Virus record (IMG/VR): IMGVR_UViG_3300045971_000149
Location: 93,926 to 157,925 of that record
From: a virus
Length of the DNA: 64,000 nucleotides
Direction: 5' to 3' (one strand)
The translations under genes were made by a program, and so were the position numbers. Below are positions 1 through 64,000 of the stretch, in pieces; position 1 is the first letter of the stretch; each line of letters opens with the position of its first letter. Below the pieces are notes generated by a model. It ran no database searches. It saw only the letters and a list, made by a program, of their open reading frames with translations, and was not told the DNA's origin.

Positions 1-428
1 GTATACGGCAATGCCGAACACCACCGATTATAGTCTGCCTGTGTAATATGTTCGCAACTTGTGTTAATTATAATGTCAGCGTTACTTTTAATGTCACACA
101 TATTTGCTGTTACTGCGGTGAATCTACCTTGCATTTCTTCGCCCTTATTCATCATGGTAGCAATAGGTGCACAAGACGGATCTATATCGATGCTGCGAAT
201 ATTTCCTACCGGAGTATGACTTTGAAATAACATGCTAGCAAGTATGCCAACCCACCCTCCGTGGATATCAACAGAGGCCTGTTGTAATACAAAAGGCCGT
301 AGGTTACTAATTAACCATTCCTTACTGGAAATTTGTCCTTTCCAAAATGCATCTAGTGTACGAATAGGATTATCGCTTTGCCTAATAGCCTGCATCCAGT
401 AATGGATATGGTCCGAATCAAGTTGCAT
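1..428 (-). CDS. Partial class I SAM-dependent methyltransferase-like protein (3' end off window)
   Basis: An open frame runs from an ATG at 428-426 leftward off the window edge (about 142 codons visible). The stretch HGGWVGILASMLFQ followed by IRSIDIDPS resembles the glycine-rich SAM-binding loop and the acidic residue after strand 2. NADIIINTSCEH further on resembles the motif IV region of class I methyltransferases. It overlaps the end of the radical SAM gene by 11 bases, so the two are probably translationally coupled and act in the same modification pathway. The substrate cannot be told. The family call is moderate because the C-terminus is missing. Confidence 0.65.
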   Translation of the reverse strand, partial: MQLDSDHIHYWMQAIRQSDNPIRTLDAFWKGQISSKEWLISNLRPFVLQQASVDIHGGWVGILASMLFQSHTPVGNIRSIDIDPSCAPIATMMNKGEEMQGRFTAVTANMCDIKSNADIIINTSCEHITQADYNRWCSALPY

Positions 429-1407
429 TTATTGGTATCACTTTTCTTTTTGGTATTTTACTATCAGCTGAACTAACGCATGTGGGAGTGATACATTTTG
501 CAGGAGCATTAAAAATAGTAAACCCGTTATCTAACGTTCCTAACATAGTATCGTGACAACTGTAACCACGTTTCACTTCGTTAGACTTAATTATAACACT
601 TTGATGACCACTATTGCAAGTCCAATCTGTAAACTTATTAAACCCGAATGAATTGAATCGTTCAGCTTGGTCAAGCAAGTATTCTGTATTATGGTTATCA
701 TATAACGCTATCTGATATATAGCTGCTCCGTTACTCCGCTGTGGGAATCCGGTTTGCATGAGTTTAATCATATCATCAGTGTATCCGCTTACTATGTTAG
801 AAGCAGTTAAGTCGCTTTGCGGTTTAAGTGTAACATTAATACCTTGCCTATTAAAATTAACTAATCGATCATACAGCTCGTAAAACTTTCCGGGTACCAT
901 AACTTGATTTACAGTAACATGTACATTATCGTCTATTAACTGTAACAGTTTGTCACTGAACTGATCTTCTTTTGAAAACTCGTCGTGATAGCTGGCAGTT
1001 ATGCTTCTACGTTGTAACATACTTGTAGAATCTGCCCAATTTCTCCACCAATTCTTACTAGGTGATAAGTTAGTAGTCATATGAATACTTTGATACGGTG
1101 TTTGAATACCATCATCAAGGTGCTTCGTTAACTCTAGAAGATGTTTATAAGCAGTAGGTTCACCACCACTAAAACTCCAATGAAATTGGTTAAAACCATT
1201 AGATCTAGCTTGCGACTTAATTTCGTCTATTGTGTGTTTATATAGTTCTAACGGCTGGTAATCTAGAGTATCTGATCTAGCATACGGCCAACAATAACTG
1301 CATTTATAATTACAAAATCGACCTAAAATCCAACTCACAGAAAACAATTGAGAATCGAGCATAGTCCGTTGACCAAAAACTTTTATAGTTTTCCATGGGA
1401 TGTTCAT
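418..1407 (-). CDS. Radical SAM enzyme with C-terminal cysteine cluster
   Basis: 329 aa. The N-terminal part carries CNYKCSYC, the CX3CX2C signature that binds the radical-SAM 4Fe-4S cluster, followed by SGGEPTAYKHL, the usual GGE SAM-binding motif. The C-terminal 80 residues hold several further cysteines (DWTCNSG, YSCHDT, AKCITPTC) spaced like a twitch/SPASM-type auxiliary cluster domain. Such enzymes modify peptides, sugars or nucleosides. Here the neighbours are a methyltransferase and glycosyltransferases, so a role in building an unusual glycan or modifying a virion protein is plausible but not shown. It is transcribed leftward, divergent from the gene at 1472. Confidence 0.85.
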   Translation of the reverse strand: MNIPWKTIKVFGQRTMLDSQLFSVSWILGRFCNYKCSYCWPYARSDTLDYQPLELYKHTIDEIKSQARSNGFNQFHWSFSGGEPTAYKHLLELTKHLDDGIQTPYQSIHMTTNLSPSKNWWRNWADSTSMLQRRSITASYHDEFSKEDQFSDKLLQLIDDNVHVTVNQVMVPGKFYELYDRLVNFNRQGINVTLKPQSDLTASNIVSGYTDDMIKLMQTGFPQRSNGAAIYQIALYDNHNTEYLLDQAERFNSFGFNKFTDWTCNSGHQSVIIKSNEVKRGYSCHDTMLGTLDNGFTIFNAPAKCITPTCVSSADSKIPKRKVIPINAT

Positions 1408-1471
1408 AATGTTATTTAATTGTGTACTTTATGCTAATGCAGAATACTGACTACTGACTAAATACTGTACT

Positions 1472-2215
1472 ATGATGCCATTTCTACATACCAAATTCCT
1501 TACGTACACAGAAGCAAACGTAATTCAGTTTAGCAATACTGTAGCGGTAAAACGCTTACCTACTACTGCTAGATTAGATGTTACTGCTACTGATGTAACT
1601 ATGTGGACAAATGAAGTTGATCCTGTAGGGTTTTCTCAAGTTAGTTGCTATAATGCATATCTATTTGAAAATACAGGAACATATCATTTAATAAGTGTTG
1701 ATAATACATTTAACATTTACTCGGATTTATATAAAGAAAGCATTAACAGTAATGCATATAAAATGGCAACTCCTGTATCTTCTGATCAAACAGTAATCGG
1801 AGATACAGGAAACAACCCGCTATTTCCAAATACTACTCCGTTATATTACAGTAAGTATTCTATGCCTGATGGGTACGGCCCTCCGTTTATGCTAGATTAT
1901 ATGACCGGGGCACTTACAGATGTTGCAGCATTACTGAAACAATTTATTAATGAATGGACAGTGATGTTTCAAGTTCTAAAACAATACGGCCACCCATTTC
2001 CTGTAACAATCGAAGTAGTTGATAGATTGCGAACAGGTAGTAATGAATATACTCATTATAAATTTACTCACCCTTTTAAGTTAGGAGTAAATGATGGAAT
2101 TGATGCTGCGATTACAAAGGTAGACAGATTATTGCATGGAATAAATTCCGACCCTACAATAATATTAGATATATCAACTTATGCGAGACAACAATGGTTA
2201 CCACTGAAAATTTAA
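1472..2215 (+). CDS. Hypothetical protein, 247 aa
   Basis: I do not recognise this protein. It starts with two adjacent ATGs, 8 bases after a CTAAATA late-promoter-like element (1458-1464) and without a clear ribosome binding site. The composition is that of a soluble folded protein, rich in Thr, Tyr, Asp and aromatic residues, with no signal peptide or membrane segment. It lies on the plus strand, facing away from the modification cluster. A virion role is possible from the late-type promoter only. Confidence 0.7.
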   Translation: MMPFLHTKFLTYTEANVIQFSNTVAVKRLPTTARLDVTATDVTMWTNEVDPVGFSQVSCYNAYLFENTGTYHLISVDNTFNIYSDLYKESINSNAYKMATPVSSDQTVIGDTGNNPLFPNTTPLYYSKYSMPDGYGPPFMLDYMTGALTDVAALLKQFINEWTVMFQVLKQYGHPFPVTIEVVDRLRTGSNEYTHYKFTHPFKLGVNDGIDAAITKVDRLLHGINSDPTIILDISTYARQQWLPLKI

Positions 2216-2415
2216 ATTGCATGGTAGTACTCTATTTAAATGATGCAAAAGTTGCTAGGGTCCCTTGTAATTTTTTGCAACATTTAATGCTTAATGATGT
2301 TTTAACTTATTTCGGACATCTTAATATCGAAACACTTAAATTCTACACAGATCTTAGTGTAGAAATGAACGGTGTGACAATTTTTAAGAAACCGTTAACT
2401 CAACTTATCGGTTAA
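2194..2415 (+). CDS. Small hypothetical protein, 73 aa
   Basis: The frame overlaps the end of the 247-aa gene by 22 bases and its own 3' end overlaps the convergent minus-strand glycosyltransferase by 11 bases. Either ATG 2194 or ATG 2221 could be the start; neither has a clear Shine-Dalgarno. The sequence (VVLYLNDAKVARVPCNF and later FKKPLTQLI) looks like a small alpha/beta protein. No function is recognised. Confidence 0.55.
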   Translation: MVTTENLNCMVVLYLNDAKVARVPCNFLQHLMLNDVLTYFGHLNIETLKFYTDLSVEMNGVTIFKKPLTQLIG

Positions 2416-3073
2416 AGTAATTTTTCAACCAATCAAAATCGTTGATCAATTTAATTGCTTCAGTATTACCCGAGTTAAGTGTACCGTATTTTCTCCCTAA
2501 TACTGCGCCATCTATAGAATATTCGCTGTAGTCGCCGTTAGCAATAGTACACCATGTATCGAGGCGCTGTTCGGTTTCGGTATTAACTTGCCTGTCTATA
2601 CTTTTACTGCTAAGTTTAACGCATTCTCTAAATGCTGACTTCCAAGTATTAAATGGGTCAGTATTAAATCGAGTTATACTTGCAACCTGATCAATTGCCA
2701 TGAAGTGCTTACTGATCGAAGTTGTCATATCGATGCTATTAACATCCAATGCTGCTGTAGCAATACGGGGCAACAGTTTAACTCCACCGTTACCGTATGC
2801 TAATCCGTTAAGAGGATTAACTGCTCTATATACACAAACGATATCTTCTAGATCTAATTCAGGAGTTTGAAAATTAAAGTCCTCTGCTATTTCAGAGTCA
2901 CCATCTACTACCCAAAATCTAGTTGTAAAGCAGTTGTTAGCCGCATTGATATGAGCATTATGTATTCCTTTGACTCCGTGTATTCTACGAGCAAACGGAA
3001 ACCGATTCTTTAATCTTTCCCAATTAGCATCGGCATTAGATTCGTTATACGATATAAATGCAATATCAAACAT
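2405..3073 (-). CDS. Glycosyltransferase-like protein, 222 aa
   Basis: The N-terminus DIAFISYNESNADANW, the motif RRIHGVKGI and WVVDGDSEI match the 304-aa protein encoded just upstream, so the two are paralogues. DGD is a DxD-type metal/nucleotide-sugar site of GT-A fold glycosyltransferases. Both copies also share LNGLAYGNG or LNGLRYGNG. The start codon overlaps the upstream gene's stop region by 8 bases. Probable role: sugar transfer onto a phage or host surface target. No acceptor can be named. Confidence 0.7.
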   Translation of the reverse strand: MFDIAFISYNESNADANWERLKNRFPFARRIHGVKGIHNAHINAANNCFTTRFWVVDGDSEIAEDFNFQTPELDLEDIVCVYRAVNPLNGLAYGNGGVKLLPRIATAALDVNSIDMTTSISKHFMAIDQVASITRFNTDPFNTWKSAFRECVKLSSKSIDRQVNTETEQRLDTWCTIANGDYSEYSIDGAVLGRKYGTLNSGNTEAIKLINDFDWLKNYFNR

Positions 3074-3965
3074 GTTTACTCATTACCCACAAAATTTGTT
3101 CTTTGGTTTGATTATATTGATCTGCAAAGGTGTCGACAATAAACTCGCTAGTTACTGGATCAAGCAACACTGTTTTTATACCTAACTCTTGCTCGATTAG
3201 ATTACCGTATTCTGTTATAGCAGACGTAACATCGAGAGAAGAAACTTCTTTCCAAACATCTTTCAGTTTGTCAAAGTCTCGTACATCAAGGTGATTCCAC
3301 TCAGTGCAGTTTGTTTTATAACAGCCGTGCCTTGCTCCGAGGATTGCCCATAGTCCATTGTCAACATGAGATCCAATATTCATCCAGGCCTTTAGTCTAT
3401 GCAGGTTATGCCAGTGTAGTTTTTTAATGTCCTTTTCTTTAGGAAGCAGGCCGTTAACTAAACTCATCTTAACACCTTCTCTAAATCCCGCACGCCATGC
3501 TTGATAAGGACTTGCATTAGGATAGGTAACTGAGAAGCTATCCATCATCGGAATGTATCCTGCTTCCCAACAAAAGTCTACAGCATTTTTATCTACTGCT
3601 GCTGCTTCGTGAGTTCGCATGTTTAATACAAAGTCCTTGCGCCATAACTTTAAACTGCCGTTACCGTACCGTAAGCCGTTAAGCACATTAAGTCCTGGCC
3701 AGCTACATGCATCGGTAGAATCTGGAAGTTCTACCACTTGGTCGAAGAATCTTGTATCTACAATGTTATCTGCATCGACTGTAATAAACCAATCAGTTTC
3801 GCTAAGATTAGCGGCTGCTTTATGGCATTCGTCACTGCCTTTAACGCCATGCACTCGTTTAGCCCACATACATTTATCAACAAGGTCTGCCCAATTCTGT
3901 TCTGCGTTGGGCTCGTCATAGCTCATAAAAATGCAATCAAGTTCTGTGATGTTTAATTTTATCAT
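3066..3965 (-). CDS. Glycosyltransferase-like protein (paralogue of next gene)
   Basis: About 299 aa from the ATG at 3965-3963, which overlaps the upstream TGA in an ATGA junction. This start is preferred over an in-frame ATG 15 bases further upstream. Motifs: IFMSYDEPNAEQNW at the N-terminus, KRVHGVKGSDECHKAAA, and WFITVDADNI, where DAD is the DxD metal site. The C-terminal third is longer than in its downstream paralogue. Family: phage-type GT-A glycosyltransferase, inferred from motif layout. Confidence 0.75.
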   Translation of the reverse strand: MIKLNITELDCIFMSYDEPNAEQNWADLVDKCMWAKRVHGVKGSDECHKAAANLSETDWFITVDADNIVDTRFFDQVVELPDSTDACSWPGLNVLNGLRYGNGSLKLWRKDFVLNMRTHEAAAVDKNAVDFCWEAGYIPMMDSFSVTYPNASPYQAWRAGFREGVKMSLVNGLLPKEKDIKKLHWHNLHRLKAWMNIGSHVDNGLWAILGARHGCYKTNCTEWNHLDVRDFDKLKDVWKEVSSLDVTSAITEYGNLIEQELGIKTVLLDPVTSEFIVDTFADQYNQTKEQILWVMSKHV

Positions 3966-4510
3966 AATTTTGATCCCCACACACTAATCTTCTCAAGTGT
4001 GTCTAATTCTAATTCTAGTGTTTTATCTATGCTCAATTGGTAGATATCGATTTTGTATTTTTTCAATAGCGCAGTTGGGTCGTTGTACTTAGTAACATAA
4101 ATTATACTATCGCCGTACCCTGCAGATATAGTTGTCTTGAAGTAATATTTAGACTGGGTAGACAATCTAGATGAATCAAATAATAATGTTAACTTATCGG
4201 AATGTTCAAACTCGATGTTAAGTTGATCAATGAATACTGTTCTATAATTTAAATCTCTAACTACATTGTTTGCTCTAGCGGATTTATTAATAGTTGTAGA
4301 TAATTTAGGGATAGGCTCAGCGTATCCAGTATTTGTTATACTAACAAAATACTCATGTAGCCGAAGAGGCCCTGAAATAAATTCAAGTGCAGTAGATTCC
4401 TGAATACGTGCTTCGCATTTTTTGTGTGGAATATCGTTATGAGGTGATCCGCCTATACTGTATATTTCAAAAGTATCAACATCATATAGTAGATAGAAAT
4501 CAGTGTCCAT
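3962..4510 (-). CDS. Hypothetical protein in glycosylation cluster, 182 aa
   Basis: Not recognised. It begins MDTDFYLLYDVDTFEIYSI and lacks membrane segments or a signal peptide. Its ATG overlaps the end of the upstream GT8-like gene by 11 bases and its TGA overlaps the next ATG, so it sits inside one translationally coupled minus-strand operon. Its repeated position between glycosyltransferase genes suggests a virion or modification function; that is context only. Confidence 0.7.
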   Translation of the reverse strand: MDTDFYLLYDVDTFEIYSIGGSPHNDIPHKKCEARIQESTALEFISGPLRLHEYFVSITNTGYAEPIPKLSTTINKSARANNVVRDLNYRTVFIDQLNIEFEHSDKLTLLFDSSRLSTQSKYYFKTTISAGYGDSIIYVTKYNDPTALLKKYKIDIYQLSIDKTLELELDTLEKISVWGSKL

Positions 4511-5321
4511 ATAAAGCCTCTAATGTTTTTATAGTAGACTCGTGTATAATATCTTTGTTTACATAATGAAGCAGCTCGTGTTGTTTCCATACTCCGAGGC
4601 TAACTTGTCCTGTGATGTCCATAGAAAATCTAAGTCTATCGGTCCAATCAATAACGTGGTCACTCCACCCTTGTACCATGCCCTTCATATGTGTGATGCT
4701 AGGTGTGTCATGCGATACTGCTAAGTCAACGATATCTAACATACTTACTGCTAATGCAAATGCTTCATCGGTAGGAATCGAGGTCATATGCTCTGCCGAA
4801 ATTAAATCTTTCAAAAAATATTGCGGATTGTTAGTGACTAATTTTACAGTATCAAAGAACTCTTTAGAAATTGCAGCATCTTTTTTAAAGTAAGTCCATG
4901 CATTATAAACATCAGGTAACTTATTATCTTCGAATACTTTGCGATAATAACCAAACTTGATCTTCTTGCCTTCAAATGTTTTGGCCGATGATGCGACTGC
5001 TATATCTCGGTCTTTTACCATATCCCAATAATGCGACATATCTTTTAAAAATAGCATATCCGAATCGAGTAATACAGTTTCATCGTACACTGCATAATCA
5101 AGAGCACGTGATCTAGCATCCATACCTAAGGGCCCGTTGTACGTGATTACGTTATCAAATATCGGGTATAACTCTATTACTTTAGCAGGGTTGTTTGTAA
5201 CTATTGCTACTTTATTATACTCATCCGGTTGTGTTATTTTTATAGATAACGCACACGCATATGCTAATCTAGTGTAGTCAATAGAATCAGTGTCTAATGC
5301 AAATAACAAATATCCTCTCAT
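4500..5321 (-). CDS. GT8-like glycosyltransferase, 273 aa
   Basis: N-terminus GYLLFALDTDSIDYTRLAY, then VAIVTNNP and ETVLLDSDMLFLKD. The DSD motif after a hydrophobic strand is the DxD metal-binding site typical of GT8 and related GT-A enzymes. The gene downstream of the operon start encodes a paralogue with IDSDFL at the same place. The ATG overlaps the preceding gene's stop (ATGA, 5318-5321). Likely transfers a sugar to a phage or cell-surface acceptor. Confidence 0.78.
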   Translation of the reverse strand: MRGYLLFALDTDSIDYTRLAYACALSIKITQPDEYNKVAIVTNNPAKVIELYPIFDNVITYNGPLGMDARSRALDYAVYDETVLLDSDMLFLKDMSHYWDMVKDRDIAVASSAKTFEGKKIKFGYYRKVFEDNKLPDVYNAWTYFKKDAAISKEFFDTVKLVTNNPQYFLKDLISAEHMTSIPTDEAFALAVSMLDIVDLAVSHDTPSITHMKGMVQGWSDHVIDWTDRLRFSMDITGQVSLGVWKQHELLHYVNKDIIHESTIKTLEALYGH

Positions 5322-6154
5322 TTGCTTAGTTCCAATAGTTTATCTAAATTTGCCAATAAACTTCGTTTATTCATAATATGAACATCCTGACCTTGACATT
5401 TTGTTAAAGCATAATCATCACCGCTTAATCTCTTTAATAAGAACACAAGTGATCCGTCGTTGTCTACTTTTAGTATTTCGTCAGTATCTCTATAAAACAA
5501 AGGCACTGGTAGTTCGCCGTGCCACATATCTTCGGGAAAACCGTTCATTGTAAAACATGCAATGCTGAATGCAAAGTCGTTTCTAAACTGGCGACTATCA
5601 AATTCGTACAATTGAGAAAAGTAAGAATATTCTTCTTTGATGTAATTAACTAAGTTAAACAGTATCTCAACTTCGGGAGTTTTGCTAAACATAATGTTAG
5701 TGGCCCATAGTTGGCGAATTGAATTGGGACTTATTCTATAATCAGTGTAGCTGTGTGTTTCCTGTTGTAATTCCATCATCCCCGGAGTGATTAGAAAATC
5801 ATGAGGGTCGTCCCAAAACTTACCAAGGGTATCACTAAACACAAGAAAGTCGCTGTCGATTACTAATGTCCTATCATATGGGGTAATTGAATATGCTAGC
5901 GATCGAGAACCATTAAAGAACGGCAACTTCTCCCCGGCTAATACTCTTTGATTAGTGCTATCATTAGTAATCTCTATAAGTTGATCAAACGGCAATACTT
6001 TAAACTTTGATTTAACATTATTAATAGTAGTGATGTCGGCAACTAACGATACAGGTACATTTAAATGTTTAACAACAAGAGAAGCAGCTAATACAGCTTG
6101 TGATCCGTAGTCCATTATCCCGTCGTGGGCAAAAATTAAACATCCACAATTCAT
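5318..6154 (-). CDS. GT8-like glycosyltransferase, 278 aa (paralogue)
   Basis: Shares with the next gene the order CLIFAHDG, LVADIT, RSLAYSITPYDRTLVIDSDFLVF. DSD is the putative DxD metal site. The N-terminal HDG replaces LDTDS of its paralogue. It overlaps its neighbours by four bases at both ends, so this is part of one operon. No transmembrane segment is seen. Function: probable glycosyltransferase acting in the same pathway. Confidence 0.75.
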   Translation of the reverse strand: MNCGCLIFAHDGIMDYGSQAVLAASLVVKHLNVPVSLVADITTINNVKSKFKVLPFDQLIEITNDSTNQRVLAGEKLPFFNGSRSLAYSITPYDRTLVIDSDFLVFSDTLGKFWDDPHDFLITPGMMELQQETHSYTDYRISPNSIRQLWATNIMFSKTPEVEILFNLVNYIKEEYSYFSQLYEFDSRQFRNDFAFSIACFTMNGFPEDMWHGELPVPLFYRDTDEILKVDNDGSLVFLLKRLSGDDYALTKCQGQDVHIMNKRSLLANLDKLLELSK

Positions 6155-6501
6155 AAATTAACAATTGCTTTGATTGTTCGTTTCTTTTTTAAGGCATCAA
6201 TATCCAATGTGTATTGGTTGATTACAGTAAAATATGTATTTGTAATCTGTTCTCTAAATTTAACAAGATCATCAACTCGAATTGGATTTTGAGTATCATC
6301 AAGCAAGATTACTGAGTTGGTACCTTCGACTGGTGTTATTAAATTTAAGAAAACAATTAAATTTCTATCGATGTAAAATCTCCCACCATTGTATCCAATA
6401 GTGAGATCTGATTTAAGTTTTTCTTGTAACCGTAATTTTTCTAAATATAGAGTTCGTCTAAACTTAGAGATTTCGAGAGCTTTTTCTAAACGAGTATCCA
6501 C
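6151..6501 (-). CDS. Hypothetical protein, 116 aa, first gene of minus-strand operon
   Basis: Starts MDTRLEKALEISKFRRTLYLEKLRLQEKLKSD (first half strongly helical and charged), followed by a beta-rich part FYIDRNLIVFLNLIT. A sigma70-like promoter lies just upstream at 6523-6552. The stop overlaps the GT8-like ATG. The layout of short coiled-coil plus small domain resembles phage chaperone or structural adaptor proteins, but I do not recognise a family. Confidence 0.7.
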   Translation of the reverse strand: MDTRLEKALEISKFRRTLYLEKLRLQEKLKSDLTIGYNGGRFYIDRNLIVFLNLITPVEGTNSVILLDDTQNPIRVDDLVKFREQITNTYFTVINQYTLDIDALKKKRTIKAIVNL

Positions 6502-6522
6502 AATATTTTTCCTATTGTGTTA

Positions 6523-6552
6523 ATTATACACGAACTTAATATGAAAGATCAA
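6523..6552 (-). promoter_or_regulatory. Sigma70-type promoter for the glycosylation operon
   Basis: On the minus strand TTGATC and TATAAT are separated by 18 bases, ending about 20 bases before the ATG of the 116-aa gene. Confidence 0.55.
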
Positions 6553-7409
6553 GTAAATGCGGTATTTACAATGTTAGAAGTTGGAAGTAATCCAGTAAAT
6601 GCGCCTGTTGCAGCCAATCGGTACACATTCATTTGAACACCGGGACTAACATTATCTGGGCCACCGCTGATGCCGACGTGCCCATCTTGTAACACTAGCA
6701 TAAATCTGCATCCTTGATCACTAGTAATCTGTAATGAAAGAGTCAAATTATTTGAAGTATATGCACCACCACCTGTATTTGAATACAGTGTTAACAAATT
6801 GGATGGGGATTTGTTGCCTCTAGCATTCCAAGCATTAGTAAAATCAGCATAGGTAACTGTATAATTTACCGCGGCTAACTCAGTATGCCATGCAACGTCT
6901 TGAGCAGTATTTTGATTAGGCCCTGCTCCAACTATCTTAAATGTGCCACCTTGGTTAAAGTAAGTGTATAAGTTACTAGTGGTACCAAAATCATTAGTAG
7001 TTTGACCAATATTGGTTCCTGCCCAATTTCCGGTACCAGTAATCTGTTCAACCAATGTTTGAGTTCGCTGATTAGCTGCTATGTTAAGGCGATTAGTTAG
7101 TAGAGAATTAGCAATTCCATCTAATAACACTAAATTAGTATACGAAATAGTGCCGCTAACTGTGAATAATGAAGGCCAATTAACTCCGTTTTGATGAAGG
7201 TAACATGTGTTAACATCATTTACCAGGTGTTGCCATTGTAACGCAGTAATAACATTAGTTGGGTTAACTAGTGATGATGTTAAAATTTGTTCATAGCCGT
7301 AGCCTGCTGCGTATCCGCCGTATCCGCTACCGAACCCCAGTACTCCGTCGACCTTAACTTGAACAGCATTATAGTCTGCTCCGTAAATAATTTGTCCAAT
7401 GCCTGCCAT
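6549..7409 (-). CDS. Virion/tail-fibre-type structural protein, 286 aa
   Basis: Starts MAGIGQIIYGADYNAVQ, followed by a Gly/Tyr-rich stretch (GSGYGGYAAGYGYEQ) and a long Asn/Thr/Gly-rich body typical of phage tail proteins. Near the C-terminus QDGHVGISGGPDNVSPG looks like a beta-rich tip domain. A perfect late element TATAAATA lies on the minus strand at 7449-7442, and a GGAG motif (minus strand of ctcc at 7419-7422) is placed as a ribosome binding site. No enzymatic motif is seen. Confidence 0.75.
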   Translation of the reverse strand: MAGIGQIIYGADYNAVQVKVDGVLGFGSGYGGYAAGYGYEQILTSSLVNPTNVITALQWQHLVNDVNTCYLHQNGVNWPSLFTVSGTISYTNLVLLDGIANSLLTNRLNIAANQRTQTLVEQITGTGNWAGTNIGQTTNDFGTTSNLYTYFNQGGTFKIVGAGPNQNTAQDVAWHTELAAVNYTVTYADFTNAWNARGNKSPSNLLTLYSNTGGGAYTSNNLTLSLQITSDQGCRFMLVLQDGHVGISGGPDNVSPGVQMNVYRLAATGAFTGLLPTSNIVNTAFT

Positions 7410-7441
7410 GTTTCAAACTCCATTGATTAATTTTGATACTG

Positions 7442-7461
7442 TATTTATATGACTATAAATA
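7442..7461. promoter_or_regulatory. Back-to-back T4-type late promoters
   Basis: TATAAATA occurs on the minus strand (7449-7442) pointing to the 286-aa virion gene, and on the plus strand (7454-7461) pointing to the gene at 7487. Four bases separate the two, forming a compact divergent late promoter. Confidence 0.6.
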
Positions 7462-7486
7462 CCTGTATAAAAATAAAGGATTCGAG

Positions 7487-7906
7487 ATGAGTGACTATAT
7501 CTTACAAGACATTACTAAAATTGAAAAAGAAGAAATTTACGTCAAAGCACTGCGTACTCCTATCACTCGAGATATCCAAGTAATACTCTCAGTATGTAAA
7601 GGTGTTACGGTATGGAAAGACGACGAAGTGCATGGCGGAGTGATGATGATAGGAAACCAATTGGTTGGGGCATCTATGGGGCACGGAAAATGGGTTCCAG
7701 GTTGGCCACTTTTGATAAACTGGGCACATACTCAAGCAGATACGTTTGACGCTGTTATCCAAGATGAAAAAACTGCTGACCTAACAATAAAACTAGGTGC
7801 TGTATCTAAAGTATTACTTCCAAATGGGTTTTTCCGAGTAACATTTGAAAAATCACACACTGAGGAAGTATTGGCAACTATTGACCTATTTAATATTACC
7901 CCGTAA
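7487..7906 (+). CDS. Hypothetical protein, 139 aa
   Basis: The start ATG at 7487 is chosen because it follows AAAGGATTCGAG and lies 25 bases after a late TATAAATA element. An upstream in-frame ATG at 7433 would be inside the promoter. The sequence (MSDYILQDITKIEKEEIYVKAL, then GGVMMIGNQLVGASMGHG) suggests a small beta-rich virion or assembly protein. Not recognised. Confidence 0.7.
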   Translation: MSDYILQDITKIEKEEIYVKALRTPITRDIQVILSVCKGVTVWKDDEVHGGVMMIGNQLVGASMGHGKWVPGWPLLINWAHTQADTFDAVIQDEKTADLTIKLGAVSKVLLPNGFFRVTFEKSHTEEVLATIDLFNITP

Positions 7907-7912
7907 AAACTT

Positions 7913-8359
7913 ATGGCATGCCGGATATTAATTATGGGCCTTCCGGGCTCGGGTAAAACCACACTTGCAAACTTGCTATCCAAAAGGTTGCAGGCAGATT
8001 GGTTTAATGCTGACGAAGTACGAAAGCAAAATGAAGATTGGGATTTTAGCATTACTGGTAGAATTAGACAAAGTGAACGTATGCGAGCATTATGTGATGC
8101 AAGCACAAAAGAGTTCGCTATTGCTGATTTTGTGTGTCCGTTGCCTGAAATGCGAGAAAACTTTTCAGCACATTGGACAATATGGCTTGACACAATACAA
8201 GAAAGCCGTTATACTGATACTAACAAAGCTTTTAACCCACCTAGTAGCTATGACTTTCGGCTTTCAACCCGAGATGCAGAAATGTGGGCGTTATTCATTT
8301 CAGAATACATATTAGCTATAACAGCAGAAAGATGCGTGATTCGAACATCCGAAGTTTAG
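7913..8359 (+). CDS. APS-kinase-like P-loop kinase, 148 aa
   Basis: MACRILIMGLPGSGKTTLANLLSKRL contains a perfect Walker A motif GLPGSGKTT. It is followed by WFNADEVR, equivalent to the GD..R substrate region of adenylylsulfate kinases (CysC). The protein is shorter than CysC (about 200 aa) and lacks recognisable later CysC motifs, so the substrate is uncertain. The downstream gene encodes a DUF2061 membrane protein, which in bacteria often accompanies or is fused to CysC-type domains. That context supports a link to sulfur or small-molecule phosphorylation. Confidence 0.75.
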   Translation: MACRILIMGLPGSGKTTLANLLSKRLQADWFNADEVRKQNEDWDFSITGRIRQSERMRALCDASTKEFAIADFVCPLPEMRENFSAHWTIWLDTIQESRYTDTNKAFNPPSSYDFRLSTRDAEMWALFISEYILAITAERCVIRTSEV

Positions 8360-8568
8360 CTAAAGCAGTTAGTTGGCGAGTAACTGGTACCGTTGATACT
8401 TTTATTATCAGTTGGTTCATTACAGGGCAACCGTTATTAGCTACTGGAATTGCACTAACAGAAATTATAACAAAAGTATTTTTGTTTTGGGTTCACGAAC
8501 GAGCATGGAATAAAATAAATTGGGGAAGAGCAGATGTTGTACCAACCGTTAAAAACGCAAACGATTAA
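8332..8568 (+). CDS. DUF2061 family membrane protein, 78 aa
   Basis: The start at 8332 gives MRDSNIRSLAKAVSWRVTGTVDTFIISW, then ALTEIITKVFLFWVHERAWNKI. This order (RSLAKA.SWR.TGT.DT, then ITK..LF..HER.W) is the DUF2061 signature with two membrane segments. It overlaps the kinase gene by 28 bases in another frame. The function of the family is unknown; its gene neighbours in bacteria include sulfate-activation genes. Confidence 0.85.
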   Translation: MRDSNIRSLAKAVSWRVTGTVDTFIISWFITGQPLLATGIALTEIITKVFLFWVHERAWNKINWGRADVVPTVKNAND

Positions 8569-8779
8569 GCTTGCACCAACCGAAACACTAGAATACAATG
8601 CCTTAACAGGTGTTGTATTTGTTCCACAGCTTGACTCCAAAATTTATCTACATTGGATGGCCGGCGACAAGATCCGTGCCACATTCACGATGACCTACTC
8701 TACTAGAGTAGAGGGCGAATTTAAAATTATAAATGGTTCTGGAAAAGAAACAAGCATTATGGTAATACCTCTCGATTGA
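8534..8779 (+). CDS. Hypothetical protein, 81 aa
   Basis: Overlaps the end of the DUF2061 gene by 35 bases. Contains NALTGVVFVPQLDSKIYLHWM and a beta-rich C-terminal half (ATFTMTYSTRVEGEFKIING), suggesting a small all-beta domain. Translation coupling with the upstream gene is likely. Not recognised. Confidence 0.6.
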   Translation: MLYQPLKTQTIKLAPTETLEYNALTGVVFVPQLDSKIYLHWMAGDKIRATFTMTYSTRVEGEFKIINGSGKETSIMVIPLD

Positions 8780-8804
8780 CATCTGCTGTAAAACCTGTTA
8801 TAAT
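8776..8804 (+). promoter_or_regulatory. Consensus early promoter with AAACCTGT spacer motif
   Basis: TTGACA (8776-8781), 17-base spacer, TATAAT (8799-8804). The spacer ends in aaaacctgt, a word shared with four other strong promoters in the window. The expected transcription start falls on or next to the ATG at 8811. Confidence 0.8.
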
Positions 8805-8810
8805 TAAAGC

Positions 8811-8990
8811 ATGAACAAAGAAATTAACGAATTGCAATTGCCCGTTGTTACAGATGCGCAGATAGAGCAATGGAAGTCTACTTGGGACGGAGTAAGTAAT
8901 CCACCCGACTGGGTACATGCACATATGTTGAAACAAATTCAACAGTCAAATACTGACTGGAATGAAATTCAAAGAAAGTTTCATAAATGA
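8811..8990 (+). CDS. Small hypothetical protein, 59 aa, probably leaderless mRNA
   Basis: MNKEINELQLPVVTDAQIEQ, then WDGVSNPPDWVHAHMLKQIQ. The ATG lies 6 bases after the -10 box of a consensus promoter, so there is no room for a ribosome binding site. The TGA overlaps the ATG of the next gene (ATGA). No function is recognised. Confidence 0.65.
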   Translation: MNKEINELQLPVVTDAQIEQWKSTWDGVSNPPDWVHAHMLKQIQQSNTDWNEIQRKFHK

Positions 8991-9274
8991 AATTTACCGA
9001 ATTAGTTGAGTCAGTATCTAGTCAGCAATCATTTATTGAGTTATCTAAAGAACTTAATGCGTTAACTATAGAATTAGTTAAATTTAATGATATAGTTAAC
9101 GCAATTGGATACGATGCTGCTCGTAAGTTAATTCAACAACAAATCAATAATTCAATTAGTCGAGATTGGTATTATAAGCTATTAGCAACTAGTAATCCTA
9201 AAACAAACCAACTGTTTAATAAATTAGTTTCGGCAAGAACTCAATTACAGGCTAAAATTAACTCAGGAGTATAA
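8987..9274 (+). CDS. Hypothetical helical protein, 95 aa
   Basis: Begins MKFTELVESVSSQQSFIELS and is predicted to be mostly helical, rich in Leu, Lys, Asn and Gln. The MKFTE(L/F)V start resembles other proteins of this phage (MRFTEFVKEAN at 27427). It is coupled by ATGA to the 59-aa gene and followed by the DNA ligase. Function unknown. Confidence 0.65.
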   Translation: MKFTELVESVSSQQSFIELSKELNALTIELVKFNDIVNAIGYDAARKLIQQQINNSISRDWYYKLLATSNPKTNQLFNKLVSARTQLQAKINSGV

Positions 9275-9275
9275 C

Positions 9276-10589
9276 TTGAACCAATGCTACAACATTATTC
9301 GTGAACTCGAAGCGGACAATAGCCGCCTTGCAAAAGAAGCTATTGTAGAACGCGAAGCCAAAGCAAACAATGTAGAGTTGTTCGAAGGCATTCGACTTGC
9401 ATGTGACAACCTTATCACTTTCGGTGTTAAGAAGATCCCTACACACAGTGGCCCTGATGGTCAAGGCCTACCTTGGGTTGCATTTAAAGAATTGCTACAA
9501 TATCTACGAGTACGTGAATTGACAGGCGACGCTGCTCGCGAGGCTATTGAACTAGCACTTACTGTAAGCACACAAGCACAATGGAATGATTGGTACCGCC
9601 GTATCCTTATTAAGGACCTGCGTTGCGGTATGAGCGAGTCTACAGTAAATCGTGTGTGCGAAAAGAACTACCCACAGTTCGCTATCCCTGTATTTGAATG
9701 CCAACTTGCACACGATGGCGCAAAGCACGAAAAGAAAGTTAAGGGTAAGAAGATCCTTGACGGCAAGCTTGACGGTGTACGTTGCTTAACTGTTATTAAT
9801 ATGGAAAGCCGCACTGTACAACAGTTTACTCGAAATGGTCAACCGTTGGATAACTTCGGACACATCACGGCAGGACTAGAAGCAAACATTGCAGCCTTTG
9901 ATCGTAGCTGGGTGCTGGACGGCGAGATGACAGGTGCGTCCTTCCAGAAGTTAATGACTCAAGTTAAACGTAAGAGCGATGTGCAAACAACTGACTCTGT
10001 TCTTAACTTGTTTGATATGATTCCACTTAGCGAATTTCAGAACGGCAAAAGTGTTATGGGACAGAAGCGCCGTAGTGCGTTGCTGAAGTCCATGCAGCCT
10101 GTATTTGATAAAGCCGGTAGCATTGTAGTTGTTGATCAAATCGAAGTTGATTTGGACACTGAAGAAGGGCAGATAGTGTTCAAGCAATTCAACAAAGATG
10201 CACTAAAGGCAGGACTTGAAGGAATTATGATCAAGGATCCTAATGCACCTTACGAATGTAAGCGCAGTGTAGCATGGTTGAAGCAAAAGCCGTTTATCGA
10301 AGTTTCATTGGAGATTATTGATGTTGAAGAAGGTACTGGAAAAAATGTCGGACGCTTGGGCGCGTTTGTATGCTCCGGCGAAGATGATGGAGTCCTCATT
10401 ACCGTCAACGTTGGCAGCGGATTTACTGATGAACAGCGGATTGAATTCTGGAATAGTCGCAACACCCTACCCGGACAAATTGTTGAAGTCCGAGCTGACG
10501 CAATTACCCAAAACCAAGACGGAACCTACAGTTTGAGATTCCCTCGCTTTCTTCGCTTCCGCGGATTTGTTGCCGGACAGAAAATATGA
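9276..10589 (+). CDS. ATP-dependent DNA ligase
   Basis: 437 aa with a TTG start (9276), supported by AGGAG six bases upstream; no in-frame ATG lies nearby. Residues around 165 read LDGKLDGVRCL, the KxDGxR motif I whose lysine is adenylated. Later DGEMTG (motif III region), EGIMIKDPNAPYECKRS (motif IV) and WLKQKP (motif V) follow in order, then an OB-fold-like C-terminus. It seals nicks in replicating or repaired phage DNA. Its stop overlaps the next ATG (ATGA). Confidence 0.93.
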   Translation: MNQCYNIIRELEADNSRLAKEAIVEREAKANNVELFEGIRLACDNLITFGVKKIPTHSGPDGQGLPWVAFKELLQYLRVRELTGDAAREAIELALTVSTQAQWNDWYRRILIKDLRCGMSESTVNRVCEKNYPQFAIPVFECQLAHDGAKHEKKVKGKKILDGKLDGVRCLTVINMESRTVQQFTRNGQPLDNFGHITAGLEANIAAFDRSWVLDGEMTGASFQKLMTQVKRKSDVQTTDSVLNLFDMIPLSEFQNGKSVMGQKRRSALLKSMQPVFDKAGSIVVVDQIEVDLDTEEGQIVFKQFNKDALKAGLEGIMIKDPNAPYECKRSVAWLKQKPFIEVSLEIIDVEEGTGKNVGRLGAFVCSGEDDGVLITVNVGSGFTDEQRIEFWNSRNTLPGQIVEVRADAITQNQDGTYSLRFPRFLRFRGFVAGQKI

Positions 10590-10822
10590 TTGAAACAAGT
10601 TGGTTGTATGTACCAATGATGGCTTACGGCAAAGAACGCCGTAAGTTCATTAAAGATTGGTTTACTGCAAATCCTGAGGGAAGGTACTGTGTTAACACAA
10701 AGTATCGTCCTCAGGTTAAAGAAGATTCTGATTTGAAGAAACTAATCCGTGTTGGATTCCTAAAGCAAAAGCGTATGCACACAAACAGATCACACGCACG
10801 TTCTTATTTGGTGAAAGCATGA
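10586..10822 (+). CDS. Hypothetical basic protein, 78 aa
   Basis: MIETSWLYVPMMAYGKERRKF then a Lys/Arg-rich helix and KKLIRVGFLKQKRMH. The basic C-terminus (KRMHTNRSHARSYLVKA) suggests nucleic-acid binding. It is coupled to the ligase by ATGA and to the next small gene by ATGA. Not recognised. Confidence 0.65.
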   Translation: MIETSWLYVPMMAYGKERRKFIKDWFTANPEGRYCVNTKYRPQVKEDSDLKKLIRVGFLKQKRMHTNRSHARSYLVKA

Positions 10823-10950
10823 CTCTGATAGCGACTGCCCGTACTATAATGGCCGATCCTATTAAGTTTACAAACTTAGAGATTCAGGATTTACTGCGCG
10901 ATTTGATTGCAGAAAACGAAAATCTTCGCAGGGCAAATCTTGATTGTTGA
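10819..10950 (+). CDS. Small coiled-coil protein, 43 aa
   Basis: The ATG overlaps the previous TGA. It ends NLEIQDLLRDLIAENENLRRANLDC, a short amphipathic helix. The next frame (+1) continues with a very similar helical stretch that starts within the last codons, so the two frames may be one gene joined by frameshift or two overlapping cistrons. See findings. Confidence 0.5.
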   Translation: MTLIATARTIMADPIKFTNLEIQDLLRDLIAENENLRRANLDC

Positions 10951-11017
10951 TCACTATGAAGATGCTGTTGCCGAACTACAACGACTACAAGCAACAGGTG
11001 CGGGAGATACTCCGTGA
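10940..11017 (+). CDS. Very small ORF, 25 aa, TTG start or frameshift product
   Basis: Reads (M)IVDHYEDAVAELQRLQATG up to TGA at 11015-11017, which overlaps the GTG start of the next gene (GTGA). It has no ATG; TTG at 10940 is the only convenient start. It reads as the natural continuation of the 43-aa coiled coil in the +1 frame. Confidence 0.35.
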   Translation: MIVDHYEDAVAELQRLQATGAGDTP

Positions 11018-11241
11018 CTGATGACCTATCTCCAGAAGGCATTAACCGTAAGCACGGTAAGCCTACATGGCGATGCTGGGGATGCAAGGCCGAAACGGGA
11101 TTGCACTGGCACTACGGATTATCAGTCGCTATGTGCAACAATCCCGAGTGTGGAAAAGCGTATAATGAAATGTGCAGGCAACAAGAAGAAGCGCAAGCTT
11201 CGTACGAAGCGTATTGCAGAGAGGTGTTCGGTGAATATTGA
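11014..11241 (+). CDS. Zinc-ribbon protein, 75 aa
   Basis: GTG start overlapping the previous TGA. WRCWGCKAETG and MCNNPECGKAYNEMC provide two Cys pairs, so a single zinc ribbon is likely. The C-terminus is an acidic helix (CRQQEEAQASYEAYCREV). Similar single-ribbon proteins are scattered through this region. Function unknown. Confidence 0.7.
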   Translation: MTDDLSPEGINRKHGKPTWRCWGCKAETGLHWHYGLSVAMCNNPECGKAYNEMCRQQEEAQASYEAYCREVFGEY

Positions 11242-11386
11242 ATTTATTAGAGCAGCGTTAGGTTATCACGACCTAATGTCCTGGTTTGGACAACCTATGT
11301 TATATGATGGTGGGCTGTGTGTTAATCGAACACTTGAAGATCATGTTGAACACAACAAACACCCTAACTCAAGGTTAATGGTATGA
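11231..11386 (+). CDS. Small hypothetical protein, 51 aa
   Basis: GTG start at 11231 gives (M)NIEFIRAALGYHDLMSWFG then LCVNRTLEDHVEHNKHPN. It overlaps the zinc-ribbon gene by 11 bases. A longer reading of the same frame further upstream is only antiphase to the zinc-ribbon gene. The sequence looks protein-like, but no family is recognised. Confidence 0.5.
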   Translation: MNIEFIRAALGYHDLMSWFGQPMLYDGGLCVNRTLEDHVEHNKHPNSRLMV

Positions 11387-11404
11387 CACTCGAAGACCTA
11401 CAAA

Positions 11405-11620
11405 ATGAACGTTCGAACTAGAAAACTTGCAGCCAGTGCCGGCATTGATATTAGGCATATTGAAAAACATGCAGATGAAGAGTTTGCTGACAACTTGGAA
11501 AAATTTGCCAAGTTGCTCATTGAAGAATGCATGGGCAAGATGTCCGTGGAGTTTATCGAGCACAGTATGATAGATGTTGCTATTACTAATACTACCGAAT
11601 ACTTTGGAATTGAAGAATGA
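11405..11620 (+). CDS. Small protein of the 'LEKFA-LI-EC' paralogue family, 71 aa
   Basis: MNVRTRKLAASAGIDIRHIE, then NLEKFAKLLIEECMGKMS and the C-terminal TTEYFGIEE. The pattern helix, (L/F)xKFAxLIxxEC, then F-G-(I/V)-E at the C-terminus recurs in at least four other proteins of this window (12770, 45225, 56383, 58511). It is a small phage paralogue family of unknown function. Stop overlaps the next ATG (ATGA). Confidence 0.7.
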   Translation: MNVRTRKLAASAGIDIRHIEKHADEEFADNLEKFAKLLIEECMGKMSVEFIEHSMIDVAITNTTEYFGIEE

Positions 11621-12075
11621 AAATCGCAGATCCTTACAAAGAATTGAATATCTTAGCATTTCAAGATCCACAGCCCGGAGACTTCTGGTTGGAACGGTGT
11701 TATTGCCCTTACTTTATTATAGTATCTGCGGATCAAAAGAATGATAGCTACACTGTGTTAAGTTGCATGGGTGGCCCAAACTCTTTTAACCGAAAAGAAG
11801 AACTGTACGCCAAGAAAGAAAACAACGACGGCACTTGGGAGTTTGACTACTCTAAGCACATGGTTGTGAATTTTGCCTGGATTAAGAAAGCTGTGAAGTA
11901 TGATTCTATCGACGGCTTTGTAGCAGATGTTACCCGAAGTGAACGCAATAACACTATTGTAAAAGAGTGGACTGAATACCAGACTGATAAGCTTCTAAGA
12001 GAGCTTAAGGCGTTAGGTCCTGTTGCAACTATGCATATGTATAGGACTCTAGGCTATCAAAAGGAAGAAGCATGA
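11617..12075 (+). CDS. Hypothetical protein, 152 aa
   Basis: MKIADPYKELNILAFQDPQPGDFWLERCYCPYFIIV opens a beta-rich domain (PGDFW then a strand); the C-terminal half is helical. Coupled on both sides by ATGA overlaps. It is in the same strand and operon as the zinc-ribbon proteins. Not recognised. Confidence 0.7.
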   Translation: MKIADPYKELNILAFQDPQPGDFWLERCYCPYFIIVSADQKNDSYTVLSCMGGPNSFNRKEELYAKKENNDGTWEFDYSKHMVVNFAWIKKAVKYDSIDGFVADVTRSERNNTIVKEWTEYQTDKLLRELKALGPVATMHMYRTLGYQKEEA

Positions 12076-12281
12076 CACCTACTGAAAAAGAAGCTGCAAT
12101 GATATTGCTCGATAAAGGATGGTCCACTACTGCTGTAGCAATGCAATTTGGCGGCCCTGTTGGCACACTAGAGTACTATCAATGTATAGATGACCTGGGC
12201 TGCGAGCTGCATACTGGCTGTCCTCGCTGCGGCGCAAAGTATTGTTTCGGCACAGGCGATTGTAACTGCGGAGAAGACTAA
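12072..12281 (+). CDS. Zinc-binding small protein, 69 aa
   Basis: The first half LDKGWSTTAVAMQFGG looks like a helix-turn-helix unit; the second half has GCPRCGAKYCFGTGDCNCGED with six cysteines, enough for one or two zinc sites. HTH plus zinc tail suggests DNA or RNA binding. It shares its TAA with the following ATG. Confidence 0.65.
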   Translation: MTPTEKEAAMILLDKGWSTTAVAMQFGGPVGTLEYYQCIDDLGCELHTGCPRCGAKYCFGTGDCNCGED

Positions 12282-12562
12282 TGGGTGCATTTGACGGATA
12301 CTGGGGCTGGGGCGGCAATAGCAATAGCTTTACCGGTGTTAGCAAGCGAGCAATTTATCCATACTTTAGCAATCAATCATCGTTCGAATTCTTTAAAGGA
12401 TTTGAGATGCCCGAGCTAAAGGCACTGTTAGCAGAAGCAGAGCGAGATGGTGATGACACTATATGGGTCCCGCAAGAACAACCAGGCCAAGGCCGCAAGG
12501 GATTAAAGACTTGGTATGTTAGAGCGTTAATTAAGGAATACGATGACACCGGCACAAATTAA
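12281..12562 (+). CDS. Hypothetical protein, 93 aa
   Basis: MGAFDGYWGWGGNSNSFTGV gives a Gly/Trp-rich N-terminus; the C-terminus is EMPELKALLAEAERDGDDTIW and a basic stretch. The ATG shares the final A of the upstream TAA. No known family. Confidence 0.65.
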   Translation: MGAFDGYWGWGGNSNSFTGVSKRAIYPYFSNQSSFEFFKGFEMPELKALLAEAERDGDDTIWVPQEQPGQGRKGLKTWYVRALIKEYDDTGTN

Positions 12563-12773
12563 CAAGCGGCGCGAACAAATCGAAAAACATCTGAAACGTT
12601 GGCAAGCAGGGCTAGGCGGGTTGCAAGATATGTGTCCTCACTTCAACGCAACACACAAGAACGGCGCAAACACTGGGAATTGGGATAGAAGTGATGACTG
12701 CTATTGGACAGACCACGTCTGTCCTGACTGTGGTAAGCATTGGACAACTGATCAAGATTGGGATAGAAAATGA
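12543..12773 (+). CDS. Zinc-binding hypothetical protein, 76 aa
   Basis: Helical N-terminus (INKRREQIEKHLKRWQAG), then MCPHFNATHKNG and HVCPDCGKHWTTD, a C/H pair plus a CxxC, so one zinc site. Overlaps the previous gene by 20 bases and the next by four. Function unknown. Confidence 0.65.
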   Translation: MTPAQINKRREQIEKHLKRWQAGLGGLQDMCPHFNATHKNGANTGNWDRSDDCYWTDHVCPDCGKHWTTDQDWDRK

Positions 12774-12985
12774 CCGACGAACTTAAAGGCAAAGCATTTG
12801 TTGAACAAGCAAAACAATACGCAAGAGATCGAATGAATCACAGCCTGGTGCCGGAGTTATTTTCTGCCGCCGTTTTCGAACAACGTCTTGTAGAATTAAT
12901 TGTGCGCGATTGTCTAAAGCAACTGGAAACTGGGGATCTAGATTTTGCAATCTGGAAAATAAAGAAAGACTACGGAGTAGAATAA
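12770..12985 (+). CDS. 'LIVRDC' paralogue family protein, 71 aa
   Basis: Contains FEQRLVELIVRDCLKQLE and ends KKDYGVE, matching the family pattern seen at 11405, 45225, 56383 and 58511. Purely helical apart from the tail. Its stop shares a base with the next start (TAATG). Confidence 0.7.
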   Translation: MTDELKGKAFVEQAKQYARDRMNHSLVPELFSAAVFEQRLVELIVRDCLKQLETGDLDFAIWKIKKDYGVE

Positions 12986-13197
12986 TGATCGAAGAATTTC
13001 CAATGGAAGACGATGAGCATGGTGAAAAAATATTTGAACTACAGCAAGAGAACAATAAATTGCGTGGGCAAATTACATACCTACAAGAAGAACTATCTTG
13101 TGTAGAAGATGAGTTAGACAAAGTACGCGATAGTTATGAACGACAAATCGAATCGCTTGAACAACAGCTAGGCGATGCCTTATACGGAAGAGAATAA
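12985..13197 (+). CDS. Coiled-coil protein, 70 aa
   Basis: MIEEFPMEDDEHGEKIFEL followed by about 55 residues of unbroken heptads (NNKLRGQITYLQEELSCVE, then LDKVRDSYERQIESLEQQL). The start at 12985 is chosen from the TAATG junction. Probably oligomerises; role unknown. Confidence 0.7.
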   Translation: MIEEFPMEDDEHGEKIFELQQENNKLRGQITYLQEELSCVEDELDKVRDSYERQIESLEQQLGDALYGRE

Positions 13198-13511
13198 TGA
13201 CACTAGACGAAATGGCAGAAGAAGTACATACTGAAATGCACAAAGGAATGTCAGTTGAAGCTCTCAACGAGTTCTTTATGTCAGGATGGGGCAGCGGCAC
13301 ACTTACTCACTATCATACAGGTTTGGGCCGATATATCCGTAATAAGTATAAGCTGTGGGCTACACATTGGGTGGCAGAGGTAGCAGAGACTGCAAACGGT
13401 GCTGATTGTTCACCTAATCACCCAGATCAGGTAAGTATGACTATAATAAAAGAAATATGGAAGAAAGGCTTCCAACAACATAAACTAGGAGATAGTAAGC
13501 AACGTGGCTAA
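13197..13511 (+). CDS. Hypothetical protein, 104 aa (DUF6794-like)
   Basis: [29 protein letters not shown] and [15 protein letters not shown] recall a small family found in phages and bacteria (DUF6794 as I remember it: LG..IRN.W.LW, then HPDDMS..I). No catalytic motif is known. The 3' end overlaps the start of the IF-1 gene by 8 bases. Confidence 0.6.
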
Positions 13512-13725
13512 TAAAAGCGATGTCCTTGAATTGGACGGTGTAGTAGAAGAATGCCTCCCGAACGCAATGTTTAGGGTAAGGATAACTGAAAGTCATTTAG
13601 TGACAGCAGTTGTAAGTGGTAGAATGCGCCAGAACCGCATTCAAATCTTGTTAGGCGACAAGGTTAAACTAGAAGTTAGCACGTATGACTTAACAAAGGG
13701 CCGAGTAACTTATCGGTCAAAATAA
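13504..13725 (+). CDS. infA: Translation initiation factor IF-1
   Basis: 73 aa, the normal IF-1 length, from GTG at 13504. The sequence follows bacterial IF-1 along its full length: [22 protein letters not shown], then [22 protein letters not shown] and [15 protein letters not shown]. This is one complete OB fold. In cells IF-1 binds the ribosomal A site and helps IF-2 and IF-3 select initiator tRNA. A phage copy could support or bias initiation during infection. Last gene of a long operon, followed by a strong terminator. Host infA is not expected in such a context, so it is a genuine viral gene. Confidence 0.93.
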
Positions 13726-13727
13726 AA

Positions 13728-13748
13728 GGAGCATTTCTGCTCCTTTTT
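13728..13748. terminator. Rho-independent terminator (bidirectional)
   Basis: GGAGCA / TGCTCC stem with TTTC loop and T5 tail, directly after infA. The A-rich 5' side lets it serve the convergent HNH gene too. Confidence 0.85.
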
Positions 13749-14259
13749 ATCCCAAATACTGTTCCCAGCTAGGGTATTGAAGATCAAACTTCATCACCTT
13801 TCGCTTTTCTACGAGTTCCCAGTAGGAAGCCTTGTATGGCTTAGCCTTTGGAATAATCTTCTTGTTGTTACCTTTGTTGCTGTTGCAAGGGCCGCAAGAA
13901 GTAGTAGAGTTTTCCCATGTGCTCTTACCGTCGTGACTAACAGGCACAACGTGGTCTAACGTTGCAGTCTTGCGAGTCACTGGTGTGTGGCAGTATTGGC
14001 AAACATATCCGTCACGAAGGAATACGTTTTGCTTACTGTAGCGAACGTATGACTTCTTCTTGTAGTATTTCTTCAGCATGATAACAGAAGGAACACGAGT
14101 TTGCCAGTTTGCACTGTGGACGATCCAGTCTTCGTGCCATTCCAACACGACAACTTTATCCGATACTAGATACTGGATCGCGTCCTGCCATGAGATGGCA
14201 CTAAGTGGCAGTAATGACACTGGGCTTGCGTCTGAATTTAGTAGTAAACAGGCTGACAT
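13747..14259 (-). CDS. HNH endonuclease, 170 aa
   Basis: C-terminal part: VCQYCHTPVTRKTATLDHVVP, then SWENS-like (STWENSTTSCGPCNSNKG). The order CxxC, LDHVxPxS, N, CxxCNxxKG is the His-Asn-His (HNH) fold with a structural zinc. The N-terminal half is the domain usually fused to it in cyanophage-type HNH proteins. A free-standing homing or nicking nuclease is likely. Late element TATAAATA lies on the minus strand at 14285-14278. Confidence 0.88.
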   Translation of the reverse strand: MSACLLLNSDASPVSLLPLSAISWQDAIQYLVSDKVVVLEWHEDWIVHSANWQTRVPSVIMLKKYYKKKSYVRYSKQNVFLRDGYVCQYCHTPVTRKTATLDHVVPVSHDGKSTWENSTTSCGPCNSNKGNNKKIIPKAKPYKASYWELVEKRKVMKFDLQYPSWEQYLG

Positions 14260-14277
14260 GATTTCTCTCTTTTTCTA

Positions 14278-14285
14278 TATTTATA
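14278..14285 (-). promoter_or_regulatory. T4-type late promoter element for HNH gene
   Basis: TATAAATA read on the minus strand, 19 bases upstream of the HNH ATG at 14259, with AGAGAG as a possible ribosome binding site. Confidence 0.5.
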
Positions 14286-14286
14286 G

Positions 14287-14315
14287 TTGCATAGATACAA
14301 TTATTATACTATAAT
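14287..14315 (+). promoter_or_regulatory. Sigma70-type promoter for the epimerase
   Basis: TTGCAT, 17 bases, TATAAT (14310-14315). The expected start site is 14322-14324, at the ATG, so the mRNA would be leaderless. Confidence 0.65.
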
Positions 14316-14323
14316 TAATGTAT

Positions 14324-15130
14324 ATGAGCAAGCTTTTAATTACGGGGAACCGGGGGTGGATTGGTAAAAACTTTACCAAACTGTTAGATATTTACAACAT
14401 TCCGTGGGCAGGAGTTGATAGACTGGACGGACATTGGCTTGGGCCAAGTATGAAGGATATTTTGGAGGTAATCGATGAATGTGACATTGTAGTGCATCTT
14501 GCAGCGACTCCTAGAATACCCGCAAGTTGGACTGATTCTAATAGATACCGTGACAATAATGTAGGCGTTACGGATCAACTTGCTCGCATCTGTGCAGAGC
14601 ATCAAAAGCATTTAGTGTTTGCAAGCTCAAGCAGTGTATACGGAGACGGAGAAGGACCACTTAACCCGTACTCTTGGACTAAATTAGCATGCGAGGAAAG
14701 CATCAAAATGCATTCTCGAGGTATGGGCATGCAATACACTATCTTACGTATCTTTACAAACTACGGTGAGGACGATCCTAGCGGGCTTGTTATCAATCGC
14801 TGGATCAATGCATACAAGGGCGGCACTCCTTTACTTCTACGAGGTGATGGTAGCCAAAGTAGAGATTTTATACATGTTAGTGATACTGCTCGTGCATTAA
14901 TGGAAGTATGCATACAACGTCCAATAAATGTTACATTAGATATTGGAACAGGAAAGTCACACTCTTTAAAGAATCTAATTAGCATGTTTCCGTGTGATTA
15001 CACTACTGAACCCGAGTTGCCAGGATATGCACATTCAACAAAAGCTAATTTAGAATACACCCAATCTCATATGGTATGGTCCCCTATCACCCATATAGAT
15101 CATTGGTTATCCTCTCAAATAGTAACATAG
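14324..15130 (+). CDS. NAD-dependent sugar epimerase/dehydratase (SDR)
   Basis: 268 aa from ATG 14324 (an ATG six bases earlier would lie before the expected start site). LLITGNRGWIGKNF is the GxxGxxG dinucleotide-binding loop. FASSSSVYGDG and YSWTK supply the catalytic Ser/Tyr/Lys of the extended SDR family, and RDFIHVSD is the conserved substrate-side motif. It interconverts or dehydrates a nucleotide sugar, feeding glycosyltransferases such as those at 2.4-6.1 kb or modifying host glycans. The exact sugar cannot be told. Confidence 0.88.
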   Translation: MSKLLITGNRGWIGKNFTKLLDIYNIPWAGVDRLDGHWLGPSMKDILEVIDECDIVVHLAATPRIPASWTDSNRYRDNNVGVTDQLARICAEHQKHLVFASSSSVYGDGEGPLNPYSWTKLACEESIKMHSRGMGMQYTILRIFTNYGEDDPSGLVINRWINAYKGGTPLLLRGDGSQSRDFIHVSDTARALMEVCIQRPINVTLDIGTGKSHSLKNLISMFPCDYTTEPELPGYAHSTKANLEYTQSHMVWSPITHIDHWLSSQIVT

Positions 15131-15148
15131 ATTCAACTGTGCTATTTC

Positions 15149-15156
15149 TATAAATA
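15149..15156 (+). promoter_or_regulatory. T4-type late promoter, leaderless arrangement
   Basis: TATAAATA ending six bases before the ATG at 15162, so the late transcript should begin on or beside the start codon. Confidence 0.6.
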
Positions 15157-15161
15157 GCACT

Positions 15162-15392
15162 ATGCTCCCAGAAAAACCCTTATTAAAAGAAGTCGCACTA
15201 GACGCAAAAGCGATAAAAACCTCACGATCTGAAGAAATACAGATCGAGCGTCCCGATACTAGTATGACATTCATACGTAACTTTATCTTAGGTATTCCGT
15301 TCCAAGAAGTTCGAGAAACGGCAGAGCCTGAACAGGTGTTACCAGAGCAACACGATCTAGATCATATTAAAAAACTAGCAGGAATTAGATAA
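15162..15392 (+). CDS. Small virion-region protein, 76 aa
   Basis: MLPEKPLLKEVALDAKAIKT, with C-terminus HDLDHIKKLAGIR. The ending (I/M)xxxKxLAG(I/L) recurs in proteins at 22472 and, more weakly, 16882 and 45488. Hydrophilic, no membrane segment. It is first in the tail-fibre operon. Its TAA shares a base with the next ATG. Confidence 0.65.
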   Translation: MLPEKPLLKEVALDAKAIKTSRSEEIQIERPDTSMTFIRNFILGIPFQEVRETAEPEQVLPEQHDLDHIKKLAGIR

Positions 15393-16510
15393 TGTCCATT
15401 AACTATGTAAACACCGGAACAAGCCCGAACAAAGGGAATGGCGACACATTAAGAACTGCATTTAATAAAATAAATGCAAACTTTAGTTTCCTAAATACCG
15501 TAACTTCTGCGGATATTTCGTCGATAAAAGGAGATATCCTTCCAAATCTAGATGTAACTTATAGCCTGGGATCTCTTACTAAACACTGGAAGAGTCTGTA
15601 TGTTAACACTGCTACCTTTAATACAGTATATGCTAATAGTGCTTCTATTAACTCTATTGTAATCAGTGGCTTTCCTTTAACTATAGATACCGCAAGTAAT
15701 ACAATAGTAATCGGCTCGATAACTTCGTCGACAACAAGTACTAGCCTTGCTACTCAAAGTTATGTTATAGAACAAATTTTAGCGAATCCAGGAACAATAG
15801 GTCCTGTGGGGCCGCAAGGTCCTGCAGTCAGTACAGGACTACTTGTATTTGATGCCAGCGTAGGAATTGTTGGGGGGAATAACTTAGATCCTGCGTATCC
15901 GTATAATCTTATTCAATTAATTCCGAATAATGGTGTGTACGATATTAATAATCCGGTATTCGGTGGCAGCTTCCAGCAATCGGGTCAATTCTTAAATATC
16001 TATCCAGATACTGCAAATGCATTAGATCCTCGTATTCATATAGCAGCAGGTATAGGGGGCGATTTAGCAATAGGTACCACACAAACAAATGTCCTAGTTA
16101 ATCATCTAGGCAATATAAGTATCACTTCAATTAATCCTACAACAGGTACACACCATACTTGGAATTTTGGTGTGGACGGTAGTTTAATTTTACCTATAGG
16201 CGGCACAATTACTGATAGCAGCGGAACAAATATACTGGCTAGCTATGTATTCGGTACTCCGTGGGCTCAGGCAGGGTACTTAACATCGAGCACGGTAAAT
16301 CAATATGTAGTACATGCTACTACATCGACATTAGTTAACGGCACCTATACCATCGCACTTAACACAATCGGTGAATTGGTATTCCCAGATGGTACGATAC
16401 AAACTACAGCAAGCACAGGAACACAAACTGTAAATCTTGCAGTATTAAAGGCAGTAGTAGCAGCAAGCGTGTCGTTTGCGGATTTCCAAACATTGATAGC
16501 CAATCTATAA
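15392..16510 (+). CDS. Tail-fibre protein with short collagen-like segment, 372 aa
   Basis: N-terminus INYVNTGTSPNKGNGDTLRTA then FNKINANF is the conserved opening of many T4-like marine phage fibre proteins. A repeated 'LGS-LTKHWKSLYVNT' block resembles trimeric fibre repeats. Residues near 147 read GPVGPQGPAV, a short collagen-like Gly-x-y run. The C-terminus is a probable trimerisation region. Located at the virion surface as a receptor-binding or whisker component. Confidence 0.82.
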   Translation: MSINYVNTGTSPNKGNGDTLRTAFNKINANFSFLNTVTSADISSIKGDILPNLDVTYSLGSLTKHWKSLYVNTATFNTVYANSASINSIVISGFPLTIDTASNTIVIGSITSSTTSTSLATQSYVIEQILANPGTIGPVGPQGPAVSTGLLVFDASVGIVGGNNLDPAYPYNLIQLIPNNGVYDINNPVFGGSFQQSGQFLNIYPDTANALDPRIHIAAGIGGDLAIGTTQTNVLVNHLGNISITSINPTTGTHHTWNFGVDGSLILPIGGTITDSSGTNILASYVFGTPWAQAGYLTSSTVNQYVVHATTSTLVNGTYTIALNTIGELVFPDGTIQTTASTGTQTVNLAVLKAVVAASVSFADFQTLIANL

Positions 16511-16555
16511 ATAACAAAGTATAAGAACAATACAGGTCTTATCTAAAAGGAAAAT

Positions 16556-16873
16556 ATGTTAACAAAAACAATCGGAACTTCAACAGTTCTAACAATGAGC
16601 GGAACTGCTCAAACAGTAAATCCAGTTACTAACGAAATTGGTACCTACAACGGGTTATTATACCAAAGATTACCAGCAGTCAAGGTTAGAATTGCTACAA
16701 ACACTCAACCGGCGTTTGTTACTTTTGGAGTTGTTGCCACCGCAGGAACCGGAGTATTGATACCTGCAAATACATCAGAGCATTTTAAGCTAGATGCAGG
16801 CACACTTACTAACTATGTAAGCGTTCTTCAGGCAGGCACTGGTGGAATAATTTCTATTACACCAGTAGCATAA
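16556..16873 (+). CDS. Small virion protein, 105 aa
   Basis: MLTKTIGTSTVLTMSGTAQT onwards is Thr/Gly/Val-rich and all beta, as in small fibre-associated or decoration proteins. AAAAGG six bases before the ATG is a ribosome binding site. It lies within the fibre operon. No named family. Confidence 0.65.
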   Translation: MLTKTIGTSTVLTMSGTAQTVNPVTNEIGTYNGLLYQRLPAVKVRIATNTQPAFVTFGVVATAGTGVLIPANTSEHFKLDAGTLTNYVSVLQAGTGGIISITPVA

Positions 16874-16881
16874 GGATCACT

Positions 16882-17286
16882 ATGCGATCTCGTGAATTTA
16901 CAATTAATATTCCGATCAACATTAGGATTAATGGTGACGGCGAACCTGTAATTGATATGGGGCAAGGACAAAAATCAGACGATACTCCTGCTCTAAATCA
17001 AAATCCAGTCATGGTGCCGCCTCTACAACAAGATATTGAATTAAAGAAGGCTGAACTAGGCAAAGAAAGTCCAGTGATCGATAAATTAATCCAAAATAGT
17101 CCCGAAGTAGGTAACGAGCCTGCGCCGGGATATCCTAACACACGCCCACCAGAACAGCAACAAACTATCCCTATTAGTAATGTAGCTAATAAAGTATTGC
17201 AAAATATTCCAAGACTTCGCCAAAGACCAGATGATGGATTGAATAGTGAATTAGCCCGTATTAAACAACTAATACAGAGAAAATAA
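16882..17286 (+). CDS. Pro/Gln-rich virion-region protein, 134 aa
   Basis: MRSREFTINIPINIRINGDGE then a disordered Pro/Gln/Asn region and a short helix ELARIKQLIQRK at the C-terminus, similar to other C-terminal helices in this region. AGGATC precedes the start. Possibly an assembly adaptor or chaperone for the fibres. Function not known. Confidence 0.6.
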   Translation: MRSREFTINIPINIRINGDGEPVIDMGQGQKSDDTPALNQNPVMVPPLQQDIELKKAELGKESPVIDKLIQNSPEVGNEPAPGYPNTRPPEQQQTIPISNVANKVLQNIPRLRQRPDDGLNSELARIKQLIQRK

Positions 17287-17287
17287 T

Positions 17288-17620
17288 ATGACTGTTCGTA
17301 AGATACAGTCCGGTCGCGTTGTAACGCTGACTGCCGAGCAATTTATCGGCGAGAAAGGCACGATTTTTTACAACGAAGATACCGGCAATCTACGAATGAG
17401 TGACGGATTAACAGTCGGCGGAGTCCCGATTGTTGGGCTAGCAGGTAGCCCAGGACCAAAGGGAGATACCGGAACCCAGATAAATAGACTTATAGATATT
17501 CCGGATGTAAACAGTGCAGATTTGCAAGCAGGCTCGATACTAGTGTACGATGGAGCGAGTCAATGGGTGACAACCTTAACTATACCAGCACAAAGTAATA
17601 TTGATGCAGGCGAATTTTAA
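17288..17620 (+). CDS. Short tail-fibre protein, 110 aa
   Basis: FIGEKGTIFYNEDTGNLRMSDG is the N-terminal attachment fold seen in phage fibres and the major tropism determinant. It recurs in the protein at 22777 (FIGEVGRMFYNEETGAIRISDG). Then GSPGPKGDTGTQ (collagen-like) and a short tail. It may act as a baseplate-proximal connector or fibre fragment. Confidence 0.72.
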   Translation: MTVRKIQSGRVVTLTAEQFIGEKGTIFYNEDTGNLRMSDGLTVGGVPIVGLAGSPGPKGDTGTQINRLIDIPDVNSADLQAGSILVYDGASQWVTTLTIPAQSNIDAGEF

Positions 17621-17635
17621 TAGATATATAATAAC

Positions 17636-19963
17636 ATGACAACAATTAGAATTAAACGATCGGCCGTTACAGGCAATCCAGGTACGCTTGCTAATGGTGA
17701 ATTAGCATATTCGGGCTTAACGAATAATGGCGCAAACGGTGGTGATAGATTATACATTGGTTTTGGAACTGAAACTACTGGTAATGCTGCAAACCACTAT
17801 ATAATCGGTGGTAAGTATTACACAGACTTAATGGCTGGGACTGCCGGTACGCTAGTTACAAATGCGACAAGCGTTCCTATTCTAAGTGCAACTGGTACAA
17901 TCGATAAGTGGTTAGTTGGTAACTTACAACTAACTGGCAATACAATTAGCTCAACAGCTACTAATGGTAACATAGTATTGAGCCCGAATGGCACAGGCTT
18001 AATAAGTATCAACAACTTATACACATTGCCTGCTGTAGTAGGTACCGCCGGATATGTTTTAACAACAAACGGTGCAGGTGCAACTTCGTGGGCACCGGGT
18101 GCGGCAAGTTTATTATTCCAGGGTAATAATACACTTAACACCGGAACAATTAATCTATTAACACAAACATTAAGTATTGTCGGTGGAACAAACGTTGTTA
18201 CTACTTCAAGTGGACAAACACTTACCGTTTCGGTAGCGACTGCAACTAACACAGTATTAGGTGTTGCATCTTTTGCGTCTGCAAACTTTACAGTGAGTAA
18301 CGGTGCAGTTAGTATCACAAATGGTACTATTTCTAATGCACAGCTTGCAAACTCGAGCGTTACAATTAACGGCGTTAACGTTGCATTGGGTGCAAGTGTT
18401 AATGTTGCAACTACTCAAACATTAACAATTGGTACTGGCTTAACAGGTAGCACCTTTAATGGATCTACTGCAACTACTATTAGCATCGATGGTACTGTTG
18501 CTACAACTAGCACTGCACAGACATTTACCAACAAGACGATATCCGGTGCTTCTAACACATTCAGTAACATTCCTAACAGTGCGTTAACTAGCAGCACAAT
18601 TAGCGGAGTTGCACTAGGTGGAACACTAAATGCGTTAACAATCGGAACTGGTTTAAGTGGCGCAAGCTACACCGGCGCTGCTGGAGTAACAATTGCAATT
18701 GATAATACCGTTGCAACTACAAGTACTGCACAAGTTATTACCAACAAGACAATCGCTGCCGGTTCAAATACTATCAGTGGGTTAACAAATGCAAACTTGA
18801 GCGGTACTGCTGGTATCACAAATGCTAACTTAGCTAACAGCACCGTTACTATTGGTACTACACAACTTGCATTAGGTGCAAGTTCTACAACACTTGCTGG
18901 ATTAACTCAAGTCGATATTGGTAACTTGCGAGTAACTGGTAACACTATTAGTTCAACAAATACTAATGGTAACATTATCCTTGCACCTAACGGTACTGGC
19001 ACAGTTGATTTCAACGCCGCAAGACTTACAAGCGTTGCAACACCGACTACTTCAACAGATGCTGCTAATAAGTCGTATGTTGATTCAGTAGCAACTGGTT
19101 TGACAGTAAAGTCAGCGGTTGTAGCTGCTACTACAGCGGCATTAAGTGCTACTTACGCAAACGGTACAGCCGGCGTTGGCGCAACACTTACTGCATCGTC
19201 CCCAGTAACTTTACCAACAATAGATGGATACACTGCATCAATTGGTGATAGAATCTTAGTTAAAAATCAAGCTTCTTCTATCCAAAACGGTATATATGCA
19301 GTTACGTCAGTTGGTAGTCCATGGGTGCTAACTCGTACTACAGACTATGATAATAGTCCAGTAGGAGAAGCAACTGCTGGTACATTCTTATTCGTGGAAG
19401 CAGGTACAACTCAGGCTTCCACAGGTTGGGTAGAATCTGCTTTAGGAACAGGTGTAGGATTATCACTTGTATTTGGTACAGATGCTGTTACATTTACACA
19501 GTTCTCCGGTGCTGGGTCGTACCTAGCAGGCAACGGGTTAACCCTAACCGGTAATACATTTGCTGCAACCGGAACAAACGGTATTACCGTTGGAACATCT
19601 ATCCAGTTGGCATCTACTGTTGCAGGTGCTGGTTTAAATTATGCAGCCGGCGTATTAAGCGTTGGTGGTACTGCTGGTAGAATTACAGTTGCTGGAACAA
19701 CAGTAGATATTGCCGCAACTTATGTCGGTCAAACAAGTATCACTACAGTAGGAACAGTTGCAGTAGGTACTTGGACAGCAACTACAATTGCTGCACAATA
19801 CGGTGGAACTGGTGTAACTAGCTATGCTGCTTACGATTTACTTTACGGTACAGTAAGTGGTCCATTAGGTAAATTAGCAATGGGAACTGCTGGTCAGATT
19901 CTTCAAGTTAACACTACCAGTAACGCGCTCGTTTATGGCGACATTGATGGCGGAACGTACTAA
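17636..19963 (+). CDS. Large tail-fibre protein, 775 aa
   Basis: N-terminus TTIRIKRSAVTGNPGTLANGELAYS is the tropism-determinant-like attachment domain (compare KFKRSSVSGKIP at 20026). The body has repeats such as LTIGTGLTGSTFNG, LTIGTGLSGASYTG and STAQTFTNKTISGA. A domain around 470-620 (DAANKSYVDSVATGL, then GDRILVKNQASSIQNGIYAV) is the standard fibre module of marine myophages. The C-terminus YGGTGVTSYAAYDLLYGTVSG resembles fibre tip repeats. Probable long tail fibre for host adsorption. Confidence 0.88.
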   Translation: MTTIRIKRSAVTGNPGTLANGELAYSGLTNNGANGGDRLYIGFGTETTGNAANHYIIGGKYYTDLMAGTAGTLVTNATSVPILSATGTIDKWLVGNLQLTGNTISSTATNGNIVLSPNGTGLISINNLYTLPAVVGTAGYVLTTNGAGATSWAPGAASLLFQGNNTLNTGTINLLTQTLSIVGGTNVVTTSSGQTLTVSVATATNTVLGVASFASANFTVSNGAVSITNGTISNAQLANSSVTINGVNVALGASVNVATTQTLTIGTGLTGSTFNGSTATTISIDGTVATTSTAQTFTNKTISGASNTFSNIPNSALTSSTISGVALGGTLNALTIGTGLSGASYTGAAGVTIAIDNTVATTSTAQVITNKTIAAGSNTISGLTNANLSGTAGITNANLANSTVTIGTTQLALGASSTTLAGLTQVDIGNLRVTGNTISSTNTNGNIILAPNGTGTVDFNAARLTSVATPTTSTDAANKSYVDSVATGLTVKSAVVAATTAALSATYANGTAGVGATLTASSPVTLPTIDGYTASIGDRILVKNQASSIQNGIYAVTSVGSPWVLTRTTDYDNSPVGEATAGTFLFVEAGTTQASTGWVESALGTGVGLSLVFGTDAVTFTQFSGAGSYLAGNGLTLTGNTFAATGTNGITVGTSIQLASTVAGAGLNYAAGVLSVGGTAGRITVAGTTVDIAATYVGQTSITTVGTVAVGTWTATTIAAQYGGTGVTSYAAYDLLYGTVSGPLGKLAMGTAGQILQVNTTSNALVYGDIDGGTY

Positions 19964-19984
19964 GTAATAGTAATATAGAAGTAC

Positions 19985-20012
19985 ACGGGGATTTTTATCC
20001 CCGTTATTCCTT
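19985..20012 (+). terminator. Rho-independent terminator after the large fibre gene
   Basis: ACGGGGAT / ATCCCCGT, eight base pairs with a T4 loop, then a T-rich tract. The next gene starts 14 bases further on. Confidence 0.8.
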
Positions 20013-20025
20013 TTTAGGAAATTAA

Positions 20026-21075
20026 ATGTCAGTTATTAAATTCAAGCGGTCTTCCGTTTCTGGAAAGATCCCCTTATCGACCGACTTAGCATATGGCGAA
20101 ATGGCCCTAAACTATGCTGATGGCGCGATTTATTATAAAAATACAGCAAGTCAAGTTGTAAGTTTAGGTGGAATAGCCGGCCCTGCTCATGTATGGACCA
20201 CCGCCACTTTATACGCATTAAGCTCATTAACAAACGACGTAGGATACCTCACTTCAGCGGTATTAGCATCATACGGTGTAAGCACAATAACCGCAGGAAC
20301 AGATACTGCAATTTCAACAGCATCAGGTAATGTAACTGTTTGGAACACTTCAAATTTACAATCTATTACAAATAGAGGATCAGTAACTACAAACACAATT
20401 ACTGCTCCGACTTTTATTGGAAATTTAACAGGTACATCAACATATGCATCGTATGCATATAGTTTTAACACCGGGACATTAGTTGCAAATGCAGACGTTG
20501 CTAACAAAATTGGACTAAATTCCTCTACAGATATCACTGTTCGTTCGAGCCTAATTCCAGATACCAACATTAGTTACGACCTAGGCTCTGCCACTAACAG
20601 ATTTAGAACGTTGTACATATCAAGCGGCACAATTGATATTGGTGGTGTTTTAATATCAGTTCTTCCTAATTCTAAATTATCAGTTGGTGGATTTGAATTA
20701 GTGAGTACTGCAACTATAGTGTCAACTGCGACATCTTCTGCTATTGCATACTCACTTGCTAATACATCAACTACACAAGTTGGTTACGCAACAACAACAT
20801 CGTATGCATTATCTTTTAACACAAGCACACTAGTAACTAATGCAGTTAATGCAACTACTTCAACTTATGCAGCAATTGCGTATTCGATTGCTAATACGTC
20901 AACGCTACAGGTAGGATATGCAGTTGATGCAACCACCTCAACTTATGCAGCAATTGCGTATTCGATTGCTAATACATCAACACTACTAGTTGGGTATGCA
21001 GTTACCGCTACTAGTATTGTAGGAGGAGCACTGAATCCGACTACTGCTTACTTACAGAATTTATTTTATTTTTAA
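20026..21075 (+). CDS. Tail-fibre protein with internal repeats, 349 aa
   Basis: VIKFKRSSVSGKIPLSTDLAYG then MALNYADGAIYYKNTASQVV is the same attachment domain as in the 775-aa fibre. From about residue 230 there are near-identical repeats of STYAAIAYSIANTSTLQVGY, also conserved at DNA level (about 20870-21000), indicating recent tandem duplication. Probable fibre subunit whose length can vary by recombination. Confidence 0.8.
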   Translation: MSVIKFKRSSVSGKIPLSTDLAYGEMALNYADGAIYYKNTASQVVSLGGIAGPAHVWTTATLYALSSLTNDVGYLTSAVLASYGVSTITAGTDTAISTASGNVTVWNTSNLQSITNRGSVTTNTITAPTFIGNLTGTSTYASYAYSFNTGTLVANADVANKIGLNSSTDITVRSSLIPDTNISYDLGSATNRFRTLYISSGTIDIGGVLISVLPNSKLSVGGFELVSTATIVSTATSSAIAYSLANTSTTQVGYATTTSYALSFNTSTLVTNAVNATTSTYAAIAYSIANTSTLQVGYAVDATTSTYAAIAYSIANTSTLLVGYAVTATSIVGGALNPTTAYLQNLFYF

Positions 21076-21084
21076 GAGAATCAC

Positions 21085-22446
21085 ATGCTATTATTAACTA
21101 CAACATTGGATAAGATCCAACTGATTACCGGCACAGCAGGTAATGTTGACATATACTCTACATGGGTAGACAATTCAACTACTTCAGTAATTGCCGGCCG
21201 CACGGTAACACCAGTTGTCACAGGTGCAGTAACTACTGATATCATTCCCGCACCAGCAGCAAGCACTCAACGAAATGTTAAGTCTATTATTGTGTATAAT
21301 GGAGGAGCAACAAATGCAATGCAGATTCAACACACTGACGGCACAAATGTTTCTACATTATGGTCCGGAACATTGCTCCAGTTTGAAAGTATTGTATATG
21401 AAGGAGATAATTTTACACGGTTGAATAGTGCAGGAACTCCTGTTACTCAAGGCTATTCAACTCCTAGAGATATTCAAATATACTCTACAGCCGGTGCATC
21501 TACATGGAACAAACCTACAACATTTACTCCATCTGTTGTGCATGTTAAGGTATGGGGTGCCGGCGGTGGCGGCGGCGGTGGCTCTTCTTTAGGCACTGCA
21601 ATTGCAAGCCATGGCGGTGGCGGTGGCGGAGGTGGAGCATTTGCAAGAGAAACATTTAACGCAGCCGATTTACCTGCATCAGTTACGGTAACTGTGGGGC
21701 AAGGTGGTGCTGCGGGCACAGCAGGTGCTACAGGTACCGCAGGCGGTGCAGGCGGCATTGGCGGTAGTAGCTCATTTGGTGCATATACAATTTCTTATGG
21801 TGGCGGTGGAGGCGGACCTGGGGCAATTACTGCGGCAGCTTGTGGTGGAGGTGGCGGTGGAGGCACAGCAACAGCAGGAACAAGTGGGTCAACTACCGCT
21901 GGAGTAGGCGGATTTCCGGGAACTGCGGTGGCTACGGGAGCTGCTGGTGGTACAGGAGCAACAAGTGTTGTTACCGCAACTGCGAATGCTGTTAACGCTA
22001 CAACATGTTCTGAATTTGGAGGAGCAGGTGGTGCAGGACAACCGGCAACTTCGGCAGGTGGTGCATTTGCCGGATCATCATTATATGGTGGCGGTGGAGG
22101 CGGCTCAGGCGGATGTCACTCGGCAGTTCCGGCAGCCCTAGCGGCAGGCGACGGAGGCGGGTCGGGTAAGTATTCAACCGGGGGCGGTGGCGTTGCCGGC
22201 ACTAACGGATTAGCCGCAGCAAACGGCGGCGCAGGCGGTGCAGGAGCAAACGGTAACTCAACTACAGGCGGCTCAGGCGGCGGCGGCGGCGGCGCAACTA
22301 CACTATCGGGCGGAACTGGTGGCGCTGGAGGAGCAGGCGGATTTGGAGGCGGTGCCGGTGGTGGCGGGGGTGCAGCCTTTAACCCAGGAACTGGCGGAGT
22401 TGGTGGGTTAGGCGGTGCCGGTTTAGTTATTGTAATGACTTGGTAA
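21085..22446 (+). CDS. Glycine-rich tail adhesin, 453 aa
   Basis: The N-terminal 140 residues are a beta domain (MLLLTTTLDKIQLITGTAGN). From VKVWGAGGGGGGG on, almost the whole C-terminal half is Gly runs separated by short variable strings, ending GGLGGAGLVIVMTW. Polyglycine sandwich architecture of this kind is known from tail-fibre tip adhesins of some T-even phages (GP38 type) that contact outer-membrane proteins. Variation in the strings between Gly runs sets specificity in that family. Likely host-range determinant. Confidence 0.8.
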   Translation: MLLLTTTLDKIQLITGTAGNVDIYSTWVDNSTTSVIAGRTVTPVVTGAVTTDIIPAPAASTQRNVKSIIVYNGGATNAMQIQHTDGTNVSTLWSGTLLQFESIVYEGDNFTRLNSAGTPVTQGYSTPRDIQIYSTAGASTWNKPTTFTPSVVHVKVWGAGGGGGGGSSLGTAIASHGGGGGGGGAFARETFNAADLPASVTVTVGQGGAAGTAGATGTAGGAGGIGGSSSFGAYTISYGGGGGGPGAITAAACGGGGGGGTATAGTSGSTTAGVGGFPGTAVATGAAGGTGATSVVTATANAVNATTCSEFGGAGGAGQPATSAGGAFAGSSLYGGGGGGSGGCHSAVPAALAAGDGGGSGKYSTGGGGVAGTNGLAAANGGAGGAGANGNSTTGGSGGGGGGATTLSGGTGGAGGAGGFGGGAGGGGGAAFNPGTGGVGGLGGAGLVIVMTW

Positions 22447-22471
22447 ATATACATAACAGATCAGGAATTAT

Positions 22472-22777
22472 ATGAAATTATCGGAAATTTTAAGAGCACT
22501 TGCAGATATAGTTGATTCAGCCGACGGTGATCTATTAGATTTAACACAACAAAACGCAGCATCACTGAACACAATTAATACGCCAAATATAGATAAGAGT
22601 CGTTCCGAAAAATTTGTTCCTCCTCTTCAGACTAAAATTGAATTACTAAAGAAAGCAGTTGATGTAGATAGTATATACGATTCCGGAGCCGGCGAGATGG
22701 CACGTATGAAAAAGATGGCAGGCCTTAATCCTGTAGTCGCAGACGAAGCAGCTAGCGACGAACCACTAGATTCTTAA
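22472..22777 (+). CDS. Small virion-region protein, 101 aa
   Basis: MKLSEILRALADIVDSADGD opens with a helix; near the C-terminus GAGEMARMKKMAGLNPV carries the recurrent ARMKK(L/M)AG motif. It lies directly between two fibre genes and shares its final TAA base with the next start. Probably a fibre-assembly or head-associated adaptor; no known family. Confidence 0.62.
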   Translation: MKLSEILRALADIVDSADGDLLDLTQQNAASLNTINTPNIDKSRSEKFVPPLQTKIELLKKAVDVDSIYDSGAGEMARMKKMAGLNPVVADEAASDEPLDS

Positions 22778-23571
22778 TGGCAACTACTCAGAAGTTTTTT
22801 ACTAGTAGAGTACAAACTGACCCTACTGCTTTTATTGGCGAAGTGGGGCGTATGTTCTATAACGAAGAAACTGGAGCAATACGTATCAGCGACGGAATTA
22901 CACCGGGCGGAGTTGCAGCTACAATTGAAATCCATTCAGTTACTGATTTTTCAAACACTGCAACCTATGCTAAATTTGCGGGAACTGCTACTCACGCAGC
23001 ATTTGCAGATGTCAGCGGGTTTGCTAACTCCTTTAATACTAATACGCTAGTCGCAAATGCAACAAATGCACAAACTGCAGGAACGGTTACTACTCCGGAG
23101 CAACCTGCTATAACTAGCGTAGGTACATTAACTAATTTAATGGTTGCTTCAATAGTAACTGCTACTAATTATAGCGGAGGTACTACACTTAATTGGACTC
23201 CAACTTTAACATTTGGAACAGTCCAAGGCACTCAAACCTACACTACTCGTGTGGGGTATTACACACAAGTTGGAAAATTAGTAATCGCAACATTTGACAT
23301 AGCTATTAGCAGCCTTGGCACAGCAGCTGGCGCCTTTAGCCTAACAATGACCGGATTACCAAAATCGCTAGCAGGTGCTCTAAAAATTACCACTAGAACA
23401 CTTTCGTCACAAAATGCTGTGGATATTATGGGTAGTGTTACTACTGCAACATCAATTCCTATATTCGGAAACATTGTGGTTGCTGGTACTATTTCTTATC
23501 GTCAAATACAAGCATCGGATCTGGGCGGAACAGCAATTATTTCCGGCACCATACAATATATTGCTAGCTAA
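22777..23571 (+). CDS. Tail-fibre protein, 264 aa
   Basis: KFFTSRVQTDPTAFIGEVGR then MFYNEETGAIRISDGITPGG is the attachment domain shared with the protein at 17288. The C-terminal half from NWTPTLTFGTVQGT is a compact beta domain like those at fibre ends (YYTQVGKLVIATFDI). It probably binds a receptor or sugar. Confidence 0.75.
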   Translation: MATTQKFFTSRVQTDPTAFIGEVGRMFYNEETGAIRISDGITPGGVAATIEIHSVTDFSNTATYAKFAGTATHAAFADVSGFANSFNTNTLVANATNAQTAGTVTTPEQPAITSVGTLTNLMVASIVTATNYSGGTTLNWTPTLTFGTVQGTQTYTTRVGYYTQVGKLVIATFDIAISSLGTAAGAFSLTMTGLPKSLAGALKITTRTLSSQNAVDIMGSVTTATSIPIFGNIVVAGTISYRQIQASDLGGTAIISGTIQYIAS

Positions 23572-23574
23572 ATA
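23568..23574 (+). promoter_or_regulatory. Late-type element, leaderless arrangement
   Basis: CTAAATA ends six bases before the ATG of the secreted nuclease. Weaker than TATAAATA. Confidence 0.4.
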
Positions 23575-23579
23575 TTACT

Positions 23580-24338
23580 ATGAAAAAACTATTACTAATC
23601 TCATTATTAGCACCTATGTTAGCTTGGGCTAATCCCATTGATGACAAGTGCCCACAGTTTACCTATCAAGGTGCTCCAGTTAGTACACTTGCAGATAGCA
23701 AGGGACAATACCTTTGCAAGATGAACTATGCTATTCGATACAACTATACAACAAAGACTCCTGAATATGTTGTAGAGCATCCTACTAAGGCAGTGTTCAC
23801 CGGACCGGCAAAGCGTAAGGATAATTTCCATGCAGATGCTAGTATTCCATCTCAATACAGCGCACATTTATCGGACTATGATCTAACATATGATCGTGGT
23901 CATATGGTGCCTGCGGATGATAATACACAATCTGATGCTATCATGAGCGAAAGCTTCACACTTGCAAATATGGTACCACAAGTGCCTAATAATAACCGTG
24001 GTATCTGGAAGCAACTAGAAACCCAAGTACGTAAATGGGTTATTGGCGGAAAAGACATTTATGTATCGAGTGGTCCTATATATGACAAGGGATACAAGAC
24101 AATAGGAGCAGGTGTTGGTGTTCCTACTAGATTATTTAAAGTAGTTTTTAACAAAACTGATAATATTGCAATTGCATTCTTAATGCCAAATACAGAACTA
24201 GTAGTAAAAGACTTACCAAAGTATGCAACTACAGTCGATGCAGTGGAAAAAGCTACCGGACTAAAGTTTATGCCTAAAGCAACGAGCACTACTATTAAAA
24301 CCACTATACCTAATTTAGCTAAGTGGCCCGGACTATAA
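23580..24338 (+). CDS. Secreted DNA/RNA non-specific endonuclease (NUC1/EndA type)
   Basis: 252 aa. The first 18 residues, MKKLLLISLLAPMLAWA, form a signal peptide with a probable cut after AWA. The mature protein has TYDRGHMVPADDN, the DRGH motif whose His is the general base, and LANMVPQVPNNNRGIWKQLE, where the second N binds metal through the Asn of the beta-beta-alpha-Me fold. Such enzymes degrade DNA and RNA in the periplasm or outside the cell. In a phage this could degrade competing DNA or extracellular DNA near lysis. It is unusual in a tail-fibre block. Confidence 0.88.
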   Translation: MKKLLLISLLAPMLAWANPIDDKCPQFTYQGAPVSTLADSKGQYLCKMNYAIRYNYTTKTPEYVVEHPTKAVFTGPAKRKDNFHADASIPSQYSAHLSDYDLTYDRGHMVPADDNTQSDAIMSESFTLANMVPQVPNNNRGIWKQLETQVRKWVIGGKDIYVSSGPIYDKGYKTIGAGVGVPTRLFKVVFNKTDNIAIAFLMPNTELVVKDLPKYATTVDAVEKATGLKFMPKATSTTIKTTIPNLAKWPGL

Positions 24339-24348
24339 ATGAGTAACA

Positions 24349-24576
24349 ATGAATATCCTGTCTATCCTGAAGATGACGGTTACGACCGTTTCAGAAATCC
24401 TTACAGTCCTGTTTAACGGGTTTGTAGAAGGGTTGTCGCGTGCTGGCTGCGGAGTAGCAGGCATATGGTGGGAACCGGAACAAGTTACTCCAGAAAAAGA
24501 AGATAAGACTATTCCGATCGAACAACAAGAACTTGTCTCAACTTCTTCAAAAGAAGGAAGAAGGAGACTTACCTAA
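24349..24576 (+). CDS. Possible small membrane protein, 75 aa
   Basis: MNILSILKMTVTTVSEILTVLF is a plausible membrane helix, followed by a charged tail (EQVTPEKEDKTIPIEQQEL). An alternative reading from ATG 24339 in another frame gives 25 aa (MSNNEYPVYPEDDGYDRFRN), directly after the nuclease stop. Only one may be real. Function unknown. Confidence 0.4.
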   Translation: MNILSILKMTVTTVSEILTVLFNGFVEGLSRAGCGVAGIWWEPEQVTPEKEDKTIPIEQQELVSTSSKEGRRRLT

Positions 24577-24579
24577 CCA

Positions 24580-24700
24580 CCTTAGGTCCGTTTGTCGTCA
24601 ACGGTAGGGAGAGAGCGAAAGCTGGTCTTCCACAGGCGTCCGCGCAATTGCACTAACCCGCGTAGTGGTTCCAGTATTAAGTAAGCTGGACACTCATAAG
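24580..24700 (+). ncRNA. Candidate structured RNA between convergent genes
   Basis: No good ORF covers this stretch. It is richer in G+C than its surroundings and can form AGC-GAAA-GCT (GNRA loop), CCAC...GTGG around a CGCG...CGCG pairing, and CCAG...CTGG. It ends at the terminator at 24702. The placement before a strong terminator is that of a small RNA, but I do not recognise a family and found no clear promoter. Confidence 0.35.
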
Positions 24701-24701
24701 A

Positions 24702-24721
24702 AAAGCGCCCTAGGGCGCTTT
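24702..24721. terminator. Bidirectional terminator
   Basis: AAAGCGCCC-TA-GGGCGCTTT, nine base pairs, symmetrical with A and T tracts, between convergent genes. Confidence 0.85.
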
Positions 24722-24738
24722 GTCACGATTAGCGTTGT

Positions 24739-25005
24739 TTAACGAGTAGACTTTGCGTTTTCAACAAACTTATACATTTTTTCCGCAGTTTCTAGAATCT
24801 TATCTAGACCCGGAAACTCTGGCATAGCAATAGTACTAATAAGTTGTCCTGTCTTTTCATTGCGTGTTGCAGTTAATTCCCATCCTTGCAACTTTGCATG
24901 AAAGTCTTCAGTAACAAGCCCCTTAGCCATTGCTAAGATGTCAGTACGAATTTCGTATCCGTTTTTGTTAAATTTTACTTCCGGTAGTTTAAGTGTGTTT
25001 GTCAT
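24739..25005 (-). CDS. Conserved small phage protein, 88 aa
   Basis: MTNTLKLPEVKFNKNGYEIR then TDILAMAKGLVTEDFHAKLQGWE. I recall proteins with LP.VKF.K.GYEIRT..L.MA from T4-like marine phages, always small and without assigned function. The ATG is preceded on the minus strand by AGGAGAA. It is the last gene of a leftward set of small genes. Confidence 0.75.
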   Translation of the reverse strand: MTNTLKLPEVKFNKNGYEIRTDILAMAKGLVTEDFHAKLQGWELTATRNEKTGQLISTIAMPEFPGLDKILETAEKMYKFVENAKSTR

Positions 25006-25069
25006 TTTTATTCTCCTGTGTGTATGACTGTGTACAGCAGTATTGCTGCGTCTATATTTATTATACTGT

Positions 25070-25261
25070 CTATAGTGTAACAGTTAACGCGATTTCTTTA
25101 AAGTTTTTCGCCAGCTTCCTTAATCTCGGTGCCAACTTCTTTGCGATTGATTGCTCATCAAGGCGCTGTCCTAAGTGATACTGTCCGTAAGCTTCTAATG
25201 CTTTAACGATTAATTCTTTTTGCCGAGTATCGATTGTGAGTGTGTATGTGTGATTATTCAT
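25070..25261 (-). CDS. Small hypothetical protein, 63 aa
   Basis: MNNHTYTLTIDTRQKELIVKALEAYGQYHL followed by a basic helix KKLAPRLRKLAKNFKE. Looks like a compact alpha/beta protein. Part of the leftward small-gene group. Function unknown. Confidence 0.6.
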   Translation of the reverse strand: MNNHTYTLTIDTRQKELIVKALEAYGQYHLGQRLDEQSIAKKLAPRLRKLAKNFKEIALTVTL

Positions 25262-25263
25262 AT

Positions 25264-25383
25264 TTAAAACCAGCGGGGGTAATTGTTCTTCTTTGCTTGC
25301 AGCAATCGGTATCTGGTCAAATACGCTAAAAAACCAAATACATCCTTAATTGTAAACAAAAATTTAGATAGCATAGTTTTCAT
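25264..25383 (-). CDS. Very small protein, 39 aa
   Basis: MKTMLSKFLFTIKDVFGFLA then YLTRYRLLQAKKNNYPRWF. A short amphipathic or membrane-associated helix with a basic tail. It begins with the same ML.K/N pattern as the next two upstream genes. Lies exactly between them, on the same strand. Confidence 0.5.
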   Translation of the reverse strand: MKTMLSKFLFTIKDVFGFLAYLTRYRLLQAKKNNYPRWF

Positions 25384-25385
25384 AT

Positions 25386-25568
25386 TTAAACCCTATAGTC
25401 AAAGTTAGACGAGCGAGCACGGTGTTGTCTACGGTCGTATTCATTAAGCCAATATTCAACATCGCATACGTTAGTAGGTTGTTTTTCGGCAATATAAGCG
25501 TCAATGCGTTCTTGTTCAGATACGGGTTTAAAGGCGCTCTTTACTCTTTCTAATAGATTAGATAGCAT
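25386..25568 (-). CDS. DUF3563-like small protein, 60 aa
   Basis: MLSNLLERVKSAFKPVSEQE then RIDAYIAEKQPTNVCDVEYWLNEYDRR. The pattern 'helix, E..EAYL..A.D..DLE..M...DRR' is that of DUF3563, small bacterial proteins of unknown function. The start overlaps the upstream gene's stop by 11 bases. Confidence 0.6.
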   Translation of the reverse strand: MLSNLLERVKSAFKPVSEQERIDAYIAEKQPTNVCDVEYWLNEYDRRQHRARSSNFDYRV

Positions 25569-25728
25569 TTAATAACTCCTGAGGTGATGGTAAACGTTTG
25601 TTTTGGGCTAAAAAGTACTCTACATAGTCAAGCGGAACTGAACGGTATTCAGCACGAACCATACGTAGATAAGTTTCTGGGATCTTTTGTTCTCTTTTTA
25701 AGAGATATTTGGCAAATTTCAATAACAT
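25558..25728 (-). CDS. Small protein, 56 aa (similar layout to next gene)
   Basis: From ATG 25728: MLLKFAKYLLKREQKIPETY then VPLDYVEYFLAQNKRLPSPQE. The helix plus (V/Y)EYxL pattern matches the DUF3563-like gene next to it, so the two may be tandem paralogues. The longer open frame upstream crosses the promoter and is not used. Confidence 0.6.
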   Translation of the reverse strand: MLLKFAKYLLKREQKIPETYLRMVRAEYRSVPLDYVEYFLAQNKRLPSPQELLNAI

Positions 25729-25789
25729 TATGTGTTTTCCTTTGGTTAGTATAGACTCATGGTTTCTACTGATATGTTTATTTATACTT

Positions 25790-25818
25790 ATTATACCTTG
25801 CACTGCAACATAAGTCAA
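25790..25818 (-). promoter_or_regulatory. Strong promoter for the leftward small-gene group
   Basis: On the minus strand TTGACT, 17 bases, TATAAT. About 60 bases upstream of the ATG at 25728. Confidence 0.75.
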
Positions 25819-25833
25819 GTCCATTTTTAGTGT

Positions 25834-25863
25834 TTGCTCACTATCCAAATGATATGCTATACT
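25834..25863 (+). promoter_or_regulatory. Promoter for the 99-aa gene
   Basis: TTGCTC, 18 bases, TATACT (25858-25863), divergent from the leftward promoter. Confidence 0.5.
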
Positions 25864-25898
25864 GTTACATACAATAAATACAAAAAAGGAAAGACCCC

Positions 25899-26198
25899 GT
25901 GAAAAGACATACTCGTAGCCTGCTCGAAGAGCTGAACGACATAGCAGTTAAGAAAGATACCGAAACTGTAGTTGAAAGCCGTGCGGTCCACGTCATCAAC
26001 AGTGCTATCAATTTATTAACATTGATCCGCGAAAACTTTGAGCCAGAGTTGGCATATGAGTTAGAGAGACGATTTATAAATTCGATTAAGGGTGCGGATC
26101 CTGCTAAGTTTACACGAGGTATCCGCAAGCTACGTGATTCAAAGGACCTTAAAAGCAATCTACGTATTATAGAAGGTGACGCCAAAAAAGACGACTAA
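25899..26198 (+). CDS. Conserved marine-myophage protein, 99 aa
   Basis: GTG start with AAAGGAAAG upstream. KRHTRSLLEELNDIAVKKDT, then ESRAVHVINSAINLLTLI and RRFINSIKGADPAKF. I recall a conserved T4-like cyanophage protein with the same order (RSLLEELN, ESR, INLL..I...F, LLNSIKG.DP.KF); it is helical and of unknown role. Acidic-basic tail at the end. Confidence 0.75.
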   Translation: MKRHTRSLLEELNDIAVKKDTETVVESRAVHVINSAINLLTLIRENFEPELAYELERRFINSIKGADPAKFTRGIRKLRDSKDLKSNLRIIEGDAKKDD

Positions 26199-26219
26199 TT
26201 GATGTTTTTTTGAGATCGT

Positions 26220-26227
26220 GATAAATA
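26220..26227 (+). promoter_or_regulatory. T4-type late promoter element
   Basis: GATAAATA, 56 bases before the ATG at 26283. Confidence 0.55.
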
Positions 26228-26282
26228 CTTTTACAAATTGCTTCAGAGAGAAGCAAGTCATACGAGATCAAGGAGAAATATT

Positions 26283-26657
26283 ATGACAGCAGGAATTACA
26301 CGTATTCATGGCACTTCATTAGCAGGTGACTTCCGCGGTGGTTATCAACCACGTATTTTTAAAGTTGTCCCTACACAAGGCGACTTTTCAATTGGCTATT
26401 CAGCTACAGCTACAAACAGCGTATTCGAAGGTGCAGTTCGCGCTATCGAAAACGTTGCATCGCTTGTTCAAGTTGGTGTTCCAACAGCAGCAGGTTTCGT
26501 TGTTGTAGTTGACGGTGGTAACTACTACGGTCGTGGTGATAACACTGGCTATGCAGCTGATACATCAGCAGCTACTTTGAAGTCAAACATCGAAGCATTC
26601 ACAGCAGTTACAGCTACAGTTACTGAAGTTGTATTCAGCGGTATCACATTAGTTTAA
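26283..26657 (+). CDS. Probable abundant virion protein, 124 aa
   Basis: The start at 26283 follows AAGGAGA; the longer frame above it is leader. The sequence TAGITRIHGTSLAGDFRGGY then Ala/Thr/Val-rich beta strands suits a small head-decoration or fibre-associated protein. Strong ribosome site, late promoter, clean codons and a 13-bp terminator right after point to high expression as a single cistron. No named homologue. Confidence 0.7.
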   Translation: MTAGITRIHGTSLAGDFRGGYQPRIFKVVPTQGDFSIGYSATATNSVFEGAVRAIENVASLVQVGVPTAAGFVVVVDGGNYYGRGDNTGYAADTSAATLKSNIEAFTAVTATVTEVVFSGITLV

Positions 26658-26671
26658 TTAATTTTTAACTA

Positions 26672-26704
26672 AGAAAAGGGAGTTTTTAACTCCCTTTTCT
26701 TTTG
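26672..26704. terminator. Strong terminator
   Basis: AGAAAAGGGAGTT / AACTCCCTTTTCT, 13 base pairs with a TTT loop and T-rich 3' side. Confidence 0.9.
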
Positions 26705-26730
26705 ACATAAATATCATATATAGGTACATA

Positions 26731-27150
26731 ATGGACGTTATTGAAATTAAAACCCTTATTGATATTACTAACACAGAAGTTAGGCGAATCAATCAAGGCA
26801 CCCAAATAGAATTAGATCAGTTTCGCAACTGGACCACATTGTTACAATGTATAGGTATGCGAGCAATCATGACATACGATAAAAACCCAATAAGTAATAC
26901 TGAGAATATTGATAATTTAGGGTTTGGCACAGAATATAAAGGTGTGCATACAGTATGGACTTTTAGATTTCGCCCCGATAGGGAAGGAACATTTGCAGAC
27001 ATTAGTTTATTAAAGGCCGACTTAGATCAAGTTCCTATTATACTAGACCTTTGTGATAGCATAAATCTTACAGAGATAATAAATACTCCAAGGGCAGTGT
27101 TTAATGTATCTGATAAGAAATACATGAACACAGTGGTTAAGGCAATATAG
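26731..27150 (+). CDS. Conserved marine-myophage protein, 139 aa
   Basis: MDVIEIKTLIDITNTEVRRI, WTTLLQCIGMRAIMTYDKNP, then VHTVWTFRFRPDR and VPIILDLCDSINLTEII. This order (IEIKTL.DITNT, LLQ..GMR, VPII.D) is one I remember from T4-like cyanophage conserved genes located among structural genes. Role not known. ATAAATA at 26706 is a possible late element. Confidence 0.75.
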   Translation: MDVIEIKTLIDITNTEVRRINQGTQIELDQFRNWTTLLQCIGMRAIMTYDKNPISNTENIDNLGFGTEYKGVHTVWTFRFRPDREGTFADISLLKADLDQVPIILDLCDSINLTEIINTPRAVFNVSDKKYMNTVVKAI

Positions 27151-27193
27151 ACCGCGACAGTATAAGATAAACAAATTTCCTGGAGATGATTTT

Positions 27194-27424
27194 ATGGCCG
27201 GACCAACAGACATTGAAAAAGAAAACCTTGAAGCACACGTAGAGTTATGTGCCTATCGTTTTCAGCATTTAGATGACCGCCTTACAAAGATCGAAACTAA
27301 AGTAAGCACATTGCAAGATACAATTGAGAAGAGTCATCTTAGTATGATTAAGGTACTAATTGGCACCGCTGGCACAGTAGTTGCAGGTGTGTTATCAACT
27401 CTTGTTGTTATATTAACCAAATAA
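27194..27424 (+). CDS. Coiled-coil plus membrane-anchor protein, 76 aa
   Basis: LEAHVELCAYRFQHLDDRLT and KIETKVSTLQDTIEKSHLSM form a coiled coil; the last 24 residues (VLIGTAGTVVAGVLSTLVVILT) form one membrane helix. Ribosome site TGGAGATG. The layout is like small phage holin-like or superinfection-exclusion proteins, but no family is assigned with confidence. Confidence 0.7.
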   Translation: MAGPTDIEKENLEAHVELCAYRFQHLDDRLTKIETKVSTLQDTIEKSHLSMIKVLIGTAGTVVAGVLSTLVVILTK

Positions 27425-27426
27425 AA

Positions 27427-28017
27427 ATGAGATTTACTGAGTTTGTAAAAGAAGCAAATGTTCCGCAACCTGTAGGTGGTACAGGTGCAGCTTCGGGAGT
27501 ATCCGGCATGTCCGGTGCAACTACTCAACCGAAAACTGTTACTGCACCAAAACCAGTAACTGCTACCAAACCAATACAACAAGTGACACCTGCAGGACAG
27601 GCTGCACAACCAAGTCAATCGTCGTCTACTGTAGGTACTACAGGCAGCAGTACAGCACCTATTCCCAAGCCCGAAGATCAAATGGGGCAGGAGCCGGCTC
27701 CTGCAGGCCAACCAGTGCAACCTAATACTCAACAGGCACAACCTAACCCACAACAAGATCAGTTACGTAACGATGCCGCGGTAATGGCAAAACGGTTAGG
27801 AATGAATCCTCAACAGACACAGGCATTTACCAATAAAGTTATAGGAACTGGGCAGACTAACGACCCACAAGCTATACAAAAAGCATTGCCAAAGCCGGGC
27901 GAAAAACTTGGGCAAGCAACAGTAATGCAATCACCTGCTGGGTCCAAAGGGATTAAGCTAGATACTAGAAATCAGTTAGGTTATCCTGTAACCGTTGACC
28001 CCCAAGATCTAACGTAA
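27427..28017 (+). CDS. Pro/Gln-rich virion-associated protein, 196 aa
   Basis: Begins MRFTEFVKEANVPQPVGG, then about 110 disordered residues rich in Pro, Gln, Thr and Ala, then a folded C-terminus (LRNDAAVMAKRLGMNPQQ, KALPKPGEKLGQATVM). The stop overlaps the next ATG (TAATG). Disordered linkers of this sort occur in capsid core proteins. Function unknown. Confidence 0.65.
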   Translation: MRFTEFVKEANVPQPVGGTGAASGVSGMSGATTQPKTVTAPKPVTATKPIQQVTPAGQAAQPSQSSSTVGTTGSSTAPIPKPEDQMGQEPAPAGQPVQPNTQQAQPNPQQDQLRNDAAVMAKRLGMNPQQTQAFTNKVIGTGQTNDPQAIQKALPKPGEKLGQATVMQSPAGSKGIKLDTRNQLGYPVTVDPQDLT

Positions 28018-28238
28018 TGAAAATACATCAACTTTTAGGTGGACCTTCCATCATCATCACTAATGAAGAACAAACCTTCATTGACCAGCATCATAACGAG
28101 ATCTCAATAGACAACTTACACGATCGTGAAGAAGTAGTGGCTCGTAATCTAGTACGCAAGGGCGTATATGAAATAAGTAATGATAGTAACAGAATCATTC
28201 TTAAAAAAGATGCAAAAAATAAATCCACAATTATTTGA
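28017..28238 (+). CDS. Hypothetical protein, 73 aa
   Basis: MKIHQLLGGPSIIITNEEQT then ISIDNLHDREEVVARNLVRKGVYEIS: a winged-helix-like small protein, possibly nucleic-acid binding. Overlaps the next gene. No known family. Confidence 0.62.
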   Translation: MKIHQLLGGPSIIITNEEQTFIDQHHNEISIDNLHDREEVVARNLVRKGVYEISNDSNRIILKKDAKNKSTII

Positions 28239-28677
28239 AAAAATAGAACGCCTAGCTAATACAGTTAAACAAGAGTTTAAACAAAAAGGATTAGCGATCC
28301 CACATAAAAACAGAGATGGATCTGTGCAAATGGGAGACTTTATAATTACAAAGCACGATTCGTCATTTTGGATTAGACACGTATTAGGGTACGATGTTGC
28401 GGGCCCTATCAACTTAGCCCAAACAGCGGCTGTGATTGCTAACGATTTAGCATTAGGTCGAGCAGTTGATCTAAAGTTATTAACTAGTGATAAATGGTAC
28501 GGATACAAGGCATTCGATGTACAAGCATGCCAAATTCATGTAGCTAGTGCTCTAAAAAAGAAAGATTACGATAAAGCCGACTATAATATTAGCAGGATTG
28601 ATCTTGCCCAAGAACAGATGCTATACTATAAACGACCTATAGATTCTAGGTTTGCTAAACTAAGAAGTTTAACATAA
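28180..28677 (+). CDS. Conserved hypothetical protein, 165 aa
   Basis: The start may be ATG 28180 or ATG 28210 (MQKINPQLFEKIERLANTVK). The body reads GDFIITKHDSSFWIRHVLGY then NLAQTAAVIANDLALGRAVD and YNISRIDLAQEQMLYYKRP. Mostly alpha/beta. It lies in the head-related block. Not recognised. Confidence 0.65.
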   Translation: MIVTESFLKKMQKINPQLFEKIERLANTVKQEFKQKGLAIPHKNRDGSVQMGDFIITKHDSSFWIRHVLGYDVAGPINLAQTAAVIANDLALGRAVDLKLLTSDKWYGYKAFDVQACQIHVASALKKKDYDKADYNISRIDLAQEQMLYYKRPIDSRFAKLRSLT

Positions 28678-28705
28678 ATACATTAAACGTTTTTTGGAAA
28701 CCAAT

Positions 28706-30094
28706 ATGAAATCTACCGAAATGAATCGTCCGGTTACTGCCGCTCAATTAAATGAGAATATGTACAAACAGTTTAATGTAAAAATTAACTTTGAGAAGTA
28801 CACACGTGAGCAGTTGGAAAATGCGCGTAATTTATTGCGTACAAAGACCGGTACTGTTGAATCAAGTGCCAACTTCAACGATTTACTTTCTAATGAAAGT
28901 TATCAGCGTGACAAGTTTATGCTTGGTGTACTAAACACTAAGATTAAAGAGATGCTAGGCGAAAGTAAATTAGCTGAACTATCTGTTAAAAAGTTAGATA
29001 AATTTCGTAAAGATGCTAGGGCAGCATCACGCGATGATTCAACTCCAGATGATAAAAAAATAAAACATATCACCGGCGCACAAAAAGCAGATAAAAAAAT
29101 AATGGCTAAAACAGGTAAGTACGCCGAAGACATTAACCAATCAGGAAACAAAATGAAAAATAAAAAAACAACCGAAGCAGCACCTGCAACTATAAAGACA
29201 TCTTCCGGCGGCCACGCTACCCGTACTGCTACTGGCGTTGTACATAAAGCAGGTTCAAAAGGTTACGGCAACAAGTGGGATGGCGAGACACAAGATCAAG
29301 CTCCTGCAAAGTCCAAGGCTGCAAAGTCAGCTGCTGAAAAGAAAGCAAGCAAAGCAAACGATATCAAACTTCCAGCATGGAAGGGTAATGTTACAAAGCA
29401 TAGTAGCAACCACGGTGCTGAGAAAGATGACGGCACAGGTGATGTATCCGAAGCCTTAAAAGGTAAGCAGAAGAAGTTAGATGCTGACAAAGACGGCAAG
29501 CTAGAAAAGAGCGACTTTAAGAAGCTTCGTGCAAAGAAGTCTGTTAAAGAAAGTGAAATGATGCACCTTGCATATGCAAACTTCATTAACGAAGGTCTAC
29601 GCCGTTTTGTTGCAGAAGATGAAGAAGGTAAAGCTAAGTCCATTACAGCAGCAGCTGATATGGTTAACGACTTTACAAGTTGGATGCAACGTGTTGGTAA
29701 CTATCAAACAAAGAGTATGATTGAATTAGCAGATAATATTCGTGCTAACTTTGGTATGCAAGAAGCTGAAACATTTAAGCAAGCTGTCGGTCAAGCACTT
29801 GAAGGTGCATTAAACTCATTAACAACTGCTCGCGAAGAAATTAACAATGCTGTTGCTGTTCTAGCAGGTGAAGCTCCTGCTGAAGAACAAATGGGGCAGG
29901 ACATGAGCCAAGATGTCGGTGATGTTGGAATGGCAGATCCAGAAATGGATGCAAGCATGGATGCAATGAATCCATCAGCAGAAGACGAGTTCGCAGCAAG
30001 CGATGCAGCATCAGGCGGCCCTGACACAACTGGTCGTGCAATGCGCGAGCACATCGAAAAGGGCAATCGATTAATGAGAATGCTAGGTTCATAA
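28706..30094 (+). CDS. Prohead-core-like protein with EF-hand-like loop, 462 aa
   Basis: The start ATG 28706 follows TTTTTTGGAAACC; a TTG 12 bases upstream is less likely. The N-terminus (NENMYKQFNVKINFEKYTRE, LENARNLLRTKTGTVE, NFNDLLSNESYQRDKFM) matches a conserved T4-like marine phage protein. A Lys/Ala-rich linker follows. At about residue 255 LDADKDGKLEKSDFKKLRA is an EF-hand-type calcium loop (D-x-D-x-D-G-x-L). The C-terminus is acidic and Met-rich. Probable capsid-core or virion protein. Confidence 0.72.
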   Translation: MKSTEMNRPVTAAQLNENMYKQFNVKINFEKYTREQLENARNLLRTKTGTVESSANFNDLLSNESYQRDKFMLGVLNTKIKEMLGESKLAELSVKKLDKFRKDARAASRDDSTPDDKKIKHITGAQKADKKIMAKTGKYAEDINQSGNKMKNKKTTEAAPATIKTSSGGHATRTATGVVHKAGSKGYGNKWDGETQDQAPAKSKAAKSAAEKKASKANDIKLPAWKGNVTKHSSNHGAEKDDGTGDVSEALKGKQKKLDADKDGKLEKSDFKKLRAKKSVKESEMMHLAYANFINEGLRRFVAEDEEGKAKSITAAADMVNDFTSWMQRVGNYQTKSMIELADNIRANFGMQEAETFKQAVGQALEGALNSLTTAREEINNAVAVLAGEAPAEEQMGQDMSQDVGDVGMADPEMDASMDAMNPSAEDEFAASDAASGGPDTTGRAMREHIEKGNRLMRMLGS

Positions 30095-30438
30095 TGCGTT
30101 TATTTGAAGTTGCTGGCAATCAATTTCAGGATGACCTTGCAAATGTCTTAAAAGTTATGCAAGGTCAAGCTGATAACAAAAGAACTACAAGTAAAGTATT
30201 GTGGTCCGATATTAACAATAGACTACAAGGGTACGGCGAAGTTAATCAAGCCATGATGGATAAAGTTAAAGATAATATTGATCCAGACGGTAACCTTATC
30301 CAAGATATTGTACCAGACGGTATTATCCTTAAAACTCAAGTAGCAAGTCCGGAACAGCCGATGGGTATACAACCCGCAAATGCTGGAAAATCCGTAGATT
30401 CAATGGCGCACTCTGCGGCGCAAGATACTCTAAAATAA
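30094..30438 (+). CDS. Hypothetical protein, 114 aa
   Basis: MRLFEVAGNQFQDDLANVLK and SKVLWSDINNRLQGYGEVNQ give a small helical domain; the C-terminus is disordered (SPEQPMGIQPANAGKS). It shares the last A of the preceding TAA. The MRLFE start matches a recurring opening (MKIYELFE, MRFTEF) among virion-associated genes here. Function unknown. Confidence 0.65.
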   Translation: MRLFEVAGNQFQDDLANVLKVMQGQADNKRTTSKVLWSDINNRLQGYGEVNQAMMDKVKDNIDPDGNLIQDIVPDGIILKTQVASPEQPMGIQPANAGKSVDSMAHSAAQDTLK

Positions 30439-30441
30439 TTG

Positions 30442-30470
30442 TTGTATTTGCTCATTGTTTGTTGTATAAT
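30442..30470 (+). promoter_or_regulatory. Promoter for the nuclease, leaderless arrangement
   Basis: TTGTAT, 17 bases, TATAAT (30465-30470); the ATG is at 30476, at the expected start site. Confidence 0.65.
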
Positions 30471-30475
30471 GAACA

Positions 30476-31177
30476 ATGAGCTCTACAATAACAATTAACC
30501 CTCCTCCTTTTGTCGAAAAACATCAGTACCAAAGCTGTAAACAAATAAACGATCCTGTCACTCGTAAGCGTGTTTACCTAACACCAGACGGACTCAAAAC
30601 TCCAAGTGTAACAACTATCCTTAGTGCCACTAAAGACATGACACACTTGAATGAATGGAAAAAGCGTATCGGCGCCGAAAAGGCGCAACAGATCGTAACC
30701 GAAGCATCCGGAGTTGGCACTGCAATGCACGGTAATCTAGAACGATTCATCGCGGGTATTGCACGACAACCCGGTAACAATCCTGTGCATGTGCAAGCTA
30801 ATAAAATGGCCGATGTTATTATTGCAAACGGTTTGAGCAAGGTAAACGAAGTTTGGGCAATGGAGCAAAGTTTGTACTTTCCGGGGCTGTACAGCGGAAC
30901 AACTGACTTAGTTGGAGTGTACGACGAGCAGCCGGCAGTAATGGATTACAAGCAAACAAATAAGCCAAAAAAAGCAGAATGGGTTGAAGATTATTATTTA
31001 CAACTTATGGCTTATATATTAGCACATAATGAGGTTTATAAGTCTGACATTAGGACAGGTGTTATCTTCATGTGCAGTAGAGATCTACAATACCAGCAAT
31101 TTACTCTAGAACCTAAAGACTTCAACAAGTATCAAGATTTATGGCTAGCTAAGGTAGAAGAATACTACAATTTGTAA
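30476..31177 (+). CDS. PD-(D/E)XK exonuclease (Cas4/RecB-like), 233 aa
   Basis: GTAMHGNLERFIAG (a conserved His before the core), YSGTTDLVGVYDEQPAVMDYKQ (D, then DYK) and YYLQLMAYILAH (QxxxY-like motif) match the catalytic order of Cas4/RecB-type nucleases. The expected E is replaced by D in DYK. No four-Cys iron-sulfur cluster is present. It may process DNA ends in recombination or packaging, as in T4-like marine phages. Confidence 0.83.
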   Translation: MSSTITINPPPFVEKHQYQSCKQINDPVTRKRVYLTPDGLKTPSVTTILSATKDMTHLNEWKKRIGAEKAQQIVTEASGVGTAMHGNLERFIAGIARQPGNNPVHVQANKMADVIIANGLSKVNEVWAMEQSLYFPGLYSGTTDLVGVYDEQPAVMDYKQTNKPKKAEWVEDYYLQLMAYILAHNEVYKSDIRTGVIFMCSRDLQYQQFTLEPKDFNKYQDLWLAKVEEYYNL

Positions 31178-31188
31178 TCGCTGTTTCA

Positions 31189-31196
31189 GATAAATA
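31189..31196 (+). promoter_or_regulatory. T4-type late promoter element
   Basis: GATAAATA, 20 bases before ATG 31217, with AGGAG as ribosome site. Confidence 0.6.
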
Positions 31197-31216
31197 TCTC
31201 ATACAGGAGATATCCA

Positions 31217-32797
31217 ATGGCAGTTATTCAGATTAGTAAGATTCAAATACGACGCGGGCAAACGAAGCAGACAAACTTCCCGCAACTAGCCAGTGGAGAA
31301 TTTGGGTGGAGCATTGATAATCAAGAGCTGTTTATCGGTAATGGTGCAGTGTCCGAAGGTGCTCCTGCTGTCGGCAATACTCGTGTATTAACTGATCACG
31401 ACATTAAAAATCTATTTACATTTTTTGATAACGAAAGAGGTATTCAGTATACCTACAGAAATGATAATAAAGCTACTACTCGCTGGTTACAAGATAGATT
31501 AGACGAACAAGTTACTTTAGATGCGTTTATAACTACATCAACTGATTGTACCGCTGCTCTTCAAACCGCAGTTAATTATTTGTTTAATGGAACAATTACA
31601 AATTACGGTCCACTACTTCTTCCGGGAAAGAATTATGTCGTAACCGGTACAGTGTATATTCCTCCACATGCTGAAATACGTGGAGCAGGCACACAAAAAA
31701 CATTCATTACAAACACATCTAATAAATCAATATTTCAAACAGTGGCAGCAAACGGCGGAACACTGCTAGCCACACAAAATGTTAACATCAGCGGTATTAC
31801 CTTTAGTTCACAGTTAGATAACGCCAATCCTATTATGCAGTTAGATTGTTTAACAGACAGCGCAATAACAAATTGTGAATTTATCGGTAATGCATCTTCA
31901 AGTACTTCCGCAATTGCAGTACAACTACGAGATAACGCCATTACTGGTGCAAATTCTACTGATAATGTATTGATTGCTAATTGTGTATTCTCAAAGGTAT
32001 CAAGTGGAGTTAGTAGTGATACTGATATTACAAACATAAAGATTTTCAGTAACAAGTTTAAGAGTGTAGATAGAGGAGTTGTATTAGGCGAAACAATTGC
32101 AATTAGTTCGGCTTCTATGTACGGCCCAACAAATATTCTTATTTCAAATAATACATTTAGCGATGTTAACAAACAAGCAATCTATTCCGGCACCACAATA
32201 TACCCGGGTGGGCCTAATGTACAAAGTATAAACAACACTTATAAGAATGTTGGAAACTCAAGTAACGGAAATACACAGATAACTGAAGTTATACGATTCG
32301 AGAGTCCCGGTAGTAGATCCGACGGTGATACGTTTTCTAGATTAACAGATATTAATGCTCTTACATTCTCAATTACATCTGCAACAGTGCAGCCGTTAGT
32401 AAGTGGATCAGTTAGCTTAGTTAGTAAAACGACTGTTATTCCAGTTAACATTACAACTCGTCTAGCTGGCCAGACATATTTGATATACCCGATGGCATCG
32501 ACTTCAACCGGGTTGACTATGATTATTGATTACGGGTTTGTCCAACCCGATACAGGTGTTCGTAGATTGGGTAAGCTTACAGTTGCAATGGATAGTTCTA
32601 ATACGCCTACTGTACGTGACGAATATTCGTTTACCGGACCAAACGACGGATTCTTGTATTTTGTTGCAGAGCCAACTAGCCAATATCCGGGCTATAACAC
32701 ATTAGCCACAGTACAAAACGGCGCAATTGTGTTACAATTAAGATGTGATATTAACTTCACAGGTTATTTAACCTACTCATATACAGTAAGGCAGTAA
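31217..32797 (+). CDS. Beta-helix tailspike protein, 526 aa
   Basis: N-terminus VIQISKIQIRRGQTKQTNFP then LASGEFGWSIDNQELFIGNG is the phage attachment domain. From about residue 100, TDCTAALQTAVNYLF then LLLPGKNYVVTGTVYIPPHA is the start of a right-handed parallel beta-helix (pectate-lyase superfamily), with many N-x-F turns (ITNCEFIG, IANCVFSK, ISNNTFSD). The C-terminus is a trimerising beta domain. Such spikes often cleave or bind surface polysaccharide. Its TAA shares a base with the next ATG. Confidence 0.85.
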   Translation: MAVIQISKIQIRRGQTKQTNFPQLASGEFGWSIDNQELFIGNGAVSEGAPAVGNTRVLTDHDIKNLFTFFDNERGIQYTYRNDNKATTRWLQDRLDEQVTLDAFITTSTDCTAALQTAVNYLFNGTITNYGPLLLPGKNYVVTGTVYIPPHAEIRGAGTQKTFITNTSNKSIFQTVAANGGTLLATQNVNISGITFSSQLDNANPIMQLDCLTDSAITNCEFIGNASSSTSAIAVQLRDNAITGANSTDNVLIANCVFSKVSSGVSSDTDITNIKIFSNKFKSVDRGVVLGETIAISSASMYGPTNILISNNTFSDVNKQAIYSGTTIYPGGPNVQSINNTYKNVGNSSNGNTQITEVIRFESPGSRSDGDTFSRLTDINALTFSITSATVQPLVSGSVSLVSKTTVIPVNITTRLAGQTYLIYPMASTSTGLTMIIDYGFVQPDTGVRRLGKLTVAMDSSNTPTVRDEYSFTGPNDGFLYFVAEPTSQYPGYNTLATVQNGAIVLQLRCDINFTGYLTYSYTVRQ

Positions 32798-33231
32798 TGT
32801 TTAAATTAGATGTAGAGGCTAGGCTAGCCGCCTGGTCTGCCCTGCGCAAGCAGATAAGCGTCAGTGAGTCCCCTTTCCAGGAACTTATTAACTTTTGGGC
32901 ACATACCCCATTCACTCCACACAATCACCATATCGACCCATACCATCAAGCATCTTGGGCAACTCCTTGGGAAATAATTGTGGAGAATAAGTATGATGAT
33001 TTTACCAAAGCAGTAATGATAGGGTATTCATTGCAGCTTACTGATCGGTATAAAAATTCCAACATTCAAATACGTACTCTTATAGACACAGAACACAACA
33101 GATTGTATAATGTAGTATATGTAGACGATGCATGGGCCCTAAACTTTGACGATAATCAAGTGGTGGCTGTTGAAAATATACCGAGTTCATTCAGATTAGA
33201 AAATCTAATCGAGTTAAAACGCCCAAGGTAA
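32797..33231 (+). CDS. Conserved marine-phage protein, 144 aa
   Basis: MFKLDVEARLAAWSALRKQI, then NFWAHTPFTPHNHHIDPYHQ and SWATPWEIIVENKYDDFTKA. I recall the pattern 'DPY....W.TPWEII.ENKYDDFT' from T4-like marine phages. It is followed by a cluster for nucleotide metabolism. The fold and role are unknown; the His-rich segment HNHHID may bind metal. Confidence 0.72.
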   Translation: MFKLDVEARLAAWSALRKQISVSESPFQELINFWAHTPFTPHNHHIDPYHQASWATPWEIIVENKYDDFTKAVMIGYSLQLTDRYKNSNIQIRTLIDTEHNRLYNVVYVDDAWALNFDDNQVVAVENIPSSFRLENLIELKRPR

Positions 33232-33275
33232 ATATCAATCTCAGCGTTAGAAATACAATAATTACAAGGTATACA

Positions 33276-35597
33276 ATGATTACAGTTGTCAAGCGTAATG
33301 GTAAAAGAGTTCCATTAGACATTAGCAAGATACAGAGACAGGTAGCACATGATTGCAAAGGCATTGACGGAGTTAGTCCGTCAATGATTGAAATTAAAGC
33401 ACAAATAGAATTACATGATGGGATGTCAACTAAGACAATCGACGAACTTTTGCTAAAAGCAATGGTCGACTTAATCGATGAAACAGAAAACCCAGAAATC
33501 AATAATGTAAATTATCAATATGTAGCAGGTAGACAAAAAGTCAGTATGCTACGCAAAGAAGTATACGGAGAATACGATCCTCCTCGATTATACGACATCG
33601 TAACAAAGAATGTAGAACTAGGTATGTATTCTAGTGAATTACTAGATTGGTACACTAAAGAAGAATGGGATATTATTGATCTGTTTCTAGATCATGATAA
33701 AGACGAGAACTATACCTACGCCGCAGTTGCACAGCTTGCTGAAAAATATCTTGTGCAAAACAGAGCAACAGGTCAAATCTACGAAACTCCACAAGTACGT
33801 TATGCTATTGCAGCAGCAACAGCATTCCACAACGAAGCCAGAGATAAGCGATTAAAGTATGTTAAAGATTATTACGAGTGTGCTAGTGACGGCCATTTTA
33901 CCCTTGCCACTCCTGTGCTTGCTGGGCTTGGGACTCCTACTAAACAGTTTAGTAGTTGTGTTCTCATTAGCTCCGACGATACACTGGACTCTATTTTCGC
34001 CTCGGGCGAGATGATGGCAAAGTATGCTAGCAAACGCGCTGGCATCGGATTAGAGATTGGACGTATACGGCCTGTCGGCGCCCCTATTCGAAATGGTGAG
34101 ATCAAACATACAGGCATGATACCATTCTTGAAGAAATGGTTTGCCGATTTGCGGTCTTGCTCACAAGGTGGCATTCGTAATGCATCATGCACAGTAACAT
34201 TTCCCATTTGGCATGCACAGTTTGAAGACCTTATTGTTCTTAAGAATAATCAAGGTACTGAAGAAACCCGTGTACGTCAAATGGATTACAGTGTTGTAAT
34301 CAACAAAATGTTTTGGAATCGTTACAGGAACAAGCAAAATATTACATTGTTTGATCCGCACGAAGTTCCAGACTTGTACGAAGCATATTATCGCAACAGC
34401 GTAGAATTTGAAAAGTTGTATGTACAGTACGAACAAGATGCAACTAAAAAGCGTAAAGTGTTATCTGCTGAAGAAATCTTTAAACAAAGTATTCTTAAGG
34501 AACGTAGCGATACTGGACGCATTTACTTTGTCTTTATTGACAATGTTGTTAATCAAGGCCCGTTTGACTCTAATACTGATCCCATTTACCAAAGTAATTT
34601 ATGCCAGGAAATTTTGTTACCCACAAGACCTTTCCAACGTATCGAAGACCCGGAAGGACGCATTGCGTTATGTACACTAGGATCAATTAACTGGGGTGCA
34701 TTCCGTAACCCACAGGATATGCGTAAAGCCTGCCGTGTATTAGTTCGTAGTTTAAGTAACCTGCTTTCGTATCAAGATTTCTTATCTATTCAAAGTAAGC
34801 TTGCTAACACTGAGTTCGAGCCACTAGGTGTTGGCATCACCAACCTTGCTTACTGGCATGCTCGCCGTAGTTTTAAATATGGAACACCCGAGGCACTTGC
34901 AGAAGTCAAACGTTGGATGGAACATCAAGCATACTATCTAACCGAAACAAGTGTAGAGCTTGCCCAAGAAAAAGGGCCATGCTCGCGTAGCGAATACACT
35001 TGGTACGGCAAGGGAGTATTTCCTTGGGAGCGACGGGCAACCGGTGTTAATGAATTGACAGACTTCACACCTAGCTTAGATTGGGAGCCACTACGTGCTA
35101 ACATGATTAAGTATGGCATTCGTAATGCTACGTTAATGGCAGTCGCACCAGTTGAGTCTAGCAGTGTTGTATTGAACAGTACAAACGGAATTGAAATGCC
35201 AATGGAACTTATTTCTGTTAAGGAATCAAAAGCAGGATCGTTTGTGCAGGTTGTACCAGAATATAGGAAGTACAAAAACCGTTATCAAATGATGTGGGAA
35301 CAAACTGATTGCGTTGAATACTTAAAGACAGCAGCAGTTCTAGCAGCTTATGTTGACCAGAGTTTGAGTACAAATACATTTTACAGTCCAAAACACTTTA
35401 AGGATGGCAAGGTTCCCGGTACACTAATTGCAAAGAATTTAATGCTTGCATATAAATGGGGTTTGAAAACTCTATATTACTCACTTATAGATAAAGTTGG
35501 TTCTAAAAATGTGTTAAACACCCAAACTGATGTATTAGTGGCCGCCACTCCTGTTACACTGTATGAAGATGACGACTGTGAAGCCTGCAAGTTATAA
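33276..35597 (+). CDS. nrdA: Ribonucleotide reductase class Ia, alpha subunit
   Basis: 773 aa. ITVVKRNGKRVPLDISKIQR is the N-terminal ATP-cone start. FSSCVLISSDDTLDSIFASG contains one of the active-site disulfide cysteines; QSNLCQEILLPT holds the catalytic Asn-Cys-Glu; CTLGSINWG the second disulfide Cys; MAVAPVESSSVVLNST follows as usual. The C-terminal EACKL retains the redox C-x-x-C pair (CEAC). It reduces NDPs for phage DNA synthesis with NrdB and glutaredoxin, both encoded nearby. No intein or frame interruption is seen. Confidence 0.96.
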   Translation: MITVVKRNGKRVPLDISKIQRQVAHDCKGIDGVSPSMIEIKAQIELHDGMSTKTIDELLLKAMVDLIDETENPEINNVNYQYVAGRQKVSMLRKEVYGEYDPPRLYDIVTKNVELGMYSSELLDWYTKEEWDIIDLFLDHDKDENYTYAAVAQLAEKYLVQNRATGQIYETPQVRYAIAAATAFHNEARDKRLKYVKDYYECASDGHFTLATPVLAGLGTPTKQFSSCVLISSDDTLDSIFASGEMMAKYASKRAGIGLEIGRIRPVGAPIRNGEIKHTGMIPFLKKWFADLRSCSQGGIRNASCTVTFPIWHAQFEDLIVLKNNQGTEETRVRQMDYSVVINKMFWNRYRNKQNITLFDPHEVPDLYEAYYRNSVEFEKLYVQYEQDATKKRKVLSAEEIFKQSILKERSDTGRIYFVFIDNVVNQGPFDSNTDPIYQSNLCQEILLPTRPFQRIEDPEGRIALCTLGSINWGAFRNPQDMRKACRVLVRSLSNLLSYQDFLSIQSKLANTEFEPLGVGITNLAYWHARRSFKYGTPEALAEVKRWMEHQAYYLTETSVELAQEKGPCSRSEYTWYGKGVFPWERRATGVNELTDFTPSLDWEPLRANMIKYGIRNATLMAVAPVESSSVVLNSTNGIEMPMELISVKESKAGSFVQVVPEYRKYKNRYQMMWEQTDCVEYLKTAAVLAAYVDQSLSTNTFYSPKHFKDGKVPGTLIAKNLMLAYKWGLKTLYYSLIDKVGSKNVLNTQTDVLVAATPVTLYEDDDCEACKL

Positions 35598-35778
35598 CCT
35601 GTGTGCCTGTATGGGCCCAATGTACGGAGAACCGATGTGCCCATGTAAAATGGCAGGTTTGCCACGTAGTGAAGAATATAAAACTTATATGTTACCAGAA
35701 AATGTAGCAGCAAGAGAAGCAGAAATAACTAAGGTCTTTGCAGAAATATTTGCAAGAAGGAAAGAAAAGAATGTCTAA
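35563..35778 (+). CDS. Cys-rich small protein between nrdA and nrdB, 71 aa
   Basis: Overlaps nrdA by 35 bases and nrdB by 8. CACMGPMYGEPMCPCKM has four Cys in a compact zinc-ribbon-like knuckle, followed by a helix. ATG 35563 is the first start; ATG 35611 is also possible. Placement between the RNR subunits suggests a redox or metal role, but this is inference only. Confidence 0.6.
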   Translation: MKMTTVKPASYNLCACMGPMYGEPMCPCKMAGLPRSEEYKTYMLPENVAAREAEITKVFAEIFARRKEKNV

Positions 35779-36871
35779 AGAACAATACGATTTTACTAAA
35801 CAAACAAACTATCTAAAGCGTAAGATGTTTCTGGATCCAGCAGGACCAGTTACGGTACAGCGTTTTGAAGAAGTTAAGTATCCTAAATTACAGAAGTACG
35901 AAGAGCTCGCCCGCGGGTTCTTTTGGGTGCCAGAAGAAATTAGTTTAACTAAAGATAAGATTGATCACAAAGAAGCAAGCGAAGCAGTAAAACATATCTT
36001 TACAAGCAACTTGTTACGTCAAACTGCGTTAGATAGTATTCAAGGCCGCGCACCATTCCAAGTGTTCGGTCCTGTATGCAGTATCCCGGAACTAGAAGCC
36101 CTCACGCTAACATGGAGCTTCTTCGAAACAAGTATCCACAGTAAAAGCTATAGTCACATTATTCGCAATGTGTACGGTGTTCCGAAAGACGAGTTCAATA
36201 AAATACATGAAACGAAAGAAATTGTCGGGATGGCGGCAAGTATTGGCCGCCATTATGAGTCTCTGCACCAATTGAACAGCCGTAAAGAAATCGGCGAAAA
36301 AGTAGACGAATATGAGCATAAAAAGGCGATTTGGATGGCATTAAACGCCAGTTATGCGCTGGAAGCGTTCAGATTTATGGTCTCCTTTGCTACGAGCTTG
36401 GCAATGGTAGAAAACAAGATTTATATAGGAAACGGTAACATTATTAGTCTTATACTCCAAGACGAATTGCTACATACAGAATGGACTGCGTGGCTAATTA
36501 ATAATGTAGGGAAAGATGATTCAGACTTTGAAAAGATTGAAGTAGATTGTGCAGTAGAAGTATATCAGATGTACATGGAAGTGATACAGGAAGAAAAGGA
36601 TTGGGCGGACTACTTATTCAAACTAGGCCCGGTCATTGGACTAAATGCAACTATTCTAAAAGACTTTGTAGACTTTACCGCATTTTCTCGATTAAAAGAT
36701 ATTGGAGTTAAGTATCTTGCAGATCATCCTAAAATGAGTCCTATCCCTTGGTTTAACAAGCATGTAAACATCGGCAAGAAACAGTCGGCGTTACAAGAAA
36801 CAGAATCGACAAACTATGTTATCGGCGTAATGTCTGACACAGTTTTGCACGAGGAATTACCGGAGTTATAA
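35771..36871 (+). CDS. nrdB: Ribonucleotide reductase class Ia, beta subunit
   Basis: 366 aa from ATG 35771. FWVPEEISLTKDKID, DSIQGRAPFQVFGPVCSIPE, SKSYSHIIRNVYG (radical Tyr region), ALEAFRFMVSF and ILQDELLHTEW (E-x-x-H ligands) follow the E. coli NrdB order. One difference: the first ligand helix reads ETSIHSKSY, i.e. E-x-x-x-H instead of the E-x-x-H of E. coli (ETIHSRSY), a one-residue insertion. The subunit supplies the tyrosyl radical for NrdA. Confidence 0.95.
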   Translation: MSKEQYDFTKQTNYLKRKMFLDPAGPVTVQRFEEVKYPKLQKYEELARGFFWVPEEISLTKDKIDHKEASEAVKHIFTSNLLRQTALDSIQGRAPFQVFGPVCSIPELEALTLTWSFFETSIHSKSYSHIIRNVYGVPKDEFNKIHETKEIVGMAASIGRHYESLHQLNSRKEIGEKVDEYEHKKAIWMALNASYALEAFRFMVSFATSLAMVENKIYIGNGNIISLILQDELLHTEWTAWLINNVGKDDSDFEKIEVDCAVEVYQMYMEVIQEEKDWADYLFKLGPVIGLNATILKDFVDFTAFSRLKDIGVKYLADHPKMSPIPWFNKHVNIGKKQSALQETESTNYVIGVMSDTVLHEELPEL

Positions 36872-36873
36872 AA

Positions 36874-37065
36874 ATGTCAAATTGGGTTAAATTTCCTGGA
36901 AATCCGTTGCCTGTACCAGGCCAATGGTATAGTGTCTCTCCAACTGGAAGAGATGTCGATGCAATACGGGGGCAGTTTACTGGTTACCCGGCAGGATTTG
37001 CCCAATTCGTCAATGAATACTATCTCCTAATGTTCCCCGGAACTATTTACTGGAAGGAAATATAA
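36874..37065 (+). CDS. Small hypothetical protein, 63 aa
   Basis: MSNWVKFPGNPLPVPGQWYS, then GRDVDAIRGQFTGYPAGFAQ: Pro/Gly/Trp-rich, probably a compact beta fold. It lies between nrdB and glutaredoxin with gaps of only 1-2 bases. Unknown function. Confidence 0.6.
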   Translation: MSNWVKFPGNPLPVPGQWYSVSPTGRDVDAIRGQFTGYPAGFAQFVNEYYLLMFPGTIYWKEI

Positions 37066-37066
37066 A

Positions 37067-37291
37067 ATGAAACAAGCTATAGTATGGTCAAAGGATGCTT
37101 GCGCACATTGCGAACAGGCTAAAAATTTATTGAAGTCTAAAAATATCGCGTATGAAGAACGTAATATTATGAAAGACTGGACAAAGGCACAACTGCTAGA
37201 GGCTGTTCCCACCGCAAGAGCACTTCCACAAATTTTCCTAGACGGAGAGTATGTTGGCGGGTTCTCTGAATTACGAGCAAAAATAATGTAA
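37067..37291 (+). CDS. grx: Glutaredoxin
   Basis: 74 aa, typical short phage glutaredoxin. VWSKDACAHCEQAKNLLKSK carries the C-x-x-C active site (CAHC); ALPQIFLDGEYVGGFSEL contains the cis-Pro (LP) and the GG(F/Y)xxL glutathione site. It reduces NrdA after each turnover. Position in the nrd operon supports this. Confidence 0.93.
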   Translation: MKQAIVWSKDACAHCEQAKNLLKSKNIAYEERNIMKDWTKAQLLEAVPTARALPQIFLDGEYVGGFSELRAKIM

Positions 37292-37674
37292 TGAACACAG
37301 TAGGAAATATAAATTACGGTACTGTATTGCCAAACACAGTATCAACTGGAACTATAACTATTCCGGCCGCTGGCCTTTCAGCAGCAGGTGCATATTCCTT
37401 TGCTGTGCCTGCATACACAATGAATTACGCTGCAAATCAGATAGGCATTGTAAGTAACAGTGGCCTTAAAGTCACAGGGTCTTCTACATTTGACGGCGAC
37501 GTGACCATACAAGGACGCAGCATCAGTAAGACTCTTGAAACTATAGAGAAGCGATTAGCTATTCTTACGCCCGATCCTAAAAAGTTAGAGAAGTGGGAAG
37601 TATTGCAAAAAGCGTACTCACAGTATAAGATGTTAGAAGCGTTGCTCCATGAGGAAGATAATGGAAACGCCTGA
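37291..37674 (+). CDS. Virion-type protein, 127 aa
   Basis: First half MNTVGNINYGTVLPNTVSTG onwards is a Thr/Gly-rich beta domain like fibre or decoration proteins; second half RLAILTPDPKKLEKWEVLQK then AYSQYKMLEALL is helical and conserved in marine myophages as I recall. It sits oddly inside the RNR/ThyX operon, a location also common in T4-like marine phages. Confidence 0.68.
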   Translation: MNTVGNINYGTVLPNTVSTGTITIPAAGLSAAGAYSFAVPAYTMNYAANQIGIVSNSGLKVTGSSTFDGDVTIQGRSISKTLETIEKRLAILTPDPKKLEKWEVLQKAYSQYKMLEALLHEEDNGNA

Positions 37675-37822
37675 ACAAAAGATTGCTAAACAAGAAAAAG
37701 AAATACAGCAGCTAAAAGCCAGTATACAAAGACTTGAAAAGGCTGTATCATTGTTAGAGCGCGAAAACAATCGCCGTAAGCAAGATATTACACAAATAGC
37801 AAACGTATTAAAAAGAGGGTAA
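37661..37822 (+). CDS. Coiled-coil small protein, 53 aa
   Basis: METPEQKIAKQEKEIQQLKA then SIQRLEKAVSLLERENNRRK: a single uninterrupted coiled coil with a basic end. It overlaps the previous gene by 14 bases and ends one base before thyX. Probably oligomeric; function unknown. Confidence 0.62.
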   Translation: METPEQKIAKQEKEIQQLKASIQRLEKAVSLLERENNRRKQDITQIANVLKRG

Positions 37823-38491
37823 ATGAAAGTAAAATTAATATCTACTAGTAAGCCTAGTAGACACATGTACGACGAAGGTCTCATAGATGCACAAGATTTA
37901 ATCGGGTTTTGTGCAAGAGTAAGTAATCCTAGTAATCAGTTTAACACTGAAACAAGCGAAAAGCTAATACGGTATCTAATCAAGCATCAACACTGGTCCC
38001 CACTAGAGATGGTGTCTGCGTGTATTGAGATCGAAACAACCCGTGATATAGCAAGACAAATACTACGTCATCGTAGCTTTAGCTTTCAAGAGTTTAGCCA
38101 ACGATACGCCGACCCTACAAAGGATCTAGATTTCGTATTGCGGGAAGCAAGATTACAAGATACTAAAAATAGACAAAACAGCATAGAAACGACTGATGCT
38201 GAATTACAAGTATGGTGGGATGCTAAACAGAAATTCTTAATCGATTATGTAAAGGCTACATATGCAGAAGCAATCGAGAAAGGTATTGCTAAAGAACAAG
38301 CCCGATCTATTTTGCCCGAAGGTAATACAGTTAGTCGATTGTATATGAACGGTACACTACGCTCGTGGATTCATTTCATTGAATTGCGTAGCTCAAACGG
38401 TACACAAAAAGAGCACCAAGCGGTTGCTCGAGCGTGTGCACAGGCTATTGTGGAAGTATTCCCAATGGCATCAGAATTTGTAAAGGATTAA
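37823..38491 (+). CDS. thyX: Flavin-dependent thymidylate synthase
   Basis: 222 aa. RHRSFSFQEFSQRY is the ThyX signature RHRxxSxxxxSxR. HWSPLEMVSACIEIETTRDIARQ is the upstream helix with the HxSPLE motif and SILPEGNTVSRLYMNGTLRSWIHFIELR the FAD/dUMP region. It makes dTMP from dUMP using FAD and methylenetetrahydrofolate. Together with nrdAB and glutaredoxin it forms a dNTP supply operon. Confidence 0.95.
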   Translation: MKVKLISTSKPSRHMYDEGLIDAQDLIGFCARVSNPSNQFNTETSEKLIRYLIKHQHWSPLEMVSACIEIETTRDIARQILRHRSFSFQEFSQRYADPTKDLDFVLREARLQDTKNRQNSIETTDAELQVWWDAKQKFLIDYVKATYAEAIEKGIAKEQARSILPEGNTVSRLYMNGTLRSWIHFIELRSSNGTQKEHQAVARACAQAIVEVFPMASEFVKD

Positions 38492-38492
38492 A

Positions 38493-38783
38493 ATGCTTAT
38501 CACTAAAGGCGCCTCAATTGGCGAAGTTGTAACTATGAAGTTAGTTACAGGAGAAGAAATCATCGGCAAGCTAGCAACAGAGACAGATACACATTACGGT
38601 ATCGCTCGTCCCCTTACGCTAGTAGCAGGACCTAAGGGACTAGGATTGCAACCGTGGTTGTTCACAGTAGACACAGAGAAGACAATCAAGTTCCCAAAGG
38701 ATAAAGTTATCATCATCGATTCTACCATGAAAGAAATGGCAGATAGCTATCTTACTGGTACAACTGGCATTGCACTGAGTTAA
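38493..38783 (+). CDS. Sm-like (LSm-type) phage protein, 96 aa
   Basis: GEVVTMKLVTGEEIIGKLA then YGIARPLTLVAGPKGLGLQP. The pattern VTMKLVTGEEIIG(K/R) followed by (I/L)xRP is that of small phage proteins with an Sm-like beta barrel, conserved in T4-like marine phages. They may bind RNA, but this is unproven. C-terminus MADSYLTGTTGIALS. Confidence 0.7.
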   Translation: MLITKGASIGEVVTMKLVTGEEIIGKLATETDTHYGIARPLTLVAGPKGLGLQPWLFTVDTEKTIKFPKDKVIIIDSTMKEMADSYLTGTTGIALS

Positions 38784-38786
38784 ATA
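38780..38786 (+). promoter_or_regulatory. Late-type element, leaderless arrangement
   Basis: TTAAATA ends six bases before ATG 38792. Confidence 0.4.
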
Positions 38787-38791
38787 GTTTT

Positions 38792-39238
38792 ATGATTACG
38801 CCGGCAGCGAACACCACTAATTTTTATTCTGCGTTCTCTGTTGGCATACTAGTAACTAATACAAGTAGTGGAACAACTATAGTTTCGGCTCCTGTTGTAT
38901 CGGCAAGTTTTGTTGACCCCGGCATTGTAATTACGTCTGATATCTCTGGATTAGTTACAATATCGGGAATGTATAAAACTATTATCCCAATCGGGTACAC
39001 ATGGCGCGACAATAGTTTTAATCTAAAAACTGGAACAACTGCTCCAAATGCAGGTGAGTATCAAAAGTTTATAAAGATTGATTCTCCAGCTAGTACATCT
39101 GCAGATTGCACATACACAATTACTACAGCATACGATTCGGGCACAATAACTGATACATATGTTGACCACGTAATCGTTGATAGCTTCACTAAAGTTGCCG
39201 ATATACTAACTGGATTATTAGCAGGAGTAAAACCGTGA
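38792..39238 (+). CDS. Virion protein, 148 aa (upstream of PAAR)
   Basis: Thr/Ser/Val-rich with immunoglobulin-like strands (MYKTIIPIGYTWRDNSFNLK, TSADCTYTITTAYDSGTITD). It overlaps the PAAR gene start by four bases, so it is probably a baseplate or spike-associated protein. No named family. Confidence 0.68.
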   Translation: MITPAANTTNFYSAFSVGILVTNTSSGTTIVSAPVVSASFVDPGIVITSDISGLVTISGMYKTIIPIGYTWRDNSFNLKTGTTAPNAGEYQKFIKIDSPASTSADCTYTITTAYDSGTITDTYVDHVIVDSFTKVADILTGLLAGVKP

Positions 39239-39540
39239 GTTCACAACCAATAGCAAGAATAGGCGATAAAACAACAGGGCATGGACCGTACCTCCCAAGA
39301 CCGAGTACAGGTGGAAGTAGTGATGTGTTTGTAAACGGAATTGCAGTAAGCAGGGTAGGTGATGATTGGGCACCACACGGAGGAATTCCTCCTGATGTTC
39401 ATTCCGGAGAAGTGGGGGAAACAGTTTCGGGTTCTGGTACAGTATTTGTCAATGGCAAACCGCTAGCAAGGATCGGAGACACAGTAGACGGTGCTGATAA
39501 GATCGCAGGCGGCAGTTCTGATGTATTTGCCGGTGGTTAA
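39235..39540 (+). CDS. PAAR-domain spike-tip protein
   Basis: 101 aa, GTG start. IARIGDKTTGHGPYLPRPST, VFVNGIAVSRVGDDWAPHGG, GSGTVFVNGKPLARIGDTVD: two P/A-x-A/S-R blocks, conserved His residues for metal binding and VFVNGxxxxRxGD repeats. PAAR proteins cap the central spike of T4-like baseplates (gp5.4) and sharpen it for membrane piercing. Confidence 0.9.
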   Translation: MSSQPIARIGDKTTGHGPYLPRPSTGGSSDVFVNGIAVSRVGDDWAPHGGIPPDVHSGEVGETVSGSGTVFVNGKPLARIGDTVDGADKIAGGSSDVFAGG

Positions 39541-39596
39541 TTAAGTCAGAACTAAATAATTTAGTCTAGAGGGAGCAAACCTGCATAGCGTGGTTG

Positions 39597-39620
39597 GGAT
39601 AGTGAGAGTCTATCCTTTTT
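39597..39620 (+). terminator. Terminator after PAAR gene
   Basis: GGATAG / CTATCC, six base pairs with a 7-base loop and T5 tail. A further dyad TGACGAA / TTCGTCA (39620-39650) lies between it and the next promoter and could be an operator. Confidence 0.7.
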
Positions 39621-39652
39621 GACGAAGAACTGTGCCCTCGGATTTCGTCAGG

Positions 39653-39681
39653 TTGACAACATTCCTAGATTGTTGTAAAAT
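39653..39681 (+). promoter_or_regulatory. Promoter for csp and probably the tmRNA
   Basis: TTGACA, 17 bases, TAAAAT (39676-39681). No other promoter is evident before the tmRNA acceptor piece. Confidence 0.75.
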
Positions 39682-39708
39682 TAATTTTTAAGGTAATAAG
39701 GTAACACA

Positions 39709-39912
39709 ATGGCAACAGGTAAAGTAAAATGGTTTAGCGCCCCTAAGGGTTTCGGGTTCATTACCCCTGATAACGGTGGAGCAGACTTGTTTGCACACTT
39801 CAGTCAAATTAACTCGCAAGGATATAAGAGCCTAGACGAAGGTCAAGCAGTAACTTTTGAAGTTACGCAAGGCCAAAAGGGTCCTCAGGCTAGCAATATT
39901 CAGTTAGTCTAA
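39709..39912 (+). CDS. csp: Cold-shock (CspA-type) RNA-binding protein
   Basis: 67 aa. [20 protein letters not shown] includes RNP1 (KGFGFI); [20 protein letters not shown] includes RNP2 (LFAHF); the end [16 protein letters not shown] is canonical. It binds single-stranded nucleic acid and melts RNA secondary structure. The gene ends only a few bases before the tmRNA acceptor piece, so both are likely on one transcript. Confidence 0.95.
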
Positions 39913-39917
39913 AAGGT

Positions 39918-39982
39918 TATTGCTGTACGAAGCAAATAGAAATAAGTGGAACACCCGGGGGCAGTGCCCGGCATCTCCACCA
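39918..39982 (+). ncRNA. ssrA: tmRNA, acceptor piece (3' half) of a circularly permuted gene
   Basis: The piece ends CATCTCC-A-CCA (39972-39982). Before it is a T arm CCGGG / CCCGG (39955-39959 with 39967-39971) closing the 7-base loop GGCAGTG. The acceptor strand CATCTCC pairs with GGGGATG at 40086-40092 (seven pairs, one G-U). TGCTGT (39921-39926) pairs with ACAGCA at 40128-40133, and CGAAG (39928-39932) with CTTCG at 40105-40109, nested as in helix P2. The GGCAGT type of T loop is one I remember from alphaproteobacterial two-piece tmRNAs. The 5' boundary is approximate. Confidence 0.88.
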
Positions 39983-39993
39983 TAAGGGAAGTT

Positions 39994-40158
39994 ATGAAAC
40001 ATTTAGAATGGTATCAGATATTGCTGTGTCTTGCAGTTCCGATAAACTATTTTTATTGGTGTGTATTACATAGTTTCTTTATGATGGGGATGACACAGGA
40101 TCGACTTCGCAAAGAGTACATAAGCAGACAGCACGACACAGATAGTCGTAAAAAGTAA
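39994..40158 (+). CDS. Possible small membrane protein overlapping the permuted tmRNA, 54 aa
   Basis: ATG 39994 follows AAGGGAAG with good spacing. MKHLEWYQILLCLAVPINYF then YWCVLHSFFMMGM is hydrophobic enough for one or two membrane helices; the tail is charged (RLRKEYISRQHDTDSRKK). The frame covers the tmRNA intervening segment and runs into the first 73 bases of the coding piece. It could be real or a by-product of constrained sequence. Confidence 0.4.
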   Translation: MKHLEWYQILLCLAVPINYFYWCVLHSFFMMGMTQDRLRKEYISRQHDTDSRKK

Positions 40159-40240
40159 AACAAAAACAACCGCAAACGATTCAGTTTACGCATTAGCAGC
40201 TTAACAGCCGCTTAGGGTAGTTATACCTCGTAACAGAAAC
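40086..40240 (+). ncRNA. ssrA: tmRNA, coding piece with tag ANDSVYALAA
   Basis: Starts GGGGATG-ACACAGGATCGAC, matching the conserved tmRNA 5' end (GGGGCTG...GGATTCGAC in E. coli). The tag reading frame is 40172-40204: GCA AAC GAT TCA GTT TAC GCA TTA GCA GCT TAA, giving ANDSVYALAA. It is followed by CAGCCGCTTAGGG, like the E. coli region after the tag stop. Because the CCA half lies upstream, the gene is permuted and the intervening 103 bases (39983-40085) must be cut out. The 3' end is approximate. Confidence 0.9.
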
Positions 40241-40248
40241 TAACAAGG

Positions 40249-40269
40249 ACCCGCTTCGGCGGGTTTCTT
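40249..40269 (+). terminator. Terminator of the csp-tmRNA transcript
   Basis: ACCCGC-TTCG-GCGGGT with a T-rich tail (TTTCTT). Confidence 0.88.
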
Positions 40270-40304
40270 ATGTGGAATGTATAACTACTATATAAGGAGA
40301 TTAT

Positions 40305-40448
40305 ATGGAAGAAAAGCGAGGAAAACGAATCGAAAAATGGGTAAAACGATACCATTATCGCCTGGAATTGTTAAGATCTGTTGCTCCTGTTGTCGTTATC
40401 ACTTTACAATGCATTATACTGTATCATGTTTACTTTGTGAAGAATTAA
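40305..40448 (+). CDS. Small single-pass membrane protein, 47 aa
   Basis: Start preceded by AAGGAG. A basic N-terminus (KRGKRIEKWVKRYHYR) is followed by one membrane helix SVAPVVVITLQCIILYHVYF. Such tiny proteins can be phage inner-membrane effectors. No family is known. Confidence 0.62.
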   Translation: MEEKRGKRIEKWVKRYHYRLELLRSVAPVVVITLQCIILYHVYFVKN

Positions 40449-40451
40449 TGA

Positions 40452-40459
40452 GATAAATA
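40452..40459 (+). promoter_or_regulatory. T4-type late promoter, leaderless arrangement
   Basis: GATAAATA ends four bases before ATG 40464. Confidence 0.6.
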
Positions 40460-40463
40460 TTCA

Positions 40464-40766
40464 ATGCGAATAAAAGATCTATTAATTGAAAACATAGTTA
40501 ACGCCGGGGTACAAATAAAGGCGGACGAGTATTATGCGAACGTAAAGAAGACTATCCCTAATGTGTTTAACATGTTAAATCAAGTTGTAAAAGGCCCTAA
40601 ACCTACATACGAGCAATTACAAGATGCCGCAGAAGCCGGATACAAGTTTTTACAAGATCAACTCAATACAGATAACTGGGATCAAAAAGTAAAGCAGGCA
40701 GGTGAGATTGTTAAACGACATATTTCAGATATAGTTACAAAGCAAACAAATAACACTGATCAATAA
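40464..40766 (+). CDS. Hypothetical late protein, 100 aa
   Basis: MRIKDLLIENIVNAGVQIKA, then FNMLNQVVKGPKPTYEQLQD: helical, charged. MRIKDLL resembles the openings of several virion-associated proteins in this genome. No ribosome binding site, which fits a leaderless late mRNA. Function unknown. Confidence 0.65.
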   Translation: MRIKDLLIENIVNAGVQIKADEYYANVKKTIPNVFNMLNQVVKGPKPTYEQLQDAAEAGYKFLQDQLNTDNWDQKVKQAGEIVKRHISDIVTKQTNNTDQ

Positions 40767-40767
40767 G

Positions 40768-41145
40768 ATGAAAATATACGAGCTATTTGAAGATATAACT
40801 CAACCTGAATTAGATCATGTTGAACAAGTTGCCGATGCTTTGTGGGCAAAGTTGGGAATTGATGTTGAGTTTACTAGACATTTTTTTGATCGTGTAAATG
40901 ACGAAAGAAACGGAAAACCTATTACAGCAGATGAGCTAGTAGCAATGTTTCAGAAAGAGTTTCGAACAAACGGTATTCAGATTTCTAATATGCGTCGCCC
41001 GGAAGCAGTATTAAAAGATTTATTGTCTAGCATCAATATCCCGTTTGTGTTAAAGAACACCGGTGGCCAGAAACAGTTAGTAGGTAAAACAGTTATGCGT
41101 AAACGTAACTTTACAAGTCCTGACCCGGCGTATGTAGTAAAATGA
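40768..41145 (+). CDS. Hypothetical protein, 125 aa
   Basis: MKIYELFEDITQPELDHVEQ then VEFTRHFFDRVNDERNGKPI. FTRHFFDRVNDERN followed by LVAMFQKEF resembles small phage proteins with an FxxHFxxR(V/I)NxR pattern, similar to RelE/cytotoxic-nuclease-like folds seen in virion-associated proteins. I cannot confirm activity. The stop overlaps the next ATG (ATGA). Confidence 0.62.
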   Translation: MKIYELFEDITQPELDHVEQVADALWAKLGIDVEFTRHFFDRVNDERNGKPITADELVAMFQKEFRTNGIQISNMRRPEAVLKDLLSSINIPFVLKNTGGQKQLVGKTVMRKRNFTSPDPAYVVK

Positions 41146-42503
41146 GATTCAACGACCTTACTAAATCAAAAGCACCTGTAAAACTGTCTTACACAGAAAG
41201 TTTACAGCGCAAGCTCAACAAGTGTTTAGACAATTTCCCATCCACAAAATTTACTCCGCTCGAAATTGCAATAATGGAAGGTGGCGGTTCTTTAACAGAA
41301 TTCCAACTTACGAAAAATCAGTGGGAACTGTTTATATCAAATGCAGACAAGGAAGAAGCAGGTTCTGACTTAATCGGGTTGGTGCAAAATGCATACGGCG
41401 GCACATCACAAGGTAGCTTTGTGAATAGCATGAAAGATGTTATTCCGTCAGACTGGAATGTAATTGATTGGGATCACGATCCGGATGTAGACGCAGCCGT
41501 TTTCTATCGCAAAAACAGAGCAGGCGAAAGTTGGAGTGGACATAAAATCCAAGGATTAGGGCACGATGGTACACGCACGAGTAAAGACAAAGCAATCGGC
41601 AAGGTACAAGCTTTGTTAAGCAAGCCCGGAGTATGGATTGAAAGTAGCGATGCAATGCGCTCGATCCTAAAAAAGTACAATGTGCAAGCAGTAACTGATG
41701 TTGAGTTATTGCGTTCGTTGTTTAACGATCCAAATTTAGAAATGGTAGATGCCGACACATATACTCGAACAATCGGATCTGGACAAATTACCGAAACTGT
41801 ATTTGGCAACCCGCATCTAACTGCATCGTTAAAAGAAACTACAATTAATGAGTTTGAGAACGGTACAGATAATAGTAAACAAATATTACAAAAATTAAAA
41901 GCAATGGGCTACACTATGTTAGGTAGTGGAGTTGATGCAACGGTATGGACTAAAGAAGAAGGGCACGTTATTAAAATTTTAATGCCGACAGCACCTAATC
42001 AAGGCGGTCGAGACCGTGCAGATCTAAACTTTCTAACTTTCTATAATTTTTGTCAACAGAACAAAGGCAATCCAAATCTTCCCATATTCACGGAAATTAA
42101 TGGGGCCGGACATTCAACATTTGAAATAAATGGGTCGCCGTATAGACAAATTGCAATGGAACGATTGCACCCAATTAGTTCTGGGTTTGCCGAACACATG
42201 GTTTGGCAATTGGGAGAACTAACAAAAGTCGCTTTTATTAAATGGAAAGATGTAGTTAAACAGTTACTAAATCCAGCGTCGTGGAATGCATTAGGTATGC
42301 AAGCAACAAAAGAAATGCCAGGTCATATTAAATATGAAATAGATAATGATCCTGCATTTACAAAACAATGGAGCGGACTATTTGCAACAATGCAAGGCTT
42401 ATACGCAGCAGGTAAGAAAGCAGGCGTAGAATGGGATATGCATACTGACAATGTAATGGAACGAAATAACGGCACAATTGTAATAACTGACCCGTTTATT
42501 TGA
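41142..42503 (+). CDS. Two-domain protein with C-terminal protein-kinase-like fold, 453 aa
   Basis: N-terminal part (1-220): EIAIMEGGGSLTEFQLTKNQ, then WDHDPDVDAAVFYRKNRAGE and IQGLGHDGTRTSKDKAIGKV. The C-terminal domain from residue 245 reads YTMLGSGVDATVWTKEEGHVIKIL (glycine-rich loop and VIK lysine), then IAMERLHPI (hinge-like), then VEWDMHTDNVMERNNGTIVITDPF (catalytic D with HTDN, and a DPF metal-binding motif like DFG). That is the kinase/APH order. It could phosphorylate host or virion proteins. Substrate unknown. Confidence 0.7.
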   Translation: MRFNDLTKSKAPVKLSYTESLQRKLNKCLDNFPSTKFTPLEIAIMEGGGSLTEFQLTKNQWELFISNADKEEAGSDLIGLVQNAYGGTSQGSFVNSMKDVIPSDWNVIDWDHDPDVDAAVFYRKNRAGESWSGHKIQGLGHDGTRTSKDKAIGKVQALLSKPGVWIESSDAMRSILKKYNVQAVTDVELLRSLFNDPNLEMVDADTYTRTIGSGQITETVFGNPHLTASLKETTINEFENGTDNSKQILQKLKAMGYTMLGSGVDATVWTKEEGHVIKILMPTAPNQGGRDRADLNFLTFYNFCQQNKGNPNLPIFTEINGAGHSTFEINGSPYRQIAMERLHPISSGFAEHMVWQLGELTKVAFIKWKDVVKQLLNPASWNALGMQATKEMPGHIKYEIDNDPAFTKQWSGLFATMQGLYAAGKKAGVEWDMHTDNVMERNNGTIVITDPFI

Positions 42504-42533
42504 AACTAGTAATCAAATCGTAATCAACTGCTA

Positions 42534-42541
42534 TATAAATA
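42534..42541 (+). promoter_or_regulatory. T4-type late promoter for a small RNA
   Basis: A perfect TATAAATA with no ORF behind it; the predicted start site (about 42547-42550) coincides with the first hairpin of the RNA candidate. Confidence 0.6.
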
Positions 42542-42548
42542 ATAGTAC

Positions 42549-42613
42549 GGACACAAGATAGCGTGTCGCTGGATTTGCGTAACCAGCATAAAAGCACCCG
42601 ATGGTGCTTTTTT
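42549..42613 (+). ncRNA. Candidate late small RNA of three hairpins
   Basis: GACAC / GTGTC (42550-42554, 42563-42567), then GCTGG / CCAGC (42568-42572, 42583-42587), then AAAGCACC-CGAT-GGTGCTTT with T tail (42591-42613), the terminator. All three are perfect stems packed with almost no linkers, starting where the late promoter predicts the 5' end. No ORF. Could also simply be a complex terminator. Confidence 0.5.
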
Positions 42614-42628
42614 CTTTGACAAAACAAT

Positions 42629-42886
42629 TTAGGGAATAGGCAAAATGCTTATTGCAGTAAGTAAATCTGCAATGGCGTTATCGATTACTGCTTTTATTTC
42701 AATATCTTCAGCATCTGTTACAATTTGATTCTGTAACGCAACATCATTTAATAATTCAGTTGCCTCTTCTTTTGTAATAAGCTTATTCTCGAGATTCTGT
42801 GCAATAGTTATAGCCTGTGTTGCATTTTTACCAACAACTGAATTATCGTGATCGGCTAACTTAATGAGCGTGTGTAGATCTAACAT
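42629..42886 (-). CDS. Hypothetical helical protein, 85 aa
   Basis: MLDLHTLIKLADHDNSVVGK, then IAQNLENKLITKEEATELLN. Acidic and helical throughout. Its ATG shares a base with the stop of the lipoprotein gene, so both are expressed together. Function unknown. Confidence 0.65.
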   Translation of the reverse strand: MLDLHTLIKLADHDNSVVGKNATQAITIAQNLENKLITKEEATELLNDVALQNQIVTDAEDIEIKAVIDNAIADLLTAISILPIP

Positions 42887-43263
42887 TATTTTTTCCTTTG
42901 AGCAATGGCGGATTTAATTACACCAGTTGATAATCGTATCATGTCGAATTTAGTTTCGCAGAATGTTTTACTGTGCGGGTCTTTTAATTGAGTAGCTGCG
43001 CGTTGCACTAATGTATCTAGATCGGTAAAAGCTTTACGTGCAACAGCATCGTCCGGAAAGTCTGCTCCGTAATTTGCTAACGATTCGCTTGCCAGTGCTA
43101 GTGTATTAATATTAGTTTTAGTTTGGACAAGATCGCCACAATCTGATTTATAATGTCCAGCATATGTGTAAATCTTATTAAGCTCATTGTACTCGATGTT
43201 GTCAAACGGTGTTGCTGCGCACCCGACTAACAACAATACTCCTAAAATTACAAGTTTCTTCAT
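42886..43263 (-). CDS. Lipoprotein, 125 aa
   Basis: MKKLVILGVLLLVGCAATPF is a classical lipoprotein signal with lipobox LVGC; the mature protein is helical with two further Cys (SDCGD, TFCET). It should be tethered to the inner or outer membrane. In phages such lipoproteins can be outer-membrane spanins or superinfection-exclusion proteins; neither can be chosen here. AGGAG precedes the start. Confidence 0.75.
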   Translation of the reverse strand: MKKLVILGVLLLVGCAATPFDNIEYNELNKIYTYAGHYKSDCGDLVQTKTNINTLALASESLANYGADFPDDAVARKAFTDLDTLVQRAATQLKDPHSKTFCETKFDMIRLSTGVIKSAIAQRKK

Positions 43264-43312
43264 GAGAACTCCTTTTGATTATTTATTGGTTAGAATTTGG
43301 TAAAAATATTTC

Positions 43313-43341
43313 TTGTGTTTTATTAGGTTTTGTCGTATACT
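43313..43341 (+). promoter_or_regulatory. Promoter
   Basis: TTGTGT, 17 bases, TATACT (43336-43341); ATG 43365 follows with AACAGGA. Confidence 0.6.
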
Positions 43342-43364
43342 GTATACATAACAACAGGAATTTT

Positions 43365-43706
43365 ATGAACACAGATCAAACCATTAACGCTATTAAACAA
43401 TTTTGCAAGGCGAGCAGCAGCGATGAGCAAATTTGGAATGGCAATAAAAGCACATATCATTGGAATATCGGTAAAGTTACATCGATTGGAATAGTAAATG
43501 GTGTAGTGCGAAAGTTAGCGGGTATTGATGTTAGCGGAAAGCAGATTTGGGCAGTCGCGGGCAGTCTTAAGATTATGCCCGACGGTACCATCGCCCGCTT
43601 TACAGGAATGCCAAAAAAGTTCATCTCCGACATTATGAGTAAAGTTGCATTAACTACCGCACCTAAAGAAGTAACGGAGACAGCAGATGTTGTATCTGGG
43701 ATTTAG
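43365..43706 (+). CDS. Hypothetical protein, 113 aa
   Basis: Start ATG 43365 is chosen after the promoter and CAGGAATTTT; the longer frame upstream is leader. MNTDQTINAIKQFCKASSSD then GIVNGVVRKLAGIDVSGKQI. Mixed alpha/beta, no motif. Overlaps the next gene by 20 bases. Confidence 0.65.
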   Translation: MNTDQTINAIKQFCKASSSDEQIWNGNKSTYHWNIGKVTSIGIVNGVVRKLAGIDVSGKQIWAVAGSLKIMPDGTIARFTGMPKKFISDIMSKVALTTAPKEVTETADVVSGI

Positions 43707-43968
43707 AATTTCGAATCCTTGGAACAAGGATAGGTTCGAAAACCTATGGAATAAAAGTTGGCTTGTTACAAAACAAAAAGCAATTGAACTCGAAGTTTGC
43801 TATTCCGACGATACTATATTAAACGGAAGTTTCAATGTTACAACAAGAAGTGACCATGCAGGACTACAGATTGCAGTGGGTTTGCTGTTCTATAGATTTG
43901 ACTTTAACTTTTATGACACGCGTCATTGGAATGACAAAACTAACGATTGGGAAAAATACAATGGATGA
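43687..43968 (+). CDS. Hypothetical protein, 93 aa
   Basis: MLYLGFRISNPWNKDRFENL, then ELEVCYSDDTILNGSFNVTT and FNFYDTRHWNDKTNDWEKYN. A similar 'RISNPW....F.NLW...W..TK.K..E.E' pattern occurs in other phage hypotheticals as I recall. Probably a small beta protein. Function unknown. Confidence 0.65.
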   Translation: MLYLGFRISNPWNKDRFENLWNKSWLVTKQKAIELEVCYSDDTILNGSFNVTTRSDHAGLQIAVGLLFYRFDFNFYDTRHWNDKTNDWEKYNG

Positions 43969-44089
43969 AAAGTTTGGCCTGTCCACAACGATTCGAGTTT
44001 TATCAGTCTTGGCATTTACAGTATGGATTATTCAAAGTCCATATAGCGGCTGGTGGGTCTCCTTGGCGATATTGATTGCCGGATTATGA
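43961..44089 (+). CDS. Small membrane protein, 42 aa
   Basis: MDEKFGLSTTIRVLSVLAFT then WIIQSPYSGWWVSLAILIAG: two hydrophobic stretches, so one hairpin or two short membrane helices. Overlaps neighbours by 8 and 4 bases. Unknown role. Confidence 0.55.
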   Translation: MDEKFGLSTTIRVLSVLAFTVWIIQSPYSGWWVSLAILIAGL

Positions 44090-44355
44090 TCCTAATCGAA
44101 GATAACGGTTTATACTGGTATGTTAATCCACTGTTTCCAGAACAGCATAATATGCTAAGTCCGGTGTTCAATGATAGTGCATTAGCATTACAGTGGCGAG
44201 GACGAGTAGGACACGAAAACTTCGGCGATATTGAAGAACTACAAACTAAATTAACTGCATTACAAAATGGAACAGAAGTGGTACTTCCATCAAGTAAGGG
44301 ACATGCAGAAGCAATGCTACGAGTAGCAAGTTTTTATTTGGATAATTTAAAATGA
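44086..44355 (+). CDS. Hypothetical protein, 89 aa
   Basis: From ATG 44086 (ATGA junction): MILIEDNGLYWYVNPLFPEQ, then DSALALQWRGRVGHENFGDI and AMLRVASFYLDNLK. Looks like a small alpha/beta domain. Coupled to neighbours. Not recognised. Confidence 0.62.
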   Translation: MILIEDNGLYWYVNPLFPEQHNMLSPVFNDSALALQWRGRVGHENFGDIEELQTKLTALQNGTEVVLPSSKGHAEAMLRVASFYLDNLK

Positions 44356-44663
44356 GTACATATACCCCGGACCGTTGGGTCATGCTTGAAATGACAGCAG
44401 ATGACGGAACCAAACTTAAGAAAGTCCTTGCCTCGTACTACGGTGGCTACGCCGGCAGCGATAGTTGGAAGCTCAGTTCGGGAGTAACCGAAACTAAAGA
44501 GTTTGATAACCGCTATGAGTTTTTGAACTTCAGTGGAAGCACTTACATCTGCTACAAAAAAGCATACGGTATGAGCAACTACACCTCTATGATACTGAGC
44601 GGATGGCAAGAAGAACTACCTAACAAGGTTGAGATATTGGAAAGTTATCAGGAAACTATATGA
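44352..44663 (+). CDS. Hypothetical protein, 103 aa
   Basis: MSTYTPDRWVMLEMTADDGT, then LASYYGGYAGSDSWKLSSGV and YEFLNFSGSTYICYKKAYGM. Small beta-barrel-like proteins with 'YGGY.G.DSW..SSG' occur in several large phages as I recall; no role is known. ATGA coupling on both sides. Confidence 0.66.
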   Translation: MSTYTPDRWVMLEMTADDGTKLKKVLASYYGGYAGSDSWKLSSGVTETKEFDNRYEFLNFSGSTYICYKKAYGMSNYTSMILSGWQEELPNKVEILESYQETI

Positions 44664-45025
44664 CTGAGCTGTGTGTGCTTACATTGCTTTTTACAAAGCA
44701 TTTCATTGTAGACTTCCCTCTACAACCACGCTATATGTATAGCAATAAGGGCACATACGGGCATCCGGGCGGAGTGCTTCACGCATTCTTGCACTTAGTT
44801 CCTACCTTCGCTATCTTTTGGTTTTTCTTTGATATCGAGACTGCTACCATTATTGCTTGGGCCGATGCGTTAATACATTATCATATTGATTGGGCAAAAA
44901 TGAACATCAATAAGAAAATGGGATGGGGTCCAACTACCCACGAAGAATTTTGGTGGTTGACTGGACTTGATCAATTTTTACATGCGCTAACGTATATTGT
45001 ATTAGTAGCAGGTACAATTGAATGA
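44660..45025 (+). CDS. DUF3307-like membrane protein, 121 aa
   Basis: LLFTKHFIVDFPLQPRYMYS, then YGHPGGVLHAFLHLVPTFAI and ALIHYHIDWAKMNINKK, ending FWWLTGLDQFLHALTYIVLV. The KHF..DF.LQ, K....HP....HA..H, D...HY..D and LDQ..H motifs with three to four membrane helices are those of DUF3307. The conserved His/Asp residues suggest metal chemistry in the membrane; function is unknown. Confidence 0.78.
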   Translation: MTELCVLTLLFTKHFIVDFPLQPRYMYSNKGTYGHPGGVLHAFLHLVPTFAIFWFFFDIETATIIAWADALIHYHIDWAKMNINKKMGWGPTTHEEFWWLTGLDQFLHALTYIVLVAGTIE

Positions 45026-45228
45026 AAAAATCAATCCGGTTTACTTATTCAATTCCGGAAATGCAACAGTTAACCAACTATTGCGATCCGGATATGGTAA
45101 TTTTTGGAAAGGACTATCCACCAGAAGGTAGTCCGCCGTGGGCCGAAATCAGAGCTAAAACAGAAACATATAGAATGATCGAAGGACAGTGTGTTACTAA
45201 AACAAAGACTGGATACATTATAAAATGA
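45022..45228 (+). CDS. Small hypothetical protein, 68 aa
   Basis: MKKSIRFTYSIPEMQQLTNY then YPPEGSPPWAEIRAKTETYR. Coupled by ATGA on both sides. Unknown. Confidence 0.6.
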   Translation: MKKSIRFTYSIPEMQQLTNYCDPDMVIFGKDYPPEGSPPWAEIRAKTETYRMIEGQCVTKTKTGYIIK

Positions 45229-45491
45229 ACAATCGAATTGACGAACTTAAAGAAGAATCATTGTTATGGGCAGTAGAAACCCTAGACCCAGATCAGCTAA
45301 ACGAATACGAATGGGGCGTGGCAATTGATAAAAAATTTGCCGAGTTGATTATTCAAGAATGCGCCGACTACATCAACTATCGAACCGACGACTGGGATGC
45401 TAAGTTACGCTGGATATTTAACGACGGATCGGGTTATATGAAAGTAGATGTTGATAGTTTGTTAAACGGACACTTCGGAGTTGAAGAATGA
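45225..45491 (+). CDS. 'LIIQEC' paralogue family protein, 88 aa
   Basis: MNNRIDELKEESLLWAVETL, then DKKFAELIIQECADYINYRT and C-terminus LLNGHFGVEE. Matches the recurrent family (KFAELI..EC and a terminal FGVE). Function unknown. Confidence 0.72.
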   Translation: MNNRIDELKEESLLWAVETLDPDQLNEYEWGVAIDKKFAELIIQECADYINYRTDDWDAKLRWIFNDGSGYMKVDVDSLLNGHFGVEE

Positions 45492-45862
45492 GTATGCACC
45501 TACACCACCCTTCACTGTCAATGGCAGGGAAGAAAAAGGGCAAGGTAAAATTCCGCAATGCCGAAGAAGCGCGAAAGGCGCGCGAGCTCGATGAGAGTTG
45601 GAAACAACTACAAAAGAAATATGTTGCCAAAATCAATGTGAGTAGTACAAACGCAAAGTTTGACGACCTATCAATTCCCGAAGGTCGTAATACTACTGCT
45701 CATATTAAGAGCAAAGTTACCGAAGGCGGTACTGCTACATTGCAACCTGCTAAAGTTTACACTGGGGATAAGATGTTAGGAATTGGGCAATTGCACAAAA
45801 GCAATGCGGTACCTGTTTTTAGCTCAGACGAAGTTGTAAATATAGCCAGGATGCGTCGATAA
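45488..45862 (+). CDS. Conserved phage protein, 124 aa
   Basis: SMHLHHPSLSMAGKKKGKVK, then FRNAEEARKARELDESWKQL and IGQLHKSNAVPVFSSDEVVN, ending IARMRR. I recall this pattern (LHHP.LS..GKKKGK.KFR.A..A..AR.L, then GTLHKSNAVPVF) as a widely conserved tailed-phage hypothetical. Function unknown. Strongly basic N-terminus. Confidence 0.78.
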   Translation: MSMHLHHPSLSMAGKKKGKVKFRNAEEARKARELDESWKQLQKKYVAKINVSSTNAKFDDLSIPEGRNTTAHIKSKVTEGGTATLQPAKVYTGDKMLGIGQLHKSNAVPVFSSDEVVNIARMRR

Positions 45863-45868
45863 CAATAC

Positions 45869-45876
45869 GATAAATA
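45869..45876 (+). promoter_or_regulatory. T4-type late promoter element
   Basis: GATAAATA ends seven bases before ATG 45884; no ribosome site, so nearly leaderless. Confidence 0.55.
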
Positions 45877-45883
45877 TCACACT

Positions 45884-47413
45884 ATGTTAATGGCTTATCT
45901 AACTCTATTATCCGGACTGCTTATAAGCGGTGTGGCAATCTTTTATTCAGTTTCGGGACTAACTAGCATCTTCTCTGCGGCTGCATGGCCCATTATCATT
46001 ATGGGATCGAGTCTCGAAGTAGCAAAGCTAGTAGCTACTGTTTGGCTAAAACAGAACTGGTCATTTGCCCCTAGGTTTCTAAAAGCGTATTTACTTATTG
46101 CTGTTGTACTGCTTATGGGCATTACTAGTATGGGCATCTTTGGATACCTAAGTAAAGCGCACAGCGATCAAAGTTTAGTAAGTGGAGATGCAACTTCAAA
46201 GGTAGCAATATATGATGAAAAAATTAAAACGGCCCGTGAAAATGTTGAGGCTAACAGGAAAACGCTTAAACAGTTGGACGAGGCAGTGGACCAAGTCATG
46301 GCACGCTCAACAACAGAAACGGGTGCCACCAAATCTGTTCAAATCCGTAAAAGTCAACAAGGCGATAGAACTCGTATTGCCCGCGAAATTGAAGCCGAGC
46401 AACAAACAATTGCAAGACTTACTGACGAATCCATACCGTTACGTGCAGATGTACGAAAGGTCGAAGCAGAAGTCGGCCCGATCAAATACATTGCGGCATT
46501 TATCTACGGGGATAACCCAACTGAGAATGTATTAGAAAAAGCAGTTACATGGGTTATTATACTAATTGTTGCTGTATTCGATCCTTTAGCCATTATGCTG
46601 CTATTAGCAAGTCAATATAGTTTCCAACAACTTAAAAAAATAGAAGATGATTTGGATAAAATAGAATTGGGGGGATATCATGTACCAACGAAAGATGACG
46701 ACGATACTCCGCAAGTAGTATCACGAGAAGAAGCAATCGTTGAACCGGATGAAGATCCAACAATGATTCCATTACCGGACCTCGGAGTGGGGGTGTATGC
46801 ACAATCAGTAGAAAGTATATTACCTGAATTAGTTCAACCAATATACGAAGAACTGAATGACGATCCGTTAACAGCTGATCAGGATTTATTGTCGTTGGAA
46901 TCGAGATTAGATGCACAAGAATCTATCTTCCCGGAAAATATTGAGCACGACCCGTTCCCTAACATAAATCATAATGCTCCTGTTCCTCTAGATATATTGT
47001 TTCCAGAAGAGGAAGATAGGCCGATAAGAGAATTCTTCGAGCGCGGCAGGGAAGTAGCACGTAGGTTAGATGCTGGAGAAAGCCTTGAAGGTATCCCGGG
47101 TGCAATTACTCAGTCTACAGTAGATTATGAATTTATCGACGAGGAGTATGAGCCAGACTTTATAGTTCCGGAAAAGGAAGAAGTGCCAAGTGAAAGTGAA
47201 ACTATAATCACTGAACAAGCAGATGAAGTGAAAGATAGTCCCACTGACGCAGAGAAGCTTGCAAGTGCAGGGTATGTTCAAAATGAAGAACAAAACGAAG
47301 GCGGGCTTTGGAGTAAGATTGCAACTGGAAAGTGGGATGATATTGCAAGTAAGCCGATTACTGAACCAAAATATCTACTGATGTCCAAACTACGAAATTC
47401 TGATGTCCAATAA
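45884..47413 (+). CDS. Membrane protein with coiled coil and acidic tail, 509 aa
   Basis: Two or three N-terminal membrane helices (LLSGLLISGVAIFYSVSGL, AYLLIAVVLLMGITSMGI), then a long periplasm-facing coiled coil (about 105-200), another membrane helix pair (KAVTWVIILIVAVFDPLAIM) and an acidic, disordered C-terminal 200 residues. I recall homologous proteins in T4-like marine phages, of unknown function. The DP in the last helix and LEVAK in the second are conserved there. Confidence 0.78.
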   Translation: MLMAYLTLLSGLLISGVAIFYSVSGLTSIFSAAAWPIIIMGSSLEVAKLVATVWLKQNWSFAPRFLKAYLLIAVVLLMGITSMGIFGYLSKAHSDQSLVSGDATSKVAIYDEKIKTARENVEANRKTLKQLDEAVDQVMARSTTETGATKSVQIRKSQQGDRTRIAREIEAEQQTIARLTDESIPLRADVRKVEAEVGPIKYIAAFIYGDNPTENVLEKAVTWVIILIVAVFDPLAIMLLLASQYSFQQLKKIEDDLDKIELGGYHVPTKDDDDTPQVVSREEAIVEPDEDPTMIPLPDLGVGVYAQSVESILPELVQPIYEELNDDPLTADQDLLSLESRLDAQESIFPENIEHDPFPNINHNAPVPLDILFPEEEDRPIREFFERGREVARRLDAGESLEGIPGAITQSTVDYEFIDEEYEPDFIVPEKEEVPSESETIITEQADEVKDSPTDAEKLASAGYVQNEEQNEGGLWSKIATGKWDDIASKPITEPKYLLMSKLRNSDVQ

Positions 47414-47798
47414 AATAACATTAATCACACCGCCTGACATATACGAGAATTCGAACTTCAGTATTTTGTTCTTAGGGCTTAGTGAGACTGATCAAGATGA
47501 TGCAAGTCTCTGGTTAGGACAAAACGAAGGCTATCCGGAAACAAACTTTTACTACTACCAAGGTGAAGATAATTTGACTTGGTTGCTGTATGCATTAAAT
47601 AGAGCAGATGTAAAGTTCTTGAACTTCGACACAGATAGTGCTATAATTAATTTACTCGGCAGTTATATTCTAGGACGCCCGAATGTGTATTATAGCACAA
47701 AAGACCCTAGCATACAAGAACTGATGTCTCATATCAATAACCAATTTGTGCCCGATGTACAAACATTTTTAAAGAGAGCATTTAATGGAAAAGAATAA
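47403..47798 (+). CDS. Conserved hypothetical protein, 131 aa
   Basis: KITLITPPDIYENSNFSILF, then NLTWLLYALNRADVKFLNFD and SYILGRPNVYYSTKDPSIQE. A Rossmann-like alpha/beta layout, resembling nucleotide-binding or TIR/toll-like flavodoxin folds of phage proteins, but no catalytic residues are recognised. Its 3' end overlaps clpX by 14 bases. Confidence 0.68.
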   Translation: MSNKITLITPPDIYENSNFSILFLGLSETDQDDASLWLGQNEGYPETNFYYYQGEDNLTWLLYALNRADVKFLNFDTDSAIINLLGSYILGRPNVYYSTKDPSIQELMSHINNQFVPDVQTFLKRAFNGKE

Positions 47799-49035
47799 GA
47801 ACGACGATCACCAATGTAGTTTTTGTGGAAAACACAAGGAAGACGTTGAAAAAATGATTGTTGGAGACGGCGCTGCAATCTGCAATGATTGTGTAGATCT
47901 ATGTACTAATATATTAGACGATAAAAAGGTAAAAGACTTTCCGTCTAAGGGTGATAAAAAGCAATTTAATCCCACAAAAATTAAAGACTTCCTTGACGAA
48001 TATGTTATCGGACAAGAGCGAGCAAAGATTGCGTTAAGTGTGGGAGTTGCTCAACACTTTAAGCGTGTGTTTAGTCCATCCAAGGATATTAAACTTGAAA
48101 AGACAAATGTGCTTATGCTCGGCCCTACAGGATGCGGCAAGACAATGATGGCAAAGAAGGTTGCAGAATTTCTCGATCTGCCGTTTGCAGTTTGCGATGC
48201 AACAGGGCTAACTGAAGCAGGATATGTCGGCGACGATGTAGAAAGTATTCTTATTCGATTGTTAGCAGTAGCTGACGGCGATGTAGAACGTGCAGAACAC
48301 GGTATTGTTTACGTCGATGAAATTGATAAGATTGCTCGTAAGGGCGAAAATATGAGTATCACCCGTGATGTGAGCGGTGAAGGTGTACAACAAGCATTGT
48401 TGAAAATTATCGAAGGCACAATTGCCCGGGTACCTGCAGGCGATAAGCGTAAGCATCCTAAGGGCGATATGATTGAAATTGACACTTCAAACATTTTGTT
48501 CATTTGTGGCGGCGCATTTGTGGGCTTAGATAAGCAAATTGCAAATCGCAAGGATGCAAACAGTATCGGCTTCCATACTCCTGCAAAGAAGAAAGACAAA
48601 TCAGAGAGCAGCTATCTAGACGACTTTACTACAAAGGATCTTATTAGCTTTGGACTTATTCCCGAGTTTGTGGGGCGCTTTGGACTTACAGTAAACGTTA
48701 ACGAACTAAGCGTCGAAGATTTAATGCAGATTCTTAAAGAACCTAAGAATAGCATTATCCAGCAGTACCAGTATATTTTTAAGTTAGACGGTGTTGAATT
48801 GAAGTTTGAAGATGAAGCACTTCGTGTTATTGCAGAAAAAGCAAAAGAACTTAAAACTAACGCACGTGGCCTAAAACAAATCATCGAAAAGATGTTGTTA
48901 AATTATCAATTTGAAGCGATGGACCTTGCAGAGCGCGGGTTAGAGCGAATTGTGATAACCAAGGATACAGCCCAAGGAGGCAAAGCTGTTTTAATTTTTA
49001 ATAAAGAGCATGGCAAAAAATCCGAACAGTCCTAA
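47785..49035 (+). CDS. clpX: ClpX unfoldase (AAA+), zinc-binding form
   Basis: 416 aa, near full bacterial length. The N-terminal zinc domain has CSFCGK and [24 protein letters not shown] is Walker [14 protein letters not shown] Walker [10 protein letters not shown] the pore-1 loop (GYVG); DKRKHPKG the RKH loop that recognises ssrA tails; NSIGFHTP the IGF loop that docks on ClpP; FVGRFG sensor 1/arginine finger region; [13 protein letters not shown] sensor 2. All features for ClpP docking and ssrA-tag recognition are present. No clpP is in the window, so it would use the host ClpP. Confidence 0.95.
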
Positions 49036-49252
49036 GCTTACTGGACTTAAAGTAGAAGTAGGCGACGCTAATATTAGCGTTGCCCTGCGTAAGCTAAAAC
49101 AAAAAGTAGAAGATGCTGGTCTCCTGTTGGATGTTCAGAAACATGAATTTTACGAAAAGCCCACAACAGAACGTAAGCGTAAAAAAGGTGCTGCAAAAGC
49201 CCGTCTAAAAAAACAACTACGCGATCAACAATTACCTCCAAAGCTATATTGA
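49010..49252 (+). CDS. rpsU: Ribosomal protein bS21
   Basis: 80 aa. VEVGDANISVALRKLKQKVE then DAGLLLDVQKHEFYEKPTTE, RKRKKGAAKARLKKQL: the (D)xxALRRxKxxxExAG and R(R/K)xEFYEKPTxxRKRKK blocks of bS21 over the full length. The protein sits on the 30S platform next to the anti-Shine-Dalgarno region and is needed for normal start-site recognition. Viral bS21 genes are known, including in Pelagibacter phages. It overlaps clpX by 26 bases. A replaced S21 could bias ribosomes toward phage mRNAs. Confidence 0.94.
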   Translation: MAKNPNSPKLTGLKVEVGDANISVALRKLKQKVEDAGLLLDVQKHEFYEKPTTERKRKKGAAKARLKKQLRDQQLPPKLY

Positions 49253-49276
49253 AATATTGTAGTTTTGTGTTATACT
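49248..49276 (+). promoter_or_regulatory. Promoter for tRNA-Arg and the 128-aa gene
   Basis: TTGAAA, 17 bases, TATACT (49271-49276), ending eight bases before the tRNA. Confidence 0.7.
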
Positions 49277-49284
49277 GTATATAT

Positions 49285-49360
49285 GCGGTATTAGCTCAGT
49301 GGTTAGAGCGTGGACTTCTAAACTCCCGGGTCGAGAGTTCGATTCTCTCATATCGCACCA
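49285..49360 (+). tRNA. tRNA-Arg (anticodon UCU)
   Basis: 76 bases. The acceptor stem GCGGTAT pairs with ATATCGC (one G-U); the D arm has AGCTCAGTGGTTAGAGC; the anticodon loop CTTCTAA gives UCU; the T arm GAGAG-TTCGATT-CTCTC is perfect; CCA is encoded. It decodes AGA/AGG, codons used often by this AT-rich phage. Confidence 0.95.
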
Positions 49361-49373
49361 ACAGGATAACATT

Positions 49374-49760
49374 ATGCAAAGAGGAAACAGAAACGTTATG
49401 AACGCAATTAAAATGAAACGTCTAGAGCTTCTAGACATTGTTCGTGCAAACAAAGAAAAGCACATTGCAGAATACGTAGAAGCTGTCATTGATTATAAAC
49501 AACTTGTAATTAAAGTAGCCGAAGCTAATTCTAAAATCGCAAACGATAATACTACTATTAAGAATTTTAAACATTGGCCAACAACTCCGGAATCTTTTGA
49601 AGATAGCTACAAACGAGCGATTCGTATGTTAGAACTATCCATTGAAGACGTAATCGAAGTTGAAGAAGATATATTCAACCAACTAGTACTCGATGAATGG
49701 TCGTGGAAGCGCCAATTTGTCGGAAGCACAACTTCTTACAAGACCGGCTTGGGATTCTAA
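49374..49760 (+). CDS. Hypothetical helical protein, 128 aa
   Basis: Start ATG 49374 after CAGGATAACATT; an internal ATG at 49398 is possible. MKRLELLDIVRANKEKHIAE, then ELSIEDVIEVEEDIFNQLVL. Helical with a conserved-looking aromatic end (WSWKRQFVGSTTSY). It is likely co-transcribed with the tRNA. Unknown function. Confidence 0.68.
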   Translation: MQRGNRNVMNAIKMKRLELLDIVRANKEKHIAEYVEAVIDYKQLVIKVAEANSKIANDNTTIKNFKHWPTTPESFEDSYKRAIRMLELSIEDVIEVEEDIFNQLVLDEWSWKRQFVGSTTSYKTGLGF

Positions 49761-49765
49761 ATCAC

Positions 49766-49789
49766 ATTAGGGAGCATTGTCTCCCTAAT
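49766..49789. terminator. Terminator-like stem
   Basis: ATTAGGGAG / CTCCCTAAT, nine base pairs with a 6-base loop; the tail is A/T-rich rather than a pure T tract. Confidence 0.6.
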
Positions 49790-49870
49790 AAATAAATTTG
49801 TAGCGCAGGGCTACAAACCGACAGACTTTAACAATATGCACTTAGTCTGTGTGCAGTAAAAAGGAAAATC
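49788..49870 (+). promoter_or_regulatory. Late element and structured leader
   Basis: ATAAATA (49788-49794), then hairpins GTAGC / GCTAC (49800-49814) and ACAGACT / AGTCTGT (49821-49850) before AAAAAGGAAA and ATG 49871. The structured leader may stabilise a highly used mRNA. Confidence 0.45.
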
Positions 49871-50773
49871 ATGATGTATAATCAAAAAATGGTCGCCTCC
49901 ATTAAAGTAAAGGGCAAAATCCTCCGTGAATTCAAAGATACAGTTTATATCCCATTTGGTGCTGAATATAGCATCCTTCTTAAAAATCTTAATACTGTTC
50001 GGTGTGTTGTTAATGTGTTCATTGACGGCGATAATATGGTTCCTGGCGGAGTCGTGTTGGGAGCCGGTCAAACAGTTGATCTCGAGCGTTCGGTTAAAAA
50101 TGGGAATCTAAGCGCAGGTAACAAGTTTAAGTTTATTGAACGTACTGGTGCAATTGAAGACGGTCCTCGTGGTGTTAAACTCGAAGATGGTCTTATCCGT
50201 GTTGAATATCAGTTTGAAAAAGCATATCCTTCCTTAAATGTAAATGATTGGTATCAAAAGCAAATATTACCTCAACAACCGTACCATGGTCCATTCTTCG
50301 GAAGTATTGCTCGAGATACAGCAGGCGATCGTTTTAGCGTAACAGCAGCCGGCATGTTTAATCAAGTAAACATCGGTGGCGCGCTACGTGGAGTTGATAC
50401 AAGCCAAAATGGTGCTACAATGCAAGCATCAGCAAGTGCTGCAATAAATCAATTTTGCGCAACTAACGGAATCACATCAGAGGTTCACGACGGTGCCGCT
50501 ACAATGGATAGCTTTGTTCCGAAAAATGATGTCGGTATTACGGTAGCAGGCAGTAAGAGTACTCAGCAGTTTCAAAATGTGACAATGGGTGCGTTAGAAG
50601 TTGAGAAGCATTCCATTGTGCTAAAACTGTTAGGCGAAACTCCTGATAACAGGCCAGTGCTAGATCCAGTGACAGTTGATACAAAAACAAAGTGCACTAC
50701 CTGCGGAATACAAAGTAAACGTAATGCAAAGTTCTGCGCACACTGCGGTACTTCTCTTGTGGTATACGCATAA
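49871..50773 (+). CDS. Phage protein with C-terminal zinc ribbon, 300 aa
   Basis: N-terminal beta domain YIPFGAEYSILLKNLNTVRC then VNVFIDGDNMVPGGVVLGAG (a domain seen in many phage virion proteins); a Ser/Thr-rich middle part; C-terminus CTTCGIQSKRNAKFCAHCG, a clear CxxC...CxxC zinc ribbon. A strong leader and ribosome site suggest good expression. Possibly a capsid-associated protein. Confidence 0.75.
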   Translation: MMYNQKMVASIKVKGKILREFKDTVYIPFGAEYSILLKNLNTVRCVVNVFIDGDNMVPGGVVLGAGQTVDLERSVKNGNLSAGNKFKFIERTGAIEDGPRGVKLEDGLIRVEYQFEKAYPSLNVNDWYQKQILPQQPYHGPFFGSIARDTAGDRFSVTAAGMFNQVNIGGALRGVDTSQNGATMQASASAAINQFCATNGITSEVHDGAATMDSFVPKNDVGITVAGSKSTQQFQNVTMGALEVEKHSIVLKLLGETPDNRPVLDPVTVDTKTKCTTCGIQSKRNAKFCAHCGTSLVVYA

Positions 50774-50785
50774 ATAGTGTATACT
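50757..50785 (+). promoter_or_regulatory. Promoter for the 53-aa gene
   Basis: TTGTGG, 17 bases, TATACT (50780-50785). Confidence 0.55.
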
Positions 50786-50813
50786 GTTTATACAGTTTCG
50801 ATAAAGGAGTAAT

Positions 50814-50975
50814 ATGAAACAACGCAAATTGATCAAAGAAGTTTATAAGGCTTGCATCGAGCACAATCTTGAGAAATTAGTTGAACTCCGTATTGAAGAG
50901 TTCCGCAAAATTTTAAAGAGAAAAGCAGAAGGTAAAGCATTTACTTCACCAAAATGGGCTATAGTACGTTTGTAA
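50814..50975 (+). CDS. Small basic protein, 53 aa
   Basis: ATG follows AAAGGAG. MKQRKLIKEVYKACIEHNLE then LVELRIEEFRKILKRKAEGK, strongly helical and basic. Followed by a promoter-containing gap. Possibly nucleic-acid or ribosome binding; unknown. Confidence 0.65.
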   Translation: MKQRKLIKEVYKACIEHNLEKLVELRIEEFRKILKRKAEGKAFTSPKWAIVRL

Positions 50976-51007
50976 TCTAATTGCAATCTTAGCCCCTAGT
51001 TTAGAGC

Positions 51008-51015
51008 GATAAATA
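51008..51015 (+). promoter_or_regulatory. T4-type late element, leaderless arrangement
   Basis: GATAAATA ends four bases before ATG 51020; no ribosome binding site. Confidence 0.55.
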
Positions 51016-51019
51016 AGGC

Positions 51020-51805
51020 ATGAAAGCCAAAACTTATCGCTCTATTTTTATCTCTGATGTACATTTAGGTACAAGGGACTGTAAAGCAGAACAACTAAAC
51101 AACTTCCTCAAACATAACTCCTGCGAAACGCTATATATGGTAGGCGATATTATAGATGCATGGCGTATTCAGCAAAACAAGTGGCGCTGGAAGCAAAGTC
51201 ATACAAATGTTGTCCGACGTGTGTTAGGACATGCAAAGCGTGGTACTCGCGTAGTCTATATAGCAGGCAATCACGACGAATTTCTAAGACCCATGATACC
51301 ATATGGGTTTTCTTTTGGGCATGTCGAAATTTGTAATCAAATAGAGCATATTGGTGCAGACGGCAAGCATTACCTAGTAGTGCATGGAGATTTATTTGAT
51401 GGAATAACACGATTAGCTCCTTGGCTTGCGTTCCTTGGGGATAAAGCATATGATTTTATCCTAAATCTAAATGGCAAGTTTAACTGGTTTCGCCACAAGA
51501 TGGGATTCGGGTATTGGTCACTAAGTAAATATCTCAAAGCGCGAGTTAAGAAAGCTGTAGACTTTATGTTTAAGTTTGAACAGAATTTAGCAGACTACTG
51601 TAAGAAGCGCGGATTTGACGGCATAATCTGCGGGCACATACACCACGCTGAAATTAAAGAAATTGACGGTATTACATATATGAACGACGGTGATTGGGTA
51701 GAATCAATGACTGCATTAGTAGAACATCACAACGGACGTTGGGAGATAATACATTGGACACAGGCAAGCGATGAAACAAAAGACGATACTGATAATAACA
51801 GATAA
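51020..51805 (+). CDS. plcP: PlcP-type phospholipase C-like metallophosphoesterase (LpxH superfamily)
   Basis: 261 aa. IFISDVHLGTRDCKAEQLNN (D-x-H), YMVGDIIDAW (GDxxD), IAGNHDEFLR (GNHD), HGDLFDGI and CGHIHHAE (GHxHH) give the full metallophosphoesterase metal set. RSIFISDVHLGT, KWRWKQSHTNVVRR, FGYWSLSKYLKARVKKAVDF and MNDGDWVESMTAL line up with the alphaproteobacterial PlcP subgroup, which hydrolyses membrane phospholipids to diacylglycerol, rather than with true LpxH. It overlaps the glycosyltransferase next to it by 35 bases. Inferred role: host lipid remodelling. Confidence 0.85.
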   Translation: MKAKTYRSIFISDVHLGTRDCKAEQLNNFLKHNSCETLYMVGDIIDAWRIQQNKWRWKQSHTNVVRRVLGHAKRGTRVVYIAGNHDEFLRPMIPYGFSFGHVEICNQIEHIGADGKHYLVVHGDLFDGITRLAPWLAFLGDKAYDFILNLNGKFNWFRHKMGFGYWSLSKYLKARVKKAVDFMFKFEQNLADYCKKRGFDGIICGHIHHAEIKEIDGITYMNDGDWVESMTALVEHHNGRWEIIHWTQASDETKDDTDNNR

Positions 51806-52775
51806 TTTACCGGACCAAATAAATGGCGTTGTCACGACTTACAAAAACATTGAGATTTGCGCGACTCGTGATAATTATAACGTTGTGGTGCTTCATCCCG
51901 GGTGGTTCAGCTATGTTGATTGCCCTCGCTACAACGAAGTCAAGATTACCTATCCGCGGCAGATGGGCAAGAAGATTGCGGAGATCGATCCGGATTATAT
52001 CCATATCGCCACAGAAGGTCCTCTTGGTATGTGGGCTAGAAAGTATCTTTCACTATATAATATTAGGCACAATACCGCTTATCATACTAAATTCCCTGAA
52101 GGGCTAAAAGCACTATTCGGAATACCGGAATCTATTACTTGGAAGTTTGTTCGTTGGTTCCACAAGCATAGCGGCAAGGTACTTACTACTACAGACTCAA
52201 TGGTTAAAGAATTGCAAGCCCACGGGTTTGATGGGGATATTATTCCTTGGACACGCGGAGTCGATAGAAGCATATTTTATCCCGACCATGCTCTTAACAA
52301 GCAGGTAACATTAGTATGTGTTAGCCGCGTAAGCAAAGAAAAGAATTTAGAAGATTTCTTTGAGTTGGACTATCCGGGCGCACGTAAGATTATGGTCGGT
52401 GACGGACCAATGCGAGCAGCATACGAAAAGAAATATCCGGATGTGGAATTCGTAGGTTTTAAAATTGGTGCAGATTTAGCAGAATATTACAGATTGGCAG
52501 ATGTGTTTGTATTCCCATCACGTTGGGAAACATTTGGCATTGTAATGATTGAAGCAATGGCGTGCGGCACGCCAGTTGCCGCTTATCCGTGTCAAGGTCC
52601 TGAAGATGTTATTGATGAAGGTGTCACCGGATGTATGGACGAAGACTTAACATCGGCAGTTAAAAGCGCCATACAGTTAGATAGACAAACTGTGTTAAAC
52701 GGTAGTATGCGTTGGAGTTGGGAAAATGCTTGGAAAATATTCCGCGATAATCTGATTGACTGTCGAAGCAGATAG
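51771..52775 (+). CDS. agt: GT4 glycosyltransferase (Agt-like, lipid glycosylation)
   Basis: 334 aa. ITDNLPDQINGVVTTYKNIE is the GT4 N-terminal glycine region; YHTKFPE the acceptor loop; VCVSRVSKEKNLEDFFELD and FVFPSRWETFGIVMIEAMAC GTP complete the nucleotide-sugar site (E-x7-E motif as ETFGIVMIE). It resembles bacterial diacylglycerol/lipid glycosyltransferases found beside PlcP under phosphate limitation. Together they could turn phospholipid into glycolipid. Substrate not proven. Confidence 0.85.
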   Translation: MKQKTILIITDNLPDQINGVVTTYKNIEICATRDNYNVVVLHPGWFSYVDCPRYNEVKITYPRQMGKKIAEIDPDYIHIATEGPLGMWARKYLSLYNIRHNTAYHTKFPEGLKALFGIPESITWKFVRWFHKHSGKVLTTTDSMVKELQAHGFDGDIIPWTRGVDRSIFYPDHALNKQVTLVCVSRVSKEKNLEDFFELDYPGARKIMVGDGPMRAAYEKKYPDVEFVGFKIGADLAEYYRLADVFVFPSRWETFGIVMIEAMACGTPVAAYPCQGPEDVIDEGVTGCMDEDLTSAVKSAIQLDRQTVLNGSMRWSWENAWKIFRDNLIDCRSR

Positions 52776-52784
52776 TGCTATACT
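52756..52784 (+). promoter_or_regulatory. Strong promoter for a small RNA
   Basis: TTGACT, 17 bases, TATACT (52779-52784), overlapping the end of the glycosyltransferase gene. Confidence 0.7.
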
Positions 52785-52790
52785 AAATAC

Positions 52791-52870
52791 ATCATGCAAA
52801 TGTAGATCATCAACCATTTAACAATGCCCGAGCTGTGTAGCGAGCAATCGCTTACGTTTGGGCTTTCTTT
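52791..52870 (+). ncRNA. Candidate early small RNA ending in a two-layer terminator
   Basis: No ORF follows the promoter. About 35 unpaired bases are followed by an outer stem GCCCGA(G) / (T)TTGGGC (52826-52832, 52857-52863) enclosing AGCGA-GCAA-TCGCT (GNRA-type loop), then TTTCTTTT. A short, promoter-driven, terminated RNA of about 80 bases is likely. No family known. Confidence 0.5.
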
Positions 52871-52875
52871 TGATT

Positions 52876-52910
52876 GGAGGAAATATGTAGATTCATATTA
52901 ACGGCCCTCC
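52876..52910 (+). promoter_or_regulatory. Start-stop minigene with strong ribosome site
   Basis: GGAGG (52876-52880), AAAT, then ATG TAG (52885-52890): a perfect ribosome binding site directly in front of a start codon followed at once by a stop. GGAGG can also pair with CCTCC at 52906-52910, so the site may be switchable. The next gene starts 87 bases on. Confidence 0.4.
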
Positions 52911-52976
52911 TTAAGTGGATTACACTTTTCAAGTCAGTAATCAAATTTCCAAACACTTAACATCAGGAGAAATCAA

Positions 52977-53300
52977 ATGGAAAACCAATTTAACATCACT
53001 AAAGAACAATACCTTACTATGCTTTCAACTTGGAGAGCAAAGAAGGCGCACGATGCAGCGGATCAAATCCTCTACAACATCTTGCGAACAAAGCCTGCAG
53101 ATAGGGGCTTTACTGCAAAGGGTAAAAACATACAAGGAAACGATCCTTGGTTCGCGTACCACAATGCGTTGTTCCTTGCTCGTAATCGCGTGAGAATTAC
53201 AAGTTCCGGACTGGAAGCACGTAAAGAAGCGTTTAAGAAAACTTTCGGATTCGATGCTCCCGACGATATCGCAGCAAAGTTAGAAGGAGCAAAGAAATGA
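52977..53300 (+). CDS. Hypothetical protein, 107 aa
   Basis: ATG follows TCAGGAG. FNITKEQYLTMLSTWRAKKA, then ILYNILRTKPADRGFTA and EARKEAFKKTFGFDAPDDIA. Helical. It overlaps the PTH2-like gene by four bases (ATGA). Unknown. Confidence 0.65.
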   Translation: MENQFNITKEQYLTMLSTWRAKKAHDAADQILYNILRTKPADRGFTAKGKNIQGNDPWFAYHNALFLARNRVRITSSGLEARKEAFKKTFGFDAPDDIAAKLEGAKK

Positions 53301-53602
53301 ACCCGTACATGTATTTGTTCGTTCGAAGCGACTTGTCGGCACCGCAACAGATTGTTCAAACTGCACATGCTGTAGACGAGATAGGAATGCGTTACAAATC
53401 CGATGGTACTAATTACATGGTATTGTGTGGAGCAACTAACGAAGAACACCTGCTCACAATTGCAGAATGTTTGGACAAAAACGAGATCGATTACGAAATG
53501 TTCTTTGAGCCAGATATCGGTGCGCACACTGCGATTGCAACTCGCCCATTAAGAGGCACTGAGAGAGCACCGTTAAAGAAGTTTCGGCTAAAGACGGCTT
53601 GA
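53297..53602 (+). CDS. PTH2-like (peptidyl-tRNA hydrolase 2 fold) protein, 101 aa
   Basis: MYLFVRSDLSAPQQIVQTAH then AVDEIGMR, MVLCGATNEEHLLTIAECL and ALDK-type helix NEIDYEMFFEPDIGAHTAIA TRPL. The order (V/L)xxRxDL....iaxQxxHA, then l.v.s.e.L..l...l, then D.g.ht.iat.p matches PTH2 but is shorter and lacks some consensus residues (e.g. the usual K after DL). It may rescue peptidyl-tRNA or only share the fold. Confidence 0.6.
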   Translation: MNPYMYLFVRSDLSAPQQIVQTAHAVDEIGMRYKSDGTNYMVLCGATNEEHLLTIAECLDKNEIDYEMFFEPDIGAHTAIATRPLRGTERAPLKKFRLKTA

Positions 53603-53650
53603 CAAAAGGTAAAACCTGTGTTATACTGTAATTATAGTAATAACACAGGT
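53599..53650 (+). promoter_or_regulatory. Early promoter with AAACCTGT spacer and dyad
   Basis: TTGACA, 17 bases, TATACT (53622-53627). ACCTGTGTT (53614-53622) is repeated inverted as AACACAGGT (53642-53650), around the expected transcription start. Confidence 0.8.
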
Positions 53651-53655
53651 GTCTA

Positions 53656-54087
53656 ATGGAATACGCAATTGAAGCAAGTAATAAGAAAATTGACAAACTG
53701 TTTGAAGCAATTATGCCGTCCATAGTTGACCAACTCGGACTTACTAATAGCAGAAAAGCAGTTCTAATCAAAGTTACTCCGGACACTCCCGAAGGGTTTA
53801 TAGGTGCAACTTATGATCTTAAATTTGCAGATTGCATGCTTGTGCTCATTACTCCTCCAAAGCGAGTTACAGAATCATCATTGTTAGATATCGCACTAAC
53901 TCTTGCACACGAAATGGTCCATGTAAGACAACTTTCCAAAGGTATTATGCAGATGTTACCCAATAATGCTCGCATATGGAAGGGTAAGAAGTACACTAAA
54001 AAAACAAAGTATTTGGATCAGCCTTGGGAATTGGATGCATTTGCCAGACAAGAAATTATTTTGCGAAGGGCTATCGAACTCTATTGA
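53656..54087 (+). CDS. HExxH metallopeptidase-like protein, 143 aa
   Basis: LTLAHEMVHVRQLSKG provides HEMVH (zinc ligands and catalytic Glu), and PWELDAFARQEI supplies a downstream Glu, as in minigluzincin/SprT-like small zincins. Expected active-site order is HExxH then E after about 30 residues. It may cleave a host or virion protein. Substrate unknown. Confidence 0.75.
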   Translation: MEYAIEASNKKIDKLFEAIMPSIVDQLGLTNSRKAVLIKVTPDTPEGFIGATYDLKFADCMLVLITPPKRVTESSLLDIALTLAHEMVHVRQLSKGIMQMLPNNARIWKGKKYTKKTKYLDQPWELDAFARQEIILRRAIELY

Positions 54088-54112
54088 CAGCGGGTAATAA
54101 ACCTGCTATAAT
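54084..54112 (+). promoter_or_regulatory. Early promoter of the NMNAT-Nudix operon
   Basis: TTGACA, 17 bases with AAACCTGC just before TATAAT (54107-54112). Expected start near 54119, so the leader is about 50 bases. Confidence 0.85.
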
Positions 54113-54127
54113 AAATACATGCAGCAA

Positions 54128-54168
54128 AGAGATAGACTCGATGCACATACTTTACATAGGATTTATGT
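54128..54168 (+). promoter_or_regulatory. NAD-module leader element, copy A
   Basis: AGAGATAGACTC (hairpin GAG-ATAGA-CTC), four variable bases, then a stem TACATA / TATGTA closing the loop GGATT that holds the ribosome binding site; the ATG begins inside the 3' strand. The 41-base distance from the motif start to the ATG is the same as in copy B before NAMPT. Confidence 0.6.
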
Positions 54169-55194
54169 ATGACTAAGAAATATGATACCCTCGTCCTAAT
54201 CGGACGCTTTCAACCATTCCACTCGGCACACTTACTGCTGGTTCAACGTGCTACTGCACTTGCCAAAAATGTTGTGTTTATTGTGGGCTCAGCAAATCAA
54301 CCGCGTACTTATAAGAATCCATTTTCTTTCGCAGAGCGAAAGGTTATGATCTACGAAGCAACCCGCGGAATGGCAGGAACACTTTCGTTTCACACCGAGC
54401 CAAACCCTGATAGTCTGTATAACGATCAAGCATGGGCCGTTCGTGTTCAAGCAGCAGTCGCAAAGCATACTAAGCCTGGCGACAAGATTGGCATTATCGG
54501 ACACAAGAAAGACCCTTCAAGTTTCTACTTAGATATGTTTCCGCAATGGGAATTTGAATCAGTAGAACTATTAGAACCGCTCGATGCAACTGACATTCGA
54601 GACTTGTATTTCAGGTGTGATGTGAATATGAACTTCATTAAGAATGTTGTTCCACCGTCCACATTCGATATACTGAATTACTTTAAGGACACAAAGGACT
54701 ACGAGCAGATCATCAAGGAACGTGCATTTATTGCACATTACAAAAAGCAATACGAGTCGCTGCCCTACCCGCCAATCTTTAGCACTGCCGATGCTGTGGT
54801 TATCCAAAGCGGTCACGTACTGATGGTGAAGCGTCGTGCAGAACCCGGTAAAGGACTATGGGCATTGCCCGGGGGCTATGTGAATGCAAATACTGACCGC
54901 ACTGTTGAAGATGCTATGCTGCGTGAGCTGCGTGAAGAAACGATGATTAAGGTTCCTGCTCCGGTCCTCCGTGGCAGCATTGTACGAAGTAAGGTTTTTG
55001 ATGCAATTGACCGTAGCCCACGAGGACGGATCATTACACATGCATTCTTTATCAAATTGTCCGACGGTGAACTGCCAAAGGTTAAAGGTGCCGATGATGC
55101 TGAAAAGGCAAAGTGGGTTCCTATTGCAAGTGTAAAGAGCGAAGAATGCTTCGAAGACCACTACGAAATTCTACAACACTTTTTAGGAGCGTAA
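54169..55194 (+). CDS. natV: Bifunctional NMN adenylyltransferase / Nudix hydrolase
   Basis: 341 aa. N-terminal NMNAT: VLIGRFQPFHSAHLLLVQRA (GRFQPFHxxH), IIGHKKDPSSFYLDMFP and ATDIRDLYF (nucleotide-binding (S/T)xxxR type). C-terminal Nudix: GLWALPGGYVNANTDRTVED then AMLRELREET, the GX5EX7REUXEEXGU box with its catalytic Glu residues. The same fusion occurs in Vibrio phage KVP40 (natV) and Synechocystis slr0787. It makes NAD+ from NMN and ATP and hydrolyses ADP-ribose. Candidate regulatory element upstream. Confidence 0.95.
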   Translation: MTKKYDTLVLIGRFQPFHSAHLLLVQRATALAKNVVFIVGSANQPRTYKNPFSFAERKVMIYEATRGMAGTLSFHTEPNPDSLYNDQAWAVRVQAAVAKHTKPGDKIGIIGHKKDPSSFYLDMFPQWEFESVELLEPLDATDIRDLYFRCDVNMNFIKNVVPPSTFDILNYFKDTKDYEQIIKERAFIAHYKKQYESLPYPPIFSTADAVVIQSGHVLMVKRRAEPGKGLWALPGGYVNANTDRTVEDAMLRELREETMIKVPAPVLRGSIVRSKVFDAIDRSPRGRIITHAFFIKLSDGELPKVKGADDAEKAKWVPIASVKSEECFEDHYEILQHFLGA

Positions 55195-55195
55195 T

Positions 55196-55405
55196 ATGAT
55201 TGCACAAGGATACGAACAATACTCAAAGTATGTTGAAGATCGCAAACAGAATGAGCACATTGCCGAAGACCTAACACGGCTCCGCGATGAGTTGGTTGCG
55301 ACAGCATTTAACGACAAGGGTGCACTGATTGACCCAACGTTAGCTGTGGTTGTTTACAAAATTAATAGTTGCTTATTTAGGGGTTATCCCCGGAGGACAG
55401 AATAA
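55196..55405 (+). CDS. Small hypothetical protein, 69 aa
   Basis: MIAQGYEQYSKYVEDRKQNE then LTRLRDELVATAFNDKGALI. A short helical protein with ribosome site AGGAG. Shares its last base with the next start. Unknown. Confidence 0.62.
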   Translation: MIAQGYEQYSKYVEDRKQNEHIAEDLTRLRDELVATAFNDKGALIDPTLAVVVYKINSCLFRGYPRRTE

Positions 55406-55602
55406 TGGTACGCATTGTAAAAATTGAACCTCACCCAACTGTGGTGAAAGAAGTCGTGTGTAAGGGTTGTGGTGCAACGTTGGAATATGTTCCAAACGAA
55501 GTGCAAACCCGGACATGGATGGATTACGGTGGCGACAACAATGTCGTGAAGTATATTTCTTGCCCAAATTGTGGTAACGAAGTAATAACAAAGGAGTATT
55601 AA
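55405..55602 (+). CDS. Zinc-ribbon protein, 65 aa
   Basis: VVCKGCGATLEYVPNEVQTR then YISCPNCGNEVI: two CxxC knuckles, one zinc. Similar single-ribbon proteins are common in this phage. It lies directly before pnuC. Unknown target. Confidence 0.7.
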   Translation: MVRIVKIEPHPTVVKEVVCKGCGATLEYVPNEVQTRTWMDYGGDNNVVKYISCPNCGNEVITKEY

Positions 55603-55603
55603 A

Positions 55604-56221
55604 ATGGAATGGTTTACATGGACACCTTTAGAACTTGCGGCAAACGTAATGACCGCAGTTTGTATTTTTCTGGCAGGGCGCAATAACGTACATACTTGGT
55701 GGACGGGTATTGTTGCATGTGGATTGTTTGGCTGGTTGTTCTATACATCACAACTGTATGCTGATGTAACGCTGCAAGTGTTCTTCATTGCTACTAGTTT
55801 CATTGGATGGTGGAATTGGGCGAACAAAAATATCCCAATGGATGTGTCCACAGCCGGCGATGGTTCGGAACTACAGGATAAAATAGAATCAATGAAGGTA
55901 GCATATGCCGGATGGTCTACCGTAGTTACTATGGCAGGAATTGCTATTGTAGTTGCTGCTGGATACGGCTGGATGCTACACAAATACACTAATGCGTATG
56001 CGCCGTGGATTGACTCAACTGTACTCACATTCAGTGTTATTGCTCAACTGTTGCTAATGCGTCGTAATGTAGAAAATTGGCCACTGTGGGTGCTAGTGAA
56101 CACATTAAGTGTACCGCTGTACTGGAGCCGAGGACTGTATATGACATCTGCACTGTACGCAGTGTTTTGGGTAAACGCATTGTGGTCGTGGAAGACTTGG
56201 GTTAATTTGGCAAAGAAGTAA
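55604..56221 (+). CDS. pnuC: Nicotinamide riboside/NMN transporter PnuC
   Basis: 205 aa, seven membrane helices. LFYTSQLYADVTLQVFFIAT then SFIGWWNWANK (the W-x-W-W region) and LLLMRRNVENWPLWVLVNTL then VPLYWSRGLYMTSALYAVFW VNAL are canonical PnuC motifs. An internal hydrophilic loop of about 25 residues (98-120) is longer than I expect. It imports NR (or NMN) for NadR and the NMNATs encoded nearby. Confidence 0.95.
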   Translation: MEWFTWTPLELAANVMTAVCIFLAGRNNVHTWWTGIVACGLFGWLFYTSQLYADVTLQVFFIATSFIGWWNWANKNIPMDVSTAGDGSELQDKIESMKVAYAGWSTVVTMAGIAIVVAAGYGWMLHKYTNAYAPWIDSTVLTFSVIAQLLLMRRNVENWPLWVLVNTLSVPLYWSRGLYMTSALYAVFWVNALWSWKTWVNLAKK

Positions 56222-56222
56222 A

Positions 56223-56281
56223 TTGACTAGACCGGTAAAACCTGCTATAATTAATACATAGAAATTAACATAGCAGGTTTT
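56223..56281 (+). promoter_or_regulatory. Early promoter with an 11-bp dyad
   Basis: TTGACT, 17 bases, TATAAT (56246-56251). AAAACCTGCTA (56237-56247) is repeated inverted as TAGCAGGTTTT (56271-56281), directly before ATG 56282. The dyad could be an operator or a leader hairpin. Confidence 0.82.
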
Positions 56282-56386
56282 ATGACGCCAAAAGACAAAT
56301 TAGCAGTTGAATTTTTTATAAAGGTTGTTATTGCATTTTGGGCGGTTAGTACACTTGCACAATGGTTTGGAGAACATGTATTATGA
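56282..56386 (+). CDS. Very small membrane protein, 34 aa
   Basis: MTPKDKLAVEFFIKVVIAFW then AVSTLAQWFGEHVL: one membrane helix. The start is within the dyad's 3' arm boundary, ribosome site GCAGGTTTT. Stop overlaps the next ATG. Unknown. Confidence 0.58.
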   Translation: MTPKDKLAVEFFIKVVIAFWAVSTLAQWFGEHVL

Positions 56387-56583
56387 ACGAACGAATTAGA
56401 GCAATTGCTATACAATGTCATCATAGGTATTCAGAACACCAAATTGACTTAGAAAAGTTTGCTGAGTTGATTGTGCGCGAATGTGCATGGTTTATGGAAA
56501 CAAATACGAAAGTTAACGATGATGGCGCAGTAGTTGATGCACCTGAAGCGTGGGAAATGCTAAATCACTTCGGAGTTGAATAA
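56383..56583 (+). CDS. 'LIVREC' paralogue family protein, 66 aa
   Basis: From ATG 56383 (ATGA): MNERIRAIAIQCHHRYSEHQ, DLEKFAELIVRECAWFME and WEMLNHFGVE. This is the clearest member of the recurrent small family. Confidence 0.75.
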   Translation: MNERIRAIAIQCHHRYSEHQIDLEKFAELIVRECAWFMETNTKVNDDGAVVDAPEAWEMLNHFGVE

Positions 56584-56584
56584 A

Positions 56585-56803
56585 ATGGAACTATATCTAA
56601 CTATAAGTGCAGTATGTTTGGTAGTAATGATAGCATGTACTTGGTTTGCAAAAGAAGACTTAACTATCACGGCGCTGGGACTATATGTATTTTCATCTAT
56701 CATTCCGTTAGTAAATCTTTTTGCGGCTGCGTTTATGATCATTTGTATTGTAAGTGACAACCGGAAAGCGTTCGACATTACTATCCTAAAAGGTAGAAAA
56801 TGA
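56585..56803 (+). CDS. Small membrane protein, 72 aa
   Basis: From ATG 56585: MELYLTISAVCLVVMIACTW then ITALGLYVFSSIIPLVNLFA: two membrane helices with a basic tail. ATGA overlap with the next gene. Unknown. Confidence 0.62.
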   Translation: MELYLTISAVCLVVMIACTWFAKEDLTITALGLYVFSSIIPLVNLFAAAFMIICIVSDNRKAFDITILKGRK

Positions 56804-57012
56804 TAGAATTATTTAAAGAGCTTGCATTCAAAGCACTAAAGAATCCTCATAACCCCTTTCCAGAAACTGGAAATGTGGGAGACATTCATTGCTTCGATGA
56901 CGAAGAATTAGTAACATTCGCAAACTCAATCATAGATTTTTGCGCAACACACTTAATGGCAAGATCACATCCTCTGTCGGCAAATGAGATAAGAAATTTA
57001 AAAGTGAAGTAA
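56800..57012 (+). CDS. Small helical protein, 70 aa
   Basis: MIELFKELAFKALKNPHNPF then FANSIIDFCATHLMARSHPL. A distant member of the family at 56383 (helix, FxxxI(I/V)xxC). It ends directly at the NadR start. Unknown. Confidence 0.6.
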   Translation: MIELFKELAFKALKNPHNPFPETGNVGDIHCFDDEELVTFANSIIDFCATHLMARSHPLSANEIRNLKVK

Positions 57013-58002
57013 ATGAGATACGCAACTGGATTAGTAGTAGGTAAGTTCTGTCCACTACACCTCGGACACGAAAAGGTAATTCGTACCGCACTGTCCAATT
57101 GCGAAAAAGTTATCATCCTTTCCTACACTTCTAAAAACTTCACCGGTTGCGAACCTGAAAGGCGCAAGGAGTGGTTGACAAAGACATTCCCAACTGCAAC
57201 GGTTGTTGTGCTAAATCCACGCGAAGTACCGGATGATGATATGCCCGATGATATGCATCGCTTATTCTGTGCAAACTACTTGCTAAACAAGATGAACACC
57301 ACTGTTCAAGCAGTGTTTACAAGCGAAGATTACGGCGATGGATTTGCAGCATATCTTTCGAAATTTTTCAGCTTAGAGTTGAGAACTGATATTAAAGTAG
57401 ATCACATTCTTGTAGATAAGGAAAGAGCACAGTTTCCGATCTCTGGCACTGTATTACGAAACAAGATAGATCCCAAATGGTTGAATCACTATGTAGCACG
57501 AGACTTCATTCCGCGCATTGCGTTCCTTGGTGGTGAATCAAGTGGCAAGACTACTCTAGCTAGAGAACTGGCACTGTTTACCGGAATGAATTGGGTACCC
57601 GAATATGGACGTCAACTGTACGACGAACGTAAAGGCAAGTTGAATTACGAAGATATGGAACTGATCGCGAGAACACAAATCGACGACGAGCGTAAGCACA
57701 GCATTGGCAAATATCTAATTTGCGACACAACTCCACTTACTACTCTATTCTACAGTGAACAACTGTTTGGACGAGCATCAGCTGCACTACATCGGATGGC
57801 GGATCGCGAATATCACAAGATTTATCTGTGTGATCCAAATATTGATTTTGAGCAAGATGGTACACGCAAAGATTCTACATTTAGAATGATAGGACACAAT
57901 TGGTATGTTAATCGATTGACAACTGATAATATTCCTTATAAAATTGTATCAGGGACTCTCGATGAACGTATAAACTTCGTGATGAAGGATTTAGGACTAT
58001 AA
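57013..58002 (+). CDS. nadR: NadR: NMN adenylyltransferase / ribosylnicotinamide kinase
   Basis: 329 aa. GLVVGKFCPLHLGHEKVIR has the GKFxPLHxGH NMNAT motif; ISGTVLRNK the (I/V)SxTxxR motif. IAFLGGESSGKTTLARELAL is the Walker A of the C-terminal NR kinase; ICDTTPLTTLFYSE its active-site block. The N-terminal repressor HTH of enterobacterial NadR is absent. It makes NMN from NR and then NAD+. Its TAA shares a base with the next start. Confidence 0.95.
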   Translation: MRYATGLVVGKFCPLHLGHEKVIRTALSNCEKVIILSYTSKNFTGCEPERRKEWLTKTFPTATVVVLNPREVPDDDMPDDMHRLFCANYLLNKMNTTVQAVFTSEDYGDGFAAYLSKFFSLELRTDIKVDHILVDKERAQFPISGTVLRNKIDPKWLNHYVARDFIPRIAFLGGESSGKTTLARELALFTGMNWVPEYGRQLYDERKGKLNYEDMELIARTQIDDERKHSIGKYLICDTTPLTTLFYSEQLFGRASAALHRMADREYHKIYLCDPNIDFEQDGTRKDSTFRMIGHNWYVNRLTTDNIPYKIVSGTLDERINFVMKDLGL

Positions 58003-58514
58003 TGGAATTACTCAACACAACCAAATTGACCTACAAAGTAGGTCGTAAAACAAAAGGCCTACGGGCAAAACCGATGGTAACCCTGTTGGTCGATCGCACT
58101 GTAATGGCAAAGTTCCTTGTGGATACACTTGAGGCTAAAGAGCCAGTACATGCAGATGCAATGTTTTGTATCGGTGAAAGCAATGATGCCTGGCAGCAAT
58201 CAGCAAAGAAGTTGCTTGCCAAATATACAGTGGATGCAATTGATCCGGATGGTTGGATGGTGTGTAATCCCAAGCAAGAAAGTAGCGTTGAGTTTTCGCA
58301 AATTACAACTGATGCACTTGATCAAATAAATTGGACAGGTGAGACTAATAGCGGATACATTCAAGGCAATTGGGGTGAAACGGTAGTAGGGTTCGGTTGT
58401 AATCTACAACGATTTAAACCCGGCGACTTTGTGGTACGCAATCGCGAAGACCACAGCGACACTTGGATTGTTGATAAGAAGATCTTTTTGAACAGTTATA
58501 CTGAGATTGTATGA
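58002..58514 (+). CDS. Hypothetical protein, 170 aa
   Basis: MELLNTTKLTYKVGRKTKGL, then DAMFCIGESNDAWQQSAKKL and TDALDQINWTGETNSGYIQG NWGE. A beta-rich C-terminal half (VVGFGCNLQRFKPGDFVVRN) resembles small enzyme-like domains. No catalytic motif recognised. Confidence 0.65.
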   Translation: MELLNTTKLTYKVGRKTKGLRAKPMVTLLVDRTVMAKFLVDTLEAKEPVHADAMFCIGESNDAWQQSAKKLLAKYTVDAIDPDGWMVCNPKQESSVEFSQITTDALDQINWTGETNSGYIQGNWGETVVGFGCNLQRFKPGDFVVRNREDHSDTWIVDKKIFLNSYTEIV

Positions 58515-58756
58515 ACCGAGAACTATTGACAAAATTGTATGAAGAGGCGGTTGACTATTGCATCGCCCAGGACCCAAACCCCGACGGTACGAATAAGGCA
58601 TGGATTTGGGAAGAAAGATTTGCGGAACTTCTCATCAAAGAATGCCAAATAGCGTTGTTGACAGAAGAGTGTAACACAAGTGATTTGGCAATGGAAGAAT
58701 ACACTCGAAGTGTTAAGAAGATTAACGATTACTTCGAAAATAAACGAGCAAATTAA
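58511..58756 (+). CDS. 'LLIKEC' paralogue family protein, 81 aa
   Basis: MNRELLTKLYEEAVDYCIAQ, then WEERFAELLIKECQIALLTE; the C-terminal Gly-Val-Glu is missing. ATGA coupling to the previous gene. Confidence 0.68.
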   Translation: MNRELLTKLYEEAVDYCIAQDPNPDGTNKAWIWEERFAELLIKECQIALLTEECNTSDLAMEEYTRSVKKINDYFENKRAN

Positions 58757-58761
58757 GATGT

Positions 58762-58797
58762 ACATAAGTTGACAAAACCTGCAACTTATGTTATAAT
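58762..58797 (+). promoter_or_regulatory. Early promoter flanked by a 9-bp dyad
   Basis: TTGACA (58769-58774), 17 bases including AAAACCTGC, TATAAT (58792-58797). ACATAAGTT (58762-58770) and AACTTATGT (58783-58791) form a perfect inverted repeat across the -35 box. A second hairpin GTAGTG-AACA-CACTAC follows in the leader. Confidence 0.82.
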
Positions 58798-58856
58798 TAT
58801 TATGTAGTGAACACACTACTTTTAACAACTGTATTTAATTTTAAGGACACACAGAC

Positions 58857-59276
58857 ATGAAACGTATTTTGATCGCATCCGCAGTTATCGCAGCAACTAT
58901 GCTCGCAGCATGTAATGATGCTAAACAAGAAGTATCTTTTGCATCGCTCGAAGAAGCAAAAGGCACCGCCCGTGAAAACGCAATGTTCAACGCACAAATG
59001 TATCGCCAAAGCAATATTTTGTACAAAGGATGGGATTTGATCGGCCGTGGTGATTCTACCCAATCAAATGCATGCCCCCAAGGCGATGGTTGGGCAACAA
59101 TGGAATTCGTAAATCCGGAAAAGACAAAGATTGTTAAGGCTAAGTGCTCTACGGTTTCTGGTAACACTGGTTGCCTGGAAGATGCAGACTTTAAAACCAA
59201 ACCGTTTGCTGCCGAAGATGGTGTTTGCGCACCGTTGAATCGTGTTCCTTACCCGCTGCCTAAGATCGCAAAATGA
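58857..59276 (+). CDS. Lipoprotein, 139 aa
   Basis: MKRILIASAVIAATMLAACN is a lipoprotein signal with lipobox LAAC. The mature part has several Cys (SNACPQG, AKCSTVS, TGCLED, GVCAPL), probably two disulfides, fitting a periplasmic-side fold. AAGGACA precedes the ATG. It could be an exclusion or envelope-stress protein. No family recognised. Confidence 0.75.
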   Translation: MKRILIASAVIAATMLAACNDAKQEVSFASLEEAKGTARENAMFNAQMYRQSNILYKGWDLIGRGDSTQSNACPQGDGWATMEFVNPEKTKIVKAKCSTVSGNTGCLEDADFKTKPFAAEDGVCAPLNRVPYPLPKIAK

Positions 59277-59380
59277 TCATAGTGGAGGCACTAATACTCA
59301 TTGGACTATTATGTGTCCTTTGGGTAGTAGGTACAGCATGTTTTAAACTTGGCAAACGTTTTCCAAAAAAGGAAAAGTAA
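59273..59380 (+). CDS. Very small membrane protein, 35 aa
   Basis: MIIVEALILIGLLCVLWVVG then a basic tail KLGKRFPKKEK: one membrane helix. ATGA coupling to the lipoprotein. Unknown. Confidence 0.55.
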   Translation: MIIVEALILIGLLCVLWVVGTACFKLGKRFPKKEK

Positions 59381-59439
59381 AGTTTATCATTAACAGTGGG
59401 TAGTTACCGAGGGGTAGCTGCCCGAATTGATTGAAAATA

Positions 59440-59640
59440 ATGCATAAAACAAATTATCGTCCAACACGAAGCCAGCAGATTGCGTTGGCACAAATGATTC
59501 GTGACAAATATACTGATAACGAAGTAATTGTACATCATGTGCTTGAGGATTCGTTTACAAGGCTGTATGTTCAAGTTGAGGAACGGTGGCATCGCTATCA
59601 GCAACTATCAAAAGTTTATTTTAAACGATACGAGCTATGA
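59440..59640 (+). CDS. Small basic protein, 66 aa
   Basis: From ATG 59440: MHKTNYRPTRSQQIALAQMI then VQVEERWHRYQQLSKVYFKR. No ribosome site; the 60-base gap before it can fold as GGGTAG / CTGCCC. ATGA coupling to the next gene. Unknown. Confidence 0.58.
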   Translation: MHKTNYRPTRSQQIALAQMIRDKYTDNEVIVHHVLEDSFTRLYVQVEERWHRYQQLSKVYFKRYEL

Positions 59641-59939
59641 CTACAATTGAAAAAGGTATTTGTCCTTGCTGTCACGGTTCGGGACGGGTTCCGGTACCCG
59701 AAGAACAGCAACGATATAAAACGGTATCATCGAGTTACGATGCAGCAACTGATACATTTGGTTGCTCTAACTGCGGTGGACAATATATGTTTGGTAGGTC
59801 AACCGGTCTTGTAAGATTGCGTACAGATAACGGTGATCCGTGCAAACATTCCTACGAAAGTAAGAACTTAGGCCGTTGCTATACAGGGTATACCTGCAAG
59901 CATTGCGGAGATTATTATACTATTGACTCATCAGATTAA
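59637..59939 (+). CDS. Zinc-binding protein with several Cys pairs, 100 aa
   Basis: GICPCCHGSGRVPVPEEQQR (DnaJ-like CxxCxGxG), GCSNCGGQYMFG, CKHS and YTCKHCGDYYTI: up to three zinc knuckles. Such proteins bind nucleic acids or partners. Unknown. Confidence 0.7.
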   Translation: MTTIEKGICPCCHGSGRVPVPEEQQRYKTVSSSYDAATDTFGCSNCGGQYMFGRSTGLVRLRTDNGDPCKHSYESKNLGRCYTGYTCKHCGDYYTIDSSD

Positions 59940-59940
59940 A

Positions 59941-60330
59941 ATGTCTATCCCAGCTGATCACAAACAAGCTATCATCCAAGATGGAATACACTTTATGCGT
60001 TCCATTACAGAATGCTACGGCCCCGATGATGGCATGAAACTATGGGATCAGATTGCAAGTGTGTTAGATCCATCTGTAAAGGGTGAGATCTTCTTTGCAA
60101 TGTTAACAGGGCAACATGCTGATCGACTAAACATTAGTTGTGAATCTAATGTAACGAATCGAGTTGCACAGATTAAGGCAATTCGTGTAGCAACTGGATT
60201 AGGGCTAAAAGAAGCAAAAGATATTTCAGACGAAATGGTAACTGGCAAGACAAAGGTAATCACATTGCAAAAACCAGCAAACCGTGCAAACACAATTCGC
60301 GAGTTCCGCGACGTAGGGATTAGAGTATGA
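59941..60330 (+). CDS. Protein with ribosomal bL12 C-terminal domain
   Basis: 129 aa from ATG 59941. The last 58 residues read [20 protein letters not shown] then [17 protein letters not shown] and [11 protein letters not shown]. This matches the bL12 C-terminal domain ([24 protein letters not shown]), including the GLGLKEAK helix that binds translation GTPases. The first 70 residues do not look like the bL12 dimerisation domain. It could recruit or sequester IF-2, EF-Tu or EF-G. Coupled to the macro-domain gene by ATGA. Confidence 0.85.
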   Translation: [129 protein letters not shown]

Positions 60331-60947
60331 CACCACTATTTAAAGATACTAGCACAATTAGCGAGGTTATGTCGAACAGCGAAAAGCTAAAGCTAGCAGC
60401 AAAAATGGGAATTAGTTTCCCACATTTTACAAATACAGATAACCCGATTGATTTTCCTATGACTACTTCAAAATTGAAACATGTAAAAGGCAACTTGCTC
60501 GACCTTGCGGAGGCAGGTGAGTTTGATGTTGTAGTACAAGGTTGCAACTGTTTTAACAAAATGGGCGGTGGCATTGCTCGAGAGATTCGTGAACGCTATC
60601 CTGAAGTTGCGGCAGTTGATAGTATGACAGACCGCGGCGATTACAATAAGCTAGGGGACTGGACTTCTGAAATCGTTATACGCAATAATGGCACAACAAA
60701 ATTTGAGATTGTAAATGCCTACACACAATACAACATGAGTACAGGCGAAGATGTGTTTGAATACACGGCGTTTGCACTTATCCTGCAAAAACTTGCTCGC
60801 AGGTATCCCAAAGGTAAATTTGGCTTCCCCTACATTGGTATGGGACTTGCAAAAGGTGACAAAGATGTTATTATGACATTGCTAGATGCGTTTGCAGAAG
60901 CAGTCAACGCTACTGGTGGAACCGTTACTTTAGTGGAGTTTGCATGA
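60327..60947 (+). CDS. Macro-domain protein, 206 aa
   Basis: LKHVKGNLLDLAEAGEFDVV then VQGCNCFNKMGGGIAREIRE is the macro-domain start (GNL/GDI..., then GCN...MGGGxA). FGFPYIGMGLAKGDKDVI is the later phosphate loop. Macro domains bind or hydrolyse ADP-ribose. An extra N-terminal 45 residues are not explained. Close to NAD+ genes and to a SLOG gene, so ADP-ribose or a derivative is a likely ligand. Confidence 0.9.
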   Translation: MTPLFKDTSTISEVMSNSEKLKLAAKMGISFPHFTNTDNPIDFPMTTSKLKHVKGNLLDLAEAGEFDVVVQGCNCFNKMGGGIAREIRERYPEVAAVDSMTDRGDYNKLGDWTSEIVIRNNGTTKFEIVNAYTQYNMSTGEDVFEYTAFALILQKLARRYPKGKFGFPYIGMGLAKGDKDVIMTLLDAFAEAVNATGGTVTLVEFA

Positions 60948-61345
60948 AAATCGGAATAACAGGAACACGTTCGGGGATGACCGAACATCAAAAACAAGTT
61001 ATTGCCCGCTTCCTACAAAACAGTTGGGTCGAAGGCGCAGAGTTCCATCACGGTGATTGCGTGGGGGTAGATGTCGAAGCTGCAGATATTGCAAAGATGA
61101 TGCGGTATAAAATCGTAAGTCATCCCCCGGCAAAGAACGATTTACGGGCATTTCATAAATCAGACGAGTTCCGCAAGCCCGGAACATACTTTGCACGTAA
61201 TCGTACGCTAGTAGATGAGGCAGATGTTGTTTTAGTTGTGCCCTTTCAAATGTCACATCAGCCAACTGGCGGTACTTGGTATACACATGATTATGCTGTG
61301 AAAAAGGATAAACCAGTCCACATTATCTATCCGGAGTCAACATGA
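60944..61345 (+). CDS. SLOG/YspA-like nucleotide-binding protein, 133 aa
   Basis: MKIGITGTRSGMTEHQKQVI, then HHGDCVGVDVEAADIAKMMR, KPGTYFARNRTLVDEADVVL and QPTGGTWYTHDYAVKKDKPV. The GDCxGxDxxAA block, RN..(I/L)V..AD.(L/V), and GGTWYT are those of the DprA/YspA-type SLOG fold, which binds nucleotide ligands including ADP-ribose-type molecules. Coupled by ATGA to the macro gene. Confidence 0.85.
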   Translation: MKIGITGTRSGMTEHQKQVIARFLQNSWVEGAEFHHGDCVGVDVEAADIAKMMRYKIVSHPPAKNDLRAFHKSDEFRKPGTYFARNRTLVDEADVVLVVPFQMSHQPTGGTWYTHDYAVKKDKPVHIIYPEST

Positions 61346-61659
61346 GATTAATGCTCGGAACTGAGGGCGAGCCAAGTCTGTTAGTAACCGTACTACATGA
61401 ATACGAGCCCTCGTACTTCAAATTCTATGTTGTAAACGGATCATGGGAAGGAGTATTTACTGACGGGCATGTAACAGTGCATATGCCTCACGGAGGAGAC
61501 TATTCTGATTTAGGTACCACGGAAATCCTCTGCTCTAATCAAGATAGACTGCGCGGTGACTACAACACAGTGTTTTACAACTTTGACAATCCGGACTATG
61601 TTGCGCCCAAAGCAGAAGAAGTTTTCTTTGCAGATATGGACGACGACATTCCGTTTTAA
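61342..61659 (+). CDS. Protein with an SSB-like C-terminal tail, 105 aa
   Basis: The body (MRLMLGTEGEPSLLVTVLHE, then FYVVNGSWEGVFTDGHVTVH) is beta-rich but not a recognisable OB fold. The C-terminus is VFFADMDDDIPF, equivalent to the DDDIPF tail of bacterial SSB that docks on many repair and replication proteins. It may imitate SSB. Coupled by ATGA to the SLOG gene. Confidence 0.72.
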   Translation: MRLMLGTEGEPSLLVTVLHEYEPSYFKFYVVNGSWEGVFTDGHVTVHMPHGGDYSDLGTTEILCSNQDRLRGDYNTVFYNFDNPDYVAPKAEEVFFADMDDDIPF

Positions 61660-61661
61660 TT

Positions 61662-61889
61662 ATGGATGTAATCGTTAAATGTGGCAATGGTGGTGATTGG
61701 GAATGGGCAAACGATCAGCACTATTGGAAACTTTGGATAACACAAAATATGCCGGGTATTGCGTTTAAAACAGGCTGTTCAGAAGAATGTAAGGCAGACG
61801 ATTTATGCGTAACGTTTGAGAAACCGGCCGACGCAACCTTTTTTAGTCTAAAACGCCCGATTTATATAAGATACGAAGATATAAGATGA
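61662..61889 (+). CDS. Hypothetical protein, 75 aa
   Basis: MDVIVKCGNGGDWEWANDQH, then CSEECKADDLCVTFEKPADA. Acidic, with four Cys. It is the last gene before the duplicated NAD leader element (copy C). Unknown. Confidence 0.62.
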   Translation: MDVIVKCGNGGDWEWANDQHYWKLWITQNMPGIAFKTGCSEECKADDLCVTFEKPADATFFSLKRPIYIRYEDIR

Positions 61890-61903
61890 TAAATAAACAG
61901 TAA

Positions 61904-61946
61904 GGAGATAGACTCCAAACTATATTATTTTAAGGAATTTAAAATG
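61904..61946 (+). repeat. NAD-module leader element, copy C (left flank of endonuclease insert)
   Basis: GGAGATAGACTC, then TTTTAA-GGAA-TTTAAAATG, closely matching copy B in front of NAMPT. The following ATG opens only a 14-codon frame, and bases after it resemble the first bases of NAMPT. It appears to be a displaced copy of the NAMPT leader. Confidence 0.65.
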
Positions 61947-62857
61947 TCAACTATATTATCATCATACCGTATCCTGAGCAATCTATAATTATTATTTTTT
62001 GCGTATTCAGTTTTAAGATTATCTCGAATTTGTGTAAGTAATAATTGATCTTCTCCTGATATTAATTTTGAAAAAGATATCGGATTGTAATGATACTCAC
62101 CATCAAATTCTACAAGCAATCTTAAATGTGGAATATAAAAATCATATTTTAAACGACCATTTTTAGATTTATAATATAAATCCGGAAATGTTTTTTGAAA
62201 TTCAAAATTTATATTATGCTCAGTCAACCAATTATGAATCTTAACTTCTCCTTTAGAAGGATTAGAGTTAAAACACGACAAACAGCCGACTCCGTTGCTC
62301 CAGTGATTAACAGGAGTAACGCTAAAATCGCCATGAGTAGGACAAGTTATGCTAACTTTCTTATGGGCACTTTCGTAAACTACATTATCGTAAGTGTATC
62401 TATTATTATGAGTTTTATTGGCTTTTTCTACAAAGGCAGTTTTGCCGAGTTGAGTTTTACTTGTAGCAAGATTTTTACCGCACTGTGGGCATCCAGATTT
62501 ATTAGTTATATGCGCTCTACAAAGTTGTTGAAACATTCCATGAATAGGACATATGATTGTTAATCTCTTATCAGTTAAGTTAACAAGAGAATAATCATAT
62601 TTGTTATTATGAATTGTACGACCTTCTTTGATAAAATTGTCCAATTGTTCTGTTTCGGAAAAACCTCTTCCGCTACATTTTGGACAACCGCATCCGTTAA
62701 GATGGTTGTTTGGTGTAACCAAAAAATCGCCGTGTGTTTTACACCCTACGATTACTTTGGTTTTAGCAGTTTGGTAGATAACTTTTGAATAATCAAATTT
62801 ATCACCGTGAATTTTTTGGAATTTGATTAAAATAGGTTGACTTGTTGTATGATTCAT
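61925..62857 (-). CDS. Vsr-like (EDxHD-type) homing endonuclease with zinc-ribbon repeats, 310 aa
   Basis: Three N-terminal repeats of the form YxxVIYxxxxxKVxxxCxxHGDFxVxPxNHxxGxGCPxC (CKTHGDF, CPIHGMF, CPTHGDF) give zinc-ribbon DNA-binding modules. The C-terminal domain reads SKGEVKIHNWLTEHNINFEF, KYDFYIPHLRLLVEFDGEYHY: E, D, E and DGxYH in the order of Vsr-like EDxHD homing nucleases. It lies antisense between two copies of the NAMPT leader, and its first codons overlap the NAMPT promoter. Confidence 0.85.
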   Translation of the reverse strand: MNHTTSQPILIKFQKIHGDKFDYSKVIYQTAKTKVIVGCKTHGDFLVTPNNHLNGCGCPKCSGRGFSETEQLDNFIKEGRTIHNNKYDYSLVNLTDKRLTIICPIHGMFQQLCRAHITNKSGCPQCGKNLATSKTQLGKTAFVEKANKTHNNRYTYDNVVYESAHKKVSITCPTHGDFSVTPVNHWSNGVGCLSCFNSNPSKGEVKIHNWLTEHNINFEFQKTFPDLYYKSKNGRLKYDFYIPHLRLLVEFDGEYHYNPISFSKLISGEDQLLLTQIRDNLKTEYAKNNNYRLLRIRYDDNIVDILNSLK

Positions 62858-62865
62858 TGTATAAT
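62837..62865 (+). promoter_or_regulatory. Promoter of NAMPT
   Basis: TTGACT, 17 bases, TATAAT (62860-62865). It overlaps the 5' end of the antisense endonuclease gene. The leader is about 82 bases. Confidence 0.75.
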
Positions 62866-62912
62866 TAGTTTATGTAACAACAGTATTTATATCAAGTTAC
62901 AGAAAAAGTCCT

Positions 62913-62953
62913 AGAGATAGACTCCGGGCATTTAACTTTAAAGGAACTTTAAA
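62913..62953 (+). promoter_or_regulatory. NAD-module leader element, copy B
   Basis: AGAGATAGACTC, four bases (CGGG), then stem TTTAAA-GGAAC-TTTAAA with the ribosome binding site in the loop, directly before ATG 62954. The stem sequence differs from copy A but pairing is kept. Confidence 0.65.
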
Positions 62954-64000
62954 ATGAAAAATCTTAACAGTATTATATTAGATGTAGACAGCTACAAAGT
63001 GAGCATGGCATGGCAATACCCAGCAGGAACCGAGTATGTTTACTCTTATATCGAATCGCGAGGTGGCAAATATGACCGCACTGAATTCCTCGGTGTGCAG
63101 GCCCTCTCAAAGTATCTTGCAACACCTATTACTCAAGCTCAAATCGACTATGCTGATAAAATCTGGACATTGCACGGTGAACCTTTCAACCGCGAAGGTT
63201 GGCAGTACATACTTGATACACATCAAGGCAAGCTACCGATTCGCATTAGGGCAGCAAAAGAAGGTCTTATCATTCCGACTAAGAACGTCCTCTGCACCAT
63301 CGAGAACACTGATCCGAAATGCTTCTGGCTTACCACGTGGGTCGAAACAGCAGCTCTCCGTGCTATCTGGTATCCAACGACTGTTGGCACAACGTCTTGG
63401 CACATTAAACAAGAAATTCTGAACTACTTGGAGAAGTCTGGTGATCCTTCAACAATATCTTTTAAGCTGCATGATTTTGGTGCTCGCGGTGTCAGCTCTT
63501 TGGATTCTGCCGGCATTGGTGGAGCAGCGCACCTTGTCAACTTCATGGGGACGGATACTATTTCTGGCGTACTGTATGTCATGGATACCTATGGGGGTGA
63601 TGTGGCAGGATTTAGCATCCCAGCAGCAGAACACTCCACAATCACAAGCTGGGGCCGCGATAACGAAATAGATGCTTACCGCAATATGGTTAAGCAATTT
63701 GGCAAGCCAGGTGCTGTGCTTGCTGTGGTATCAGACTCTTACGATATTTACAAAGCCTGCGAAATGTGGGGAACGGAACTAAAAGATGATGTTATTAACT
63801 CTGGTGCTACTGTTGTTATCCGCCCCGACTCTGGCGATCCTGTCGTGGTGGTACCTAAAATGCTCCGCATCCTGGCTGATAAGTTTGGATTTACTACTAA
63901 TGAAAAGGGGTATAAAGTCCTCAACAATGTTCGTGTTATTTGGGGCGATGGTATTAATTCTGTGTCTCTGTCTAGCATACTTCGTTGTGTGGTTGATGTC
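62954..64000 (+). CDS. nadV: Nicotinamide phosphoribosyltransferase (NAMPT), partial at right edge
   Basis: 349 codons visible, no stop before the window ends; the family is about 460-490 aa. ILDVDSYKVSMAWQYPAGTE is the N-terminal motif; KLHDFGARGVSSLDSAGIGG and GTDTISGV surround the PRPP/substrate site; VVSDSYDIYKA and VVIRPDSGDP follow as in bacterial and phage NadV; WGDGIN closes the visible part. It makes NMN from nicotinamide and PRPP, the first step of NAD+ recycling after NADase attack. Confidence 0.95.
   Translation, partial: MKNLNSIILDVDSYKVSMAWQYPAGTEYVYSYIESRGGKYDRTEFLGVQALSKYLATPITQAQIDYADKIWTLHGEPFNREGWQYILDTHQGKLPIRIRAAKEGLIIPTKNVLCTIENTDPKCFWLTTWVETAALRAIWYPTTVGTTSWHIKQEILNYLEKSGDPSTISFKLHDFGARGVSSLDSAGIGGAAHLVNFMGTDTISGVLYVMDTYGGDVAGFSIPAAEHSTITSWGRDNEIDAYRNMVKQFGKPGAVLAVVSDSYDIYKACEMWGTELKDDVINSGATVVIRPDSGDPVVVVPKMLRILADKFGFTTNEKGYKVLNNVRVIWGDGINSVSLSSILRCVVDV

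Follow-up and report, generated by a model that had tools for sequence, protein, structure and literature searches.

The permuted tmRNA gene of a large phage carries a conserved small-protein gene in its intervening sequence (IVS), and different small-protein genes occupy the same site in many related environmental phages. These two observations are what is new here. No report of ORFs inside a permuted-tmRNA IVS was found in open-licence PMC full texts, and 'not reported' should therefore be taken to mean only that none was found in those texts. The window analysed comprises 64,000 nucleotides (bases 93926–157925 of the 157,925-base IMG/VR virus record IMGVR_UViG_3300045971_000149). The initial annotation of this DNA recognised the tmRNA and overlooked its main feature, the protein-coding IVS.

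A canonical permuted tmRNA

The permuted tmRNA covariance model (RF04321, tmRNA_permuted) matches the window at 39921–40204 on the + strand, as do all tmRNA features below, with 96 bits against a gathering threshold of 47 (E 2.3e-17). The alpha_tmRNA model (RF01849) matches 39868–40247 with 70.5 bits (gathering threshold 50), and the beta_tmRNA model (RF01850) gives a sub-gathering match of 65.6 bits at low threshold (gathering 84). The acceptor (tRNA-like 3′) piece, placed by the RF04321 alignment at 39921–39982, lies upstream of the coding piece and ends in an encoded ACCA (39979–39982). It contains a T arm, CCGGG-GGCAGTG-CCCGG (39955–39971), with an alpha-type T loop and five of five T-stem pairs, followed by the 3′ strand of the acceptor stem, CATCTCC (39972–39978), which pairs at all seven positions with GGGGATG (40086–40092). 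One of these pairs is the G3·U70 wobble, an identity element for alanyl-tRNA synthetase (AlaRS). The mRNA-like (coding) piece starts with the same GGGGATG and spans 40086–40247, its 3′ end being approximate (the RF04321 match reaches 40204 and the RF01849 match 40247). From the RF04321 alignment and the sequence, its tag reading frame encodes ANDSVYALAA followed by TAA (40172–40204), and the two pieces are separated by a 103-nt IVS (39983–40085) that is presumed to be removed on maturation. Among relatives, the 5′ strand of the acceptor stem changes (GGGGATG, GGGCCGG, GGGCCTG) and the stem is kept. Judged by its sequence and predicted pairing, this is a real, canonical two-piece tmRNA.

These results bear out the core of the initial annotation, which had proposed a phage-encoded permuted tmRNA with a seven-base-pair acceptor stem, a T arm, a CCA end and the tag ANDSVYALAA ending in a stop. 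Of the programs it had suggested as checks, Infernal placed RF04321 and RF01849 above and RF01850 below gathering, and ARAGORN, run on the window, missed the tmRNA. The 103-nt IVS may have contributed to that miss. Two further claims fared less well. The T loop GGCAGTG had been taken as a departure from the usual form. This does not hold for the alpha lineage, where RF01849 has the consensus GGCGGUA and GGCAGTG is a close variant of it; nor is the loop odd, because GGCAGTG or GGCAGTA recurs in other phage loci. Permuted tmRNAs had also been assigned to alphaproteobacteria, some betaproteobacteria and some cyanobacteria. The one on this phage has precedents. Melnitz carries a two-piece tmRNA, and 53 two-piece tmRNAs are described among INPHARED phage genomes (PMC9004378); a merged model, RF04321, and 79 bacteriophage tmRNAs have been described (PMC11915505); and the alpha-type T-arm pattern has at least 120 matches in IMG/VR. 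Phage-borne permuted tmRNAs are thus already known. Nucleotide-level searches of INPHARED, using the window and three relatives as queries, did not turn up an annotated phage with this tmRNA.

Capture from an alphaproteobacterial, betaproteobacterial or cyanobacterial host, as first suggested, is plausible. However, the window tmRNA is a mosaic, and no single donor can therefore be named: the T arm is of alpha type, the internal stem and tag region are beta-like, the beta_tmRNA model also gives it 65.6 bits, and it shares a 32-nt stretch with the beta-type phage tmRNA at locus L129.

A conserved microprotein gene in the intervening sequence

The IVS ORF (39994–40158, + strand) encodes a 54-aa microprotein with a single transmembrane (TM) segment, beginning MKHLEWYQILLCLAVPINYFYWCVLHSFFMM, whose hydropathy is 2.2 over 17 residues. 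Its ATG at 39994 stands behind a Shine-Dalgarno sequence, TAAGGGA, that directly follows the CCA. The conserved core of the ORF (39994–40083) lies within the IVS and its stop in the mRNA-like piece.

Homologous IVS ORFs occur in the permuted tmRNAs of loci L123/L124, L125–L127, L128, L134, L161, L167, and L189, and a W/Y/LAVP/NYxYW core is kept across the eight distinct IVS ORFs (window plus seven). In the IVS frame, these eight sequences give a pooled pN of 0.113 and pS of 0.424 (ratio 0.27), whereas the two alternative frames have pN/pS ratios of 0.59 and 2.24; differences by codon position number 85/19/131. This pattern of substitution indicates that the window-family ORF is under protein-level purifying selection, and it is presumably translated. 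All eight frames cross the mature 5′ end of the coding piece with no in-frame stop in the IVS, stopping at +10, +31 or +70 past the cut site.

Homologues of the microprotein also occur as stand-alone genes (MIDVLEILLWLAVPINYIYWIFIHN) in other phages, and an Rfam scan of five such loci detected no tmRNA. One of the stand-alone genes, in L150, precedes an endolysin gene by about 0.9 kb, a proximity that hints at a role for the microprotein in lysis or at the membrane but does not test it. We also observe that this ORF (L150, 9974–10117) and the stand-alone relatives in L138–L156 overlap the next gene, out of frame, in the tail-to-endolysin region. The window microprotein has no match in PHROG, tblastn against INPHARED returned chance hits or none, and a genome-contig search for the microprotein returned none.

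A stem joins the ends of the intervening sequence

The 5′ strand of a predicted IVS end stem, TAAGGGAA (39983–39990, + strand), contains the Shine-Dalgarno sequence of the ORF and pairs with the 3′ strand, TTTCTTTA (40074–40081, + strand), in the minimum free energy (MFE) fold of the window precursor. Across IVSs, the pairing starts at the first base after the CCA and stops just short of a terminal TGAT, with a mean run of 10.0 bp versus 4.8 bp when the ends of different IVSs are combined. Over 45 cargo-bearing IVSs, 423 of 450 pairs are standard. Several stem positions show two-sided changes (T-A/A-T/G-C at pair 1; A-T/T-A/G-C/C-G at pair 7). This covariation, together with the MFE fold, indicates that the two ends of the IVS are held together by the stem, with the Shine-Dalgarno sequence buried inside it, a position that could hinder translation. 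The TGAT element itself (40082–40085 in the window, + strand) sits beside the mature 5′ end. Its TGA is the stop codon of the ORF in 28 of the 45 cargo IVSs and is out of frame in the window; since the window-family frame misses it, the ORF runs into the mRNA-like piece.

Varied cargo genes across viral permuted tmRNAs

A search for CCA-TAAGG-ATG found 46 contigs, mostly permuted tmRNAs with differing IVS ORFs. Since such a pattern favours ORFs, we also drew samples blind to the IVS, using the T-arm pattern (at least 120 IMG/VR matches) and a coding-piece pattern. Among the matches listed, these blind samples contain 20 unique IVSs that are 130 nt or longer, and 17 of them are filled by one ORF starting within 20 nt of the CCA, the same picture as in the part of the viral sample found through the Shine-Dalgarno-ATG pattern. 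The whole collection, again among the matches listed, has 26 of 29 IVSs of at least 130 nt filled by an ORF versus 0.7 expected when the middle of each IVS is shuffled and both ends are kept. Between 70 and 100 nt, 10 ORFs were observed versus 5.3 expected among the matches listed, an excess over chance so small that individual ORFs in short IVSs are uncertain. Infernal detects a permuted tmRNA in every cargo-bearing record tested, 46 in total (11 of 11 and 34 of 34 virus records, plus the window), and in the 11 and 34 virus records the length of the match is sufficient to include the cargo. Some of the IMG/VR contigs are fragments.

Among the matches listed, clustering places 63 unique IVSs with cargo in about 42 families; 15 have a TM-like stretch, and a few of the cargo ORFs are probably chance. 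Several encode recognisable proteins, with Pfam matches to thioredoxin (L192, E 1.4e-20), DUF2061 (L164, E 3.5e-20) and PGDYG (L163, E 3.4e-6). Pairs of related cargo genes show low dN relative to dS: 0.14 and 1.38 for L164/L171, 0.08 and 1.11 for L178/L197, and 0.05 and 0.66 for L067/L080. L164 and L182 share an identical 77-nt acceptor piece and encode different cargo proteins, which points to replacement of cargo within one tmRNA gene. A stand-alone relative of the DUF2061 cargo is present in MW202753, where the surrounding annotation contains no tmRNA.

Sampled bacterial tmRNAs and a cultured-phage tmRNA lack cargo

Permuted tmRNAs of bacteria have short, cargo-free spacers in the samples drawn. 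The IVSs of 23 resolved loci span 4–49 nt and carry no cargo; longer entries in this list were left out because their acceptor pieces had been wrongly assigned, in genomes that have other tmRNAs. A class-wide control in Gammaproteobacteria proved mostly non-permuted, and a phylum-wide draw was used instead. Here, 28 of 29 IVSs are 5–57 nt and one is 115 nt, and none of the 29 contains a cargo ORF. Rare bacterial cargo is possible, the bacterial sample being of modest size. The 115-nt IVS (L470, from bacterial genome G254), likewise without a cargo ORF, contains a tRNA-like stretch (CCCGTAGCTTAAGCGTAGGGGGACTGGTGAGCC). In chromosomal and plasmid copies of the Cupriavidus tmRNA, the IVS is 32 nt long and built like the phage spacers (GAAGC...GCTTC-TGAT), and the frame that holds the cargo ORF therefore predates the cargo. 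As a separate observation, Cupriavidus pinatubonensis HN-2 (the genome of L366, G001) has five permuted tmRNA genes above cut-off, spread over its chromosomes and plasmid. In cultured Pelagibacter phage HTVC008M, the IVS forms a cargo-free hairpin of about 49 nt.

Genomic neighbourhood

The tmRNA is preceded by a CspA-like cold-shock protein gene (67 aa, 39709–39912, + strand; phrog_729, E 8e-22), which ends 8 nt before the tmRNA match. Upstream of both lies a candidate sigma70-like promoter, TTGACA-17-TAAAAT (39653–39681, + strand), identified as a consensus match only (11 of 12 positions), and cspA and the tmRNA are probably co-transcribed. A terminator-like hairpin, ACCCGC-TTCG-GCGGGT, followed by TTCTT, is read from the sequence at 40249–40264 on the + strand; the terminator scan lists this hairpin on the − strand only. 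Just downstream, a second small ORF (40305–40448, 47 aa, MEEKRGKRIEKWVKRYHYRLELLRSVAPVVVITLQCIILYHVYFVKN) has GGAG upstream and a TM-like stretch, and finds no match in PHROG.

Further away, 33276–39540 is a run of nucleotide-metabolism genes for the large and small subunits of ribonucleotide reductase and thymidylate synthase, then a PAAR protein. At 41142–42503, a protein of 453 aa is encoded whose C-terminal part matches the T7-type protein kinase family (phrog_15752, E 1e-10). A tRNA at 49285–49360 is of ambiguous identity: ARAGORN reads the anticodon as CTA ('Pyl'), and an Rfam alignment points to UCU in the loop, with mismatches at two pairs of the anticodon stem. The CTA reading raised the question of amber recoding, which we rejected; treating TAG as sense leaves ORF coverage essentially flat (0.843 to 0.851), and TGA and TAA raise it more.

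A model for dual output from one precursor

We consider it highly probable that the window contains a canonical permuted tmRNA whose IVS doubles as a protein-coding cassette, operating as follows. A single transcript from the cspA promoter would carry both tmRNA pieces and the IVS, and its fold would be built around the tRNA-like domain and the IVS stem. As in tRNA-type processing, RNase P would generate the GGGG 5′ end, and another cut would fall at the CCA end. The two mature pieces would then pair, be charged with alanine and rescue stalled ribosomes during infection. We propose that they do so with host SmpB because no SmpB gene was found on the contig. The mRNA of the small protein may be the precursor, the excised IVS, or both. 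The ancestral IVS hairpin would have been pre-adapted to this use, its purine-rich 5′ strand supplying a Shine-Dalgarno sequence and its 3′ TGAT a stop codon, such that in most cargo families the message would retain its stop after excision.

The window family departs from this last feature. Its frame passes the cut site, and cutting would therefore create a stop-less message, making a self-tagging loop possible. On such a self-limiting scheme, the ORF becomes non-stop after the RNase P cut and the same tmRNA adds ANDSVYALAA to its product, which is then degraded and accumulates only when rescue capacity is exhausted, much as for ArfA. The passage of all eight frames beyond the mature 5′ end without an IVS stop and the seemingly unconstrained, variable tail past the cut site fit this scheme, and ArfA is a precedent (PMC10107115). 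However, most other cargo families stop inside the IVS, so that a non-stop design is not general, and in several window-family members the stop at +10 would let uncut precursor yield a defined product. We regard this circuit as unlikely. Equally tentative, and in our judgement improbable, is the broader idea that the excised spacer acts as an expression cassette coupling RNA processing, rescue and small-protein expression, in which the window microprotein, tagged by its own tmRNA, reports the loss of trans-translation during infection.

Could the locus instead be an ordinary phage permuted tmRNA whose IVS ORF is a functionless, chance open frame? The IVS is just 103 nt long, the conserved IVS stem shares bases with the first and last codons of the ORF, AT-rich DNA often yields TM-like translations, and some short phage IVSs do hold chance ORFs. 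Nevertheless, the same protein recurs in eight distinct IVSs with synonymous-biased change, and the codon statistics contradict the chance reading. Stand-alone homologous genes exist elsewhere, recognisable thioredoxin, DUF2061 and PGDYG cargo occupies the same slot, and long IVSs are nearly always fully open. We thus find a chance frame very hard to credit. Least credible is a decayed or decoy tmRNA that merely sequesters SmpB or AlaRS while its IVS drifts freely: phage DS6A does encode a tmRNA-like RNA that lacks a CDS and inhibits the tmRNA of its host (PMC11915505), but the window tmRNA retains an intact 7-bp acceptor stem with G3·U70, as well as the T arm, the ACCA and a complete tag whose last residues are ALAA, and relatives maintain the acceptor stem through sequence change.

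The spacers of permuted tmRNAs are usually regarded as discarded sequence. If many phage tmRNAs carry protein genes in their spacers, then one locus and one precursor would yield both a ribosome-rescue RNA and a protein, a simple model for coding and non-coding functions on one transcript in which the Shine-Dalgarno sequence of the ORF sits inside a precursor stem. The spacer would also be a new site for phage cargo genes and would account for the long phage spacers that may defeat gene finders. Small ORFs within an RNA gene are easily missed in annotation.

Comparison with known systems

Among known systems, those nearest to the window locus include the permuted tmRNAs of alphaproteobacteria, betaproteobacteria and cyanobacteria (RF04321, RF01849, RF01850), which share the permuted order, the G3·U70 stem, the T arm, ACCA and the tag frame. 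The tmRNAs of Cupriavidus and Azoarcus likewise have a short IVS hairpin ending in TGAT or TGGT. Whereas the sampled bacterial IVSs span 4–57 nt (with one of 115 nt) and are cargo-free, the 103-nt IVS of the window holds a conserved protein gene. Melnitz and HTVC008M also have phage-borne permuted tmRNAs; the HTVC008M spacer differs in being a cargo-free hairpin, and no description of an IVS ORF was found for Melnitz in PMC9004378. The non-stop mRNA feedback of E. coli ArfA is a possible analogue of the stop-less window ORF, although ArfA is a soluble rescue factor encoded elsewhere and the likeness implies no sequence relation.

Two further systems place an extra gene within a removable segment of a tmRNA gene. 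Some tmRNA genes are interrupted by group I introns, certain of which contain homing-endonuclease genes (PMC11915505). There, the protein gene lies in a self-splicing intron in the T loop and encodes a mobile endonuclease, whereas here the segment is the IVS, there is no intron, and the small cargo is varied. Similarly, one MAG has a permuted tmRNA with a tRNA-Ala gene inside its IVS (PMC11915505), a single instance of RNA cargo at the site that, in many phages, holds protein cargo.
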